DNA of 64,000 bases from Prochlorococcus sp. AG-363-P01. Lineage in GTDB: Bacteria > Cyanobacteriota > Cyanobacteriia > PCC-6307 > Cyanobiaceae. Positions 1 to 64,000 of the stretch are shown here, piece by piece. The stretch is from assembly GCA_003278225.1 (NCBI GenBank), contig QCGC01000002.1:1-64000 (forward strand), given 5' to 3'. The position numbers and the translations under genes are program-made. Under the pieces are notes generated by a model. That model did no database searches. It saw only the letters and a program-made list of their open reading frames with translations, and was not told the origin of the DNA. Each line of letters begins with the position of its first letter. The stretch's first letter is position 1.

Positions 1-31
1 CACTTCTTTGCGCTACCAATTAATTTTTTAG

Positions 32-1501
<1,470 letters not shown>

Positions 1502-1509
1502 ATCCACCA

Positions 1510-1557
1510 TTAAGAGAAGCACAACCTTCTCTTAAAACAAGGATTACTTCCCTTGTT
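1510..1557 (+). other. two abutting stem-loops between atpD and atpC
   Basis: The first hairpin (1510-1535) has perfect 10-base arms (TTAAGAGAAG / CTTCTCTTAA) and a 6-base loop. The second (1536-1557) starts at the very next base, with 7-base arms (AACAAGG / CCTTGTT) and an 8-base loop. Neither is followed by a T run, so they are not classical intrinsic terminators. Protection of the atpD mRNA 3' end or partial termination before atpC is an inference. Confidence 0.65.
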
Positions 1558-1593
1558 CACACCAACACACCTTATTCACAACACCCTCTCCCA

Positions 1594-2004
1594 ATGTCCC
1601 TCACCCTCCGAGTGCTGGCACCTGACCAGAGCGTGTTTGACGGCACGGCCGAAGAAGTCATTCTTCCTAGTACTACAGGCTTGCTAGGAATCCTTCCAGG
1701 CCACATATCAATGGTTACAGCTCTTGATATAGGGGTATTAAGAGTTCTAAACAATGGGAGTTGGGATTCCATTGCTCTAATGGGTGGATTTGCAGAAGTA
1801 GAAGCCAATGAAGTTACTGTTTTAGTTAATAGTGCAGAACTAGGTACCAAAATTGATCCCACCACAGCCGAGGCTGATCTAGAAAAAGCTAAAAATGAGT
1901 TCAATCAACTTGAAGCTCAGAACAATTCCACGGAAAAAGTAAAAGCACAGCAAAACCTCAATCGCGCAAGGGCAAGGTTACAAGCAACTAAATCAACAGA
2001 TTAA
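1594..2004 (+). CDS. atpC: F1 ATP synthase epsilon subunit
   Basis: Epsilon subunit of the central stalk, which couples rotation to catalysis and can inhibit ATP hydrolysis. The 136-residue product has the N-terminal beta-sandwich (MSLTLRVLAPDQSVFDG, with the ILPGH turn) and a C-terminal two-helix region rich in Ala, Lys and Glu, matching the family's usual length. ATG start. It is the second gene of the atpD-atpC unit. No clear Shine-Dalgarno sequence precedes it, and no terminator is visible in the 37 bases before the next gene. Confidence 0.98.
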   Translation: MSLTLRVLAPDQSVFDGTAEEVILPSTTGLLGILPGHISMVTALDIGVLRVLNNGSWDSIALMGGFAEVEANEVTVLVNSAELGTKIDPTTAEADLEKAKNEFNQLEAQNNSTEKVKAQQNLNRARARLQATKSTD

Positions 2005-2041
2005 TAACCTAACCTGATCTAACCAAGGCAGCAACAATGGA

Positions 2042-2719
2042 GTGAGCTTAAATCTCCTTTTAGACAATGCTGATCCATCTATTTGGACCAAATGGTTCAA
2101 ATTAGGAATATTTAATGGGGTCACAACTAACCCAACTTTGCTAAAAGAGGCCAACCAACCGTGCACGCTAGAGAATTTGTTTTTTTTAGCTCAAGAAGCT
2201 AAAAAACTAAATTACAAAGAACTACACATTCAGGCATGGGGTGAAGATTCTCTAGACCTCTTTAAATGCGGTCTCGCAATCGGAAAACTTTCAACTCCTA
2301 ATATGCATGTTCATGTCAAAATACCTATTTCAAAAGAAGGCTGCAAAGCTGCAGTAGAACTAATTAAGGCAAGAATTTCTGTTACTTTTACTGCTTGCTA
2401 TCAGGTTAAACAAGTTCTCATAGCTTCAGCCATTGGATGTAGTTATATAGCTCCATATATGGGTCGTATCAATGACGAAGGAAGAGACGGTAAAGCAGAG
2501 TTAATAAATATGCAAAAAGTCTTAGAGGGTACAGGCAGTAATTGCAAGATACTGGTGGCAAGTATACGCAAAACTACTGACATGAACTACTTGGCTTGCC
2601 AAGGGATTAAAAGTTTCACTATTAACAAAGAAATAGCTGAAGAGTTATTTGAATGTGAGTCAACTAAAAAAGCAATTGAAAAGTTTCAAAAAGATGCAAT
2701 ATTTTCTAGAAAAATGTAA
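2042..2719 (+). CDS. FSA/TalC-type transaldolase family protein
   Basis: A 225-residue class I aldolase of the small transaldolase / fructose-6-phosphate aldolase family. Visible family features are the N-terminal GVTTNPTLL motif, the Schiff-base lysine segment HVKIPISKEG, the APYMGRI segment and KILVASIRKT. The length suits FSA/TalC (about 215-225) rather than the roughly 330-residue TalB type. The start is GTG at 2042; an ATG five bases upstream runs straight into a stop. It lies 37 bases after atpC on the same strand and may be cotranscribed. Whether it acts as a transaldolase in the pentose phosphate pathway or as a sugar-phosphate aldolase cannot be decided from sequence. Confidence 0.88.
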   Translation: MSLNLLLDNADPSIWTKWFKLGIFNGVTTNPTLLKEANQPCTLENLFFLAQEAKKLNYKELHIQAWGEDSLDLFKCGLAIGKLSTPNMHVHVKIPISKEGCKAAVELIKARISVTFTACYQVKQVLIASAIGCSYIAPYMGRINDEGRDGKAELINMQKVLEGTGSNCKILVASIRKTTDMNYLACQGIKSFTINKEIAEELFECESTKKAIEKFQKDAIFSRKM

Positions 2720-2749
2720 ATATATCTTTAAACTGCCTTCTAAACAGAC

Positions 2750-3301
<552 letters not shown>

Positions 3302-3321
3302 TCACAATTAAATTATTTAAC

Positions 3322-4104
3322 TTGAAAGGTTTCCTTCTATTCGACATCGATGGAGTAATCCGAGATGTATCTAGTAGTTACCGACTAGCCATACAAGAAA
3401 CCGTTAATCACTTCAGCGAATGGCGACCAACTCTAGAAAATATCGATGATCTCAAAGCAGAAGGCTGCTGGAACAATGACTGGAAAGCAAGCCAAGAATT
3501 GATTGAGCGCTATCAGAAGCAACAAGGTTTTTCCAATCCCACGCCAAGTCTGAAAGAAATAGAAAGAATATTCAGTAATTTTTACTTTGGAGGTGATCCA
3601 AATGGGGATGCTCAAAAATGGCAAGGATTCATCAAAAATGAACCTCTTTTGGTGGACAAAAATTTCTTTAAGGCACTAGTCCAACAAGGTTATCTTTTAG
3701 GGTTTGTGAGCGGAGCAGAGCCCCCTTCGGCAAGATTTGTTTTAGAAAATCGTTTAGGCCTAGTAAATCCCCCTTTGATTGCCATGGGAGACGCTCCAGA
3801 CAAACCAGATCCAACAGGCCTAATTCAGATTGCCAAGCAGCTCGCCGGCAAGCCTTTGGGGCTGGGAGTGCCAACAATTGCCTACCTAGGGGATACTGTT
3901 GCAGACGTACTAACAATTCAAGAGGCTCAAAAACAACAGCCTCTGCAAAATTTCCTAAGTCTGGCTGTCGCACCTCCACACCTTCATAAAAATCAGCATC
4001 GAGTTGCACGTTTAAACTATGAGAACAGTCTAAGGAAATCAGGTGCAGATATAATCCTTAAACATACAAATGATCTGTTAAAGCTTACAAGAAAGCTAAA
4101 GTAA
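3322..4104 (+). CDS. HAD-superfamily (subfamily IA) phosphatase
   Basis: A 260-residue haloacid dehalogenase-type hydrolase. Motif I is DIDGVIRD at residues 8-15, with the nucleophilic and general-acid aspartates. Motif II is near FVSGAEPPSAR, the lysine is in GDAPDKPDP, and motif III is YLGDTVADV, so the catalytic set looks complete. It resembles the cyanobacterial/plant HAD-IA group known as TIGR01548, whose substrate is not established. The start is TTG at 3322; motif I lies only eight codons in and there is no usable ATG. A 94-base AT-rich spacer separates it from convergent pepP. Confidence 0.85.
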   Translation: MKGFLLFDIDGVIRDVSSSYRLAIQETVNHFSEWRPTLENIDDLKAEGCWNNDWKASQELIERYQKQQGFSNPTPSLKEIERIFSNFYFGGDPNGDAQKWQGFIKNEPLLVDKNFFKALVQQGYLLGFVSGAEPPSARFVLENRLGLVNPPLIAMGDAPDKPDPTGLIQIAKQLAGKPLGLGVPTIAYLGDTVADVLTIQEAQKQQPLQNFLSLAVAPPHLHKNQHRVARLNYENSLRKSGADIILKHTNDLLKLTRKLK

Positions 4105-4198
4105 GTAATCCCTAATTAAATAAAAATATTAATCAATAATCAAAAGAATTAATATCTCTGTTGAATTAAATGAAGATAATTTTCTTTAACAAATCTAT

Positions 4199-5527
4199 TT
4201 AAGGGAAATAGTTTTGCATTGCATCTATTGACTTCTGGGCATCAGCACTCAAGATCTCAGGATCATTTGTTCCCACCAAAACATCATCTTCTATGCGAAT
4301 CCCAATTCCCTTCCAACGTTGATCTATTGAAGGCTGTCCATCTGGAACAACAAATCGATCACTTACATAGATTCCTGGCTCAACAGTTAAGACCATCCCT
4401 GTTTTTAATTTGACAGGATATTCACCTAATCTATAAGCACCCACATCATGCACATCCAATCCAAGCCAATGACCAGTGCGATGCATAAATAGATGGCGGT
4501 AGGCTCCTTGTTCGATCAAAGATTCAACAGAACCTTTTAATAATCCAAGCGCTATTAAACCTTCAACAATTTTTTTCAGGGCAATAGCATGCACTTGTTC
4601 AGCATTATTCCCTGGCACCACAGCTTGCAATGCAGCTTCTTGAGCAGTCAAAACAACCTCATATAAGGCTCTCTGTTCACCGGTGAATCGTCCATTAATT
4701 GGGAAAGTCCTTGTTATATCACCGTTGTAATAATCAGACAAAGAGCATCCAGCATCAATCAAAAGCAATTCACCATCTCTAAGAAGTCCGTTATTCTTGG
4801 TGTAATGAAGTATGCAGGCATTATCTCCTCCGGCAACGATCGAACCATAAGCAGGTCCTCTCGCTCCATTTTCTAAAAAACACTGCTCTATCAAAGCTTG
4901 TATATGACGTTCGCTCATCCCAGGAGATGCTGCATTCCTAGCTATTTCATGGCCTTTGGCTGAAATTCTTGCAGCATCTCTCATACGTCCTATTTCCGAA
5001 GGCTCCTTAATTAGCCTCAATTGATGCAGTACCGGGCTAGGGTCAATTAATGAAAAAGCAAAAGAGCCACTTCTTTGTACCTTCTCAAGTTGCTCAGCCA
5101 GAACTTTTAAAACTATTGGCTCGATCTTTGGATGTTGACCAATTCGAAATGCTATCCCCTCTGCTCCTATTAAGTAATCCCCTAAACGTTTAGGTAAATC
5201 CTCTAAAGGATGAGCGATATCAGCCCCAAAATGATTAACTGCTCCTTCAGATCCATAACGAAAACCATTCCAAGCCTCGATGGTCAAATCCTTAGGTAAC
5301 ACAAATAAGACAAATCGCTCACCTATAGGACGATGTGGCAAAAAAAGAGCAACTGCTTCAGGCTCATCAAAACCAGTGAGATACCAAAAATCACTGTTCT
5401 GGCGAAATGGGTATTCACAATCAGCATGATGAGTCACCATTGGAGCAGCGGGGATGATCGCCGCATTACCTCGTAATTGCTCCAAAAAGCGATCACGGCG
5501 TCTAATAAAATTATGCTGATCGCTCAC
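4199..5527 (-). CDS. pepP: Xaa-Pro aminopeptidase (peptidase family M24)
   Basis: A 442-residue metallopeptidase that removes an N-terminal residue next to proline. The N-terminal aminopeptidase P domain (RRRDRFLEQL, then DFWYLTGFDEPEAVA) precedes the pita-bread fold. Metal ligands are seen in LLIDAGCSLSDYYNGDITRTF (two Asp), the HRTGHWLGLDVHD segment (His), VEPGIY (Glu) and GIRIEDDVLV (Glu). The ATG start and full length fit the family. The gene stands alone on the minus strand, divergent from the CNNM-GTPase-nad cluster across a 277-base spacer with no further gene visible. Confidence 0.95.
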   Translation of the reverse strand: MSDQHNFIRRRDRFLEQLRGNAAIIPAAPMVTHHADCEYPFRQNSDFWYLTGFDEPEAVALFLPHRPIGERFVLFVLPKDLTIEAWNGFRYGSEGAVNHFGADIAHPLEDLPKRLGDYLIGAEGIAFRIGQHPKIEPIVLKVLAEQLEKVQRSGSFAFSLIDPSPVLHQLRLIKEPSEIGRMRDAARISAKGHEIARNAASPGMSERHIQALIEQCFLENGARGPAYGSIVAGGDNACILHYTKNNGLLRDGELLLIDAGCSLSDYYNGDITRTFPINGRFTGEQRALYEVVLTAQEAALQAVVPGNNAEQVHAIALKKIVEGLIALGLLKGSVESLIEQGAYRHLFMHRTGHWLGLDVHDVGAYRLGEYPVKLKTGMVLTVEPGIYVSDRFVVPDGQPSIDQRWKGIGIRIEDDVLVGTNDPEILSADAQKSIDAMQNYFP

Positions 5528-5804
5528 AAAGCCATCCTCTTCAAAGCTTTTAGGATGACAGAGAAGTAGAGGTTTTTGGAAGGGGGTTTGTTCGAACTTT
5601 TACGGACGCTAAAAACACTTAATCATTATCAGGATCTGGACATCAAAGTAGTTACTAGTAAGGATTGGTTAATTCTTATCCTATTCAGTGACTATCAATT
5701 ACTTCGAGTTATGACTTGCAAAAGCAACTGATGGATGCAAAAAAAATCTTAATGCCATATCAAACCTCACATCCAAAAGGATCATCAACAAATGAGAGGA
5801 CAGT

Positions 5805-6788
5805 ATGCAACTAGCACTTCTTGTCCTAGTCGTATTAATTGGCTCTGCATTCTGTTCAGGGGTAGAAGCAGCTCTACTTACTGTCAATCCAATAAGAGTC
5901 CATGAGCTTGCAGTAAGGAAAAGACCAGTTACAGGGGCTAAGCGCTTGGCCAAACTACGACAAAAGCTTGGGCGTACCCTTACCGTCCTTGTAATCACAA
6001 ATAATGGATTTAACATTTTCGGCAGCTTGATGCTGGGAAGTTACGCCACTTTTGTATTTGAAAAAAACAATATTAGTGAGATTGCGCTCCCAATATTTTC
6101 AATTGGATTAACGATATTAGTAATACTTTTTGGCGAAATTCTCCCTAAATCAATTGGGAGTCATTTTGCTATCGAAGTCTCTTTAGCAAGCGCCTCAGTA
6201 CTTCATTTCCTAGGAGTCATAATGCGTCCACTATCACTTCTACTGGAGAAATTACTTCCAGTGATTACAACGGAAAATGAGATAAGTACCGACGAAGAAG
6301 AAATTCGACAGATGGCTAGATTAGGTTCTCAAAAAGGTCAAATCGAAGCTGATGAGGCAGCCATGATTGCCAAAGTATTTCAATTAAATGACCTTAAAGC
6401 TAGAGATCTAATGACCCCAAGGGTTTCTGCACCGACCCTAAATGGATCAGCTGCTATAAGGGATTTAAAAGATGCCCTAATAAACAACAATAATCAATGG
6501 TGGGTAGTACTTGGGACAGGAGTAGATAAAGTTGTAGGCATAGCCAATCGTGAAAACTTACTCACAGCGTTACTCAAGGGAGAAGGAGATTTGACTGCAG
6601 CAGAATTAAGCGAAACAGTTGAATTTGTTCCTGAAATGATTCGTGTAGATAAGCTTCTAACAAACTTCAATGATGACAAAAGAGGGGTAAGAGTTGTAGT
6701 CGATGAATTTGGAGGTTTTGTAGGTTTAATAGGTGCAGAAGCCGTGTTGGCGGTATTAGCCGGATGGTGGCGAAAATCAAGCTCATGA
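5805..6788 (+). CDS. CNNM/CorB-type membrane protein (DUF21 with CBS region)
   Basis: A 327-residue protein with a DUF21/CNNM transmembrane domain. The first membrane segment starts at residue 3 (LALLVLVVLIGSAFCSGVEAALL, with the family's acidic residue); further hydrophobic segments follow to about residue 150, with FGEILPKSIG at the domain core. A linker (EEEIRQMARLGSQKGQIEADEAAMI) leads to a CBS-pair region. The C-terminal CorC/HlyC transporter-associated domain of longer relatives is absent. Relatives function in magnesium homeostasis, but often carry a misleading hemolysin label. First gene of an overlapping run with the GTPase, nadD and nadE. Confidence 0.85.
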   Translation: MQLALLVLVVLIGSAFCSGVEAALLTVNPIRVHELAVRKRPVTGAKRLAKLRQKLGRTLTVLVITNNGFNIFGSLMLGSYATFVFEKNNISEIALPIFSIGLTILVILFGEILPKSIGSHFAIEVSLASASVLHFLGVIMRPLSLLLEKLLPVITTENEISTDEEEIRQMARLGSQKGQIEADEAAMIAKVFQLNDLKARDLMTPRVSAPTLNGSAAIRDLKDALINNNNQWWVVLGTGVDKVVGIANRENLLTALLKGEGDLTAAELSETVEFVPEMIRVDKLLTNFNDDKRGVRVVVDEFGGFVGLIGAEAVLAVLAGWWRKSSS

Positions 6789-8107
6789 TTTCCCCACCAA
6801 GCTCAGCAGAGCGTTGCAAGTTAGTAGTAAATGAATGGAGGAAACAATTAATTCTGACTGACCGTGAAAAAGGACTCTTAAGAGGAGAGCTCAAAATACT
6901 AGATAATCAAATTAATCGCCTAAATCACAAGCATCTTCGTTTGGCAGCTTTTGGCCGAGTAGGAGTAGGCAAATCAAGTCTCTTAAACGCAATTGTCAAT
7001 AAAGAAATCTTCTCTACAGATGTAGTCCATGGATGCACGCGTAACAGCCAGTCTATATTTTGGGATGAGCGCATTAACAATCTTGAAAGCATTGAACTAG
7101 TCGATACTCCCGGCATTGATGAAATTGAATCAAAGGCCAGAGCTCGCCTGGCAGCACGAATAGCACTTCAAGTTGATTTAGTTCTTCTTGTGATAGATAG
7201 TGACATCACAAGAGTGGAGCTAGAAGCCCTAGCAATGCTTTTAAAAAGTGGAAAGCAAATAGTTCTAGTCTTGAATCGTTGTGACCAATGGCAACCAAGT
7301 CAAAGAAAAGCAGTACTCAGAAGTATTCGCAAAAGGTTGCCTACAAATGCATGTAATCTTGACATCAAAGTCGTTGCTGCTGCACCAAAGAAAGTTCGAA
7401 TCCGAGCAGATGGTCGAGTAAGAAGTGAAAAGTGTTGTCCAAAAATTCAACCTCTGCTCTCTCATTTAAAGAACCTGTTATCTGAAAAAGGTGAACTACT
7501 ATTAGCCGTCAATACACTGCGCCAATCTGAAAAATTTTTTGAATCATTTAGATCTAGTAGACTAAAGCACAGTAAAGCTGCCGCGCAGGGACTTATTGGA
7601 AAATTTGCCGCCTTCAAAGCTTCTAGTATTGCAGCAAATCCTTTAGTAATACTCGATCTGGCTTGTGGGATTGCTTGTGATACAGCTCTTGTTATTCAAC
7701 TCAGCCAATTATATGGTTTACAAATGAGAGGACATGCTGCAAGGAAATTGTTAAAGCGAGTATCTGTCTACAACACTTTGATAGGAGGAGCCCAAATAAG
7801 TATCCAAGTAGCTTTAAGTGTTGTGCGACAACTTCTAATATTGTCAACTCCAATAACAGGAGGGTTAAGTCTGGCTTCTGCTGCTCCAGTAGCTATAGCC
7901 CAAGCTGCTTTAGCTGTTCATACCACAAAAATCACAGGACGACTTGCAGCACAAATGCTCCTTAGTGGAAACCATATAAAAAATTCTGAGCCAACTGCAT
8001 TGTTGCAACGACTAGCTGCAAAAGATCCCCAGATAAAGGTTTTACTAAAGGAATGGCCAGGAAGAAGAGAGAAACTCACCAATGAGTTACAAGCTCTACT
8101 TCCGTGA
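6785..8107 (+). CDS. Era-like GTPase with hydrophobic C-terminal domain (DUF697-like)
   Basis: A GTP-binding protein of about 440 residues. The G1 motif GRVGVGKSS, G3 DTPG and G4 NRCD are present after an N-terminal helical region. The C-terminal third contains hydrophobic segments (ANPLVILDLACGIACDTALV and the ITGGLSLASAAPVAIAQAAL region) resembling the DUF697 domain, so it is probably membrane-associated. I chose the ATG at 6785 because it overlaps the preceding stop as ATGA; an in-frame ATG at 6764 would add seven residues. The function is unknown; ribosome- or membrane-linked roles would be guesses. Confidence 0.82.
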   Translation: MISPPSSAERCKLVVNEWRKQLILTDREKGLLRGELKILDNQINRLNHKHLRLAAFGRVGVGKSSLLNAIVNKEIFSTDVVHGCTRNSQSIFWDERINNLESIELVDTPGIDEIESKARARLAARIALQVDLVLLVIDSDITRVELEALAMLLKSGKQIVLVLNRCDQWQPSQRKAVLRSIRKRLPTNACNLDIKVVAAAPKKVRIRADGRVRSEKCCPKIQPLLSHLKNLLSEKGELLLAVNTLRQSEKFFESFRSSRLKHSKAAAQGLIGKFAAFKASSIAANPLVILDLACGIACDTALVIQLSQLYGLQMRGHAARKLLKRVSVYNTLIGGAQISIQVALSVVRQLLILSTPITGGLSLASAAPVAIAQAALAVHTTKITGRLAAQMLLSGNHIKNSEPTALLQRLAAKDPQIKVLLKEWPGRREKLTNELQALLP

Positions 8108-8688
8108 CGCATCCCTCAGGGCCTATAGCATTATTAGGTACAAGTGCCGACCCTCCAACATACGGACATGAGGCCCTTTTAACTGGATTACTAACGATCT
8201 TTCCAAAGGTTGTAACTTGGGCCAGTGACAACCCTACTAAAAGTCATGGTGAATCTCTACACAATCGTCATGCACTGCTTAATGCACTTGTAAATGCAAT
8301 CGCAAACCCTCGCCTTAAAATCATCCAAGACCTTAGTAGCCCATGGACCATAACAACACTAGAAAAAGCAGTAGAAATCTGGCCTGAAGAAGAATTAGTA
8401 TTTGTTATAGGCAGTGATCTAGCAGAACAGATACCAAGCTGGGAAAAACCCAAGGCTGTTTTGAGAATGGCTCGCATTGGGATTGCGCCACGAGCAGGAT
8501 GGCCTCTTAACAAAAAACATCTCAGTACTCTGCAATCTCTCGGTGGACGAATCGATGTTTTACCTTTACAAATCCCATCCTCAGCGAGTTCACAAATTCG
8601 GCTCAATCCAAAGCTTTCCGAAATACCAGACTCAGTTTTACCAGTCGTGTTAGAGCAAAACCTCTATGGAGTAAGAGAAAGACAATGA
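8104..8688 (+). CDS. nadD: nicotinate-nucleotide adenylyltransferase
   Basis: Makes deamido-NAD from nicotinate mononucleotide and ATP, the step before NadE. The 194-residue protein starts with a nucleotidyltransferase motif, GTSADPPTYGH, where the usual HxGH reads TYGH; TxGH is tolerated in the superfamily. ELVFVIGSDLAEQIPSW is the second recognition segment, and IPSSASSQIR corresponds to the ISSTxIR motif. The start is GTG overlapping the GTPase stop as GTGA, and the stop overlaps nadE as ATGA, so translation of the run is likely coupled. The adjacent nadE strongly supports the call. Confidence 0.92.
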   Translation: MTHPSGPIALLGTSADPPTYGHEALLTGLLTIFPKVVTWASDNPTKSHGESLHNRHALLNALVNAIANPRLKIIQDLSSPWTITTLEKAVEIWPEEELVFVIGSDLAEQIPSWEKPKAVLRMARIGIAPRAGWPLNKKHLSTLQSLGGRIDVLPLQIPSSASSQIRLNPKLSEIPDSVLPVVLEQNLYGVRERQ

Positions 8689-10376
8689 GACTTGCTCTAG
8701 CTCAAATCAACCCATTGGTAGGTGATCTTAAAGGAAATGCCGAGATAATCCTTGAAGCATGCTACCAAGCAGCGAAGCGGCAGGCGAACCTATTGCTAAC
8801 CCCAGAATTATCTCTCTGGGGCTATCCACCTAGAGACCTGCTGTTCAAGCCTAACCTTTTAAAACAACAGTACGAAATTCTTGATGAAATTGCACAAGCT
8901 ATTGCTTTCGAATCAAAAGATTTAAAAGTGTTGATAGGGATTGCAGAGCCAACAGGAGATCTTCATTTACCAAAACTATTTAACTCAATCGTTCTTGTTG
9001 AGAGTTCAGGATGGAAGGTAGTAGCGCGCAAACAACTACTCCCCACTTTTGACGTATTCGATGAAAAACGCTACTTTCGTCCGGCAGAAACTTTAGGAAT
9101 ATTACATCTAAAAATCAATAAAAGAGAATGGAAATTAGGCCTGACAATTTGCGAAGACCTTTGGGTAGAGGAGGAGCTACAAGGTCATCGAATATCTGGC
9201 CCAGACCCAATTGCAAGACTAGAGTCACAAAAAATTGATTTTCTAATTAATCTTTCAGCTTCACCATTTAGCCACAACAAAATAGCCCTAAGGCAAAAAT
9301 TAGTGGCCAAAGCCGTAAAGCGCCTCGAATGTCCAGTCATATATCTCAATCAGGTCGGAGGCAATGATGAGCTGATCTTCGACGGCTCAAGTTTTGTACT
9401 TGATGCACAGGCTGAGTTAATTATCAAGCTCCCAACATGTCGCAAGGCACTTGCCATATGGGAACCAAGTCAAAAGAAGGAATCAACCACTGATTTGTCT
9501 ACGCCAGAGGAGGAACTCTTCAAAGCCCTAGTCCTTGGTGTAGGTGACTATGCAAGAAAATGTGGCTTTAACTCGGCTTTAATTGGTTTAAGTGGAGGAA
9601 TCGATTCTGCCCTAGTCACAGCTATTGCTACTGCAGCACTAGGTGCCCAAAAGATTACCGGTGTACTTATGCCATCCCCTTGGAGTTCACATGGCTCAGT
9701 TGAAGATGCTTTAAATCTAGCCAAGCGCCTTGGGGTAAGTACGCAAATGGTACCTATCAATAATCTAATGCAAAGCTATAACTCAGCTCTAGAAATGCCT
9801 CTAGGCAAATTACCAGAAGGGATTACAGCTGAAAATCTACAATCTAGAATTAGAGGAACTTTACTGATGGCATTAGCAAATCAACAAAAGCATTTACTCT
9901 TATCGACTGGAAACAAATCTGAACTGGCAGTTGGCTACTGCACTTTATATGGAGACATGAATGGAGGCCTCTCTGTTATCGGCGACTTATACAAGAGCGA
10001 TGTCTTTAGGCTCTCTGCATGGCTAGATAGTTCAGACTCTTACAAGTGTCGAGCAGAATTAGGCTTAACAAATAAGGAAGCAATTATTGGAGAAGCAATC
10101 TTAAACAAACCTCCTAGTGCAGAACTTCGACCAGATCAACTTGATAGCGATTCATTACCTAGCTATGAAATCCTTGATCCTCTTCTTCAAGCTCTTATTG
10201 AACAGCGACGAGCCTCTCAAGAACTTATAAATTCAGGTTCATGTCCAACTTTAATTAAACAAATAGAAAGTCTTCTCAAAAAAGCAGAGTTTAAAAGGCG
10301 TCAGGCTCCTCCTCTACTAAAAGTAACTCCTCAAGCCTTTGGTAGTGGATGGCGATTACCTATAGCAGCTAAATGA
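8685..10376 (+). CDS. nadE: glutamine-dependent NAD+ synthetase
   Basis: Last step of NAD synthesis: amidation of deamido-NAD using glutamine-derived ammonia. The protein has 563 residues in two domains. The N-terminal nitrilase-like glutaminase carries its Glu in LTPELSLWGYP, its Lys in KQLLPTFDVFDE and its Cys in LTICEDLWVEE. The C-terminal synthetase (from about residue 270) has the P-loop GLSGGIDSALV, then LSTGNKSELAVGY and GDLYKS. The ATG overlaps the nadD stop. It ends the overlapping cluster; no strong terminator is seen before ald. Confidence 0.97.
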   Translation: MRLALAQINPLVGDLKGNAEIILEACYQAAKRQANLLLTPELSLWGYPPRDLLFKPNLLKQQYEILDEIAQAIAFESKDLKVLIGIAEPTGDLHLPKLFNSIVLVESSGWKVVARKQLLPTFDVFDEKRYFRPAETLGILHLKINKREWKLGLTICEDLWVEEELQGHRISGPDPIARLESQKIDFLINLSASPFSHNKIALRQKLVAKAVKRLECPVIYLNQVGGNDELIFDGSSFVLDAQAELIIKLPTCRKALAIWEPSQKKESTTDLSTPEEELFKALVLGVGDYARKCGFNSALIGLSGGIDSALVTAIATAALGAQKITGVLMPSPWSSHGSVEDALNLAKRLGVSTQMVPINNLMQSYNSALEMPLGKLPEGITAENLQSRIRGTLLMALANQQKHLLLSTGNKSELAVGYCTLYGDMNGGLSVIGDLYKSDVFRLSAWLDSSDSYKCRAELGLTNKEAIIGEAILNKPPSAELRPDQLDSDSLPSYEILDPLLQALIEQRRASQELINSGSCPTLIKQIESLLKKAEFKRRQAPPLLKVTPQAFGSGWRLPIAAK

Positions 10377-10438
10377 TTAAAACAAATAATGGCAACTCTG
10401 CTCTTTCGGGGGCAACCTAATAGAAATTATAGCTATCA

Positions 10439-11578
10439 ATGCCGTCTTCTATTCTCTCGGCTCCGATGGCCACCATCGGAGTTCCAACCGAAATCAAGGC
10501 CGATGAGCTACGTGTAGCCTTAACACCAGATGGGACAAAAGAACTTGTTTCACAAGGTTTAGAAGTACGCATCCAATCAGGAGCAGGTGCTGGTGCTGGT
10601 ATCAATGATGCGGCCTTTGCCGCTGCAGGAGCAAAAATAGTTTCCCGAGAAGAAGCTTGGGCAGCCCATTTAATAGTGAAGGTTAAAGAGCCACAGGAAG
10701 AGGAGTTCGAATTACTTCGAGAAGATATGATCTTATTTACTTACCTACATTTGGCCGCTTATCCAAAAGTAGGAGAGGCATTAATCACTGCTGGCAGTAC
10801 AGGAATTGGTTATGAAACTGTTCAAATGGAAAATGGTAGTTTGCCTTTACTCGCACCAATGAGTGAAATTGCTGGGCGGCTAGCCGCTCAAGTTGGTGCC
10901 CATTTACTAGAGCGGCCACATGGAGGGAGTGGAGTCCTTATAGGTGGATGCACTGGAGTTAGGCCTGCAAGAGTCATTGTTCTTGGAGCTGGTACTGTTG
11001 GATGGAATGCCGCAAGGCTTGCTGCAGCAATGGATGCAGAAGTAATGCTTCTAGATAGATCTCCACAAAGATTACGAGCCCTAGAAGCCTACCGAAGAGG
11101 TAGATTAACGAGTGTAGTAAGCAATCAGGCCCTTCTTGAAAGACTTATCCCAACCTCAGATCTACTAATAGGAGCCGTATTAACACCAGGGGATCGAGCG
11201 CCAACTCTTGTAAGCGAGGCATTGGTAAAGCAAATGAAACCAAACTCAGTAATAGTTGACGTAGCAATAGATCAGGGTGGTTGTATAGCTACAAGTGTTG
11301 AAACAACCCATACCAATCCAACTGTAAATCTTCATGGTGTGCAACATTATGCTGTTGGAAATATGCCTGGAGCTGTGCCTTTTACCTCTACAGAAGCATT
11401 GGTGAGCGTGACCTTGCCATACATACTTGGGATGGCCGGACGTGGACTTAAAGAAACAGTAATCGAACACCCAGAGCTCCTCTCTGGCTTGAATACCATC
11501 AGTGGTTCTGTCTGCCATCCAGGGGTAGCAAAAGCTTTAGATATTGCTCCAAGACATCCAATGGCATGCCTACGTTAA
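10439..11578 (+). CDS. ald: alanine dehydrogenase
   Basis: NAD-dependent interconversion of alanine with pyruvate and ammonium. The 379-residue product matches the family: N-terminal IGVPTEIKADELRVALTPDG with the substrate-binding Arg, LIVKVKEP with the Lys, and YLHLAAYP with the catalytic His. The Rossmann motif is VLGAGTVGWNAAR, and the C-terminal region includes HYAVGNMPGAVPFTST. Two in-frame ATGs are possible: 10439, used here, or 10466, where the protein would begin MATIGVP like many relatives. The second ATG is buried in a 9-base-pair hairpin (10461-10481). Confidence 0.96.
   Translation: MPSSILSAPMATIGVPTEIKADELRVALTPDGTKELVSQGLEVRIQSGAGAGAGINDAAFAAAGAKIVSREEAWAAHLIVKVKEPQEEEFELLREDMILFTYLHLAAYPKVGEALITAGSTGIGYETVQMENGSLPLLAPMSEIAGRLAAQVGAHLLERPHGGSGVLIGGCTGVRPARVIVLGAGTVGWNAARLAAAMDAEVMLLDRSPQRLRALEAYRRGRLTSVVSNQALLERLIPTSDLLIGAVLTPGDRAPTLVSEALVKQMKPNSVIVDVAIDQGGCIATSVETTHTNPTVNLHGVQHYAVGNMPGAVPFTSTEALVSVTLPYILGMAGRGLKETVIEHPELLSGLNTISGSVCHPGVAKALDIAPRHPMACLR
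10461..10481 (+). other. stem-loop over the alternative ald start codon
   Basis: Perfect 9-base inverted repeat CTCCGATGG / CCATCGGAG with a 3-base loop, lying in codons 8-15 of ald. The left arm contains the in-frame ATG at 10466-10468. It could hide the second start in the mRNA or act as a DNA operator; both are inferences. Confidence 0.45.
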
Positions 11579-11660
11579 AACAAGCAATTCTCCAAAAGGT
11601 AATATCAATAATAGTGAATTCATCATGATTATCTTCATTAATTAGAAGTTGATCCTTGAA

Positions 11661-12755
11661 TCACATTTGATGGATATGAGATATTGGCCTATACAATGAC
11701 TCGACACTTATGCCTTCTCTTAAAAGGAGTATCAATCCAGCTGCCTCAACATAATTAGTGGCATGTATCACAGAGATTCTTTCATCAAATGAGTCATTGC
11801 TCTTGAGTCCTAGAGCTTCCACGGAAACATTTAAAGTATTTGAATTTGATACAGCAATCAAAGGAATACTTCTTTCCAAAGAAGCCAGGACTCCCTCTCC
11901 CCCAAGTGCCCCTTCTGGAGCTACGACAGCACCTAGTTGATCAACATGAAGAATCTCTGAGGTGGTTAAAGTCCCAAAACTATTCCCATTGTTTAAAGAA
12001 ACAAGGTCAGGCGCTCTACTCAGACCAACGAGTACAGACGTAAGGAAGGTATATCCAACTTCCTCTGCAACTGCTCTTGGATCTACTCCAAAAGCAGGTG
12101 GAATTGGAGACATGGCAGGAGCATGTGCACAAGGCAAAGATAAGTGTCTCACTAACAAATGACTTATAACTGCTTCAGCTCCTGCGATAGCATCAACACC
12201 TTGTCCTCTACGATATTGATCGATGGCTGCACTATCAAGATCGTCTGGGAAGCGAGAAACAACAGCTATTGCTGTTGCACCTGCTTGTTTGAGCTTATCC
12301 CCAGCTCTTAGAAGAACATCTACCTCATCCAGCCCACCCCAACTAATACCACTACTCCCTTTTTCCAAACCTATTCCCAGAGCTATATCTGTAGTAACCA
12401 CAGGGCCAATATTCAATCCCAAAGTCGCTCTACATCCTTCTGCAACTTGTATATGCCGTTCTTTCAACTCTGGTTCCAGTCCAGCATCTAAAAGCAATCC
12501 AACTTTCTGTTGTCTAACAGGCCGCAGAGCAATTGCGCCTGTTAGAAAAAGATCTAATCCATATCCTTCGACATATTGAATACGAGGGTCATTCCAGTAA
12601 AGAGAAGCACCATTCATTACATTCGGATGAGTAATCAAACATCCTGAAGCCGCTGCTAATAATCTTGCAGAAGGTATAGCATCACCCGCAAAGCCACCCT
12701 GTGAACAACCAATGCCCGTAGGTATTATTAAAAGAGTAGGTAACTGAGAAGTCAA
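11661..12755 (-). CDS. DUF3326 family protein
   Basis: A 364-residue protein of the DUF3326 family, common in cyanobacteria and of unknown function. Conserved-looking segments are LLIIPTGIGCSQGGFAGDAIP at the N-terminus, LITHPNVMNGASLYWNDPRI (an Asn/Asp-rich patch), the Gly-rich centre around LLDAGLE, and VSNSNTLNVS near the C-terminus. No membrane segment or signal peptide is apparent. The start is TTG at 12755. A small gene of unknown function ends nine bases upstream on the same strand, so the two may be cotranscribed. Confidence 0.82.
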   Translation of the reverse strand: MTSQLPTLLIIPTGIGCSQGGFAGDAIPSARLLAAASGCLITHPNVMNGASLYWNDPRIQYVEGYGLDLFLTGAIALRPVRQQKVGLLLDAGLEPELKERHIQVAEGCRATLGLNIGPVVTTDIALGIGLEKGSSGISWGGLDEVDVLLRAGDKLKQAGATAIAVVSRFPDDLDSAAIDQYRRGQGVDAIAGAEAVISHLLVRHLSLPCAHAPAMSPIPPAFGVDPRAVAEEVGYTFLTSVLVGLSRAPDLVSLNNGNSFGTLTTSEILHVDQLGAVVAPEGALGGEGVLASLERSIPLIAVSNSNTLNVSVEALGLKSNDSFDERISVIHATNYVEAAGLILLLREGISVESLYRPISHIHQM

Positions 12756-12764
12756 ACCTAAAGA

Positions 12765-12959
12765 CTACTGAATGATGAGTATCGCTTCAATCTTGACGTC
12801 ACTATCCAAATCATTATTTATAGGGAATCGAATCGATGTGACAGCCCATCTTAAAGGTTCTCCTTTTTTCTTAAGTTGATTAACGACCCAAGATCTGAGA
12901 TCCAAAGTAGTTAGATCTCTCGGAAATTTCAAATCAATTTCAACAAGTTTGAGTCGCAC
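12765..12959 (-). CDS. small protein of unknown function
   Basis: A 64-residue product, GTG start, rich in Lys, Asp and Ile. A pattern of alternating hydrophobic residues (RLKLVEIDLKFP, then WAVTSIRFPINNDL and VKIEAILII) suggests a small beta-rich or alpha/beta fold. I do not recognise the family. Its position nine bases before the DUF3326 gene, on the same strand, and its plausible amino-acid composition support a real gene. No membrane segment is seen. Confidence 0.6.
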   Translation of the reverse strand: MRLKLVEIDLKFPRDLTTLDLRSWVVNQLKKKGEPLRWAVTSIRFPINNDLDSDVKIEAILIIQ

Positions 12960-13046
12960 TTAAATATTTAAGAAAAATACTTTTAAGAAAGCCACATCTA
13001 AAGAAAAAATTTCCTCTATCTATAAATTCATATCATCACTAGCTGT

Positions 13047-13997
13047 CTAAGCACATGCACCACCTACTACCTCCAAAATCTCTTGAGTAATCGCCGCTTG
13101 ACGGGCTTTATTGTAGTCAAGAGTTAAGGTCTTCGCTAATTCTTTAGCATTATCACTTGCATTGTTCATAGCAGTCATTCTACTTGCAAGTTCAGAAGCA
13201 GCAGCTTCTTGCAAAGCACGTAGGAGTTGATTCTGCAAATAAAGAGGTAAGAGTGCATTCAATAATTGATCAGGGCTCTGCTCGAAAACTATGTCCGAAG
13301 GGAGAGCAGGCTGCTCATTAGCAGGAGCAGCATCTTTCTCAATAGTGAGCTTACTATCTTTAGTAGTTAACCTAAAGATCTCGTCATCAGATTCTGCTAT
13401 CCCTTGAGGGTCTAAAGGTAATAAAGTTTGTACTACAGGATTGCAACTAACAAGGTTAATGAATTTTGTATAAATCACTTCAATCCTGTCAGTACTATCA
13501 GATAGAAATTCTGCTAGAACCTCATTAGTTATAGATTCTGCATCCTGTGCTGTAGGGACTTGTTCAAGTTCTTTAAATGTCGCACGAATATTAAATTGAC
13601 TTGCTCTATTCTGAAAATAACTAATAGCTTTGCGGCCAATTAAAACTAAGTCTGGCTTAAATCCTTTAGACTTCAGTTCAGCATAACGCTGTTCAGTACG
13701 CTTAATAATATTTGAGTTGTATCCTCCACAAAGACCTCTATCGCCAGTTACTGCAAGAAGGGTAATTGTTTGAACGTCCCTTCTTTTCAGCAATGGTGCA
13801 TCTGCTGCCTCAAACTGCATGCGAGTTTGAATATTCTCCAAGACTCTTGCTAAACGATCAGCGAAGGGGCGACTGCGTAACACCTGCTCTTGAGCCCTGC
13901 GAACCTTGGCAGCTGCAACAAGCCGCATGGCCTCAGTGATTTTCCTGGTGTTCTTTACCGAAACAATTCTGTCTCGGATATCCTTTAGATTTGCCAT
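13047..13997 (-). CDS. atpG: F1 ATP synthase gamma subunit
   Basis: Rotating central-stalk subunit. The 316-residue protein has the conserved N-terminal helix ([24 protein letters not shown]), [10 protein letters not shown], and a C-terminal helix ending [14 protein letters not shown]. It carries the cyanobacterial/plastid insertion between about residues 195 and 250, but without the paired cysteines that give redox control in chloroplasts. A clear Shine-Dalgarno sequence, AAGGAG, lies at 14008-14013, ten bases before the ATG; this is rare in the window. Last gene of the minus-strand atp operon, 31 bases after atpA. Confidence 0.98.
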
Positions 13998-14028
13998 TGA
14001 TAAGCTTCTCCTTAAAAAAACCTAAGGG

Positions 14029-15585
<1,557 letters not shown>

Positions 15586-15602
15586 CTAAATGGCTAGATG
15601 AG

Positions 15603-16151
15603 CTAAGTCACCTTTGCCAGGGCGAGGCCTAGTCGGCGAACTTGACCAGACAAGCTTGCATCTATGACCTTGGATCCAACATTGACAACAAAGCCGCCTA
15701 TTAACTCAGGATCAACCTTCAAGTTGACCTCAAGATTATCTGTGCCAGCTATAAGTTGAATCTTCTCAAGAAGATCAGCCTGTTGGTCTTCAGTAAGGGC
15801 TTCTGCTGAAATTACAGTAGCCAACGCAATGTTGCGTTGCTCCCTATAAAGCTCAAGCATGCGCTCGAGAACAGCATCCAACAAACCAATCCGTTGACGA
15901 TCTGCTAACAGCTTCAGAAGATTTAAGAAAGAGGGAGTTATCTGCTTAGAGAAAAGCTTTTCCAGTGCTGCTTTCTTTGCATCAACCTCCAAAACTGGTG
16001 AACCCATTGCATCACTAAATGCAGGGCAATCTTTCCAAATATTCAATAAGTCCTTTGCTTGATCAACAACTTTATCCACTTCATTGCGGCTTGAAGCAAC
16101 TTGCAAGAAAGCTTCAGCATATGGAGTAGTAACGGTGTTTAGAAGGGGCAT
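15603..16151 (-). CDS. atpH: F1 ATP synthase delta subunit
   Basis: Peripheral-stalk subunit (OSCP-like) that ties F1 to the b/b' dimer. The product has 182 residues: an all-helical N-terminal domain (TPYAEAFLQVA) and the C-terminal hallmark VDPELIGGFVVNVGSKVIDASLSGQVRRL. The start overlaps the end of atpF, so translation is probably coupled. Typical length for cyanobacteria. Confidence 0.97.
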   Translation of the reverse strand: MPLLNTVTTPYAEAFLQVASSRNEVDKVVDQAKDLLNIWKDCPAFSDAMGSPVLEVDAKKAALEKLFSKQITPSFLNLLKLLADRQRIGLLDAVLERMLELYREQRNIALATVISAEALTEDQQADLLEKIQLIAGTDNLEVNLKVDPELIGGFVVNVGSKVIDASLSGQVRRLGLALAKVT

Positions 16152-16666
16152 CAGGCTTCTCCCATATTTTTAATTGATTGGTTTAGAAATTTTTCCTGAG
16201 ATTTTTTATCAAGTTTCTTTGGAAGATTCGCTAAAGCTTTCTCAATTGCCAATTGAGCCGCTTCACGGCGAAGTTGAGCCGTAACCCTAGAGGCTTCTGC
16301 ATTCAAATCAGATGCTGCACCCTGCTTGATGCGAGCCATTTCTTCAACAGTGCGCTTTTCACTGTCAAGTCTTATTGCCTCTGCACGAGCTTTACAATCA
16401 TTTCTAATTTGAATAGCCTTTTGTTCTGCTGATTCAAGCTCCTTTTTAGCCTGATTAAGTGCTTTTTCTGCTTCATCTAGTCGGGCTTCAGCATCTTGAA
16501 GATCAGCAAGAATGGCTGAACGTCGACGTTCTAACATCCCTCCCAAAAAATTAGGAAGGAACTTATAGAGTCCGAAGATTACAACTGCCAAATTGATGAC
16601 ATTAGTCTCAAAAACATTGAGATTGAGGCCAAAAGAGCCTGAGGCAAAGATTAGAGATTGTGTCAT
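16151..16666 (-). CDS. atpF: F0 ATP synthase b subunit
   Basis: Membrane-anchored stator subunit. One transmembrane segment lies at about residues 25-43 ([18 protein letters not shown]), followed by a long charged coiled coil ([22 protein letters not shown]). The protein has 171 residues. The ATG overlaps the end of the b' gene by four bases, and the gene's end overlaps atpH. It forms a heterodimer with b', as in plastids. Confidence 0.96.
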
Positions 16667-17124
16667 TTCGATGCCAATAGTCGGTCAACAATAAGATTGC
16701 CAAGATTGTCCGCATCAGCTTTTAATTCAGCCATAGCAGAATCTCTCTGAGAATCAATTTCACGTCTTGCTTTTTCCCTAGATGCATTTGCTTCGGAATT
16801 TGCTAAGGCCAAAGCTTCTCTATAAAGCTTGTCAGAATCTTCCTCAGCAGCATTAATGACTTTCTGAGCAGCCAAACGTGCTTCTTTTAATTGCTCTCTT
16901 AACTCAGTCTCAAGTCTTTGAACCTCAGCAAGCTTTTGCTTCGCCTCAGCCCTATTTGTTGTTATATAAGCCTCTCTTTCTTCAACAACCTTTCCAACAG
17001 GCCTGAAGAACAGAGCATTAAGTATGAAGGTGAGAAGGACCACCTGTACCGCCATAAGGGGCAGCGTGGCATCGAAGTCAAATAGACCTCCCTCAGTAGC
17101 ACCTAATAGAAAAGAGCTGAGCAT
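16663..17124 (-). CDS. atpF': F0 ATP synthase b' subunit
   Basis: Second stator subunit of the cyanobacterial/plastid type (also named atpG or atpF2 in some annotations). I placed the start at the ATG at 17124, giving 153 residues beginning [22 protein letters not shown], which matches the family's N-terminus; the open frame extends to 17181 but the extra residues look non-coding. The transmembrane helix ([19 protein letters not shown]) is followed by a coiled coil. A large stem-loop separates it from atpE upstream. Confidence 0.94.
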
Positions 17125-17199
17125 TTGGGAAGGGAGCAAGCAATTAACGCAAGCAGCAAAGTGAAAAAAGCTAAAAGTCAAGGGGTGAACAATCCACTA

Positions 17200-17253
17200 G
17201 GCAGGCAAACTGATTTGATCAAAAAATATAAGGATCAGATCAGCTTGCCTGCT
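17200..17253 (-). other. long stem-loop between atpE and the b' gene
   Basis: Arms 17201-17220 and 17233-17252 pair over 20 positions with one mismatch and one G-T wobble, around a 12-base A-rich loop. On the transcript it lies just 3' of atpE. No T run follows, so it is more likely an mRNA processing or stability element, or a partial terminator, than a full terminator. The function is inferred. Confidence 0.7.
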
Positions 17254-17269
17254 CTTAAGACTTGATTGA

Positions 17270-17675
<406 letters not shown>

Positions 17676-17687
17676 GAAAGAAAAGTA

Positions 17688-18413
17688 TTAATGATGCTCT
17701 TCAACTGCTTCACCGATGTAATAAGCGGCAAGAGTTGCAAAGATCAAAGCTTGAATTGCACTTGTAAACAGCCCTAGGAACATTACTGGTACTGGAAGAA
17801 CCAAAGGAACCAGGAAAACTAATACAGCCACGACCAATTCGTCTGCCAAGATATTTCCGAACAAACGAAAAGAAAGAGATAAGGGTTTCGTAAAATCCTC
17901 AACGATCTTGAAGGGCAGCATTATCGGCGTTGGATGCACGTAGTACTCGAAGTAGCGCAATCCTTTATTGCTTAGACCTGCATAGAAATAAGACAGAGAT
18001 ACCAAGAGGGCTAAGGCTACTGTTGTATTGATATCAGCAGTAGGTGCTCCTAGTTCACCGCTTGGTAGACGAATAAGTCTCCAAGGGACTAAAGCTCCAC
18101 CCCAATTGCTAACAAAAATAAACAAGAACAGAGTACCTATAAAAGGCATCCAATCTCGATAAACCTTTTCTCCAATTTGAGTACGAGCTAAATCACGGAT
18201 GTAATCCCACAAGAACTCCAAAAGGTTCTGAACCCCTCGAGGGTCTCTTTCCATTTTTTTTGTACCTATCACCACTAGAGCAAGTAGTGCACCTATCACG
18301 ATCCAGGAAGTCATAAACACCTGTCCGTGAATTCTTAAATCCCCTATCTGCCAATAGAGGTGTTGACCAACCTCCAATTCAGCAAAAGGAAGAGTAAAAG
18401 GCAAGAAACCCAT
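17688..18413 (-). CDS. atpB: F0 ATP synthase a subunit
   Basis: Integral membrane subunit carrying the proton half-channels. The 241-residue protein has five or six hydrophobic segments. The essential Arg is in the [18 protein letters not shown] helix, and the C-terminal helix [21 protein letters not shown] is typical. ATG start. It lies 76 bases after atpI and upstream of atpE in the atp operon. The phage/plant-type order I-B-E-F'-F-H-A-G is preserved. Confidence 0.98.
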
Positions 18414-18489
18414 TAGGCGTGAAATCGGTGTCGCTAAGGCGACGAGAGTATTGGAATGCCGAAATATCGGCTATTGAAATTAATCAGAA

Positions 18490-18978
18490 TCAAGCTTTTA
18501 ATCGAGATTCAAGCAAGAACTGAAAAATTAATGAGGGTTTGTATAAAAGAAAACCCAACAAAGCCGGTAATAAATCAATCTGAGACAGTTTAGTAGCTGC
18601 CAAGACAAGAATTACCGGAATAAGCAACTGGATCTTGCTTACGGACTTTGAATTCTGACCAAGTTTTCCAATACTGCGAGAAAGAATACGCAGATAGAGA
18701 ACTCCAGACAAGGCTCCTACTAGCAGACTAATAGAAACTTGCAACTCAAAAAATAAAGCTGAAACCGTCACTGCCAAGACAGAAACGATCAATGCTGCCC
18801 GGAATATGCGCTGCTGTAGGCGTACATATTCATCAGAAGAAGCTTTGGCAACTTCAACTGAATAAGCAAGTTCAAGATTGCTCTCGGCTGGATTGCCAGG
18901 TTCCTCTAATTTTTCCAGCAACAAATCCCCTCCTTTAGGAGAGTCATTTTTAGGCTGGAGCAGCGGGAATACCAGCAA
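18490..18978 (-). CDS. atpI: ATP synthase assembly protein I-like
   Basis: First gene of the minus-strand atp operon. It encodes a 162-residue membrane protein with four hydrophobic segments after residue 60 (AALIVSVLAVTVSALFF, SISLLVGALSGVLYL, LLIPVILVLAATKL, LLPALLGFLLY). The size and position match AtpI, which helps assemble the c-ring. The N-terminus is uncertain: the TTG at 18978 is the first possible start after an in-frame stop and there is no Met in the frame. In-frame TTG codons about 19-20 residues further on, just before the domain, are alternatives. Confidence 0.82.
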   Translation of the reverse strand: MLVFPLLQPKNDSPKGGDLLLEKLEEPGNPAESNLELAYSVEVAKASSDEYVRLQQRIFRAALIVSVLAVTVSALFFELQVSISLLVGALSGVLYLRILSRSIGKLGQNSKSVSKIQLLIPVILVLAATKLSQIDLLPALLGFLLYKPSLIFQFLLESRLKA

Positions 18979-19469
18979 TTGCTCCGAGGCTCTCTAGGTA
19001 AATGCCCGCGGAATCTATCATGCAGGAGAAACCCATATGGATATATCAAGGCCAACTTCCTCTATTCAGATCTGCTGCGGTAGAAATAAATCAACAATTT
19101 GATCACCTGAAAACTACATCGAGATTCAATCTGCCTCACACAATTTTAATCAAAGATCAAAAATATCTAAGAGGCCCTTTTTAGTAGTTAAGGTGAATTC
19201 TTACTCATATAAAGATGTTCTGGTCTATCAAGCATAAAGAAAAAAGTACCCACATAAAAAGAGTGGTTAAATCCAAACCAATGGGAGCAAAAGCATCTTC
19301 AACTAATTGCATCATCTAGATACATAAAAGAAAGGGAATTGAGCTTTAGAACAAATTTAAAAAGAAAATTGATTCTCACACCACTTGTTCAAAGTCTTTT
19401 TATGATCAAGGACTTGGCAGATACAAGATCAGACGTATCAATAGGAACAATTAATCTGCATATTAGACT
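18979..19469. other. 491-base spacer between the divergent atp operon and ftsW
   Basis: This is the longest gene-free stretch in the window and must contain the promoters of the atp operon (minus) and ftsW (plus). I could not pick a convincing -35/-10 pair. It holds one noteworthy short minus-strand ORF (19205-19315; see findings) and AT-rich sequence. Two other open frames here (19002-19184 and 19339-19722) have no protein-like features and I treat them as chance. Confidence 0.5.
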
Positions 19470-20705
19470 TTGGGCAGTCGGACGCAAATCCCAACGCAGA
19501 AACTCCTTAAAACAAGAAGAAATGCATCTTTATATAAGAAGAATGCAGAAAAACTACCTTTCTTCAAAAGATTTCTTCCACTTCCCTGGGAAGCTTGGCC
19601 CGCAGAAGGTCGATTACTACTTACCCTCATACTTTTCTGGAGCCTTGCAGGACTTTTTATACTGGGATCTGCGAGCTGGTGGGTCGCCAATCGTGAAATG
19701 GGAGATGGTGCTTATTACGTGAAAAGACAACTAATCTGGCTAACGGCCAGCTGGAGTCTTTTATACGTAGCAATTTCAACTCATTTAAAGAGCTGGTTGA
19801 AGCTTGCAGGGCCATTACTCTTCCTCACACTACTTCTTTTATTTGCAACTCACCTATTCGGAACCACTATCAATGGTGCCACTAGATGGCTATTTATAGG
19901 GCCAATTCAAATTCAACCTTCAGAGCTACTAAAACCCTTTTTAATTCTTCAAGCTGCAAATCTATTTGCAAAGTGGTATCGCCTCACATCAGATCAGAAG
20001 TTTTTTTGGTTATCAATCTTTGGTTCTATTTTATTACTAATACTTTTCCAGCCAAATCTAAGCACTGCAGCACTTATAGGAATTCTTCTTTGGCTATTAG
20101 CTCTCGCTGCAGGACTCAGATTTCGCAATCTTTTGGGTATAGCTTTTTTAGGAGGGCTCTTAGGTGCAACAAGTATCTTTTTTAAAGAGTATCAACGAAT
20201 TCGTGTTATTTCGTTTCTAAACCCTTGGCAAGACCCACAAGGCACTGGTTACCAACTAGTGCAAAGCCTTCTTGCAATAGGGTCTGGAGGTTGGTTCGGG
20301 GAAGGATATGGGCTCTCAACACAAAAGCTGCAATATCTCCCTTTTAGAAGTACAGATTTTATTTTCTCCGTATTTGCAGAAGAATTTGGATTCTTTGGCT
20401 CATTAATGCTCCTACTTTTCTTGATGCTTATAGCTTTTCTTGGATTGCGAATAGCACTTTTATGCCGCAGTAATCAAGCAAAATTAGTTTCCACAGGGTG
20501 TAGCACAATTCTAGTGGGCCAATCATTGATGAATGTTGCCGTAGCCTCAGGACTCATGCCAACAACAGGCTTACCATTGCCCATGATTAGTTATGGTGGA
20601 AGCTCTCTTCTTTCAAGTCTATTAATCTCTGGTTTATTAATTCGCTGCTCTTTGGAATCAACTGATTTAATTAGTAATTCCAAAGCAAATCTGAGTAATA
20701 ACTAG
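19470..20705 (+). CDS. ftsW: septal peptidoglycan polymerase FtsW (SEDS family)
   Basis: Polytopic cell-division protein of the FtsW/RodA/SpoVE family, which polymerises septal glycan together with a class B PBP. The 411-residue product has about ten hydrophobic segments, starting near residue 48. Family signatures are GATRWLFIGPIQIQPSE and the C-terminal GLPLPMISYGGSSLLSSL. The start is TTG at 19470; no in-frame ATG precedes the membrane core, so the first 40 residues are uncertain. FtsW is favoured over RodA by the C-terminal motif, but not proven. ccdA follows after 31 bases. Confidence 0.9.
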   Translation: MGSRTQIPTQKLLKTRRNASLYKKNAEKLPFFKRFLPLPWEAWPAEGRLLLTLILFWSLAGLFILGSASWWVANREMGDGAYYVKRQLIWLTASWSLLYVAISTHLKSWLKLAGPLLFLTLLLLFATHLFGTTINGATRWLFIGPIQIQPSELLKPFLILQAANLFAKWYRLTSDQKFFWLSIFGSILLLILFQPNLSTAALIGILLWLLALAAGLRFRNLLGIAFLGGLLGATSIFFKEYQRIRVISFLNPWQDPQGTGYQLVQSLLAIGSGGWFGEGYGLSTQKLQYLPFRSTDFIFSVFAEEFGFFGSLMLLLFLMLIAFLGLRIALLCRSNQAKLVSTGCSTILVGQSLMNVAVASGLMPTTGLPLPMISYGGSSLLSSLLISGLLIRCSLESTDLISNSKANLSNN

Positions 20706-20736
20706 ATATTCTTAGAGAATTACTTGGATATATAGG

Positions 20737-21471
20737 ATGCTGGCTACATTCTTTTCTACTTGGAGCCTAACGATATCGGATCTAGCTCGTAATAGTGAGC
20801 AACTAATAAGTCATGACCTTATTCGCCCAGGACCATTCACATTATTAATAGTTTTTTTCGGAGGCCTACTAACAAGCTTTGGTCCTTGCAACCTATCTCT
20901 TTTGCCAATAACAGTTGCTTTTTTAGCAGGATTTGAAAAAAACCAAAGTCCTCTTTATCGCAGTTTGAATTTCTGTAGTGGGATTGTTCTATCGTTAGTG
21001 ATTTTAGGCAGTATTAGCGGTTTTCTAGGGAAAGTTTATGGTCAAATTCCTTTATTTTTGCCTACATTTGTGTCTATTTTAGCAATCCTAATGGGTCTTA
21101 ATCTAATAGGAATCTTTAAAGTTCCACTACCAAAAGGCCCTAACCCAACAATCTGGAAAGAGAAGGTTCCAGCTCCAATAGCACCTATAGCTGCAGGATT
21201 AGCATTTGGTCTTGCATCCTCACCATGTACAACACCAGTTTTAGCAGTCCTGTTAGGCTGGATTGCACAAAAAGGAAGTCCGTTACTGGGTATTCTGCTA
21301 CTTAGTTCTTTTGGCTTTGGCCAAGTTTTTCCCCTGTTTATCGCAGGCACTGCAGCAGGAAGCATACCCAACCTATTAGCTATACGCGCTTTTGCACATT
21401 GGATTCCTCCATTAAGTGGAGCAATCCTCCTCATTACTGGTCTATTAACCCTTATGGCACGTTGGCTTTAA
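20737..21471 (+). CDS. ccdA: cytochrome c biogenesis thiol transporter CcdA
   Basis: Carries reducing power across the thylakoid membrane for haem attachment to c-type cytochromes (System II). The 244-residue protein has six membrane segments and the two expected redox cysteines, in TSFGPCNLSLLP and SSPCTTPVLAVL, in the repeat-like LTSFGP and GLASSP contexts. ATG start. ccs1 starts two bases after its stop, a typical System II pairing. Confidence 0.96.
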   Translation: MLATFFSTWSLTISDLARNSEQLISHDLIRPGPFTLLIVFFGGLLTSFGPCNLSLLPITVAFLAGFEKNQSPLYRSLNFCSGIVLSLVILGSISGFLGKVYGQIPLFLPTFVSILAILMGLNLIGIFKVPLPKGPNPTIWKEKVPAPIAPIAAGLAFGLASSPCTTPVLAVLLGWIAQKGSPLLGILLLSSFGFGQVFPLFIAGTAAGSIPNLLAIRAFAHWIPPLSGAILLITGLLTLMARWL

Positions 21472-21473
21472 AA

Positions 21474-22763
21474 ATGACCAGTTTAAGACGATTAATTGCC
21501 TTTATATCCAGCCTTAAAGTTGCCATATTCTTACTATTTATTATTGCAATCTCTAGTGCACTAGGCACTGCAATCCCACAAGGTGAATCAACCCAAAGCT
21601 ATCTGGATGCTTATCAAGAACATCCCTGGCTTGGCTTTATAAATGGAGAAAGTTTAATTAGGTTTGAGCTAGATCATGTTTATTCAAGTAATTGGTTCTT
21701 AGGCCTTCTTGGATGGTTAGCAATTTCATTAATCATTTGTAGTTGGCGCAGACAAATACCGATCCTGCAATCAGCCCTAAGGTGGATCGACTACAGAAAG
21801 CCTCAACAAATAAGTAAATTTGCAATAGCCGAAACTATTCAAACAACAAAAACAATCGAAGATATCAACCAACTTGCAGAACATCTTGAAAAGAAAGGTT
21901 GGAAAGTCAAGCAGTCACCAGGAAGACTCGCGGCAAGGAAAGGCGCAATAGGAAGGATTGGACCTCCAATTATTCATCTTGGACTTGTTTTATTATTATT
22001 TGGTTCGGCATGGGGCTCTTTACAAGGGCAACGAGTAGAAAGATTTCTCGTTCCTGGGCGATCATTTGAACTTCTGAACAAAGATGGACAAAATCAACTA
22101 ACTTTAAGGCTGAATAATTTTCAGATAGAACGAGACCCAGCAGGGAGAACTGAACAATTTAGATCCAATATTGAAATCATCGAGCCAGGCCAAAATGAAG
22201 GTCAATCAAAAGACGCAAGTGTCAATCATCCTATACGTTTTAGAGGCATAACCGTCTATCAAGCCGACTGGTCATTAATAGCAATAACCATCCAAATTGG
22301 ACAAAGTCCAGAACTTCAACTACCTTTACAAAGTTTCCCTGAATTAGGTGAACAAATTTGGGGTTTGGTTCTACCGACTAAGAAAGATGGTAGTGATCCA
22401 GTTCTAATAAGTGTTTCCAATGAAGACGGACCCGTACAAATTTTTGATGAGAATGGACAGCTTTTAGGGTCATTAAGACCAGGAAGCGATTCGAAAGAAA
22501 TAAAGGGAATTCCCATTCGCATAATTAAGATCTTACCCGCAAGTGGATTACTACTTAAACGTGATCCGGGAGTACCTATTGTATATACAAGTTTTGCTAT
22601 CACATTAGTTGGAGGTGCTCTAAGTATCCTTGCAACACGACAATTGTGGGCCATTGCAGAAACTGAAAAAGACTTGATATATGTTGGAGCATTGAGCAAT
22701 AGAAACTTATCTGGCTTAGCAAATGAAATACCACAGTTAATAGCATGTATTTCCAATAAATAG
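21474..22763 (+). CDS. ccs1: cytochrome c biogenesis protein Ccs1 (ResB family)
   Basis: Partner of CcsA in System II cytochrome c maturation. I start it at the ATG at 21474, two bases after ccdA; the open frame runs further upstream only by overlapping ccdA. The 429-residue product begins MTSLRRLIAFISSLKVAIFLLF with the first membrane segment, has SALGTAIPQGES after it, two more N-terminal helices, a large lumenal domain, and a last helix (VYTSFAITLVGGALSILAT). It ends one base before convergent queF, with no visible terminator. Confidence 0.95.
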   Translation: MTSLRRLIAFISSLKVAIFLLFIIAISSALGTAIPQGESTQSYLDAYQEHPWLGFINGESLIRFELDHVYSSNWFLGLLGWLAISLIICSWRRQIPILQSALRWIDYRKPQQISKFAIAETIQTTKTIEDINQLAEHLEKKGWKVKQSPGRLAARKGAIGRIGPPIIHLGLVLLLFGSAWGSLQGQRVERFLVPGRSFELLNKDGQNQLTLRLNNFQIERDPAGRTEQFRSNIEIIEPGQNEGQSKDASVNHPIRFRGITVYQADWSLIAITIQIGQSPELQLPLQSFPELGEQIWGLVLPTKKDGSDPVLISVSNEDGPVQIFDENGQLLGSLRPGSDSKEIKGIPIRIIKILPASGLLLKRDPGVPIVYTSFAITLVGGALSILATRQLWAIAETEKDLIYVGALSNRNLSGLANEIPQLIACISNK

Positions 22764-22764
22764 C

Positions 22765-23172
22765 CTAAGAAGATGTTCTCTCCCCATTGCTAACTCGTAC
22801 TACCATATGCACATTTCCACGTGGGTTAAAATCTGCTTCTAATTGCATCCACTTTGGTTTACAAACTTCTAAGAAGTCGTCAAGAATTTTATTCGCTACT
22901 TCTTCATGAGAAATACGGCAGTCGCGATAGCTATTGATATAAAGCTTGATAGATTTTAATTCTAAAATCTTCTGATCTGGCTCGTATAGCACTCGAAGGA
23001 CAGCGAAATCTGGATAACCAGAAAAAGGGCATAAACAGGTAAACTCAGGTAATTCTATGGAAATTTCATAAGTACGGTTTTTATTAGGGTTTTCAAAACA
23101 TATCAATTCTGCTTCAGAAATAATACGTTCTCCATAAAGAGGGGTAATAGTCTTTGAATCTTTAATCTCCAC
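22765..23172 (-). CDS. queF: NADPH-dependent preQ0 reductase QueF
   Basis: Reduces 7-cyano-7-deazaguanine to preQ1 in queuosine synthesis. The 135-residue protein is the short unimodular type. The active-site segment [14 protein letters not shown] includes catalytic Cys48 and Asp55, and the NADPH-binding [14 protein letters not shown] segment with the SHEE motif follows. GTG start at 23172. Isolated on the minus strand; no preQ1 riboswitch is recognisable in the 227 bases upstream. Confidence 0.96.
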
Positions 23173-23399
23173 CTGGGTTCACAAAATCTAACCAAACTTA
23201 ATCGATGAATTCAATACTTATTCAATGGTTGAAGATTTCTACAAAACATTTAGTCCGATATTTAATCCAATATTCACAAGAAATCATCTCAAAAACCCAA
23301 AAAATGGACGCCTTATAAAACCAAAGCCAAAATCCGTATCAATTATGACAAATACATTTCTCCTTTTACCCCCTAATAGTATTAAGCAAAATTTTCTTT

Positions 23400-23636
23400 A
23401 TGGATATTTGCCTTATTAATACCGAGGAAGGCACTCAGCTGCGTCCTGAAAGTGTCCATGGAATGCTATGGCTGCAGACTCATTTTGAAGATGCCCATTG
23501 GGAAGCAATAGCTTCCAAAGCGGTAAGGTTGACATATGAAGATGCCCAAAACCTTTCTAATGATGCAAAAGAAGCAGGCTTACGCATTAATCATCTGCCT
23601 TGCTTCGATTACACAGAAATTTTAAAAGGTAATTAA
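23400..23636 (+). CDS. small protein of unknown function upstream of glnB
   Basis: A 78-residue product, ATG start, mixed composition with many charged residues and Trp/His (VHGMLWLQTHFEDAHWEAIA). It appears to be alpha-helical in its centre (SKAVRLTYEDAQNLSNDAKEAGL) and has no membrane segment. I do not recognise the family. It lies 30 bases ahead of glnB on the same strand, so cotranscription with PII is plausible. The composition looks protein-like, which supports a real gene. Confidence 0.65.
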   Translation: MDICLINTEEGTQLRPESVHGMLWLQTHFEDAHWEAIASKAVRLTYEDAQNLSNDAKEAGLRINHLPCFDYTEILKGN

Positions 23637-23648
23637 TCTTTGTTATAG

Positions 23649-24005
<357 letters not shown>

Positions 24006-24008
24006 GGT

Positions 24009-24812
24009 CTAAGACAAGGTTTTAAGAACAAGGTCTGCAATATCTGGCAATTGACCATCTTCATTAATACTTAGCCATAAAAAATATTCATGATTTCCAG
24101 CTGGTCCAGTTATTGGAGATGGGACAATCCCTTTTGCCTTCCATTGATGATCAGAAGCACACCGAATTACCGACTGCAATGCATCGATATGGGCTGCCAC
24201 ATCACGAACAACACCTCGCTTCCCCACATTTTCCCGCCCAACTTCAAACTGTGGCTTTACAAGAAGTAAGGCCTCTGCATTCTCTTGATTCAATAATGAT
24301 CGAATAACAGGCAAAACAAGTCTTAAAGAGATAAAAGACAAATCCGCAACTGCAAAGGTCGGCCAAATATCTTCGGGTCCATACAATTTTTTAGAAGTAA
24401 GCGTTCGCAAATTCGTGCGCTCTCGCAAAACGACTCTTGGATCATTTCGAAGACTCCAGGCAGTCTGGCCATAACCAACATCAACTCCATAAACCTTTTT
24501 CGCTCCATGTTGTAAAAGACAGTCTGTAAACCCCCCTGTAGAGATGCCTCCATCCAAGCAAATCTTCCCATGAACATCTATTGAGAACTTGCTTAGAGCT
24601 TCTATAAGCTTTTCTCCTCCACGTGAGACAAATCTCCGAGATTCCTTTATTTGAACTTTAAATCCGTCTATGACCTCCAATCCAGGCTTATCTAAAATTT
24701 TTCCACCCAGAGATCGAACTTTGCCTGCTCTGATCAATTGCTGAGCTTTTTGACGTGAATGAGCTAAACCCTTCGTGAGCAGGTAAAGATCAAGGCGAAA
24801 TTTTTTGGGCAT
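24009..24812 (-). CDS. tlyA: TlyA-family rRNA 2'-O-methyltransferase
   Basis: A 267-residue protein with an N-terminal S4 RNA-binding domain (RLDLYLLTKGLAHSRQKAQQL) and a Rossmann-like FtsJ-type methyltransferase domain. It contains the SAM-binding CLDGGISTGGFTDCLL, GVDVGYGQTAW, and the catalytic Lys in LLLVKPQFEVGR. TlyA enzymes methylate cytidines of 16S and 23S rRNA. The older hemolysin label for this family is misleading. ATG start; no linked partner. Confidence 0.92.
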   Translation of the reverse strand: MPKKFRLDLYLLTKGLAHSRQKAQQLIRAGKVRSLGGKILDKPGLEVIDGFKVQIKESRRFVSRGGEKLIEALSKFSIDVHGKICLDGGISTGGFTDCLLQHGAKKVYGVDVGYGQTAWSLRNDPRVVLRERTNLRTLTSKKLYGPEDIWPTFAVADLSFISLRLVLPVIRSLLNQENAEALLLVKPQFEVGRENVGKRGVVRDVAAHIDALQSVIRCASDHQWKAKGIVPSPITGPAGNHEYFLWLSINEDGQLPDIADLVLKTLS

Positions 24813-24909
24813 TTAGTCATAAAAGCAGACAGGAAACCGAATAAAAACAGATGAAGATACTCAATTAGACAATTCTCTCGAGAAGATCAATCAACTGCAC
24901 TTATATGAA

Positions 24910-25170
24910 GTGTCTGAAAAACTTCTAACGTCAGCCCAAAAAAGCATCCGAACCTTTCATGGCTGCTTCCATTTGGTTCCAGAGACTCATAAGGCTTTGG
25001 TTCTAGAACTCTTGCGGCCAGGAAGCTTTGCAAAATTAGATGATCAGCCTAATGATCTACCACCATTCCAAATCATCAATTGCAAAGGTGGACGCTGTTG
25101 GGTAAGGCAACAATCTTGGGGCAGACACATTCACTGGGAAGTTGCACATTATCGACTTAAATCAGCTTGA
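24910..25170 (+). CDS. small protein of unknown function
   Basis: An 86-residue product, GTG start at 24910 (the ATG five bases upstream is out of frame and soon terminates). It is rich in aromatic and basic residues, with a Trp/Arg-rich C-terminal half (CKGGRCWVRQQSWGRHIHWEV). No membrane segment is seen. I do not recognise the family, though the composition looks like a real small soluble protein. It lies 45 bases before purB on the same strand. Confidence 0.62.
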   Translation: MSEKLLTSAQKSIRTFHGCFHLVPETHKALVLELLRPGSFAKLDDQPNDLPPFQIINCKGGRCWVRQQSWGRHIHWEVAHYRLKSA

Positions 25171-25214
25171 ATCCAATGGCCTAGGTTCTAAACTTATAGA
25201 AAAGTGAGCAGCAG

Positions 25215-26510
25215 TTGATCGAAAGATACACCTTGCCCGAAATGGGAAACATTTGGACAGACCAAGCCAAATATCAAAGTTGGCTGGATGTCGAAGTGGC
25301 AGCTTGTGAAGCAAATTGCCAACTTGGAAAAATTCCTAAAAATGCAATGCAGCAAATTCGAGAGAAAGCTGCTTTTCAGGCTGAACGTATTCTAGAAATC
25401 GAATTAGAAGTCAAGCATGATGTAATAGCTTTCCTGACAAACATCAATGAGAATGTAGGAGATGCTGGGCGCTTCATTCACGTTGGCATGACTAGTAGTG
25501 ATGTCCTCGACACTGGCCTGGCCTTGCAACTAAAGGCTTCTGTAAAGCTACTAATAAAAGAAATTGAACAACTAAAAGATGCTATTAGAAGTTTGGCAAA
25601 GGTTCATAAAAACACCGTCATGATTGGCCGCTCACATGCAATTCACGGAGAACCAATCACATTTGGGTTTAAACTAGCGGGGTGGTTAGCTGAAACAATT
25701 AGAAATCATGAAAGGTTGATGCGCCTTGAAAAAGACATCTCAGTAGGACAAATAAGTGGCGCAATGGGAACTTATGCCAATACTGATCCATCGGTAGAAA
25801 AATTAACTTGCGAAACCCTTGGATTGAATCCAGATACCGCAAGTACACAAGTAATCTCCCGCGATAGGCATGCCGATTACGTTCAGACTCTTGCTCTCGT
25901 TGGTAGTTCGCTCGATCGTTTTGCAACTGAGATCAGGAACTTGCAACGAACAGATGTGCTCGAAGTTGAGGAAAGTTTTACCAAAGGGCAAAAAGGTAGT
26001 TCTGCCATGCCTCACAAACGTAACCCAATCCGGAGTGAACGTATAAGTGGTCTCTCTAGAGTTCTTCGTAGCTATGTCATTGCAGCCTTAGAAAATAGTG
26101 CTTTATGGCATGAAAGAGATATCAGTCATAGCTCAATTGAAAGAATGATGCTGCCAGATTCTTCTGTTACTTTGCATTTTATGCTTAGAGAAATGACTGA
26201 AGTAATTCAAGATCTTGGTGTATACCCAAAAAATATGCTCAGAAATATGAATATTTATGGGGGTGTTGTTTTTAGTCAAAGGGTACTATTAGCGCTAATT
26301 GAGGCAGGGATGAGTAGAGAAGATGCCTACCAAATAGTTCAAAGGAATGCCCATGCAGCTTGGAATAAAGAAGGAGGAAACTTCCACGCAAATCTTCAAT
26401 CAGATCAAGAAGTAATGAAACGACTAACAGAAGACCAGTTGGCTAGCTGTTTCAACACTGATATTCATCAATCCAACCTAAACATAATTTGGGAGCGTCT
26501 TGGCATTTAA
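25215..26510 (+). CDS. purB: adenylosuccinate lyase
   Basis: Catalyses two purine-synthesis steps: SAICAR to AICAR plus fumarate, and adenylosuccinate to AMP plus fumarate. The 431-residue product has the family's canonical start, IERYTLPEMGNIWTD, the TSSDVLDTGLA and GRSHAIHGEP catalytic segments, and the signature GSSAMPHKRNP. The start is TTG at 25215; the canonical N-terminus makes this well supported. The fumarate it releases is the substrate of fumC, which lies next on the same strand. Confidence 0.97.
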   Translation: MIERYTLPEMGNIWTDQAKYQSWLDVEVAACEANCQLGKIPKNAMQQIREKAAFQAERILEIELEVKHDVIAFLTNINENVGDAGRFIHVGMTSSDVLDTGLALQLKASVKLLIKEIEQLKDAIRSLAKVHKNTVMIGRSHAIHGEPITFGFKLAGWLAETIRNHERLMRLEKDISVGQISGAMGTYANTDPSVEKLTCETLGLNPDTASTQVISRDRHADYVQTLALVGSSLDRFATEIRNLQRTDVLEVEESFTKGQKGSSAMPHKRNPIRSERISGLSRVLRSYVIAALENSALWHERDISHSSIERMMLPDSSVTLHFMLREMTEVIQDLGVYPKNMLRNMNIYGGVVFSQRVLLALIEAGMSREDAYQIVQRNAHAAWNKEGGNFHANLQSDQEVMKRLTEDQLASCFNTDIHQSNLNIIWERLGI

Positions 26511-26672
26511 AATGAATTGAGCTAGTGAAAAAAATCATATTTGGGTTTCTGCTAGCCAAAATTTGAAACTCATGGATATACCCTAGAGAATTACTAAAGG
26601 CCCTCTAAAATTTTCTAAAGCCTTACTTGAATCATTGCATCAACTAATACGCACCCTCTTCAAAACCATTAA

Positions 26673-28058
26673 ATGTCTGAACTGTTTCGAATAGAACAAG
26701 ACAGCATGGGGCCTGTCAAAGTGCCTACAAAAGCACTTTGGGGTGCTCAAACGCAAAGATCACTCTTAAACTTTTCTATTACCAAAGATCATATCCCTAT
26801 AGAAATTATTTATGCATTAGCGACAATCAAGCAAGCTGCAGCAACGGTTAATTGCCGTCTAAAAGTCCTTGATGCAACGAGGCGAGATCTAATTATTAAA
26901 GCTGCTAGAAAAATAAAAGAAGGCCTACATGACGATCATTTCCCTTTGAGAGTTTGGCAAACAGGTAGTGGTACACACACAAACATGAATGTCAACGAAG
27001 TAATTAGTAATCTCTCATCTCAAATATGTAATGAGCCAATGGGTAGCTATAAGCCTCTGCATCCCAATGATCATGTCAATCGATCACAATCAACTAATGA
27101 CACATTCCCTGCGGCAATCCATATAGCAACAGTTGAAGGAATAAAAGAAAGACTACTTCCAGAGCTAGAAAAGCTAATCACAACCTTTGGTAGAAAAAGC
27201 AATGATTGGGAGGAGATAGTTAAAGTGGGTAGGACCCACCTTCAAGATGCTGTTCCAATAACCCTCGGTCAAGAAGCTTCTGCTTGGCAAGAACAAATTT
27301 CAAGCGCCTATTCACGAATTGAGGACACATTAAAAGAACTTTATCCGCTCCCCTTAGGAGGCACTGCAGTGGGAACAGGTATCAATACACCACATAAATT
27401 CGACCAAGAAATTGCTAAAGAAATAGCAAGCTTAACAGGACTACCTTTTACATCGGCTACAAACAAATTTGCCATCATGTCAAGCCATGATGGATTAGTT
27501 AATGCAATGTCTCAACTAAAGCTATTAGCAGTCTCACTACTGAAAATTGTAAATGATCTTCGCCTCCTATCTTGTGGTCCCAGAGCCGGGCTTGCAGAAC
27601 TACATCTTCCCGAAAATGAGCCTGGCAGTTCAATCATGCCAGGCAAAGTAAACCCCACACAATGCGAAGCGATGGCAATGGTGTGTACTCAAATAATGGG
27701 ACTAGATGCAGCGGTAGCAATGGCGGGCTGTGGTGGACATTTACAGATGAATGTCTACAAGCCATTAATTGGATTTAATCTTCTACATAGCATCGAATTA
27801 TTACATGACGCATCTAAAAGCTGCAGAGTCTTCATGCTCGAAGGGATACAACCAAATCTGACAAAAATCAAAATTAATTTAGAGCAGTCTCTTATGCTTG
27901 TTACCGCTTTGACCCCGGTCATCGGGTATCAAAAAGCGAGTGAAATTGCTAAGCTTGCCTACATAGAAGAGATAAGCCTCCGTCAAGCAGCAATACAACT
28001 TGACTATATAACTGGAGATGAATTTGATAAAATTATCAATTGGAAAGATATGGTATAA
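26673..28058 (+). CDS. fumC: fumarate hydratase, class II
   Basis: Interconverts fumarate and malate without an Fe-S cluster. The 461-residue protein shows all class II segments: RIEQDSMGPVKVP at the start, GSGTHTNMNVNEV, the substrate-binding HPNDHVNRSQSTND, GRTHLQDAVPITLGQE, and the signature GSSIMPGKVNPTQCE. ATG start after a 162-base spacer in which I see no other gene. It probably recycles fumarate from purine and arginine synthesis in a picocyanobacterium with limited TCA reactions. Confidence 0.98.
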   Translation: MSELFRIEQDSMGPVKVPTKALWGAQTQRSLLNFSITKDHIPIEIIYALATIKQAAATVNCRLKVLDATRRDLIIKAARKIKEGLHDDHFPLRVWQTGSGTHTNMNVNEVISNLSSQICNEPMGSYKPLHPNDHVNRSQSTNDTFPAAIHIATVEGIKERLLPELEKLITTFGRKSNDWEEIVKVGRTHLQDAVPITLGQEASAWQEQISSAYSRIEDTLKELYPLPLGGTAVGTGINTPHKFDQEIAKEIASLTGLPFTSATNKFAIMSSHDGLVNAMSQLKLLAVSLLKIVNDLRLLSCGPRAGLAELHLPENEPGSSIMPGKVNPTQCEAMAMVCTQIMGLDAAVAMAGCGGHLQMNVYKPLIGFNLLHSIELLHDASKSCRVFMLEGIQPNLTKIKINLEQSLMLVTALTPVIGYQKASEIAKLAYIEEISLRQAAIQLDYITGDEFDKIINWKDMV

Positions 28059-28115
28059 AGCGGGAAAGAAATAACCTATTATCTTATCTCAAACCAAGAT
28101 TTTGATTCTCTAAAA

Positions 28116-30803
28116 TCATTCAGCAGAATCCTTAATAAGATAGTTAGCCTCAGATACCGGAAAGCGATTAATTGATCTTAATGCTAGTCCTGCGGTATCT
28201 CGCAACTTCTCGCTAATTGCCTCTGCATAAGGCACTTGTGAAAGAAGATCCACTGTTCTCCTCAAAACTCTCACCACATCGCCCTCATCTAACGAAGTAT
28301 TCGAAATAAGCTCACTCCAAGAGGAGCCACATGCCCATGCCTCTACAAGACCCATCAATTCTAATTCACACCAAACGGGAACATTTACTTGACTACTCTG
28401 CTGTGCTGCTAATAACTCACGACGAATACCTAAAAGATTATTTAATGCTTCTTCAGCTTGGAGAGAATGGGTATGCCCACACCAAAGATCGGGACGATTA
28501 ACTTCTGTAGAAATTGCCTCTAGAACTGCAGCCAAAGCTGGAGGAGACAAATCATCCAAATGACCACTCATCATAGCCAAACCCAACCAAAGCTCATTAT
28601 CACCCCGTAGAGCAGCAACAGTACGTCCTATTTCTGTAGGGGATAAATCATCTAAACAACCAAAATACCTGAGGATATCAATCAAACTAAGAAAAGTTTT
28701 CCAATGGCGATTGGCTCGAAACTCTAGTAATTGCTGACGTTCTTTTATCTCTATCTCCATCTTTTCTATACGCGAACGGTGTTTCTTTAATTTCTTACGA
28801 TCCCCCCAAGAATGAGCAGGTTGCGTCTCCAAATCAGTCTCAAGAGCTTTGACTAACTCTGATTGGGCCAATACCTCCTCAGCGAGATCGTATTGAGGAA
28901 TAGTCATTTCGTGACGTTTAGCTATACATGAAATTGCTAAAGCCAATTGCTCACTTATCTCATCTCCATGAATGAGTTCACCACCCCGCTTAACTAGAGG
29001 GGGATTAATGTTAGCTATATCTAAGCAACTCAACTCTGCATGCAAGCTAACTATCGATTGACACGATACTAAAACCCAAATATTCTGCTCAGTCAAGCAA
29101 AGCAACAAAGGGAATTGTCCTGGCCCATCTCGCTTATCAACAATTACTGCAGGTGTGATCCTTCCATGTAATTGAGGGGACTTTAGGCTGACTAAAGTCC
29201 CTGCACTTGCAAACTGCAAGGCCATTGTAAGTTCATTTGCCAGAGTTTCAGCAGCTTGCTTCTGAAGTATGCGCAATAATCGTCTTTCTTCTCTAAGACG
29301 ACCCCGACGTTTCTCGTAATTTTCAAAGTCTTCCCAGGAGACATCATTGACAACACTTTGTAGCTTATTAAGTTGCAAAGTAAGTTCTTGAATCACCTCT
29401 TCTTCCTCTACCAAGTCAAGACTAGCCAAATAGCGGCCAAAACTACGTTCTATAAGTTGTTTAGCCTTATCAAGTTCATAACGCTGTAAAAGATTCAAAA
29501 CCATTCCATAACTAGGGGTGAACTGACTCACTAAAGGCTCAGCTGAACTAGTAGCTAATTGCCCTGCCTCTTTAACACCTTCGAACCGACTTTGCACTGT
29601 CACTACATATCCTTGAGAATCCAATCCTCTCCTCCCTGCCCTACCGGCCATCTGCAAAAATTCACTACCCATTAAAGGGCGATGTCCTCGTTCTGTGCGT
29701 TTAGAAAGTGTAGAGATGACTGTACTGCGTGCAGGCATATTAATCCCTGCCGCCAAAGTCTCAGTGGCAAAGACTACTTTTACTAAGCCGTCTTGAAATA
29801 AGTCCTCAATCAGTTCCTTCCAAGCAGGCAATACACCTGCATGATGAGCAGCAATTCCTTGTAATAGCGCATGTGCATGCAAATCATCACGAACAGCTTC
29901 AGGATTTGAATTGGTGTATTCAAGAAGGCGTTTGCGAATCAAACGCTGCTCATTCGCTCTCACCAAGCAAAAAGATCCAAGATCCCTTACTGCTTTATCA
30001 CATCCTCTGCGACTGAAAATAAAATAAATAGCCGGAAGCATCCCACGGTCAACCATTTGAGAAATTACAAAACTGATTGGTGGAGACTCTGGTTGCAGCG
30101 GCTTAGAAGATCGAGCTTTACGCTTATTGCCTTTTGGAGCTCGCCAAACCTTGCAATTAGGATGCAAACCATTCCCATCCTTATTTAATAAAGGGTGCAA
30201 ACCCTTTGCACTACAAAAGCTATATCGAAGTGGAACAGGCCGAAAAGAACTACTCACTAAATCAGTAGGGCCATGCACCCGCTGAATCCAATCAGTAAGC
30301 TGAGCAGCATTCGCAACAGTTGCAGATAAAGCCACAATCTGCACAGAAGAAGGGCAATGAATGATTGATTCTTCCCATACAGTGCCTCGCTGAAAGTCAT
30401 TCATGTAATGACATTCATCCAGCACTACCGTCTCAACTTCCGATAAAGGATCATCATTCCCATCACACTCCGCATAAAGCATGTTCCTAAATATCTCTGT
30501 TGTCATCACAACAATTGAAGCCCTTCGATTAACGCTTAGATCCCCAGTCATGAGTCCAACATTCTCTTTCCCAAATTGCTGACGGAAATCCCGCAACTTC
30601 TGATTGGATAAAGCCTTCAAAGGTGTTGTATAAAAAACCTTTTGGTTATGAGAAATTGCCCGATAGATTGCATATTCACCCACTACTGTCTTTCCTGAGC
30701 CAGTAGGAGCACTAACAACAACTGAATGACCCTGATTTAAGGCATCAATAGCCTCATTCTGGAAATCATCCAGTGGGAAAGGGAAGACCTTTGAAAGATC
30801 CAA
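28116..30803 (-). CDS. Ski2/Mtr4-like DExH-box RNA helicase
   Basis: An 895-residue superfamily II helicase. Motif I is APTGSGKT, motif II is DECH (LDECHYMNDFQRG), and motif VI is QMAGRAGRRG, followed by a long helical arch region and a C-terminal DSHCT-like domain. It resembles the cyanobacterial and plastid (ISE2-like) members of the Ski2 family, which act in RNA processing and ribosome biogenesis; the exact substrate is unknown. The start is TTG at 30803; an in-frame stop upstream leaves no ATG or GTG alternative. It is divergent from the biotin operon. Confidence 0.92.
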   Translation of the reverse strand: MDLSKVFPFPLDDFQNEAIDALNQGHSVVVSAPTGSGKTVVGEYAIYRAISHNQKVFYTTPLKALSNQKLRDFRQQFGKENVGLMTGDLSVNRRASIVVMTTEIFRNMLYAECDGNDDPLSEVETVVLDECHYMNDFQRGTVWEESIIHCPSSVQIVALSATVANAAQLTDWIQRVHGPTDLVSSSFRPVPLRYSFCSAKGLHPLLNKDGNGLHPNCKVWRAPKGNKRKARSSKPLQPESPPISFVISQMVDRGMLPAIYFIFSRRGCDKAVRDLGSFCLVRANEQRLIRKRLLEYTNSNPEAVRDDLHAHALLQGIAAHHAGVLPAWKELIEDLFQDGLVKVVFATETLAAGINMPARSTVISTLSKRTERGHRPLMGSEFLQMAGRAGRRGLDSQGYVVTVQSRFEGVKEAGQLATSSAEPLVSQFTPSYGMVLNLLQRYELDKAKQLIERSFGRYLASLDLVEEEEVIQELTLQLNKLQSVVNDVSWEDFENYEKRRGRLREERRLLRILQKQAAETLANELTMALQFASAGTLVSLKSPQLHGRITPAVIVDKRDGPGQFPLLLCLTEQNIWVLVSCQSIVSLHAELSCLDIANINPPLVKRGGELIHGDEISEQLALAISCIAKRHEMTIPQYDLAEEVLAQSELVKALETDLETQPAHSWGDRKKLKKHRSRIEKMEIEIKERQQLLEFRANRHWKTFLSLIDILRYFGCLDDLSPTEIGRTVAALRGDNELWLGLAMMSGHLDDLSPPALAAVLEAISTEVNRPDLWCGHTHSLQAEEALNNLLGIRRELLAAQQSSQVNVPVWCELELMGLVEAWACGSSWSELISNTSLDEGDVVRVLRRTVDLLSQVPYAEAISEKLRDTAGLALRSINRFPVSEANYLIKDSAE

Positions 30804-30978
30804 TTCGTCATTGAGAACATCTGAGGAAGTCGTAACCTTCTTTGATTAACTCACTCTCTAAATCCTATAGAGCCATTGAAAGCATCTGATGAAATATCTT
30901 CACTAGTAGAAAGATCATTTCAATTCAGATTTAGAACTATCAAGTTAACGCAGAACTCCTTCAACACACCCTGATGCA

Positions 30979-32121
30979 ATGCAAAACATCCCTCCAGAAA
31001 GGCAACGCAAGTTAAGAACATGGACTCATGCTAAACAAGCTTATGCATTAAAGGGTTTTGGTAAATCAGGCGAAGAGGTCATTTTACTAGATCTCGCAAG
31101 CAATGATTATCTTGGTCTAAGTAAGCATCCAAAGTTAATCGAAGCTGTTAACCAGGTTATAGCTTTAGATGGTGTTGGAGCAGGCGCATCACGTCTCGTG
31201 ACAGGTAGTCGGCCAATTCACCAAGAATTAGAGCGCGATTTAGCAAGTTGGTTAGGACAAGAAAGTGTTTTACTTTTCCCTAGCGGATTTCAAGCAAATT
31301 TAGCGGGAGTACTAGCACTAGCAGATAGATCTACCACTGTGATTGCAGACAGGCTAATTCATCATTCCTTGTTAATAGGAGTTAAGGCTAGTGGCGCAAA
31401 CCTAAAAAGGTTTGCCCACAATGATCTTGATGATCTAGAAAGACATCTAAAGCTCTGCAACAACAAAAACAATCAACGAAAATCACTTGTTCTCACAGAA
31501 AGCCTGTTCAGTATGGAAGGGACAAGCCCACCTTTACAAATCATGGCAAGACTGTGTGAAAAACATGGTGCACAACTTTTCGTTGATGAAGCTCATGCTC
31601 TAGGAATCTTAGGATCAGACGGCCGGGGCTTGTGTCATGAAATATCAGAGCCCATAACCTTGCTAAGCGGAACTTTTGGCAAAGCATTCGGTAGTGGTGG
31701 AGCTTTTTTAGCCAGTAGCAAAAGGATGAGAGAACACCTACTACAAACATGTGGGGCTTTTCGATACAGCACAGCTCTTGCTCCTCCCTTAGCTGCTGCC
31801 GCGCTAGCAGCCTTACACTTAATCAATGAAAACAAAGCCTGGGGGATAGAACTTCAAAAGCGAGCAAACAATTGGCGTTCGCGATTATCTCAAGCAGGAT
31901 GGTTACGCCCTCCTGGGCATGGACCAATACTACCTTTAGTAATAGGTACCGATCAACAAGCTCTTTACTATCAAAATAAGCTAGAAAAAGAAGGCCTCCT
32001 AAGTATTGCCATACGCCCCCCTACAGTCCCAGAAGGAACTTCTCGCCTCCGACTAATAATCAGAAGAGACCTGCCAGATGGAACGCTTGAGCGACTGCTG
32101 AACGTACTAGAAGCTTCATGA
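30979..32121 (+). CDS. bioF: 8-amino-7-oxononanoate synthase
   Basis: PLP enzyme condensing pimeloyl-ACP and alanine in biotin synthesis. The 380-residue product contains the cofactor-binding DEAHALGILGSDGRG segment and the PLP lysine in LSGTFGKAFGSGG. The N-terminal LASNDYLGLSKHP segment is typical of alpha-oxoamine synthases, and the neighbouring bio genes fix the identity. ATG start at 30979. Its stop overlaps the next ATG as ATGA. The 175-base upstream spacer, shared with the helicase gene, must hold the operon promoter. Confidence 0.97.
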   Translation: MQNIPPERQRKLRTWTHAKQAYALKGFGKSGEEVILLDLASNDYLGLSKHPKLIEAVNQVIALDGVGAGASRLVTGSRPIHQELERDLASWLGQESVLLFPSGFQANLAGVLALADRSTTVIADRLIHHSLLIGVKASGANLKRFAHNDLDDLERHLKLCNNKNNQRKSLVLTESLFSMEGTSPPLQIMARLCEKHGAQLFVDEAHALGILGSDGRGLCHEISEPITLLSGTFGKAFGSGGAFLASSKRMREHLLQTCGAFRYSTALAPPLAAAALAALHLINENKAWGIELQKRANNWRSRLSQAGWLRPPGHGPILPLVIGTDQQALYYQNKLEKEGLLSIAIRPPTVPEGTSRLRLIIRRDLPDGTLERLLNVLEAS

Positions 32122-32822
32122 AGCAAATCATTGCCATGCATGGCTGGGGTGGGGACAGCAATACCTGGAAAATGTGGGCACCTCAATTTCAAAAAGACAA
32201 ATGGCTATGGCAAAGCGTTGAACGGGGCTATGGAGAAATTGCACCTTTTAGTCCCAATTGGGTAAATGCACCTCATCAACAGCGGGTAGTCATCGCACAT
32301 TCTCTTGGTCCACACTTATTGAGAGAGGAAATATTGAAAGACTCAACAGATATTGTATTTCTATGCAGCTTCAGTCGTTTTATACCTAACGGGAGTAAAA
32401 GTCGTTCTGTAAAAACTGCTCTCAAAGGTATGCAAAGGCATCTAGGAACAGTTGATGAAGTAAGCATGCTAAACAAATTCCTTCAAAAAGCCTGTCACCC
32501 CAAAACAACAGATGGGATACCAGCAGGACCAATAACCAAAGGGTTATCCCTGAAAGGGCGGAAGAAACTTGAGTCTGACCTTCAAGTACTTATCAAAACC
32601 AATGGTTTACCCCAAGGGATACCAATAAACTCAAGAGTTCTAATTGTTCAAGGTCAAGAAGATTCAATAATTCTTCCTGAATCTAGAAGTTGCCTAAAAA
32701 AAGACCTTATAAATCATCTTGATAACCCACCAACGTATTGGGAAATACCTGGTGCTGGCCATTTGCTTCTAATCCCAGAAATTATAAAGCGAGTGCACTC
32801 TTGGCTGAGCTCAGATCAATGA
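32118..32822 (+). CDS. bioK: BioK-type pimeloyl-ACP methyl ester esterase
   Basis: A 234-residue alpha/beta hydrolase. The oxyanion/HGW motif is near the start (AMHGWGGDSNTW), the nucleophile is Ser62 in AHSLGPHL, a candidate acid Asp is in GQEDSIILPES, and the His is in GAGHLLLIPEI. Sitting between bioF and bioC, it fits BioK, the picocyanobacterial replacement for BioH, which removes the methyl group added by BioC from pimeloyl-ACP. It overlaps both neighbours as ATGA. The activity is inferred from position and fold. Confidence 0.86.
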   Translation: MKQIIAMHGWGGDSNTWKMWAPQFQKDKWLWQSVERGYGEIAPFSPNWVNAPHQQRVVIAHSLGPHLLREEILKDSTDIVFLCSFSRFIPNGSKSRSVKTALKGMQRHLGTVDEVSMLNKFLQKACHPKTTDGIPAGPITKGLSLKGRKKLESDLQVLIKTNGLPQGIPINSRVLIVQGQEDSIILPESRSCLKKDLINHLDNPPTYWEIPGAGHLLLIPEIIKRVHSWLSSDQ

Positions 32823-33574
32823 CCAGTCAATGGTCAAAACTAATTCTGAAGAATTTTGGGAACGCTGCTGCAAGTTATAACCAAGAAGCAAAACTGCAAA
32901 AAAGGTTTGCTTGGTTAATCGCTGAAAAATGCTCACAACAGCATATACCAAAAGGAATATGGGCAGATCTTGGTTCTGGGACTGGTCTTCTAGCAGAAGC
33001 ACTCGAAACACTACATCCTAATCAATCAGTCATCCGGGTTGATGCAAGCAAAGAAATGTTGATGCAACATCCAACCATCAGTCAAACCCAACTATGGGAT
33101 CTAAATTTTGGTCTACCCACATGGTCAACCCAGCCTGCTTTACTAGCCTCCAGCTTTGCTTTGCATTGGCTCAAAGATCCTTCCAATTGCATTCAAGAAT
33201 GGCTCAAGGCCCTGACCCCTGGTGGCTTTTTAGCTATTGCATTGCCTGTTGAAGGAAGTTTCCAAGAGTGGCATTTTGCAGCGAGCAAGAGTAGTGTCCG
33301 CTGTACAGCAATGCAGTTGCCTTCAAAGGAATTAATTCTGAAGAACTTGGATGCTAAACATATTCGCTATCAGAAATTACACATTTACAAAGACAAAGCT
33401 TCTAAAGTTAGCTCTCTTTTAAAGCCAATGATCAAGATTGGGGCTCATTCAACACCACAATTTAATCTTAAAGTTGGTCAGTGGAAGGAATTACAAAAAG
33501 CTTGGCCCCGCTCCTCTCTAGACAATACAGTGAAGCTCTCCTGGCTAATCCAACTACTCTTAATACAGAGATGA
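32819..33574 (+). CDS. bioC: malonyl-ACP O-methyltransferase
   Basis: SAM-dependent methyltransferase that caps malonyl-ACP so the fatty-acid machinery can build pimelate. I start it at the ATG at 32819, overlapping the bioK stop as ATGA; the open frame continues upstream only within bioK. The product has 251 residues with the SAM-binding ADLGSGTGLLAEAL motif and the LASSFALHWLKDP segment expected for BioC. Positioned between bioK and bioD. Confidence 0.94.
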   Translation: MTSQWSKLILKNFGNAAASYNQEAKLQKRFAWLIAEKCSQQHIPKGIWADLGSGTGLLAEALETLHPNQSVIRVDASKEMLMQHPTISQTQLWDLNFGLPTWSTQPALLASSFALHWLKDPSNCIQEWLKALTPGGFLAIALPVEGSFQEWHFAASKSSVRCTAMQLPSKELILKNLDAKHIRYQKLHIYKDKASKVSSLLKPMIKIGAHSTPQFNLKVGQWKELQKAWPRSSLDNTVKLSWLIQLLLIQR

Positions 33575-34218
33575 AGTCTGAACCTTCTGGATTTATCATT
33601 TGTGGAACGGATACTGACGTAGGAAAAACGATTGTTAGTGCTTGGCTTGTCCAAGGCCTAAACGCAATTTATTGGAAGCCAATACAAAGTGGATTAACCA
33701 ACGGAGGGGATACATATCAAGTTCGTCAGCTTCTCAAACTTCCAGAAACAAGGTTCATCAAAGAAGCATACAAATTTCAGGCACCTGTCTCTCCACATTG
33801 GGCAGCAGAGCAAGAACAGGAATTAATCAAGTCTGAAAATCTACTTTTACCATCTATTCGAGAAACTTTAATAATAGAAACCGCTGGTGGTCTTTTAGTT
33901 CCACTCACTCGACAATTACTCCAAATCGATCAGCTAATTCTTTGGGGCTTGCCAGTGATCCTTGTCGCAAGAACCAGTCTAGGTACTCTCAATCACACTT
34001 TACTAAGCATTGAGGCTCTGAGGAATAGAAATATCCCTCTTTTAGGTCTCATCCTCAATGGTCCTGAACATGCAGACAATCCAAAAACACTAAGTCAAAT
34101 AGGAGATGTTGAGGTTATTGCTCGACTCCCACCTTTGAAAGAGCTCAATGCCGAAATGCTTGCAAAAGAATGGCATAAACAATCTCTAGATATTACTTTC
34201 AAGCGACTACTCCGATGA
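33571..34218 (+). CDS. bioD: dethiobiotin synthetase
   Basis: Closes the ureido ring by carboxylating diaminopelargonate with ATP. I start it at the ATG at 33571 (overlaps the bioC stop as ATGA), giving 215 residues. The P-loop is GTDTDVGKTIVSAWL, the substrate Lys is in YWKPIQSG, and IIETAGGLLVPLT is a second conserved segment. Normal length. bioA follows 30 bases later. Confidence 0.97.
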   Translation: MKSEPSGFIICGTDTDVGKTIVSAWLVQGLNAIYWKPIQSGLTNGGDTYQVRQLLKLPETRFIKEAYKFQAPVSPHWAAEQEQELIKSENLLLPSIRETLIIETAGGLLVPLTRQLLQIDQLILWGLPVILVARTSLGTLNHTLLSIEALRNRNIPLLGLILNGPEHADNPKTLSQIGDVEVIARLPPLKELNAEMLAKEWHKQSLDITFKRLLR

Positions 34219-34248
34219 TGAATTTCCTTCAAGAAAAGAACTTTAGAC

Positions 34249-35532
34249 ATGAGTGAACCCCCTAGGACATGGGATCCAAATCTTTGGCCTCCATTTACTC
34301 AGATTGCTACTTCTAGTCCACCACAAGAAATTGTCTCTGGAGAAGGGGCCTTACTACTGCGCAATGATGCTCCACCAATAATTGATGCTATTAGCAGTTG
34401 GTGGGTAACTCTTCACGGTCATGGGCATCCCTACATTGCGAATGCAATTGCCAACCAAGCCCAAGAGTTAGAACAGGTTATTTTCGCTGATTTCATTCAC
34501 CCACAAGCAAAGCAACTAGCAAGAAGGCTTAGTCAAATAACTGGTCTTCAACGCTTATTCTTTTCAGACAATGGTTCCACTGCTGTTGAAGTTGCTCTTA
34601 AAATCGCATGTCAATGGTGGCAAAACCGAAATGAACCCAGACGTCAACTAATTGCATTTGAAGGAGCTTATCATGGCGATACTTTTGGAGCAATGGCCCT
34701 AGGAGAACGCAATCTCTTTAACGCTCCGTTTGAAAATATGCTATTCCCCGTCAGCAGACTTCCTTGGCCTGCCACTTGGTGGGGAGACAATAAAGTAGAA
34801 AAAAAAGAACAGCTGGTTTTAGACAAGCTAGAACAACTCCTTGAGACTCCTACAGCAGCAGTAATTTTTGAACCTTTAGTTCAAGGTGCTGGTGGTATGT
34901 CTATGGTTCGACCTGAGTTCCTTCAACAAGTAGAAAAAAGAGTACGTCAAGCAGCCGCACTTCTTATTACCGATGAAGTTTTAACTGGATTTGGAAGATG
35001 TGGAACTATATTTGCATTTCAGAAAGCTGGGTTACAACCAGATCTCATTTCTCTATCAAAAGGATTAACTGGGGGATTTCTCCCAATGGGCGTAACTATG
35101 GCTCATGAAAAAGTCTTTTCCGAATTCGTAGGTAAAGACCCAAATTTAACTTTTTGGCATGGACATAGTTTCACAGGGAATCCCTTAGGTTGTGCCGCTG
35201 CAAATGCCAGTTTAGATCTCTTGCTAGACAATCCTAACCAATATGAAAATTTTGAATCACGTCATATGCCGCACCTAAAAAAAATCATTACTCATTCAAA
35301 AGTCAAAAATGTAAGACTCACAGGCACAATTGCAGCTTTTGATCTCAATGTAGATGGAGCAAGTGGTTATCTGAATACTGCAGGACAAATAATTAAATCA
35401 CAGGCAATGAAAAATAATGTATTTATAAGGCCATTAGGAAATGTTGTTTATTTACTTCCTCCCCTCTGTATAAGTAATTCACAACTGGAAAAGTGCTATT
35501 GGGCTATAAATAAAAGTCTAGAATCTATTTAA
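34249..35532 (+). CDS. bioA: adenosylmethionine-8-amino-7-oxononanoate transaminase
   Basis: PLP transaminase using SAM as amino donor to make diaminopelargonate. The 427-residue product has the substrate-pocket Trp-rich N-terminus (WDPNLWPPFTQ), SSWWVTLHGHGHP, ADGSTAVEVALK-like FSDNGSTAVEVAL, the cofactor Asp in LLITDEVLTGFGR, and the PLP Lys in LSLSKGLTGGFLP. Last gene of bioF-K-C-D-A; bioB is not in the window. The next gene is convergent, 52 bases away. Confidence 0.97.
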   Translation: MSEPPRTWDPNLWPPFTQIATSSPPQEIVSGEGALLLRNDAPPIIDAISSWWVTLHGHGHPYIANAIANQAQELEQVIFADFIHPQAKQLARRLSQITGLQRLFFSDNGSTAVEVALKIACQWWQNRNEPRRQLIAFEGAYHGDTFGAMALGERNLFNAPFENMLFPVSRLPWPATWWGDNKVEKKEQLVLDKLEQLLETPTAAVIFEPLVQGAGGMSMVRPEFLQQVEKRVRQAAALLITDEVLTGFGRCGTIFAFQKAGLQPDLISLSKGLTGGFLPMGVTMAHEKVFSEFVGKDPNLTFWHGHSFTGNPLGCAAANASLDLLLDNPNQYENFESRHMPHLKKIITHSKVKNVRLTGTIAAFDLNVDGASGYLNTAGQIIKSQAMKNNVFIRPLGNVVYLLPPLCISNSQLEKCYWAINKSLESI

Positions 35533-35584
35533 CAAACTAACCTTTAGATTTATAAGAAATTATTATACTGGAATGCAAGCTTTT

Positions 35585-36106
35585 TCATAAAGATGTGATT
35601 AGGAAGAAGTTAGAAGATGTCATCGCATGTGTTTGAAATTGAACTTCATCATAACTTGTAGCAACATTAAGCCAACTTGGTCGAACCTGCATCTCCCTTC
35701 CCTGAGAGAAAGCAAAAATTATCGCCAATAATGAGCTGATCAAAAAGGCTACTGTCAACAATAAAAGAGAAAATAATTCACCTCCAGAAAAAGCCCTGCG
35801 AACTTCAAGTGCCTTATTCTTTTTATTATGGTTTTTCCCTGCTTCAACAGGCTCTGCAAAATGAGTCATATAACTCTTTTTCACTGCAGCCAAACTTTCG
35901 TCATAAGCTTTTCTCTGGATAGGATCCGACAAAAGTTCATATGCCTCACAAACCTGGTGAAATCTGCGGGCCGCTTCCTCAACAGGCAAAGCAGAGGTGT
36001 CAGGATGTAATGCTTTACTCAAGCGATGAAATGTCCTCCGAAGAGTAATCCCATCAACCGAAGGGGAGACTCCCAACAATTCATAATGATTTCTTGTGGA
36101 AGTCAA
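35585..36106 (-). CDS. membrane-anchored DnaJ-domain protein
   Basis: A 173-residue protein with an N-terminal J domain (residues 5-70) carrying the HPD tripeptide at 34-36, which stimulates Hsp70 ATPase. It lacks the G/F and zinc-finger regions, so it is a class III (DnaJ-like) co-chaperone. A single transmembrane segment follows at about 111-133 (LFSLLLLTVAFLISSLLAIIF), so the J domain is likely membrane-tethered. The start is TTG at 36106. The client and partner Hsp70 are unknown. Confidence 0.87.
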   Translation of the reverse strand: MTSTRNHYELLGVSPSVDGITLRRTFHRLSKALHPDTSALPVEEAARRFHQVCEAYELLSDPIQRKAYDESLAAVKKSYMTHFAEPVEAGKNHNKKNKALEVRRAFSGGELFSLLLLTVAFLISSLLAIIFAFSQGREMQVRPSWLNVATSYDEVQFQTHAMTSSNFFLITSL

Positions 36107-36189
36107 AATCTAAAAACAACCATTATGAAAAGAAATTCTAGGAATTTAACCCGTATTTCAACAGCTTCAAACGAAAATTTACTTTCTAT

Positions 36190-36933
36190 ATGACAATTCA
36201 ACCCTGCTTCGAGAAGCCAAATGCTGCCTTATGGGAAAAGTTGAATTGGTATCCAACTGCAAGACAACTTGAACAATTTTCAACTGTTCAAAAGCTACTT
36301 AGTTATTACAACACGCAAGTTAATTTAACTAGGCTGATCCACGGAGAAGATTATTGGATTGGACAAATATTTGATAGCTTATGGCCTTTCCAAGCAGAGC
36401 TTAATCATCAACCCGAAAAACTCACTTGCATCGACGTTGGCACAGGTTGTGGATTTCCTGGTTTCGCAATAGCAATAGGTCTGACAAAAGCAACTATTAC
36501 ACTTGTTGACTCTACAAAGAAAAAAACAAAAATTCTCAAAGAAATCTCTAGAGAGCTTGGTCTTAATTCGCGAATCAATGTCCTTACTGAAAGAATAGAA
36601 TCCACCGGGCAAAACAGGCATTACCGAAGTAGATATGATCTAGCAATAGCTCGTGCAGTTGCGGATGCACCAGTAGTAGCTGAATATTTAATACCACTAA
36701 TAAAGCAAACTGGAGAAGCCTTATTATTTAAGGGTAACTGGTGTCAAATTGAGAGTCAAAATCTCACAAAGGCTCTCACAATTCTCAATGCCAGTATTGA
36801 GAAAATTGAAAGTATCGAACTTCCATCGAACAGAGGCAAACGCCACCTCATCAGACTCAAATCACTTGCAACTTGTCCGTCTGTCTATCCAAGATCGATT
36901 GGAGTACCTGCCAAAAAGCCATTAGGTCTTTAA
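36190..36933 (+). CDS. rsmG: 16S rRNA (guanine-527 N7) methyltransferase
   Basis: RsmG/GidB adds a methyl group to G527 of 16S rRNA. The 247-residue product shows CIDVGTGCGFPGFAIAIG (SAM site), LVDSTKKKTKIL, and RYDLAIARAVADAPVVAEYL with the family's ARAVA segment. ATG start. Its last codons overlap by four bases the stop end of the convergent aldo/keto reductase gene, leaving no room for a terminator. Confidence 0.96.
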   Translation: MTIQPCFEKPNAALWEKLNWYPTARQLEQFSTVQKLLSYYNTQVNLTRLIHGEDYWIGQIFDSLWPFQAELNHQPEKLTCIDVGTGCGFPGFAIAIGLTKATITLVDSTKKKTKILKEISRELGLNSRINVLTERIESTGQNRHYRSRYDLAIARAVADAPVVAEYLIPLIKQTGEALLFKGNWCQIESQNLTKALTILNASIEKIESIELPSNRGKRHLIRLKSLATCPSVYPRSIGVPAKKPLGL

Positions 36934-38156
36934 GACGTAAACAATCTCTTTTGAGGTTTTCCCCCAATCCGATCACGTAATTTGCGAAGCAAGGCAGGAA
37001 TTTCCTTACACCAAGGACTATTGACCAAAGAGAGAGTCAACTCAGTCTCACTAATTTCATTATCAAGGCAATCAGCATTCTCTCCAGGGAACCAATGACT
37101 TGCATTACCCAGCAAGCCATAACGTGCTTTTGCATAACCTTCCATCCCCCAAGCTTCAATAAGATTATGTAACCAAAGCAATACGGGAATATTCATTTTG
37201 CCTGGTGTCTCCTCCCAACTTGGCAAACCTACCTGCCATGTAGCCAACCATGGCTTACCTAAAGCCTCTTTAGAGGCTTTATATAAACGCTTCTCTATTC
37301 CAGGTAATAATTCATCTGCTCTCTCAACCAAACCTACCGCTTCCAAATGGAGATCGATATCTTCAGGTCTTGCTGCACCAACACTAAGAGTGTGAACTCG
37401 CCGATCTCTTAAACAGAAGAGATCATTAAAAACTATTGGGTGTAAAGGTGAACACAAATTAATAAGTTTTTCAGATGGTGTATGCAAATGTCCTCCCTTA
37501 TCTGTGGGGCTAATTATAAAAACACCAAGGTCATATTTTTCAGCAACTTTTAATGCCTCCTCGTTGTCCTGACGAATAAAGTACCAATGAAGATTTACAT
37601 AATCAAATGCATTAGTCTGAATAGTGCGAACAATTAAATCAGTTGATCCGTGTGTAGAGAAGCCAACATGTCCAATGCGACCATCATCCTGCCATCGCCT
37701 TACTACTTCTAAGCATCCTCCAGGACGAATAGTCTGCACTAAATGTTCAGGAAGATTAAGTCCATGAATTGCCATAAGATCCAATCGTTGACACCCAAGC
37801 TTTTCAAAACTCAATTCAAGCTCTTTCTCAAATAATTTTGGGTCATCGCTAGGTGGAACTTTAGTCTGAAGCAATCTATTTGCATCAGGAAATTTCTCAC
37901 AAGCCCATCCAATCTGGAGTTCCGAGCTACCGTAATGTCTTGCAGTCTCAATATGTCTTACCCCACAATCTTTTGCCCTTTGCACAGTCCTTTCTAAGTT
38001 TCCTTGACTATCGAGAGTTACTTCACCAGCATTCATATCTTTCCAGCTTTGCTGAAAGCGCATACCACCTAATGATAAAACTGGCATCTTGATTTCTGTC
38101 CGACCAAACCGGCGGGATGGAAGTTCAGAAATGAGAGTTGAAGGTTTAGAAATCAA
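36930..38156 (-). CDS. aldo/keto reductase-family oxidoreductase
   Basis: A 408-residue protein: AKR barrel (residues 15-290) plus a C-terminal helical extension. The tetrad positions are Glu70 (HIETARHYGSSE), Tyr75, Lys99 (LLQTKVPP) and His131 (LMAIHGLN); the usual Asp is Glu here. The C-terminus has a few Cys but no clear CxxCxxC cluster. The TTG start overlaps the ferredoxin stop as TTGA, so the pair are likely translated together and may exchange electrons. The substrate is unknown. Confidence 0.85.
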   Translation of the reverse strand: MISKPSTLISELPSRRFGRTEIKMPVLSLGGMRFQQSWKDMNAGEVTLDSQGNLERTVQRAKDCGVRHIETARHYGSSELQIGWACEKFPDANRLLQTKVPPSDDPKLFEKELELSFEKLGCQRLDLMAIHGLNLPEHLVQTIRPGGCLEVVRRWQDDGRIGHVGFSTHGSTDLIVRTIQTNAFDYVNLHWYFIRQDNEEALKVAEKYDLGVFIISPTDKGGHLHTPSEKLINLCSPLHPIVFNDLFCLRDRRVHTLSVGAARPEDIDLHLEAVGLVERADELLPGIEKRLYKASKEALGKPWLATWQVGLPSWEETPGKMNIPVLLWLHNLIEAWGMEGYAKARYGLLGNASHWFPGENADCLDNEISETELTLSLVNSPWCKEIPALLRKLRDRIGGKPQKRLFTS

Positions 38157-38539
38157 TTCCTTCGTGACTTAATTCGTCTGGATACCTGAGGCAACTTCCC
38201 TAAATCTTGAATCTCCATAGCATCTAACTGAGCACGCAGGTCATCTAGTTGCTCAAATGGAACCCAATGAATGCAGTTAACTGGACAAGTTCCTATTGCC
38301 TCTTGAATAAGTTGAGTACTGTCTCCATCCTGTCTGATTGCTCTTGAACGGCCTAGATGCGGCTCAATAACAAATGTATTTGAAGCAACATGAGCACAAT
38401 ATCTACATCCAATACAAATAGATTCATCAACCCACACTGCCTTGTCACGAAGCTGTCCTCCAAGACAAGGTTCCTTACCATTAGGTTCGTAAAAAACTAC
38501 AGCCTTTGCTCTAAAAGCTGCCGAAGGAAGAGTGTCCAA
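38153..38539 (-). CDS. 4Fe-4S ferredoxin
   Basis: A 128-residue ferredoxin with CIGCRYC (Cys42, 45, 48) and a distal Cys85-Pro in TCPVNC, enough to bind one [4Fe-4S] cluster; Cys89 and Cys25 are extra. The charged N- and C-terminal extensions are longer than in classical bacterial ferredoxins. TTG start at 38539. It sits between ycf35 (10 bases upstream) and the aldo/keto reductase (overlapping TTGA). It is not the 2Fe-2S photosynthetic ferredoxin. Confidence 0.9.
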   Translation of the reverse strand: MDTLPSAAFRAKAVVFYEPNGKEPCLGGQLRDKAVWVDESICIGCRYCAHVASNTFVIEPHLGRSRAIRQDGDSTQLIQEAIGTCPVNCIHWVPFEQLDDLRAQLDAMEIQDLGKLPQVSRRIKSRRN

Positions 38540-38549
38540 TAGTCTTAAT

Positions 38550-38942
38550 TCAAGAGTCCCAACGAGTCACAACCAGTTCAATTGACCCATCCAAATTCTT
38601 TTTCTCTTCAGCGACCTCAAAACCCTCCTCTTTTGTCGCAGCTAAGACTGTATTTAAAGCATATCTCTGTGTTAACTGTGCAAGAAAACGTTCTACAGGC
38701 ACTTTTTGTTTCCAAAGATCCAAATCAGTAACTAATTCATAAGCCTGAGAAGAAGGATTCCACCGAAATCCAATGTCTCCGCCTTTGCTCATCATGACTG
38801 CCACTTCAGCTTTCACACTTTGCCCTCTATACCCTCTTACTAAAGTATTTCCTTCTTGGGGGTTATATCCCAAGTCAAGTAGAGCCTTTAGAAGAGGTTC
38901 TCTCTTACGCAGTTGAGTTTTAACAGTGCTGAAATGAGACAT
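38550..38942 (-). CDS. ycf35: Ycf35 family protein (DUF1257)
   Basis: A 130-residue member of the Ycf35/DUF1257 family, found in red-algal plastids and cyanobacteria. The start MSHFSTVKTQLRKREPLLKALLDLGY and the DIGFRWNPSSQAYELVTDLDLW segment are typical. The family function is not established to my knowledge. ATG start; it overlaps the DUF2997 gene by one base and precedes the ferredoxin by 10 bases, so the four genes form one operon. Confidence 0.92.
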   Translation of the reverse strand: MSHFSTVKTQLRKREPLLKALLDLGYNPQEGNTLVRGYRGQSVKAEVAVMMSKGGDIGFRWNPSSQAYELVTDLDLWKQKVPVERFLAQLTQRYALNTVLAATKEEGFEVAEEKKNLDGSIELVVTRWDS

Positions 38943-39148
38943 CAGATAAGTTGTTCTGAAGAAAGCGATTGTGTTTGGGACTCCTGGCGGATATAGGCCT
39001 CCGCAGTAGGTTCCCTACGTTGCACCACCCCTAATGCATCTTCAAGTTTTTCAGTCAATTGTTGACAGGACTGGCCTGAAAAGCCTTCTACCGACTCTTC
39101 AACTAGTCCGTCTTGACGAATTTTGAACCGCAGAGTGCGTTGGGGCAT
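38942..39148 (-). CDS. DUF2997 family protein
   Basis: A 68-residue protein with the short antiparallel-strand pattern of DUF2997 (RTLRFKIRQDGLVEESVEGFSGQSC). Function unknown. DUF2997 genes commonly neighbour DUF1257/ycf35 genes, as here. The ATG at 39148 begins the four-gene run DUF2997-ycf35-ferredoxin-aldo/keto reductase. Confidence 0.85.
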   Translation of the reverse strand: MPQRTLRFKIRQDGLVEESVEGFSGQSCQQLTEKLEDALGVVQRREPTAEAYIRQESQTQSLSSEQLI

Positions 39149-39237
39149 GCATCTGACGTTGAAGTAAAGGATGTTATAGAAAGAAATGCGCTTTTTGGAG
39201 TGCAGTTGTTACAAGGCTGTGTTTTAACTCAAGGATT

Positions 39238-40047
39238 TCAAGATATAAGGCCTTGATCTATTAGACGCTTAAGTCTCTGTTCAAGGGGCGGATTATCAAT
39301 TTGTTCAAGGACTATTCGGGCCTCATAACGTACGGATGGCTCTGAATCATTTAAAAGCACATTTAACAAAGTCTCCTCTATCTGATCTCTCTGAAGGACT
39401 TCTAAATTGTCATAAAGTCTTCCTAGAGCCCAAATACAATTACTCCGAACCAAAGGTTCATTATCAATTTCCAGATTTATTAAGAGCTCTCCAGCCGCTA
39501 AAGAAGCTTTTTTTGTTGAACTAGCACCTGCTTCAGCTAATGACCCTGAAGCCCAAAGCCGAACAGCTGCAACATCATTTTTCAGAGAATGGATCAGGGG
39601 CTTAAGAATTGGGGCATCTGCATAATTGCCTAAACTCCAAGCAGTTGCCTTGCGAACATAAGCATTGCTATCAGTTTGCAAAAGTTTGAGCAAGATCTTT
39701 ACAGCTCGAGGACAAGGATTTCGACCTAGAGCATAAACAGCACTCATTCTTTCGACCGGACAAGGTTCTTGCAAAAGAGGAACCAATAATGGAAGGGCTC
39801 TGGAATCCCGATGTTCACAAAACACTTTGAGACCCTGCAAACGCTTTTCATGGCCCTCTTTTAACCACTGCAACCCCAAATCACATTCTCTACTGACATT
39901 TAAGTCATCAGAATCAAAACCCTCCACATCAATTTCATCTAATGGATCCCCAACCAATTCCGCCTCTAGCTCTCTAGCAAGCAAATCAGGATCTATAGCC
40001 AGATTTGCTAAGGCTTCATCACTTGTAAGTCCTTGAGCATCATTCAT
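39238..40047 (-). CDS. HEAT-repeat protein
   Basis: A 269-residue protein with an acidic N-terminal 50 residues and then five to six HEAT-like helical repeats (for example PLLVPLLQEPCPVERMSAVYALG, LLKLLQTDSNAYVRKATAWSLG, LIHSLKNDVAAVRLWASGSLAEAG). Such proteins are scaffolds, and some cyanobacterial members (CpcE-type, IaiH) act in bilin attachment or Fe-S biogenesis. Because it lies 89 bases upstream of an operon with a ferredoxin, an IaiH-like role is conceivable but unproven. ATG start. Confidence 0.83.
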   Translation of the reverse strand: MNDAQGLTSDEALANLAIDPDLLARELEAELVGDPLDEIDVEGFDSDDLNVSRECDLGLQWLKEGHEKRLQGLKVFCEHRDSRALPLLVPLLQEPCPVERMSAVYALGRNPCPRAVKILLKLLQTDSNAYVRKATAWSLGNYADAPILKPLIHSLKNDVAAVRLWASGSLAEAGASSTKKASLAAGELLINLEIDNEPLVRSNCIWALGRLYDNLEVLQRDQIEETLLNVLLNDSEPSVRYEARIVLEQIDNPPLEQRLKRLIDQGLIS

Positions 40048-40077
40048 GAATAGATCCTAAACAGAATTAGATAATCT

Positions 40078-40203
40078 TCAATTCATTGGAGCTGGTGCAA
40101 GCATGTCACCAGGGAGCCAAATACGGGCACTAACAGCCAAAAAAGCCAGGCCAAACAGCCCAACAATCAAAATTGGAAAAAGAGTAGATCTCAAAAAGCT
40201 CAA
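40078..40203 (-). CDS. 41-residue single-pass membrane protein
   Basis: A short gene in the gap between the symporter gene and the HEAT-repeat gene. TTG start at 40203 (an in-frame stop lies just upstream), stop TGA at 40078-40080. The product has one membrane helix (LFPILIVGLFGLAFLAVSA) followed by RIWLPGDMLAPAPMN. The size and topology resemble the small accessory subunits of photosynthetic and NDH-1 complexes, but I do not recognise which. It is supported by clean topology and position, not by a firm homolog. Confidence 0.6.
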   Translation of the reverse strand: MSFLRSTLFPILIVGLFGLAFLAVSARIWLPGDMLAPAPMN

Positions 40204-40246
40204 GGTTCAAGTTTTATTTTTAATTATTCTGCCTGCATAACCGTAA

Positions 40247-42010
40247 TCAAGAAACAATAGAAATATCAAAAAATTTTTTCCTGCTCAAAATCAATAAACT
40301 CATCACGGCAAAAACAAGCCCTATCCAACCAGCCTTTTCCTGATGTAAAAGGAAACCACCAACTCCTATCATGGCGCCAAATAAAAACGTAGAGCCAAAA
40401 CAGAACCGTATTATCAAGCTGCTTAAGGGTTCTACTGGTTTTACATCAAGTTCCTCTCGGAGAGCTCGCCAACCTGGCCCCGGAGGACGAACCTTCTTCA
40501 CAAAACCGTGCAGAACATCTGGAGATTCAGCAGGAGTTAACATTAAAACTATCAACCAAACGACTGCTGTAAAAACTGTCGTGACAATCAACTTCAACCC
40601 ATAATCATCAATTCGAACCATTGGAATCACAGATGTAATGAATCCCACGAAAAAACCACACACCATTGCTGCCAACTCAGCTGCTGCATTTATCCTCCAC
40701 CAAAACCATCGCAGAACAAGCACAACACCTGGTCCAGTTCCGATAGCAATCACCAAGCGAAATACAGCTCCAATACTGTCAGCAATGAGAGCAGTCATAA
40801 CTCCCAGGACAAGCAAAAGTACACTTGTCAGTTGACCAATGAAAAGTAATTCCTTTCTTTTGGCGGAAGGTCTCAGGAATCTCTGATATATATCATGAGT
40901 AATATAACTGGCACCCCAATTAACAGAGGTGCTAACCGTACTCATAAATGCAGCAACTAATGAGACAACAACTAAGCCTAGTGCTATTGGTGGCAGGTAT
41001 TTAACTGCAAGAATAGGATAACTCAACTCCCAATCCTGTTGGGATGGAAGGAGTACTAATGCTGAAAGAGCAACTAATATCCACAACCAACTTCTCACCA
41101 GATAATTCACTACAAGAAATACCCAACCTGACAACTTTGCCTGTCTCTCATCAACAGTTGCAAGCATCCTCTGAATGAACTCACCACCTCCATCGCTACG
41201 TCGAAAGCTCCACCACTGCAATGTGAGAAATGAAATAAAGGTTGTGACCGTTATTTGTGCACCACTTAGCCACTCAAACCCATCTTGAGTCCAACGCCAA
41301 GGGAAAAATGAGAGCAACTCTGGACGTTGTAATTCATCAATCTTATCAAGCAATTCCGTCATACCTCCTGCCGCATTGACAACAGCAATCGCTACAGCTA
41401 ATGCACCAAAAAGAGCTAAAGCCAATTGGAGCAGATCATTTACAACAACAGCCCACAAACCACCTACAACCGTATAAACCAACAACAGAAGAGCGACCAA
41501 TACAAGAAGCAAAAAAGTGTCACTTACACCCCAAAATATAAAATGCCCATCGACAACAGCTAGTGCCTCTGCGACCTTACGCATTGCTAAAAAAGCATAG
41601 CCAATGCCAATACAATTCACTGGAACAGCCAGAAGGAATGCTTTCACCCCTCGGAGCCAAGCCGCGGGCACCCCTCCATAGCGCAACTCAGTAAATGCCG
41701 CATCGGTCAATACACCACTTCTTCTCCACATGGGTGCAAATACGACTGTCATTGCTACATGAGCAAGGCCAAAGCTCCACCATTCCCAATTACCTGAAAG
41801 TCCACGAGTAGCGACTAGTCCAGCAACATACAAAGGTGTATCTATAGAAAAAGTTGTTGCGGCCATCGAAGCTCCAGCCAGCCAACCGCTTAGGCTCCTA
41901 CCTGCCACAAAATAGTCTTCATTATTCCTAATGCGACGAGCCAATAACAACCCAAGGAATAAAGAAATCAATAAGTAACTTGCAAGGATTACCCAATCAA
42001 CTCCAGTCAT
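40247..42010 (-). CDS. sodium:solute symporter (SSS family)
   Basis: A 587-residue protein with about 13 hydrophobic segments in the LeuT-like SSS fold. The first helix (VDWVILASYLLISLFLGLLLARR) is followed by NNEDYFVAGRSLSGWLAGASMAATTFSIDTPLYVAG, the typical Na+-site region, and DLLQLALALFGALAV mid-protein. ATG start. The substrate cannot be told from sequence; relatives carry proline, sugars, urea or pantothenate. It lies 47 bases after rlmN on the same strand. Confidence 0.88.
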   Translation of the reverse strand: MTGVDWVILASYLLISLFLGLLLARRIRNNEDYFVAGRSLSGWLAGASMAATTFSIDTPLYVAGLVATRGLSGNWEWWSFGLAHVAMTVVFAPMWRRSGVLTDAAFTELRYGGVPAAWLRGVKAFLLAVPVNCIGIGYAFLAMRKVAEALAVVDGHFIFWGVSDTFLLLVLVALLLLVYTVVGGLWAVVVNDLLQLALALFGALAVAIAVVNAAGGMTELLDKIDELQRPELLSFFPWRWTQDGFEWLSGAQITVTTFISFLTLQWWSFRRSDGGGEFIQRMLATVDERQAKLSGWVFLVVNYLVRSWLWILVALSALVLLPSQQDWELSYPILAVKYLPPIALGLVVVSLVAAFMSTVSTSVNWGASYITHDIYQRFLRPSAKRKELLFIGQLTSVLLLVLGVMTALIADSIGAVFRLVIAIGTGPGVVLVLRWFWWRINAAAELAAMVCGFFVGFITSVIPMVRIDDYGLKLIVTTVFTAVVWLIVLMLTPAESPDVLHGFVKKVRPPGPGWRALREELDVKPVEPLSSLIIRFCFGSTFLFGAMIGVGGFLLHQEKAGWIGLVFAVMSLLILSRKKFFDISIVS

Positions 42011-42057
42011 TTTTCTAATACTTTCTACAGACAGTCCATATAGTTAAAGCATTTCTT

Positions 42058-43292
<1,235 letters not shown>

Positions 43293-43320
43293 TCAGATCA
43301 ACCAAATGGTAGACATATAG

Positions 43321-43326
43321 ATTGTA
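43321..43326 (-). promoter_or_regulatory. candidate -10 box upstream of hli
   Basis: On the minus strand a TACAAT hexamer lies 44 bases before the hli ATG, with a weak -35-like TGATGA 17 bases further upstream, in the last codons of rpoC2. A separate promoter for a stress-inducible hli would be expected; this assignment is tentative. Confidence 0.35.
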
Positions 43327-43339
43327 AATAGCGAAGTAT

Positions 43340-47473
<4,134 letters not shown>

Positions 47474-47524
47474 CTAAAAAAGGTGAGTACAGGTGAAACT
47501 AAAAATTGGAAATGCTTTAAGCGA

Positions 47525-49435
<1,911 letters not shown>

Positions 49436-49487
49436 TTACCGAAAGAACTAATAAAAAATAGAAAGGAGTTAAATAGGAATAAGTTTT

Positions 49488-52400
49488 CTAATCTTCTTCG
49501 TAATCAGAGGCTCCTAAAGATTCATAAGTTGGCCTGCTTGGAGTACTACGCCGAGGATTTACATCCTGCATTAGATCAACCTCTTTCCCTTCATCTGTAT
49601 ACACGGCAATATCTAGCCCTAAAGACTGAAGCTCACGCATTAACACTTTGAATGATTCTGGTGTCCCTGGTCTTGGTATTGGCTTTCCTTTCACAATTGC
49701 ATTAAGAGCCTCATTACGCCCTTGCATATCATCCGACTTAACAGTTAACAACTCTTGCAATGTATAAGCAGCCCCATAAGCCTCGAGAGCCCAAACTTCC
49801 ATTTCACCTAAACGTTGTCCACCTTGCTGAGCCTTACCACCAAGAGGTTGTTGGGTAACCAAAGAATAGGGTCCCGTAGAACGTGCATGTATCTTGTCAT
49901 CCACAAGATGAACTAACTTAAGAATTTGAGCATATCCAACAGTTACTGGTTGATCAAAAGGTTCTCCACTTCTACCATCAATTAACTGTAATTTCCCAGG
50001 GCTAGCAGGGTTATATACCCATTCTTTGCCTGGTTGCTGAGCAGCTTTCTGTAAATAAGCCTGAACTGTTTGTTGCGATTTTTCAGCGCCATACATCTCA
50101 TCAAATGGAACAACCTTGACACGACAATCAAGATTTGCCGCGGCCCATCCCATTAAACATTCAAAGACCTGCCCAACATTCATACGACTTGGAACACCAA
50201 GTGGATTCAAAACGATGTCCACAGGTGTACCATCAGGCAAGTAAGGCATATCTTCTCTAGGAAGAATGCGACTAATAATTCCTTTATTTCCATGGCGACC
50301 AGCCATTTTATCGCCTACTTGAATTTTCCGTCTCTGAGCCACATAAACCCTGACCACCATATTCGCACCAGGTGGTAGTTCATCTCCTTGTTCTCTTGTG
50401 TATATACGTACATCAACAACTCGACCCCTTTCAGTACTTGGAACCCTCAATGAATTGTCACGTACATCTCGTGCTTTCTCTCCGAAAATAGCTCTCAAAA
50501 GTTTTTCTTCAGGAGGCTGATCAGATTCACCTTTAGGTGTAACTTTACCGACCAAAATATCTCCACTCTCAACAAAAGCACCTGTACGAATAATACCCAT
50601 TTCATCTAAATTACTTAAATTCTCTTCAGCTACATTTGGAATTTCTCTAGTAATTTCTTCTGGTCCTAGCTTAGTCTGGCGAGCCTCAATCTCATATTTT
50701 TCAATATGAACAGATGTATAAAGGTCATCCTTTACTAATCGTTCACTAACAAGAATAGCATCTTCATAGTTATAACCTTCCCAAGGCATATAAGCGACCA
50801 AAACATTCTGGCCAAGTGCAATTTCACCTCCTTCACAAGCTGATCCATCAGCTAAAACTTGACCAACAATGACTGGATCACCCTGGCTAACAATAGGTCT
50901 TTGATTTAAACAAGTATCTTGATTTGAACGTTGGTATTTCTGCAGGTAATGAGTATGTTCATCTCCATTTTCATCAAGAACAACGATAGCAGTAGCATCT
51001 ACAAAAGTCACTGTTCCATTAACGCGAGAGATCGGAACCATTCCTGAATCTCTGGCTACTTGAGTCTCTAAGCCAGTTCCCACTAAGGGACGCTCAGGGC
51101 GCAAAAGAGGAACAGCTTGTCTTTGCATATTTGATCCCATCAATGCTCTATTTGCGTCATCATGTTCAAGGAATGGGATTAAAGATGTCGCAACAGATAT
51201 AACTTGAACCGGTGATAGTTGCACATAATCAACTTGTTCAGGCGGCACTTTCTCAAAGTCCTGGCGATATCTAACAGGTATCAATTCAGCAAGTATTTTC
51301 CCTGAACTATCCGTAGCCACATCACCAGGAGCTACACGGCATTCATCTTCTAAATCAGCTGAAAGATAAATAGGGTCACCTTCTTTAATAACTCGACCAT
51401 CCTCAACTTTCCAAAATGGTGTCTCTATAAAGCCATATTGATTGACCCTTGCATGAGTAGCAAGAGAGTTGATCAATCCAGCATTTGGCCCTTCAGGTGT
51501 TTCTATAGGACATAAGCGACCGTAATGAGAGGGATGAATATCTCGAACAGCAAACCCAGCTCTTTCTCTAGTTAGGCCTCCTGGTCCCAAAGCAGAAATA
51601 CGCCGTTTATGAGTTAATTCAGCCAAAGGATTTGTCTGATCCATAAATTGGCTCAACTGACTAGAACCAAAAAATTCTTTAATTGCAGCAACAAGAGGCT
51701 TTGGGTTAACTAATTGAGCAGGAGTTAACGAATCAGTTTCACCAACCGTCATTCTTTCTTTAATGATTCGCTCTAAGCGATTCAAACCAACACGCACTTG
51801 ATTTTGGAGAAGTTCACCAACAGACCGAACTCTTCTATTCCCTAAATGATCTATATCATCAAGACTCGCTCCGCCAATATCCAATTCTAAATTAATCAAA
51901 TAATCAAGAGTTGATAAAACATCTTCATGAGTGAGTGTTCTAACATTATCAGGAATAGTTAAGCGTAGCTTTTTATTGATCTTATAGCGCCCAACCCTGC
52001 CAAGGTCATATCGTTTTGGGTCAAAGAATCTTGTTTGCAAAAGTTGTTGACCACCACTAACAGATGGAGGTTCTCCTGGACGTAATTTCTTATAAAGTTC
52101 TAGTAAAGCTTGATCTTCAGAGCTAATTCCTTCCTCATTAGCTGCTTCAATTGATTTTTTATAATATTCAGGATGACGTAATTTATCAACAACATCATTA
52201 TCCGAAAGGCCCATGGCCCGCATCAAAACATGTGCATTTATTTTGCGGGTCTTATCAACACGAACATGCAATAAATCGTTCTTATCAGTTTCGAATTTTA
52301 GCCAAGCTCCGCGATTTGGAATCACACTTGCATTGTAAGTTCGTCGACCATTCTTATCTTGTTCATCTTTAAAATAAACACCTGGACTACGAACTATTTG

Positions 52401-52781
52401 ATTAACAATTACCCTTTCAGCACCATTAATTATAAAGGTACCCCGTTCAGTCATTAGTGGTAATTCACCAATAAAAACTTCTTGTTCCTTTATTTCTCCT
52501 GTTTCCTTATTGACCAACCTGCAAGTCACATACATCTGCGAGGCAAATGTTGCATCTCTTCGTTTTGCTTCTTCAACATCGTGACGAGGTCGTTTAAGAC
52601 GATACTCACTCCCAATAAAATGAAGTTCTAGCTTTCCCGTGTAGTCAGTAATAGGTGAGAAGCTCTCTAATTCCTCTATCAAGCCTTTCTCTAAAAACCA
52701 TTTAAAACTTGCTCTTTGTACCTCAACCAGATCGGGCAGGTAAGTAGCTGTCCTAGCGACCTGAAGTGCGCTTCTGCTCAT
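49488..52781 (-). CDS. rpoB: RNA polymerase beta subunit
   Basis: Second-largest catalytic subunit of RNA polymerase. The 1097-residue product contains [15 protein letters not shown] (protrusion/fork), [27 protein letters not shown] (rifampicin region), [14 protein letters not shown], and [16 protein letters not shown] start at 52781. It begins the rpoB-rpoC1-rpoC2 run after a 285-base leader that also trails tatD. Confidence 0.99.
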
Positions 52782-53023
52782 GCGTAAACCTGCAGTTGAA
52801 GAAGATTAATAATGGAGAGCCTAAACTTGCGACTTTCAAATCAGAACCGAATCCAGTAAAGCCTTTTAAAGCAGCAACAGCCCCCCATAAATAGGAATCT
52901 GTTATTGCTGAAAACTCAATGACCCCGGATCAATACCTCTGACATCGACAATGCACCTGAAGGGAATGGACTCTTCATGTAGCAAAGACGAAGCACAACC
53001 CCGTCGCAACTAAGCAATCATTA

Positions 53024-53052
53024 ATAGTACACTTTCAAGGCAATTTTTTGAA
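53024..53052 (-). promoter_or_regulatory. candidate promoter for rpoB
   Basis: On the minus strand, TTCAAA (53047-53052) and TACTAT (53024-53029) are 17 bases apart, just past the tatD stop. A transcript starting near 53016 would have a leader of about 235 bases before rpoB. I see no strong terminator, riboswitch or ncRNA in that leader (52782-53066). Tentative. Confidence 0.35.
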
Positions 53053-53066
53053 GATTTAATTGGGAA

Positions 53067-53855
53067 TCATGGCATGCCAAACAATCTCTTTGCATTCTCT
53101 GTAGAGCTCTCAGCAATAGCAGCAAATGTTGTCTGCCTCAGATCAGCCATTCGATTAGCCACAACTTCTACATAAGAAGGTTCATTGCGCTTTCCTCTAT
53201 GTGGAACAGGAGCGAGGAAAGGGCAATCAGTTTCTATTAAAAAACGATTTTCAGGCACCTCACGCGCGCACAAATGTATGTTTTCCGCCTTAGGAAAGGT
53301 AACAGTCCCACTAAAACTAATATAAAAACCAAGGTCAAGAAAACTATCCATCTCTTCTTTTGTTCCGCCCCAACAATGCATAACCCCTTTAGGGCATTCC
53401 CCAATTGAATTAAGCCTGTTCAATTCCTCTAGCATTGGTTCTGCTGCATCACGACAGTGAATAATCACTGGTAATTTCAATTCAACTGCTAAAGAAAGCT
53501 GAGGTCTAAGAACAGCCAATTGCACTTCTAAATTTGACTCCCTAAAAAGATCAAGCCCTAGTTCACCGATAGCTAATACCCGAGGATCCTTTAAAGCTGA
53601 AGAACGCAATGTCTCCAAAGTATCTCCTTGCCAATGCTTAGTATCTAAAGGGTGCACCCCTACTGAATAACGTAATTCTGGAAAGCGATCTGCAAGTAAA
53701 CGAATTGCAGGAATTTCAGAAGGCTCAACACAAGCATGTAACAAACCTTTAACCCCAGCTTTTCGCCAGCGAGCTGCTACTTGATCTAAATCATCCTTAA
53801 AGCTACTAAAAACGATATGACAATGGCTATCTACTAATGAAGGTTGAATAGGCAC
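53067..53855 (-). CDS. tatD: TatD-family metal-dependent DNase
   Basis: A 262-residue amidohydrolase-fold nuclease. The metal motif SHCHIVF is near the N-terminus (residues 10-16), IGELGLD and the IHCRDA segment (His) follow, and METDCPF-like LIETDCPFLAP provides the last Asp. The start is ATG at 53855. It lies 14 bases after rpsT on the same strand, upstream of rpoB. TatD proteins act in DNA/RNA 3' processing; the physiological role here is unknown. Confidence 0.94.
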   Translation of the reverse strand: MPIQPSLVDSHCHIVFSSFKDDLDQVAARWRKAGVKGLLHACVEPSEIPAIRLLADRFPELRYSVGVHPLDTKHWQGDTLETLRSSALKDPRVLAIGELGLDLFRESNLEVQLAVLRPQLSLAVELKLPVIIHCRDAAEPMLEELNRLNSIGECPKGVMHCWGGTKEEMDSFLDLGFYISFSGTVTFPKAENIHLCAREVPENRFLIETDCPFLAPVPHRGKRNEPSYVEVVANRMADLRQTTFAAIAESSTENAKRLFGMP

Positions 53856-53869
53856 CTTAAAAAAAGATT

Positions 53870-54187
<318 letters not shown>

Positions 54188-54274
54188 TCAATAATTCATT
54201 TAGATTACCGCAACACAGATTAAGAAGAACAGTTTTGGTCAACTACAAGACAATTAAGCAGTACAGGCTTTAGC

Positions 54275-55633
54275 TTGAAGAAAGAGTTCAAACCACAAAC
54301 ATTGGCTGAAAAAAGCCACATCAATTCAAAAGGATCCAAATCAGTACTTCAATGCATTACTGATCTAGATCAAGCGAGCAAAGAATTAGATCGAATATCT
54401 AAGCGCACAAGTGAGAATGAGCAAGAAGAAACAACAAGGATTGTTCAAAAAATTCTGCAAGATGTAAAAGAGAAAGGTGATGAAGCCCTTCTTTACTACA
54501 CAGAGCGCTTTGATGGTTTCAAGCCAGAGCCACTAACAGTTTCTCCTGAGTTGCTTCTTGAGGCATGGGAAAGCACCCCCAAGGCACTCCAAAAAGCCTT
54601 GCGATTAGCCCATCAACGTATAAAAAACTTCCATCAACATCAACTCCCTACTGATCTAGTAATAGACGGCGACAATGGCGAAAGAGTTGGGCGTCGCTGG
54701 ACTCCTGTTCAAAAGGCTGGTATCTACATCCCAGGAGGACGTGCCTCTTATCCAAGCACTGTGCTCATGAACGCTATCCCTGCACAAGTTGCAGGAGTGA
54801 AAAAGATCTTCATGGTTTCTCCGGCTGACGCAACAGGAAAAATAAATAATACTGTTCTTGCAGCAGCTCACTTAGTGGGAGTTAGCAAAGTATTTCGAAT
54901 TGGAGGAGCTCAAGCTATTGGAGCTCTTGCATATGGGACAGAAGCAGTGGAATCAGTAGATGTAATAAGTGGTCCTGGAAATATTTACGTCACTTTAGCC
55001 AAGAAATATTTGTATGGCCGAGTGGGAATTGATTCCCTGGCTGGTCCGAGTGAAGTCTTAATTATTGCTGATCACACTGCACAAACCAAACAAGTTGCTG
55101 CTGATCTACTTGCACAAGCCGAACATGACCCTCTTGCATCATCTATCTTGCTGACCACAGAGTCAAAACTTGCAGAAGAGCTGCCCAAGGAGATAGAAAG
55201 GCAACTCACAAGAAATCCACGTGCTGAAATTTGTCTTAAATCACTTGAAAGTTGGGGCCTAATAGTTATTTGCAAGGACCTGGCAAGCTGTATAGAACTC
55301 AATAATCGATTTTCCCCAGAACATCTTGAGTTGTTGACAGAAAATCCACAATCACTAGTAAGCAAGATTTCTAATGCAGGTGCAATCTTTATAGGGCAGT
55401 GGAGTCCTGAAGCAGTTGGAGATTATTTAGCTGGGCCAAATCACACGCTGCCAACATCTGGCACAGCAAGATTTAGTGGTGCCCTTGGAGTAGAAACCTT
55501 CATGAAAAACACATCACTAATTGAATTCACAAAAACTGCTTTTGAAAGAACATCAAAAGCAGTTATCGAGTTAGCTAATAGTGAAGGTTTATATAGCCAT
55601 GCTGAGTCAATAAAAATAAGATCATCCAAATAA
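54275..55633 (+). CDS. hisD: histidinol dehydrogenase
   Basis: Zinc enzyme performing the last two oxidations of histidine synthesis. The 452-residue product has [49 protein letters not shown], and the C-terminal [25 protein letters not shown] with catalytic and zinc-binding residues. The start at TTG 54275 is uncertain: the first 25 residues are not conserved in the family. It ends 5 bases before the convergent rpiA. Confidence 0.96.
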
Positions 55634-55638
55634 ATCAA

Positions 55639-56349
55639 TTAAGACTTCTCAAGCTTTCGGACACCGGGAACTTCATTATTAATCTCACCTATCAAAACCT
55701 CATCAGCAAGATTAACGAAGAGGCCGTTTTCAAGTACTCCTGGAATATTATTAATTATTTTCTCAAGATTCTCAGGGTCCGAAATTCCCGATTCAAAGCT
55801 TACATCGAGGACAAGATTTCCTTGGTCTGTGACTACTGGTCCAGCCTTATGCGCAGCCATACGTAAATCGGATCTGCCCCCTAACTGGGCCAAGGTTTTT
55901 CGTACCTGAGACCAGGCTGTTGGTAAAACCTCTACAGGTAATTGAAAACCAAGATTTAAACGATCAACAAGCTTGGTTGAATCAACAACAACAACAAATC
56001 TTTCTGCGAGTGCAGCTACTAGTTTTTCTTGTACATGACAAGCACCACCTCCTTTAATCAATTGAAAAGCTGGATCGACCTCATCCGCACCATCAATTGC
56101 TAGATCAATTCGATCTACTGCAGCAAGATTCTTCAAAGGAATTCCCAACTTCGAAGCTAAGACTTCCCCCTGAAATGAAGTTGTCACTCCAATAATCTCA
56201 TGCAATTTCCCAGAAGATAATTTTGCTCCTAAAGCCTCAATCATCAACGCAGCAGTAGAGCCTGATCCAAGTCCTACCACCATTCCATCATTTATTTGTT
56301 CAACAGCTGCTTTGGCAACCGCCTGTTTCATTTGAGTTTGAAGATCCAA
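55639..56349 (-). CDS. rpiA: ribose-5-phosphate isomerase A
   Basis: Interconverts ribose 5-phosphate and ribulose 5-phosphate in the pentose phosphate and Calvin cycles. Motifs: [39 protein letters not shown], and the catalytic Glu in [10 protein letters not shown] place the start at the TTG at 56349, giving 236 residues beginning (M)[11 protein letters not shown] like relatives. The frame is open back to another TTG at 56391, which overlaps the HtrA stop as TTGA, so coupling from there is possible. Confidence 0.93.
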
Positions 56350-56387
56350 AATTACGTATGAATAACCGGCGAAACCTAGCAAGGTTT

Positions 56388-57690
<1,303 letters not shown>

Positions 57691-57702
57691 TGTGCCATCA
57701 AG

Positions 57703-57708
57703 TAGAAT
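57703..57708 (+). promoter_or_regulatory. candidate -10 box for the rimP-nusA-infB operon
   Basis: TAGAAT, 17 bases after a weak -35-like TTGGAT (57680-57685), with an overlapping TATAAA at 57708-57713. It is the best promoter-like match in the 214-base spacer between htrA and rimP; the transcript would start near 57716 and carry both leader hairpins. Tentative. Confidence 0.35.
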
Positions 57709-57727
57709 ATAAATAGCCTAGCGGTTA

Positions 57728-57779
57728 CCTCCAAATGGAGGCAGTGTAAATCTGAAACCGATCGGGCTTACGTCCGATC
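57728..57779 (+). other. two stem-loops in the rimP leader
   Basis: CCTCC/GGAGG (57728-57741) with a 4-base loop, then GATCGG...CCGATC (57760-57779), extended inside by a G-T and a C-G pair to eight pairs around TTAC. The second ends 13 bases before the rimP start codon. They could control entry into the rimP-nusA-infB operon. They match no leader RNA that I know. Confidence 0.5.
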
Positions 57780-57792
57780 TACATCCTGCCTC

Positions 57793-58260
57793 TTGCCTCA
57801 TCCCATCCTGAAGGAATTGGAGACAATCGCGTCTAATACAGCCATTAAGAATGGCTTTGATCTTTGTGGTGTTCAAATTTTCACGCATCAACAACCCATG
57901 ATTATGCAGGTGCAAATCCGCCACGCAAATGGAGCTGATGTTTCTTTAAATGAATGTGCAAGTTTTTCTGCACCAATGAGTGAGGCAATAGAAACTTCTC
58001 AAATAATTAATTCTGCATATGTTCTTGAAATCAGCAGCCCCGGAATTGATGAACACCTATTAACCGATAGAGACTTCCAAACATTTCGCGGCTTCCCTGT
58101 AGAAGTCACATACCTAAAAAATCCAAATTCTAAAATCAACCAAATAGGACTCCTCCATGAAAGATCAAAGGAGCATATTCACCTCAATATCAAAGGCAAA
58201 ATTAGTCGTATCCCTAGAAAAGATGTTTTAGGAGTTCGTCTTACCACTGCTACTGGGTAA
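57793..58260 (+). CDS. rimP: ribosome maturation factor RimP
   Basis: Cytoplasmic factor for 30S subunit maturation. The 155-residue product has the N-terminal alpha/beta domain (ELETIASNTAIKNGFDLCGV...) and the SSPGIDEHLLTDRDFQTFRGFPVEV hallmark. The start is TTG at 57793; no ATG is available near the conserved N-terminus. First gene of the rimP-nusA-ylxR-infB cluster, the ancient bacterial gene order. Confidence 0.94.
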   Translation: MPHPILKELETIASNTAIKNGFDLCGVQIFTHQQPMIMQVQIRHANGADVSLNECASFSAPMSEAIETSQIINSAYVLEISSPGIDEHLLTDRDFQTFRGFPVEVTYLKNPNSKINQIGLLHERSKEHIHLNIKGKISRIPRKDVLGVRLTTATG

Positions 58261-58317
58261 TCATCCAAAGTCTTATCTCTGCCTCAATAAAACCTTTATT
58301 TCCCTTTCCCATCTTCG

Positions 58318-59751
58318 ATGGCTCTCGTTTTACTCCCAGGTCTGAATAACCTAATCGAAGACATCAGCGAGGAGAAAAAACTCCCCGCTCAAGTCGTAGA
58401 AGCTGCATTGCGAGAAGCTCTACTTAAAGGTTACGAACGATATAGAAGAACCCTATATTTAGGCATTAGTGAAGATCCTTTTGAAGAGGAATACTTCAGC
58501 AATTTCGATGTTGGACTTGACCTTGATGAAGAAGGGTATCGAGTTTTAGCTAGCAAAATTATTGTTGAAGAAATTGAAAGCGAAGATCATCAAATTGCTT
58601 TATCCGAAGTTAGACAAGTTGCCGAAGATGCACAAATTGGCGACACAGTAGTCCTCGATGTAACACCTGAGAAAGAAGACTTTGGAAGAATGGCTGCCGC
58701 AACAACCAAGCAGGTGCTTGCTCAGAAACTCCGAGATCAACAACGTCGGATGATTCAAGAAGAATTCGCTGACCTAGAAGATCCAGTCCTCACAGCAAGA
58801 GTAATTCGATTCGAAAGACAATCAGTAATCATGGCTGTCAGTTCCGGATTGGGGCGTCCCGAAGTTGAAGCAGAACTACCACGAAGAGATCAACTGCCAA
58901 ATGACAATTATCGAGCAAATGCAACTTTCAAGGTTTATCTCAAAGAAGTAAGCGAAGTCCCAAGAAGAGGTCCACAACTCTTTGTAAGTAGATCGAACGC
59001 AGGTTTAGTGGTCTATTTATTTGAAAATGAGGTTCCCGAGATTCAAGAGGGATCTGTTCGCATTGTCGCTGTAGCTCGCGAAGCCAATCCTCCTTCGAGA
59101 TCAGTAGGCCCCCGCACCAAAGTTGCAGTTGATAGCATCGAAAGAGAAGTTGATCCCGTTGGAGCCTGCATTGGTGCCAGGGGCTCACGAATCCAACAAG
59201 TTGTAAATGAGCTCCGTGGGGAAAAAATAGATGTAATTCGCTGGTCTCCAGACCCAATCCAATACATCTGCAATTCACTTAGTCCTGCAAGAGTTGAATT
59301 GGTAAGGTTGGTCGACCCCGAAGGACAACATGCACATGTGCTTGTTCCCCCAGATCAGCTAAGTCTCGCCATTGGTCGAGAAGGACAAAATGTACGATTG
59401 GCGGCAAGACTTACTGGTTGGAAAATAGACATCAAAAATTCACAGGAATATGACCAAGCATCGGAAGATTCAGAAGTAGCTGAACTAATCACACAAAGAG
59501 AGGAGGAGGAAGCATTACAACGCGAAGCAGAAGAACGCTTGGCTGCAGAGCAAGCAGCTAGAGCCGAAGAAGATGCCCGCCTAAGAGAGCTTTACCCTCT
59601 TCCAGAAGACGACGAAGAGTTTGGCCAAGAGCCATCACAAGATGATGAAGGGGAAGTCAACGAATTACTACCAACTGATAAGGAAATTACAAGCGAAAAT
59701 TCTCAAGATAAAATTCCTGATGACTCTGTTGAAGAGGATGGAGCCCGGTGA
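58318..59751 (+). CDS. nusA: transcription termination/antitermination factor NusA
   Basis: Binds RNA polymerase and controls pausing, termination and antitermination. The 477-residue product has the N-terminal RNAP-binding domain, the S1 domain (DTVVLDVTPEKEDFGRMAAATTKQV), two KH domains (VGACIGARGSRIQQVVNEL and LAIGREGQNVRLAARL) and an acidic Glu/Asp/Gln-rich tail of about 90 residues in place of the E. coli-type acidic repeats. ATG start; overlaps ylxR as GTGA. Confidence 0.98.
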   Translation: MALVLLPGLNNLIEDISEEKKLPAQVVEAALREALLKGYERYRRTLYLGISEDPFEEEYFSNFDVGLDLDEEGYRVLASKIIVEEIESEDHQIALSEVRQVAEDAQIGDTVVLDVTPEKEDFGRMAAATTKQVLAQKLRDQQRRMIQEEFADLEDPVLTARVIRFERQSVIMAVSSGLGRPEVEAELPRRDQLPNDNYRANATFKVYLKEVSEVPRRGPQLFVSRSNAGLVVYLFENEVPEIQEGSVRIVAVAREANPPSRSVGPRTKVAVDSIEREVDPVGACIGARGSRIQQVVNELRGEKIDVIRWSPDPIQYICNSLSPARVELVRLVDPEGQHAHVLVPPDQLSLAIGREGQNVRLAARLTGWKIDIKNSQEYDQASEDSEVAELITQREEEEALQREAEERLAAEQAARAEEDARLRELYPLPEDDEEFGQEPSQDDEGEVNELLPTDKEITSENSQDKIPDDSVEEDGAR

Positions 59752-60026
59752 ACCAACGTCCCATTCTGCGTCGCTGCATTGCCTGTCGAAAGCTGCTTGA
59801 TCGCAAGCAGCTTTTGAAAGTAACTAGAGACCATCAGAATGGAGTAGTCCTCGAGGGAGGGATGGGCCGATCAGCCTATCTATGTCCTTCTGAGGCCTGC
59901 CTTGAAGAATCGTATCGCCGCAAACGTTTGCAAAAAGCTCTGCGTTGTCAGATCCCAGCAACCGTTGTGGAGATGCTGCAAAAGCGGCTAAATCAAAGCA
60001 TTGATGCAGTCGCTGAGGCAAGATGA
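59748..60026 (+). CDS. ylxR: YlxR-family RNA-binding protein (DUF448)
   Basis: A 92-residue basic protein with the YlxR signature RRCIACRKLLDRKQLLKVTR and the GGMGRSAYLCPSEACLE segment. YlxR proteins bind nucleic acid; members elsewhere bind RNase P or DNA. The GTG start overlaps the nusA stop as GTGA, and it sits in the usual place between nusA and infB. Confidence 0.92.
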   Translation: MNQRPILRRCIACRKLLDRKQLLKVTRDHQNGVVLEGGMGRSAYLCPSEACLEESYRRKRLQKALRCQIPATVVEMLQKRLNQSIDAVAEAR

Positions 60027-60031
60027 AGTAT

Positions 60032-60051
60032 GGCTCCGCTTTAAAGGAGCC
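60032..60051 (+). other. stem-loop before infB
   Basis: Perfect 6-base arms GGCTCC / GGAGCC around GCTTTAAA, starting 5 bases after the ylxR stop codon. No T run follows, so it is not a simple terminator. It is followed closely by an 11-codon ORF that ends on the infB start. Confidence 0.5.
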
Positions 60052-60054
60052 CTC

Positions 60055-60090
60055 ATGCCAAAAGGTGATTCGAACGATCGGAGAACTTAA
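60055..60090 (+). CDS. possible 11-codon leader ORF ahead of infB
   Basis: ATG CCA AAA ... ACT TAA encodes [11 protein letters not shown]. Its TAA stop shares its last A with the infB ATG (TAATG), a classic arrangement for translational coupling. It begins four bases after a stem-loop. It may be a regulatory leader or chance; no homology can be judged at this length. Confidence 0.35.
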
Positions 60091-63000
60091 TGACCAGCAG
60101 CGGCAAAATCAGGATCTATGAATTATCCAAGGATTTGGGCTTGGATAATAAAGACGTGCTAGATGCCGCGCACAAACTTTCTATTGCGGCAAAGAGTCAT
60201 AGCAGTTCGATTAATAACGATGAGGCTAAACGCATTCGTGCATATCTAGTTAACAAAAACGATGGTAAGCCTACCCATAAGGACAAGCCTCAATCCGAGA
60301 AAGTAATCCTCTCAGTCAAAAAAGCATCTGAGCAACAAATCAAAAATAAACTTGTCGATAGTAAAACTATTAAACATAAAGCCCCAGAAAGTCCCAAAAA
60401 GCCAACTTCACCAGTCAAGCCCTTAGTACAAAGTCAAAGTTTGAAGCAACAATCAAACAAACCTAACTCTCCGAAGATTCCATCTACAAACAAACCCAAT
60501 AATTCCCATAAAGACGTACATAATCAAATAGCTAAAAGGCCGACAAATGTTCCTGTCAACCGACCATCGCCCCCAACTAAGCCAATAGCACCAACCCCCA
60601 GACAAACCAAAAAACCCTCTTCCCCAATTAGACCGAATTTTGGGAATAAAAATCAGAGTCCAAATGCAAATCGTCAGGTCAATCCAGGAATCACTAACCA
60701 AGCCAGAACATCTTCTCCTCACCCCAAAATTGTATCTAAGCCACAATCAATTTCTAGTGGAAATCGTGTAACGCCTCCGAGCAAGCCTAATGCTCCATCT
60801 CCGCATCAAAAGCAAATATCCAAACCTGAGCTTGTTGGGCATCCAAAACCTAAAAAGCCAATAGCACCACCCAATCGCCCGACCCCAACACCTCCTCAGC
60901 AACAAAAACGTCCAGGCATCAGCTCAAGACCGGTAAGCGGTCCTAATCAACGAAATTTATCTAAACGAAATAACAACTCTCAACGTCCCAATGCTCCTAT
61001 TCGACAAGGGATCAACAGGCCTGGGCAACCTAGATCAGTAGGTAATCCAGTAGAGCTAGTTGGCAAGCCTATTAGGCGAGGAGATAGATCAGGAGGTGGC
61101 GCATCATCTCGAGATGGCAATAGCAACCGTCAATCATCAGCTCCTAGATCAAACATGCCACCTGGCATGAGGAAGCCTGTAGCTCCTGGTGAGCTAATGC
61201 AACTCCAAAAACCGACTGGAAGACCTGGTGTCCCCTCACCTAGAAGACCAGACGGGACTAGCGTTGGAGGCAAAGGATCTTCAGAAGGGCCTAAACAACC
61301 TGTTAACAGGCCCACACCTCCTTCAGCACCCAAGAGGCCAGCTCATAGACCAGGTTCGAGTACAAGTCCAGCTCGAAGAGCCAATAAGCCTGATTGGGAT
61401 GACAGTGCCAAACTCGAGGCACTACGAAGTAAGTCTCCACAAAAACAGCGGCAAAAGGTCCACATTATTGGTGAAAATGATGATGCCCTGACGACAGAAA
61501 CCAGTGGATTTGCTGGAGAGCAACAGGCCGTAATTCTTTCTGCAAGTCTTGCGCGTCCAGCTAAACAAAAAAGCACCAAAAAATCAGCCTCCAAACCAAT
61601 GGGGGCAATGCGTAAACGTAAAAAAGAAACCACGCGTCAAAGGCAACGGCGAAGAGCTATGGAACTTCGAGCCGCGAGGGAAGCTAAGCAAGTAAGGCCC
61701 GAGATGATTGTTGTGCCAGAGGCAGACTTGACTGTGCAAGAACTGGCAGATCTTCTAAGTGTTGAAAGTTCTGAAATCATTAAATCCCTTTTCTTCAAAG
61801 GAATAACCGCGACAGTTACTCAGTCACTAGATCTACCAACAATTGAAACTGTCGCAGAAGAATTTGGAGTACCAGTACTACAAGACGATATTCAAGAAGC
61901 AGCCAAGAAAACGACAGAAATCATCGAAGAAACTGATCTGGCCCATCTAATAAAACGGCCTCCTGTAGTCACCGTTATGGGACATGTAGATCACGGCAAA
62001 ACAAGTCTGTTAGATGCAATTAGAAAAGCAAGAGTTGCTGCAAGTGAAGCAGGAGGCATTACACAGCATATAGGTGCATATCAAGTTGAAATCAACCATG
62101 GAGGTGAACCCCGCAAGCTAACTTTCCTTGACACCCCAGGCCACGAAGCATTTACAGCAATGCGGGCAAGAGGCACCAAAGTTACTGATGTTGCCGTACT
62201 AGTTGTTGCTGCAGATGATGGAGTCCGACCACAAACTTTGGAAGCAATTAGTCATGCCCGTGCTGCAGAAGTTCCGATAGTTGTAGCAATCAACAAAACT
62301 GACAAAGAAGGGGCTTCTGCAGATCGTGTGAAGCAAGAATTATCGGAACATGAATTGGTAGCTGAAGAGTGGGGGGGGGGATGTTGTGATGGTCCCTGTA
62401 AGTGCAATTAAAGGCGAAAATATTGACAAGCTATTGGAAATGATTTTACTGGTTACGGAAGTAGAAGACCTTCAAGCCAATCCAGACCGCTTAGCTAAAG
62501 GAACAGTTATCGAAGCACACCTAGACAAAGCAAAAGGTCCTGTTGCAACTTTATTAATCCAAAATGGCAGCCTCAAAACAGGAGATGTAGTTGCTGCCGG
62601 CCCTGTCTTAGGAAAAATCAGGGCTATGGTCGACGAAAATGGATCAAGACTCAAAAAAAGCGGGCCTTCAAGTGCCGTCGAAGCTCTTGGATTTAGCGAA
62701 GTCCCCACAGCAGGAGATGAGTTCGAAGTTTATCCCGATGAAAAATCCGCAAGAGCAGTTGTAGGAGAACGTGCCTCAGATGCACGTGCAAGCCGACTCG
62801 CTCAACAAATGGCTTCAAGGCGAGTTTCTCTTTCTGCAATGTCTGGTCAAGCCAATGAAGGAGAATTAAAAGAACTAAATCTAATTTTGAAAGCGGATGT
62901 TCAAGGTAGTGTTGAAGCAATTTTAGGTTCCTTAGAGCAACTGCCAAAAGAAGAAGTTCAGGTAAGAGTTTTACTTTCAGCACCCGGAGAAATAACAGAA

Positions 63001-63483
63001 ACAGATATTGACCTTGCAGCAGCATCAAATGCAGTAGTTATTGGATTCAACACATCAATGGCATCAGGTGCAAAACGAGCAGCAGATGCAACTGGAGTAG
63101 ATGTGAGAGATTACGAAGTGATCTATAAGCTTCTAGAAGACATTCAACTGGCCATGGAGGGACTTCTTGAACCAGAAATGATTGAAGAGTCACTAGGAGT
63201 AGCAGAAGTACGTGCCCTCTTTACTATTGGTAGAAGCTCCGTTGCTGGGTGCTATATCACCAATGGCAAATTACAACGTAACGCTAAAATCCGAGTAAGA
63301 AGAAATGATCAAATAGTTTTCGAAGGTGATTTAGACTCTCTCCGAAGAAATAAAGATGATGTAAAAGAAGTAGCCACAGGTTTTGAATGCGGAATAGGAT
63401 GTGACCGGTTCTCAAGCTGGAAAGAAGGAGATAACATAGAGGTATATAAATTCGTTACTCAAAAACGTAAATTGAATGTATAA
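60090..63483 (+). pseudogene. infB: translation initiation factor IF-2, frameshifted in this sequence
   Basis: GTPase that brings initiator tRNA to the 30S subunit. Two frames cover one gene: 60090-62411 and 62386-63483. The first frame has an N-terminal IF2 domain, about 450 residues of Pro/Lys/Ser/Asn-rich linker, and G1 GHVDHGKT (about residue 631), G3 DTPGH (about 681) and G4 NKTD (735-738). After Trp761 a run of ten G (62371-62380) shifts the frame and a stop follows soon. Removing one G restores [17 protein letters not shown] (G5 region) and the rest, about 1130 residues. As IF-2 is essential, a sequencing or assembly error, or slippage correction, is more likely than true loss; type pseudogene describes the sequence as given. 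Confidence 0.9.
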
Positions 63484-63571
63484 AATTGATTTTAATAATT
63501 ACTGTTGTTCCTAAAAAATTTAATACCTTGCAAATAAATATTCCCAATCCTAGTAATACATAGAAGACAGT

Positions 63572-63832
63572 TTAATTATTTTTTTTTGATCTAAAGAAAA
63601 CTAGAAACCCAAAAAATAAGAAGGCACTTGTCTGAATCGCAATATCTCCTAATGGAACAACCTGTCCAGATAAGGATCTAAGTGACATCACAAAAAGACC
63701 AATACAGGAAGAAGCAAAAAAAACAATCCATAACAGCCTAAAAAGACCCTTGAAAGGATTCTTCGACTCCTGGAGAAGCCTTTCGCGCAATTCAGGGTCC
63801 AAGTCAGGACGAGGAGTGGAATTAAAAGTCAA
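63572..63832 (-). CDS. DUF3493 family membrane protein (LPA3-like)
   Basis: An 86-residue protein with a charged N-terminus (PDLDPELRERLLQESKNPFKGLFR) and two hydrophobic segments (LLWIVFFASSCIGLFVMSL and IAIQTSAFLFFGFLVFF). It fits DUF3493, the family related to plant low-PSII-accumulation 3. A role in photosystem assembly is therefore suggested, not shown. TTG start at 63832. It is convergent with infB; the 88-base gap has no clear terminator. Confidence 0.82.
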   Translation of the reverse strand: MTFNSTPRPDLDPELRERLLQESKNPFKGLFRLLWIVFFASSCIGLFVMSLRSLSGQVVPLGDIAIQTSAFLFFGFLVFFRSKKNN

Positions 63833-63870
63833 AATTAAAACAGAAACTAAAATGTTAAGTTCATCCTGCT

Positions 63871-63942
<72 letters not shown>

Positions 63943-64000
63943 CTACATAATGAAATGAGCCCTTTTACTAAGTCACAAATTCAAACTTAATTAGATTCAT

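Follow-up and report, generated by a model that had tools for sequence, protein, structure and literature searches.

What do the tightly packed genes around a small ferredoxin gene of Prochlorococcus sp. AG-363-P01 do? The question was raised by an earlier note on the first 64,000 nucleotides of contig QCGC01000002.1, a stretch that we here call the window. It proposed an operon of unknown function comprising DUF2997, Ycf35, a ferredoxin and an aldo/keto reductase (AKR), which together would form a small redox pathway. The gene set, the coordinates and the overlaps could be verified, and all genes of the unit are on the minus strand, as first described. The range assigned to it, 38153-39148, comprises three of the four named genes; the AKR lies outside. 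The features are, from upstream to downstream:

39238..40047, minus strand: HEAT-repeat protein, syntenic upstream neighbour (PF13646, 82.2 bits)
38942..39148, minus strand: DUF2997 gene, 68 aa (PF11211, 69.8 bits, cut-off 24.1)
38550..38942, minus strand: DUF1257/Ycf35 gene, 130 aa (PF06868, 129.1 bits, cut-off 22.2)
38153..38539, minus strand: [4Fe-4S] ferredoxin of the Fed7 type, 128 aa, TTG start (Fer4_13, 57.1 bits)
36930..38156, minus strand: aldo/keto reductase of the AKR-1 group, 408 aa, TTG start (PF00248, 56.6 bits, cut-off 24)
36190..36933, plus strand: rsmG (gidB), convergent, bounding the unit (PF02527, 115.7 bits)
35585..36106, minus strand: DnaJ-domain protein, syntenic downstream neighbour (PF00226, 60.2 bits)

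The HEAT gene ends 89 bases upstream of DUF2997, which shares one base with the DUF1257/Ycf35 gene; 10 bases separate the latter from the ferredoxin gene, and this in turn overlaps the AKR gene by TTGA (38153-38156). A consensus scan between 36800 and 40300 yielded 3 promoter sites, where shuffled sequence gave 6.3 on average, and 3 terminator sites, where it gave 2.7, i.e., no excess. NCBIfam searches with six proteins of the window and with the AAA and AKR proteins gave no match at or above a family's cut-off.

The core trio is not new. According to PMC4284462, duf2997-ycf35-fed7 is cluster g of Synechocystis PCC 6803 and other cyanobacteria; its ferredoxin is Fed7, a stress ferredoxin with known knockout phenotypes, and the unit can thus not be called little described, as the earlier note had it. 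The three families, their order, common strand and adjacency agree with cluster g, as does the five-cysteine [4Fe-4S] ferredoxin of the Fed7 type; what differs in the window is the HEAT gene upstream and the AKR-1 gene overlapping fed7 downstream. We regard the locus as this redox-stress cluster in the form that marine picocyanobacteria have, with these two genes joined to it. Prochlorococcus is labelled g′ in the same paper, and the difference may already be drawn there.

The Fed7 motif CxxCxxC...CPVNC comprises Cys42, 45, 48 and 85 plus a fifth cysteine, Cys89, in the window, and was present in 161/161 Fed7 loci. Synechocystis Fed7 (Sll0662) is described with C53, C56, C59, C96 and C100 at the same spacing; the window protein resembles it in sequence. 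In Synechocystis, fed7 has been described within a tricistronic operon, and ssl1263 (DUF2997), fed7 and ycf35 are SigD-dependent under standard conditions. At high temperature the SigD list, as far as it was available, contains ycf35 and ssl1263 without fed7. Fed7 is portrayed as a stress ferredoxin that the cell can do without; in two-hybrid assays its partners were FTRc and a DnaJ-like protein. Deletion of fx7 left photoautotrophic growth unaltered and is absent from the deletions said to impair photomixotrophic growth.

How much of the neighbourhood belongs to the functional unit? The linkage of Fed7 and Ycf35 exceeds chance: among 194 genomes of the phylum, every genome with Fed7 (86/86) had both on one contig, with no more than 778 bp between the ferredoxin and the best DUF1257 match; a ferredoxin match in G146 (weak, 37% identity, one stop) was left out of this count. 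The order HEAT-DUF2997-DUF1257-ferredoxin-AKR recurs, without exception, in the 12 other genomes that were sampled from the family. They represent 8 further genera, so that the tight, operon-like unit of the earlier note was borne out, including beyond the genus, to which confinement had been named as an argument against it. A genome scan kept the best 80 of 560 relatives, and in 63 of 80 picocyanobacterial loci rlmN, HEAT, the trio, AKR, rsmG and DnaJ occur all together. As the search patterns for the picocyanobacterial and viral loci contained MSHFS, the N-terminal motif is not independent evidence there. Rows in a wrong reading frame (L016, L054, the second rows of L156 and L159) were ignored, and some DUF2997-DUF1257 gaps, e.g., -393, were taken to reflect such frames.

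These data make it probable that the outer genes (HEAT, AKR, rsmG, DnaJ, SSS, rlmN) are kept by picocyanobacterial gene order alone and that the trio is the sole functional unit, a view compatible with the mechanism preferred below. Outside the family, HEAT, AKR and DnaJ were unlinked to Fed7 in the 194 genomes, except in G036 (HEAT, AKR) and G019 (DnaJ). Two observations speak against this view. The linkage of HEAT and AKR also holds in G036, which belongs to another family, and many loci show the AKR frame directly next to the ferredoxin gene or overlapping it (measured to the alignment start, not to the start codon), which makes translational coupling plausible. The HEAT gene is outside the functional core. 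The earlier note had considered it an Fe-S or assembly factor, yet it is retained in two genomes, G147 and G183, that lack Fed7 and intact photosystem II genes; its matches to phycobilin lyase and NblB models stay below their cut-offs. The DnaJ gene at 35585-36106 was rejected as a Fed7 partner: synteny is its sole support, and in the sample DnaJ is near Fed7 only in picocyanobacteria and G019. The DnaJ gene of the published cluster c, probably that of Sll1384, adjoins fed2 and suhB.

The DUF2997-Ycf35 pairing is supported by viral sequences. Ycf35 relatives are encoded in 395 stretches of viral contigs. The best 80 of these were inspected and are 41-52% identical to the window gene; wherever there was room (76/76), an overlapping DUF2997 gene precedes DUF1257. 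Fed7, AKR, HEAT, DnaJ or AAA genes were found in 0 of these best 80 of 395 loci, of which only 51 extend more than 1 kb to both sides. The cyanophages P-SSM2 and P-SSM7 carry the pair without a Fed7, AKR or AAA match within the 8.4 kb examined of each, and in P-SSM7 it sits between hli genes and psbA. Viruses thus possess the DUF pair with neither Fed7 nor AKR in the examined stretches, which speaks against the DUF proteins as helpers of these two, the role first given to them. In a tree, the phage DUF1257 sequences group as a single clade (100/98). A 99/87 branch sets this clade, together with the picocyanobacterial rows, apart from three of the plasmid rows; the remaining plasmid row, L064, groups with the viruses, but on a very long branch flagged as unreliable. 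Like the auxiliary metabolic genes psbA, hli, talC and ho1, these are host-like genes in T4-like cyanophages; the identities and the tree relate the phage DUF1257 to the host gene. The literature search yielded no paper joining cyanophages with ycf35 or DUF1257, and the viral pairing is apparently new. Some ocean cyanophages probably gain from it.

A second association concerns an AAA ATPase. DUF1257, DUF2997 and an AAA gene were together in all eight cyanobacterial plasmid regions examined. Paralogous chromosomal copies of DUF1257 in Cyanobacteriia (L069-L083) were inspected in 15 stretches of about 10 kb each; 13 of them contain AAA, which is absent from the other two (L075, L076) and from three non-cyanobacterial stretches (L084-L086). 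DUF2997 is present in 3 of these 15, and DUF1257 thus mostly adjoins AAA without it, which slightly lowers the odds of the adaptor mechanism proposed below. Copy numbers of DUF1257 and AAA, with at most 7 AAA candidates scored per genome, are equal in 69/89 Cyanobacteriia; outside picocyanobacteria the figure is 60/76, while permuted data reached 35.9 on average and 48 at most, a comparison that ignores kinship. They differ in 20/89, of which four are picocyanobacteria with a weak second DUF1257. Outside Cyanobacteriia, 29 genomes of the 194 have AAA without DUF1257. The proximity of AAA to the non-Fed7 copies of Ycf35 and the tracking of copy numbers are apparently new. Picocyanobacteria have the AAA gene at a great distance from the trio; in the window genome it lies in the yidC region, within an rnpA-yidC-serS-rseP cluster. 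With a single AAA domain and a length of about 500-545 aa, the ATPase is a putative Ycf46, judged by length and annotation. Ycf46 (Slr0374) is credited with a part in the utilisation of CO2 (Jiang 2015, as cited in PMC7496141).

Our preferred reading is that DUF2997 and Ycf35 serve a Ycf46-like AAA+ ATPase and are tied by Fed7 to the photosynthetic redox state; as a whole we give it a probability of about 0.38. The two proteins would form a substrate or regulatory adaptor of the ATPase, Cys28 of DUF2997 and the Fe-S/fifth-cysteine centre of Fed7 would make this adaptor responsive to photosynthetic redox state, and the ATPase may then remodel proteins of photosynthesis when light, iron or oxidants put the cell under stress. 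Binding of DUF2997/Ycf35 to AAA or to Fed7 is putative, and we infer the adaptor function from gene association. G147 and G183 lack Fed7, intact Ycf35, the ATPase and intact photosystem II reaction-centre genes, a joint absence known from these two genomes, both of the same genus. In G177, photosystem II genes are present and Fed7 is missing; the trio is therefore not essential to photosynthesis.

The cysteine invoked here, Cys28 (codon 39065-39067), occupies a column invariant in 66/66 alignment rows, and the pattern C-x3-[TSP] occurs in 207/207 distinct segments; this invariance is apparently new. Ycf35 of the window has no cysteine and starts with MSHF. Its AlphaFold2 model is good (mean pLDDT 92.2, pTM 0.84); that of DUF2997, predicted as beta-beta-alpha, has a mean pLDDT of 76. 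The alignments behind the models comprised the window sequence together with 68 of 87 dereplicated rows for DUF1257 and 65 of 90 for DUF2997. Foldseek gave no match of the DUF1257 model at E <= 0.001 (best 0.076). VIA-align reached Z 6.2 with the AMPK core 4eai (3.2 Å over 77 residues, tied rows following), a value within the range of models without a clear match, and we therefore claim no fold relative. For DUF2997, one PDB chain reached Z >= 2 (Z 2.1). Profile searches of PDB sequences with both families gave only matches of E > 0.1, and neither model has a clear relative in the PDB.

What began as an operon of unknown function can thus be cast into testable points: DUF2997 plus Ycf35 as the unit, an ATPase as candidate partner, Cys28, and the AKR set aside. 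Annotations list Ycf35 for algal plastids as well as for cyanobacteria, but the literature searched assigns it no function. That the two DUF proteins also occur together in viruses of the ocean and close to genes for ATPases offers a testable clue to the function of both. The adaptor reading can be extended to infection: DUF2997 and Ycf35 would be a redox-sensing adaptor of a Ycf46-type AAA+ remodeller in charge of the photosynthetic membrane, Fed7 would couple photosystem electron flow to this adaptor via Cys28, and T4-like cyanophages, carrying the pair alone, would retarget the host remodeller. In this full form the proposal is quite unlikely. If true, it would mean that cyanophages take over host photosynthesis by an adaptor pair, which was not found in the literature searched. 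Since the viral pair probably benefits some ocean cyanophages, it is a candidate handle on phage control of host photosynthesis.

The DUF proteins might instead serve the ferredoxin itself, as factors dedicated to its maturation or protection, with Cys28 carrying sulfur or iron or guarding the Fed7 cluster, in concert with a DnaJ/Hsp70 system. The complete adjacency of Fed7 and Ycf35 and the invariant Cys28 would fit, and chaperones recur in this context. DUF2997 lies near GrpE-like genes in L069, L072 and L074, in the latter two also near an Hsp70-like gene, and a Pseudanabaena plasmid has it next to GrpE and Hsp70. Fed7, which binds a DnaJ-like protein, is named as the closest Synechocystis homologue of DnaJ-Fer (PMC4284462). 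DnaJ-Fer fusions exist in green plants and Thaumarchaeota, and their Fer half is held to derive from cyanobacterial Fer proteins (PMC3564930); in the window, in contrast, DnaJ and ferredoxin are separate genes. Against this role stand the DUF pairs that do without Fed7, in the cyanophage loci described above and on plasmids, and G177, which keeps other DUF1257 copies without Fed7. We consider it unlikely.

Very unlikely is the idea that the phage pair acts as a counter-defence decoy, by which plasmid DUF1257-DUF2997-AAA modules would be mobile defence or plasmid-maintenance systems jammed by a phage-borne adaptor. Two plasmid modules do adjoin genes with PADLOC matches (HEC-02B, 491 bits; AbiLi, 262 and AbiLii, 87 bits). 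The AAA proteins, however, match IetA models at 76-91 bits in the ATPase region only, and the viral clade stands apart from the plasmid rows save the unreliable L064. A place between hli genes and psbA does not suggest defence either. In the 2023 PADLOC library neither DUF1257 nor DUF2997 found a match at E <= 0.001.

This leaves the reductase. AKRs are NAD(P)H-dependent hydride-transfer enzymes with the catalytic tetrad Asp-Tyr-Lys-His. The tetrad of the window AKR is Glu-Tyr-Lys-His and so departs from this rule: Glu70, pointed out in the earlier note, is real (H-I-E70-T-A-R-H-Y-G, codon 37947-37949, minus strand) and turned out to be a family trait. H[IVL]ETA..YG is present in 75/77 picocyanobacterial orthologues from the best 80 of 560 loci (the other two gave no pattern match, and their sequences were not read), and the Fe-S-carrying paralogue AKR-2 has Glu too (HIETA/HFETA). 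Two C-terminal 4Fe-4S cysteine motifs are found in 3/3 AKR-2 rows and are absent from the window AKR and 4/4 other AKR-1 rows; CxxCxxC occurs in 0 of the same 77. Judged by these motifs, the window AKR has lost the Fe-S sites that its paralogue keeps.

The least probable reading is the original one, by which the ferredoxin would hand electrons to the AKR and the DUF proteins would assist: the 4-base overlap, a linkage kept in G036 and throughout the family as sampled (13 genomes, counting that of the window), and lost Fe-S motifs that a separate ferredoxin might replace can be cited for it, yet hydride transfer from NAD(P)H needs no ferredoxin, AKR and Fed7 are linked in these 14 of 78 genomes with both and unlinked in 64, 8 genomes have Fed7 without AKR-1 and 3 the reverse, and AKR is missing from two otherwise intact picocyanobacterial loci (best 80 of 560). 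Given this phylogenetic decoupling we rejected it as the main reading, and ferredoxin feeding of the AKR appears unlikely because the enzyme is separable and its C-terminal Fe-S motifs seem lost. Moreover, two genomes retain the AKR although Fed7 and intact photosystem II genes are gone. It may rather be a co-transcribed passenger or a member of a stress co-regulon than an acceptor of Fed7 electrons. At E <= 1e-5 it has a single sequence match in the PDB, 9yeb (4.8e-14).

The genes of interest lie head-to-tail on the minus strand. The order is DUF2997, DUF1257/Ycf35, a single [4Fe-4S] ferredoxin and an aldo/keto reductase (AKR). The first two genes overlap by 1 base, 10 bases separate the second from the third, and the last two share 4 bases; with their neighbours they are:

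35585-36106, DnaJ gene
36190-36933, plus strand, rsmG
36930-38156, minus strand, AKR (group AKR-1)
38153-38539, minus strand, Fed7-type [4Fe-4S] ferredoxin
38550-38942, minus strand, DUF1257/Ycf35
38942-39148, minus strand, DUF2997
39238-40047, minus strand, HEAT-repeat gene

The earlier note had named these four genes and their arrangement correctly, including Glu70 of the AKR at the usual Asp position. The DUF1257 protein of the window contains no cysteine. The assembly comprises 1.27 Mb and is 65% complete, the window being contig 2; among the best 80 of 560 relatives, the nearest Ycf35 is that of Prochlorococcus sp. AG-363-N20 (85% identity).

The unit had been taken for a little-described one. 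Its first three genes, however, are the published cluster g, defined as duf2997-ycf35-fed7 (Cassier-Chauvat and Chauvat 2014, PMC4284462), and Fed7 has reported phenotypes. The table of that paper marks g or g' for nearly all species, with g' for Prochlorococcus, a mark that might or might not already cover the AKR extension; fed7 is lacking from UCYN-A, Leptolyngbya PCC7376 and two Synechococcus JA strains. The same paper describes fed7 as a member of a tricistronic operon, printed ssl0060-ssl1263-ssl0662. Cells can do without Fed7 (Sll0662) in standard conditions and need it to tolerate oxidative, metal, salt and iron-limitation stress. The two-hybrid partners of Fed7 are FTRc and the DnaJ-like Sll1384, and among Synechocystis proteins it is the nearest homologue of the Fed half of DnaJ-Fed proteins (PMC4284462). 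Co-regulation is published, too: excerpts of PMC8875361 list ssl1263, fed7 and ycf35 as SigD-dependent under standard conditions, and ycf35 and ssl1263, with fed7 not among them, at high temperature. Partial texts further report better growth at 30% CO2 upon fed7 repression (PMC11782454) and normal photoautotrophic growth upon fx7 deletion, which the available part of PMC8887894 does not name among the deletions with photomixotrophic impairment. One genome (G019) has a same-strand DnaJ-domain gene (L049, 2287-2853) downstream of its fed7; these separate genes recall the DnaJ-Fer fusion of plants.

The link between Fed7 and Ycf35 is conserved. In a sample of 194 genomes from the phylum, 89 of them Cyanobacteriia, Fed7 is present in 86/89, and the best DUF1257 lies at most 778 bp away in 86/86. 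The three exceptions (G147, G183 and G177) lack both Fed7 and an intact Ycf35 of the Fed7 type. DUF1257 has no match in G147; in G183 one match is broken by four stops and the other is a short fragment that also contains a stop; G177 has two copies, of which L076 falls among paralogues in the tree and L081 adjoins a single-AAA+ ATPase (AAA). Neither G147 nor G183 has AAA at E <= 1e-80. The photosystem II reaction-centre family is without a match in G183 and has three short or broken matches in G147, with full matches in their congener G143 and in G177; G147 and G183 look like non-photosynthetic endosymbionts. Among picocyanobacterial loci from the best 80 of 560 relatives, the one-base overlap of DUF2997 and DUF1257 occurs in 50/79, HEAT, DUF2997, DUF1257, ferredoxin and AKR are all present in 75/80 named loci, and 63/80 have these five plus rlmN, rsmG and DnaJ.

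Certain residues are constant. An alignment of 66 rows has Cys28 of DUF2997 in every row, and C-x3-[TSP] is found in 207/207 distinct segments (89 picocyanobacterial, 54 other Fed7-linked, 57 phage, 4 plasmid, 3 paralogous). DUF1257 proteins begin Met-Ser-His in nearly all loci, distant ones too (window 38931-38942), an indication that this end of the protein has a function in its own right. The motif [MVL]SH-[FLI] is in frame in all 274 loci with a DUF1257 match (SHF 266, MSHL or MSHI 8), the picocyanobacterial and viral scan loci having been found partly via this motif and the others independently of it.

DUF2997 and Ycf35 are paired, and they co-occur with AAA. Of 34 plasmid records with a DUF1257 match, nine were examined, and all eight cyanobacterial regions hold DUF1257, DUF2997 and AAA together. 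Five Nostocaceae plasmids (L064, L306-L309) share the order DUF1257-DUF2997-AAA-WGR, in some with small genes interposed. The ninth, from Treponema succinifaciens, has DUF1257 amid contractile phage-tail genes (L066, 4001-4408) and no annotated DUF2997 or AAA. Paralogous DUF1257 stretches of Cyanobacteriia, i.e., not of the Fed7-linked type (L069-L083), contain AAA in 13/15 (all except L075 and L076) and DUF2997 in 3/15 (L069, L072, L074), each of these three with a GrpE-like and two with an Hsp70-like gene. None of these four kinds of gene was seen in the non-cyanobacterial stretches L084-L086. AAA is present in 87/89 Cyanobacteriia and 37 other sampled genomes, 29 of the latter without DUF1257. 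DUF1257 and AAA copy numbers are equal in 69/89 Cyanobacteriia; outside picocyanobacteria they agree in 60/76 genomes (permutation mean 35.9, maximum 48), in a permutation that ignores relatedness and with AAA scored from the best 7 candidates per genome.

The single AAA of the window genome is on contig 4 (L287, 4960-6459) in the order rnpA-PH-yidC-AAA-serS-rseP, names assigned by reading the sequences. G114 and G169 show the same order, and in G139 yidC and AAA are separated by one additional gene; in G036 two genes separate yidC from AAA and serS is absent after it. The place between yidC and serS hints at membrane-protein biogenesis. By length and annotation, AAA is probably Ycf46-like. 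The accessible text of PMC5940233 names four genes that are present or absent in red-algal plastids according to habitat, ycf35 and ycf46 among them, and that of PMC7496141 identifies Slr0374 as Ycf46, with a role in stress and CO2.

DUF2997-Ycf35 might be an adaptor of AAA, a tentative reading to which we assign a probability of about 0.38, lowered from 0.40 because DUF2997 is in only 3/15 paralogous stretches. Fed7 and Cys28 would give redox control of the adaptor, and photosynthetic proteins would be its targets. That DUF2997 and Ycf35 instead serve the maturation of Fed7 appears less likely.

On the plasmids of Pseudanabaena (L065) and Geminocystis (L067), the DUF1257-DUF2997-AAA module adjoins PADLOC-matched genes (HEC-02B, 491 bits; AbiLi/AbiLii), in Pseudanabaena also GrpE and Hsp70. 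Four larger picocyanobacterial genomes (L301-L304) have another DUF1257 match that is highly divergent (32-47 bits), with no AAA in the 3 kb examined.

The AKR is separable from the trio. AKR-1 orthologues occur in 81/89 Cyanobacteriia. In 14 of these the gene is no more than 5 kb from Fed7, namely in G036 and 13 members of the window's family (window included); in 64 the two are unlinked, and 3 lack Fed7. Eight genomes have Fed7 without AKR-1. G147 and G183, both devoid of Fed7, retain AKR (415.7 and 412.4 bits) and HEAT (128.9 and 138.5 bits); the DnaJ reading frame of G183 is open, that of G147 interrupted by one stop. The AKR is absent between intact flanks in Prochlorococcus AG-409-L21 (L148) and Synechococcus CS-1330 (L188); in L189, the sequence stops shortly past the ferredoxin. 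The AKRs of cyanobacteria fall into two paralogue groups: AKR-2 (L282, L286, L294) carries a pair of C-terminal 4Fe-4S motifs, which AKR-1 (window 36930-38156) has lost. The cysteine motifs are retained in 3/3 aligned rows of AKR-2 and lost from the window AKR and 4/4 other AKR-1 rows, which keep much of the flanking sequence; CxxCxxC occurs in 0/77 picocyanobacterial AKRs (best 80 of 560 relatives). Glu replaces Asp in both groups and is, therefore, a family trait. The most plausible reading of the window AKR is that of an NAD(P)H enzyme, for which no ferredoxin would be needed. The earlier proposal that the ferredoxin feeds the AKR deserves little weight, since AKR-1 is unlinked in 64 genomes and its C-terminal 4Fe-4S motifs are lost.

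DUF2997 and Ycf35 are also a mobile pair. A viral scan yielded 395 stretches with a DUF1257 relative. In 76 of the best 80 (L195-L274), DUF2997 lies directly upstream with an overlap of 1-80 nt; in the remaining four, DUF1257 starts at most 80 nt from the contig edge. Fed7, AKR, HEAT, DnaJ and AAA were found in 0/80 of these loci within up to 6 kb per side, 51 of them with over 1 kb on either side. Annotated phage records match DUF1257 in 15 of 50,697 cases; PHROGs lists both families as of unknown function. DUF2997 has been noted in "some viruses" (PMC13131479), and literature searches covering Ycf35 (titles and abstract openings), both domain families and cyanophages turned up no paper naming Ycf35 in phages. 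A DUF1257 tree of 85 rows, with long branches and few columns, groups the 22 viral rows in a single clade (100/98). On one side of a 99/87 branch they stand with 23 picocyanobacterial rows and plasmid row L064 (very long branch); opposite are the remaining Fed7-type rows, the paralogues, two non-cyanobacterial rows and three plasmid rows.

The overlapping pair is likewise present in P-SSM2 and P-SSM7 (L062, L063; recorded host Prochlorococcus NATL1A; PF11211, 64.5 and 61.4 bits), in P-SSM7 flanked by high-light-inducible genes and psbA. The ferredoxin gene 1.7 kb downstream in P-SSM7 encodes a plant-type [2Fe-2S] protein (CRAGSCSSC), unlike Fed7. Phages would make use of DUF2997-Ycf35, which is a candidate auxiliary metabolic gene pair of T4-like cyanophages. 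Of the best 80 of 395 viral loci, 32 carry one of three T4 core genes, and 15 carry psbA, hli, petF, talC or ho1.
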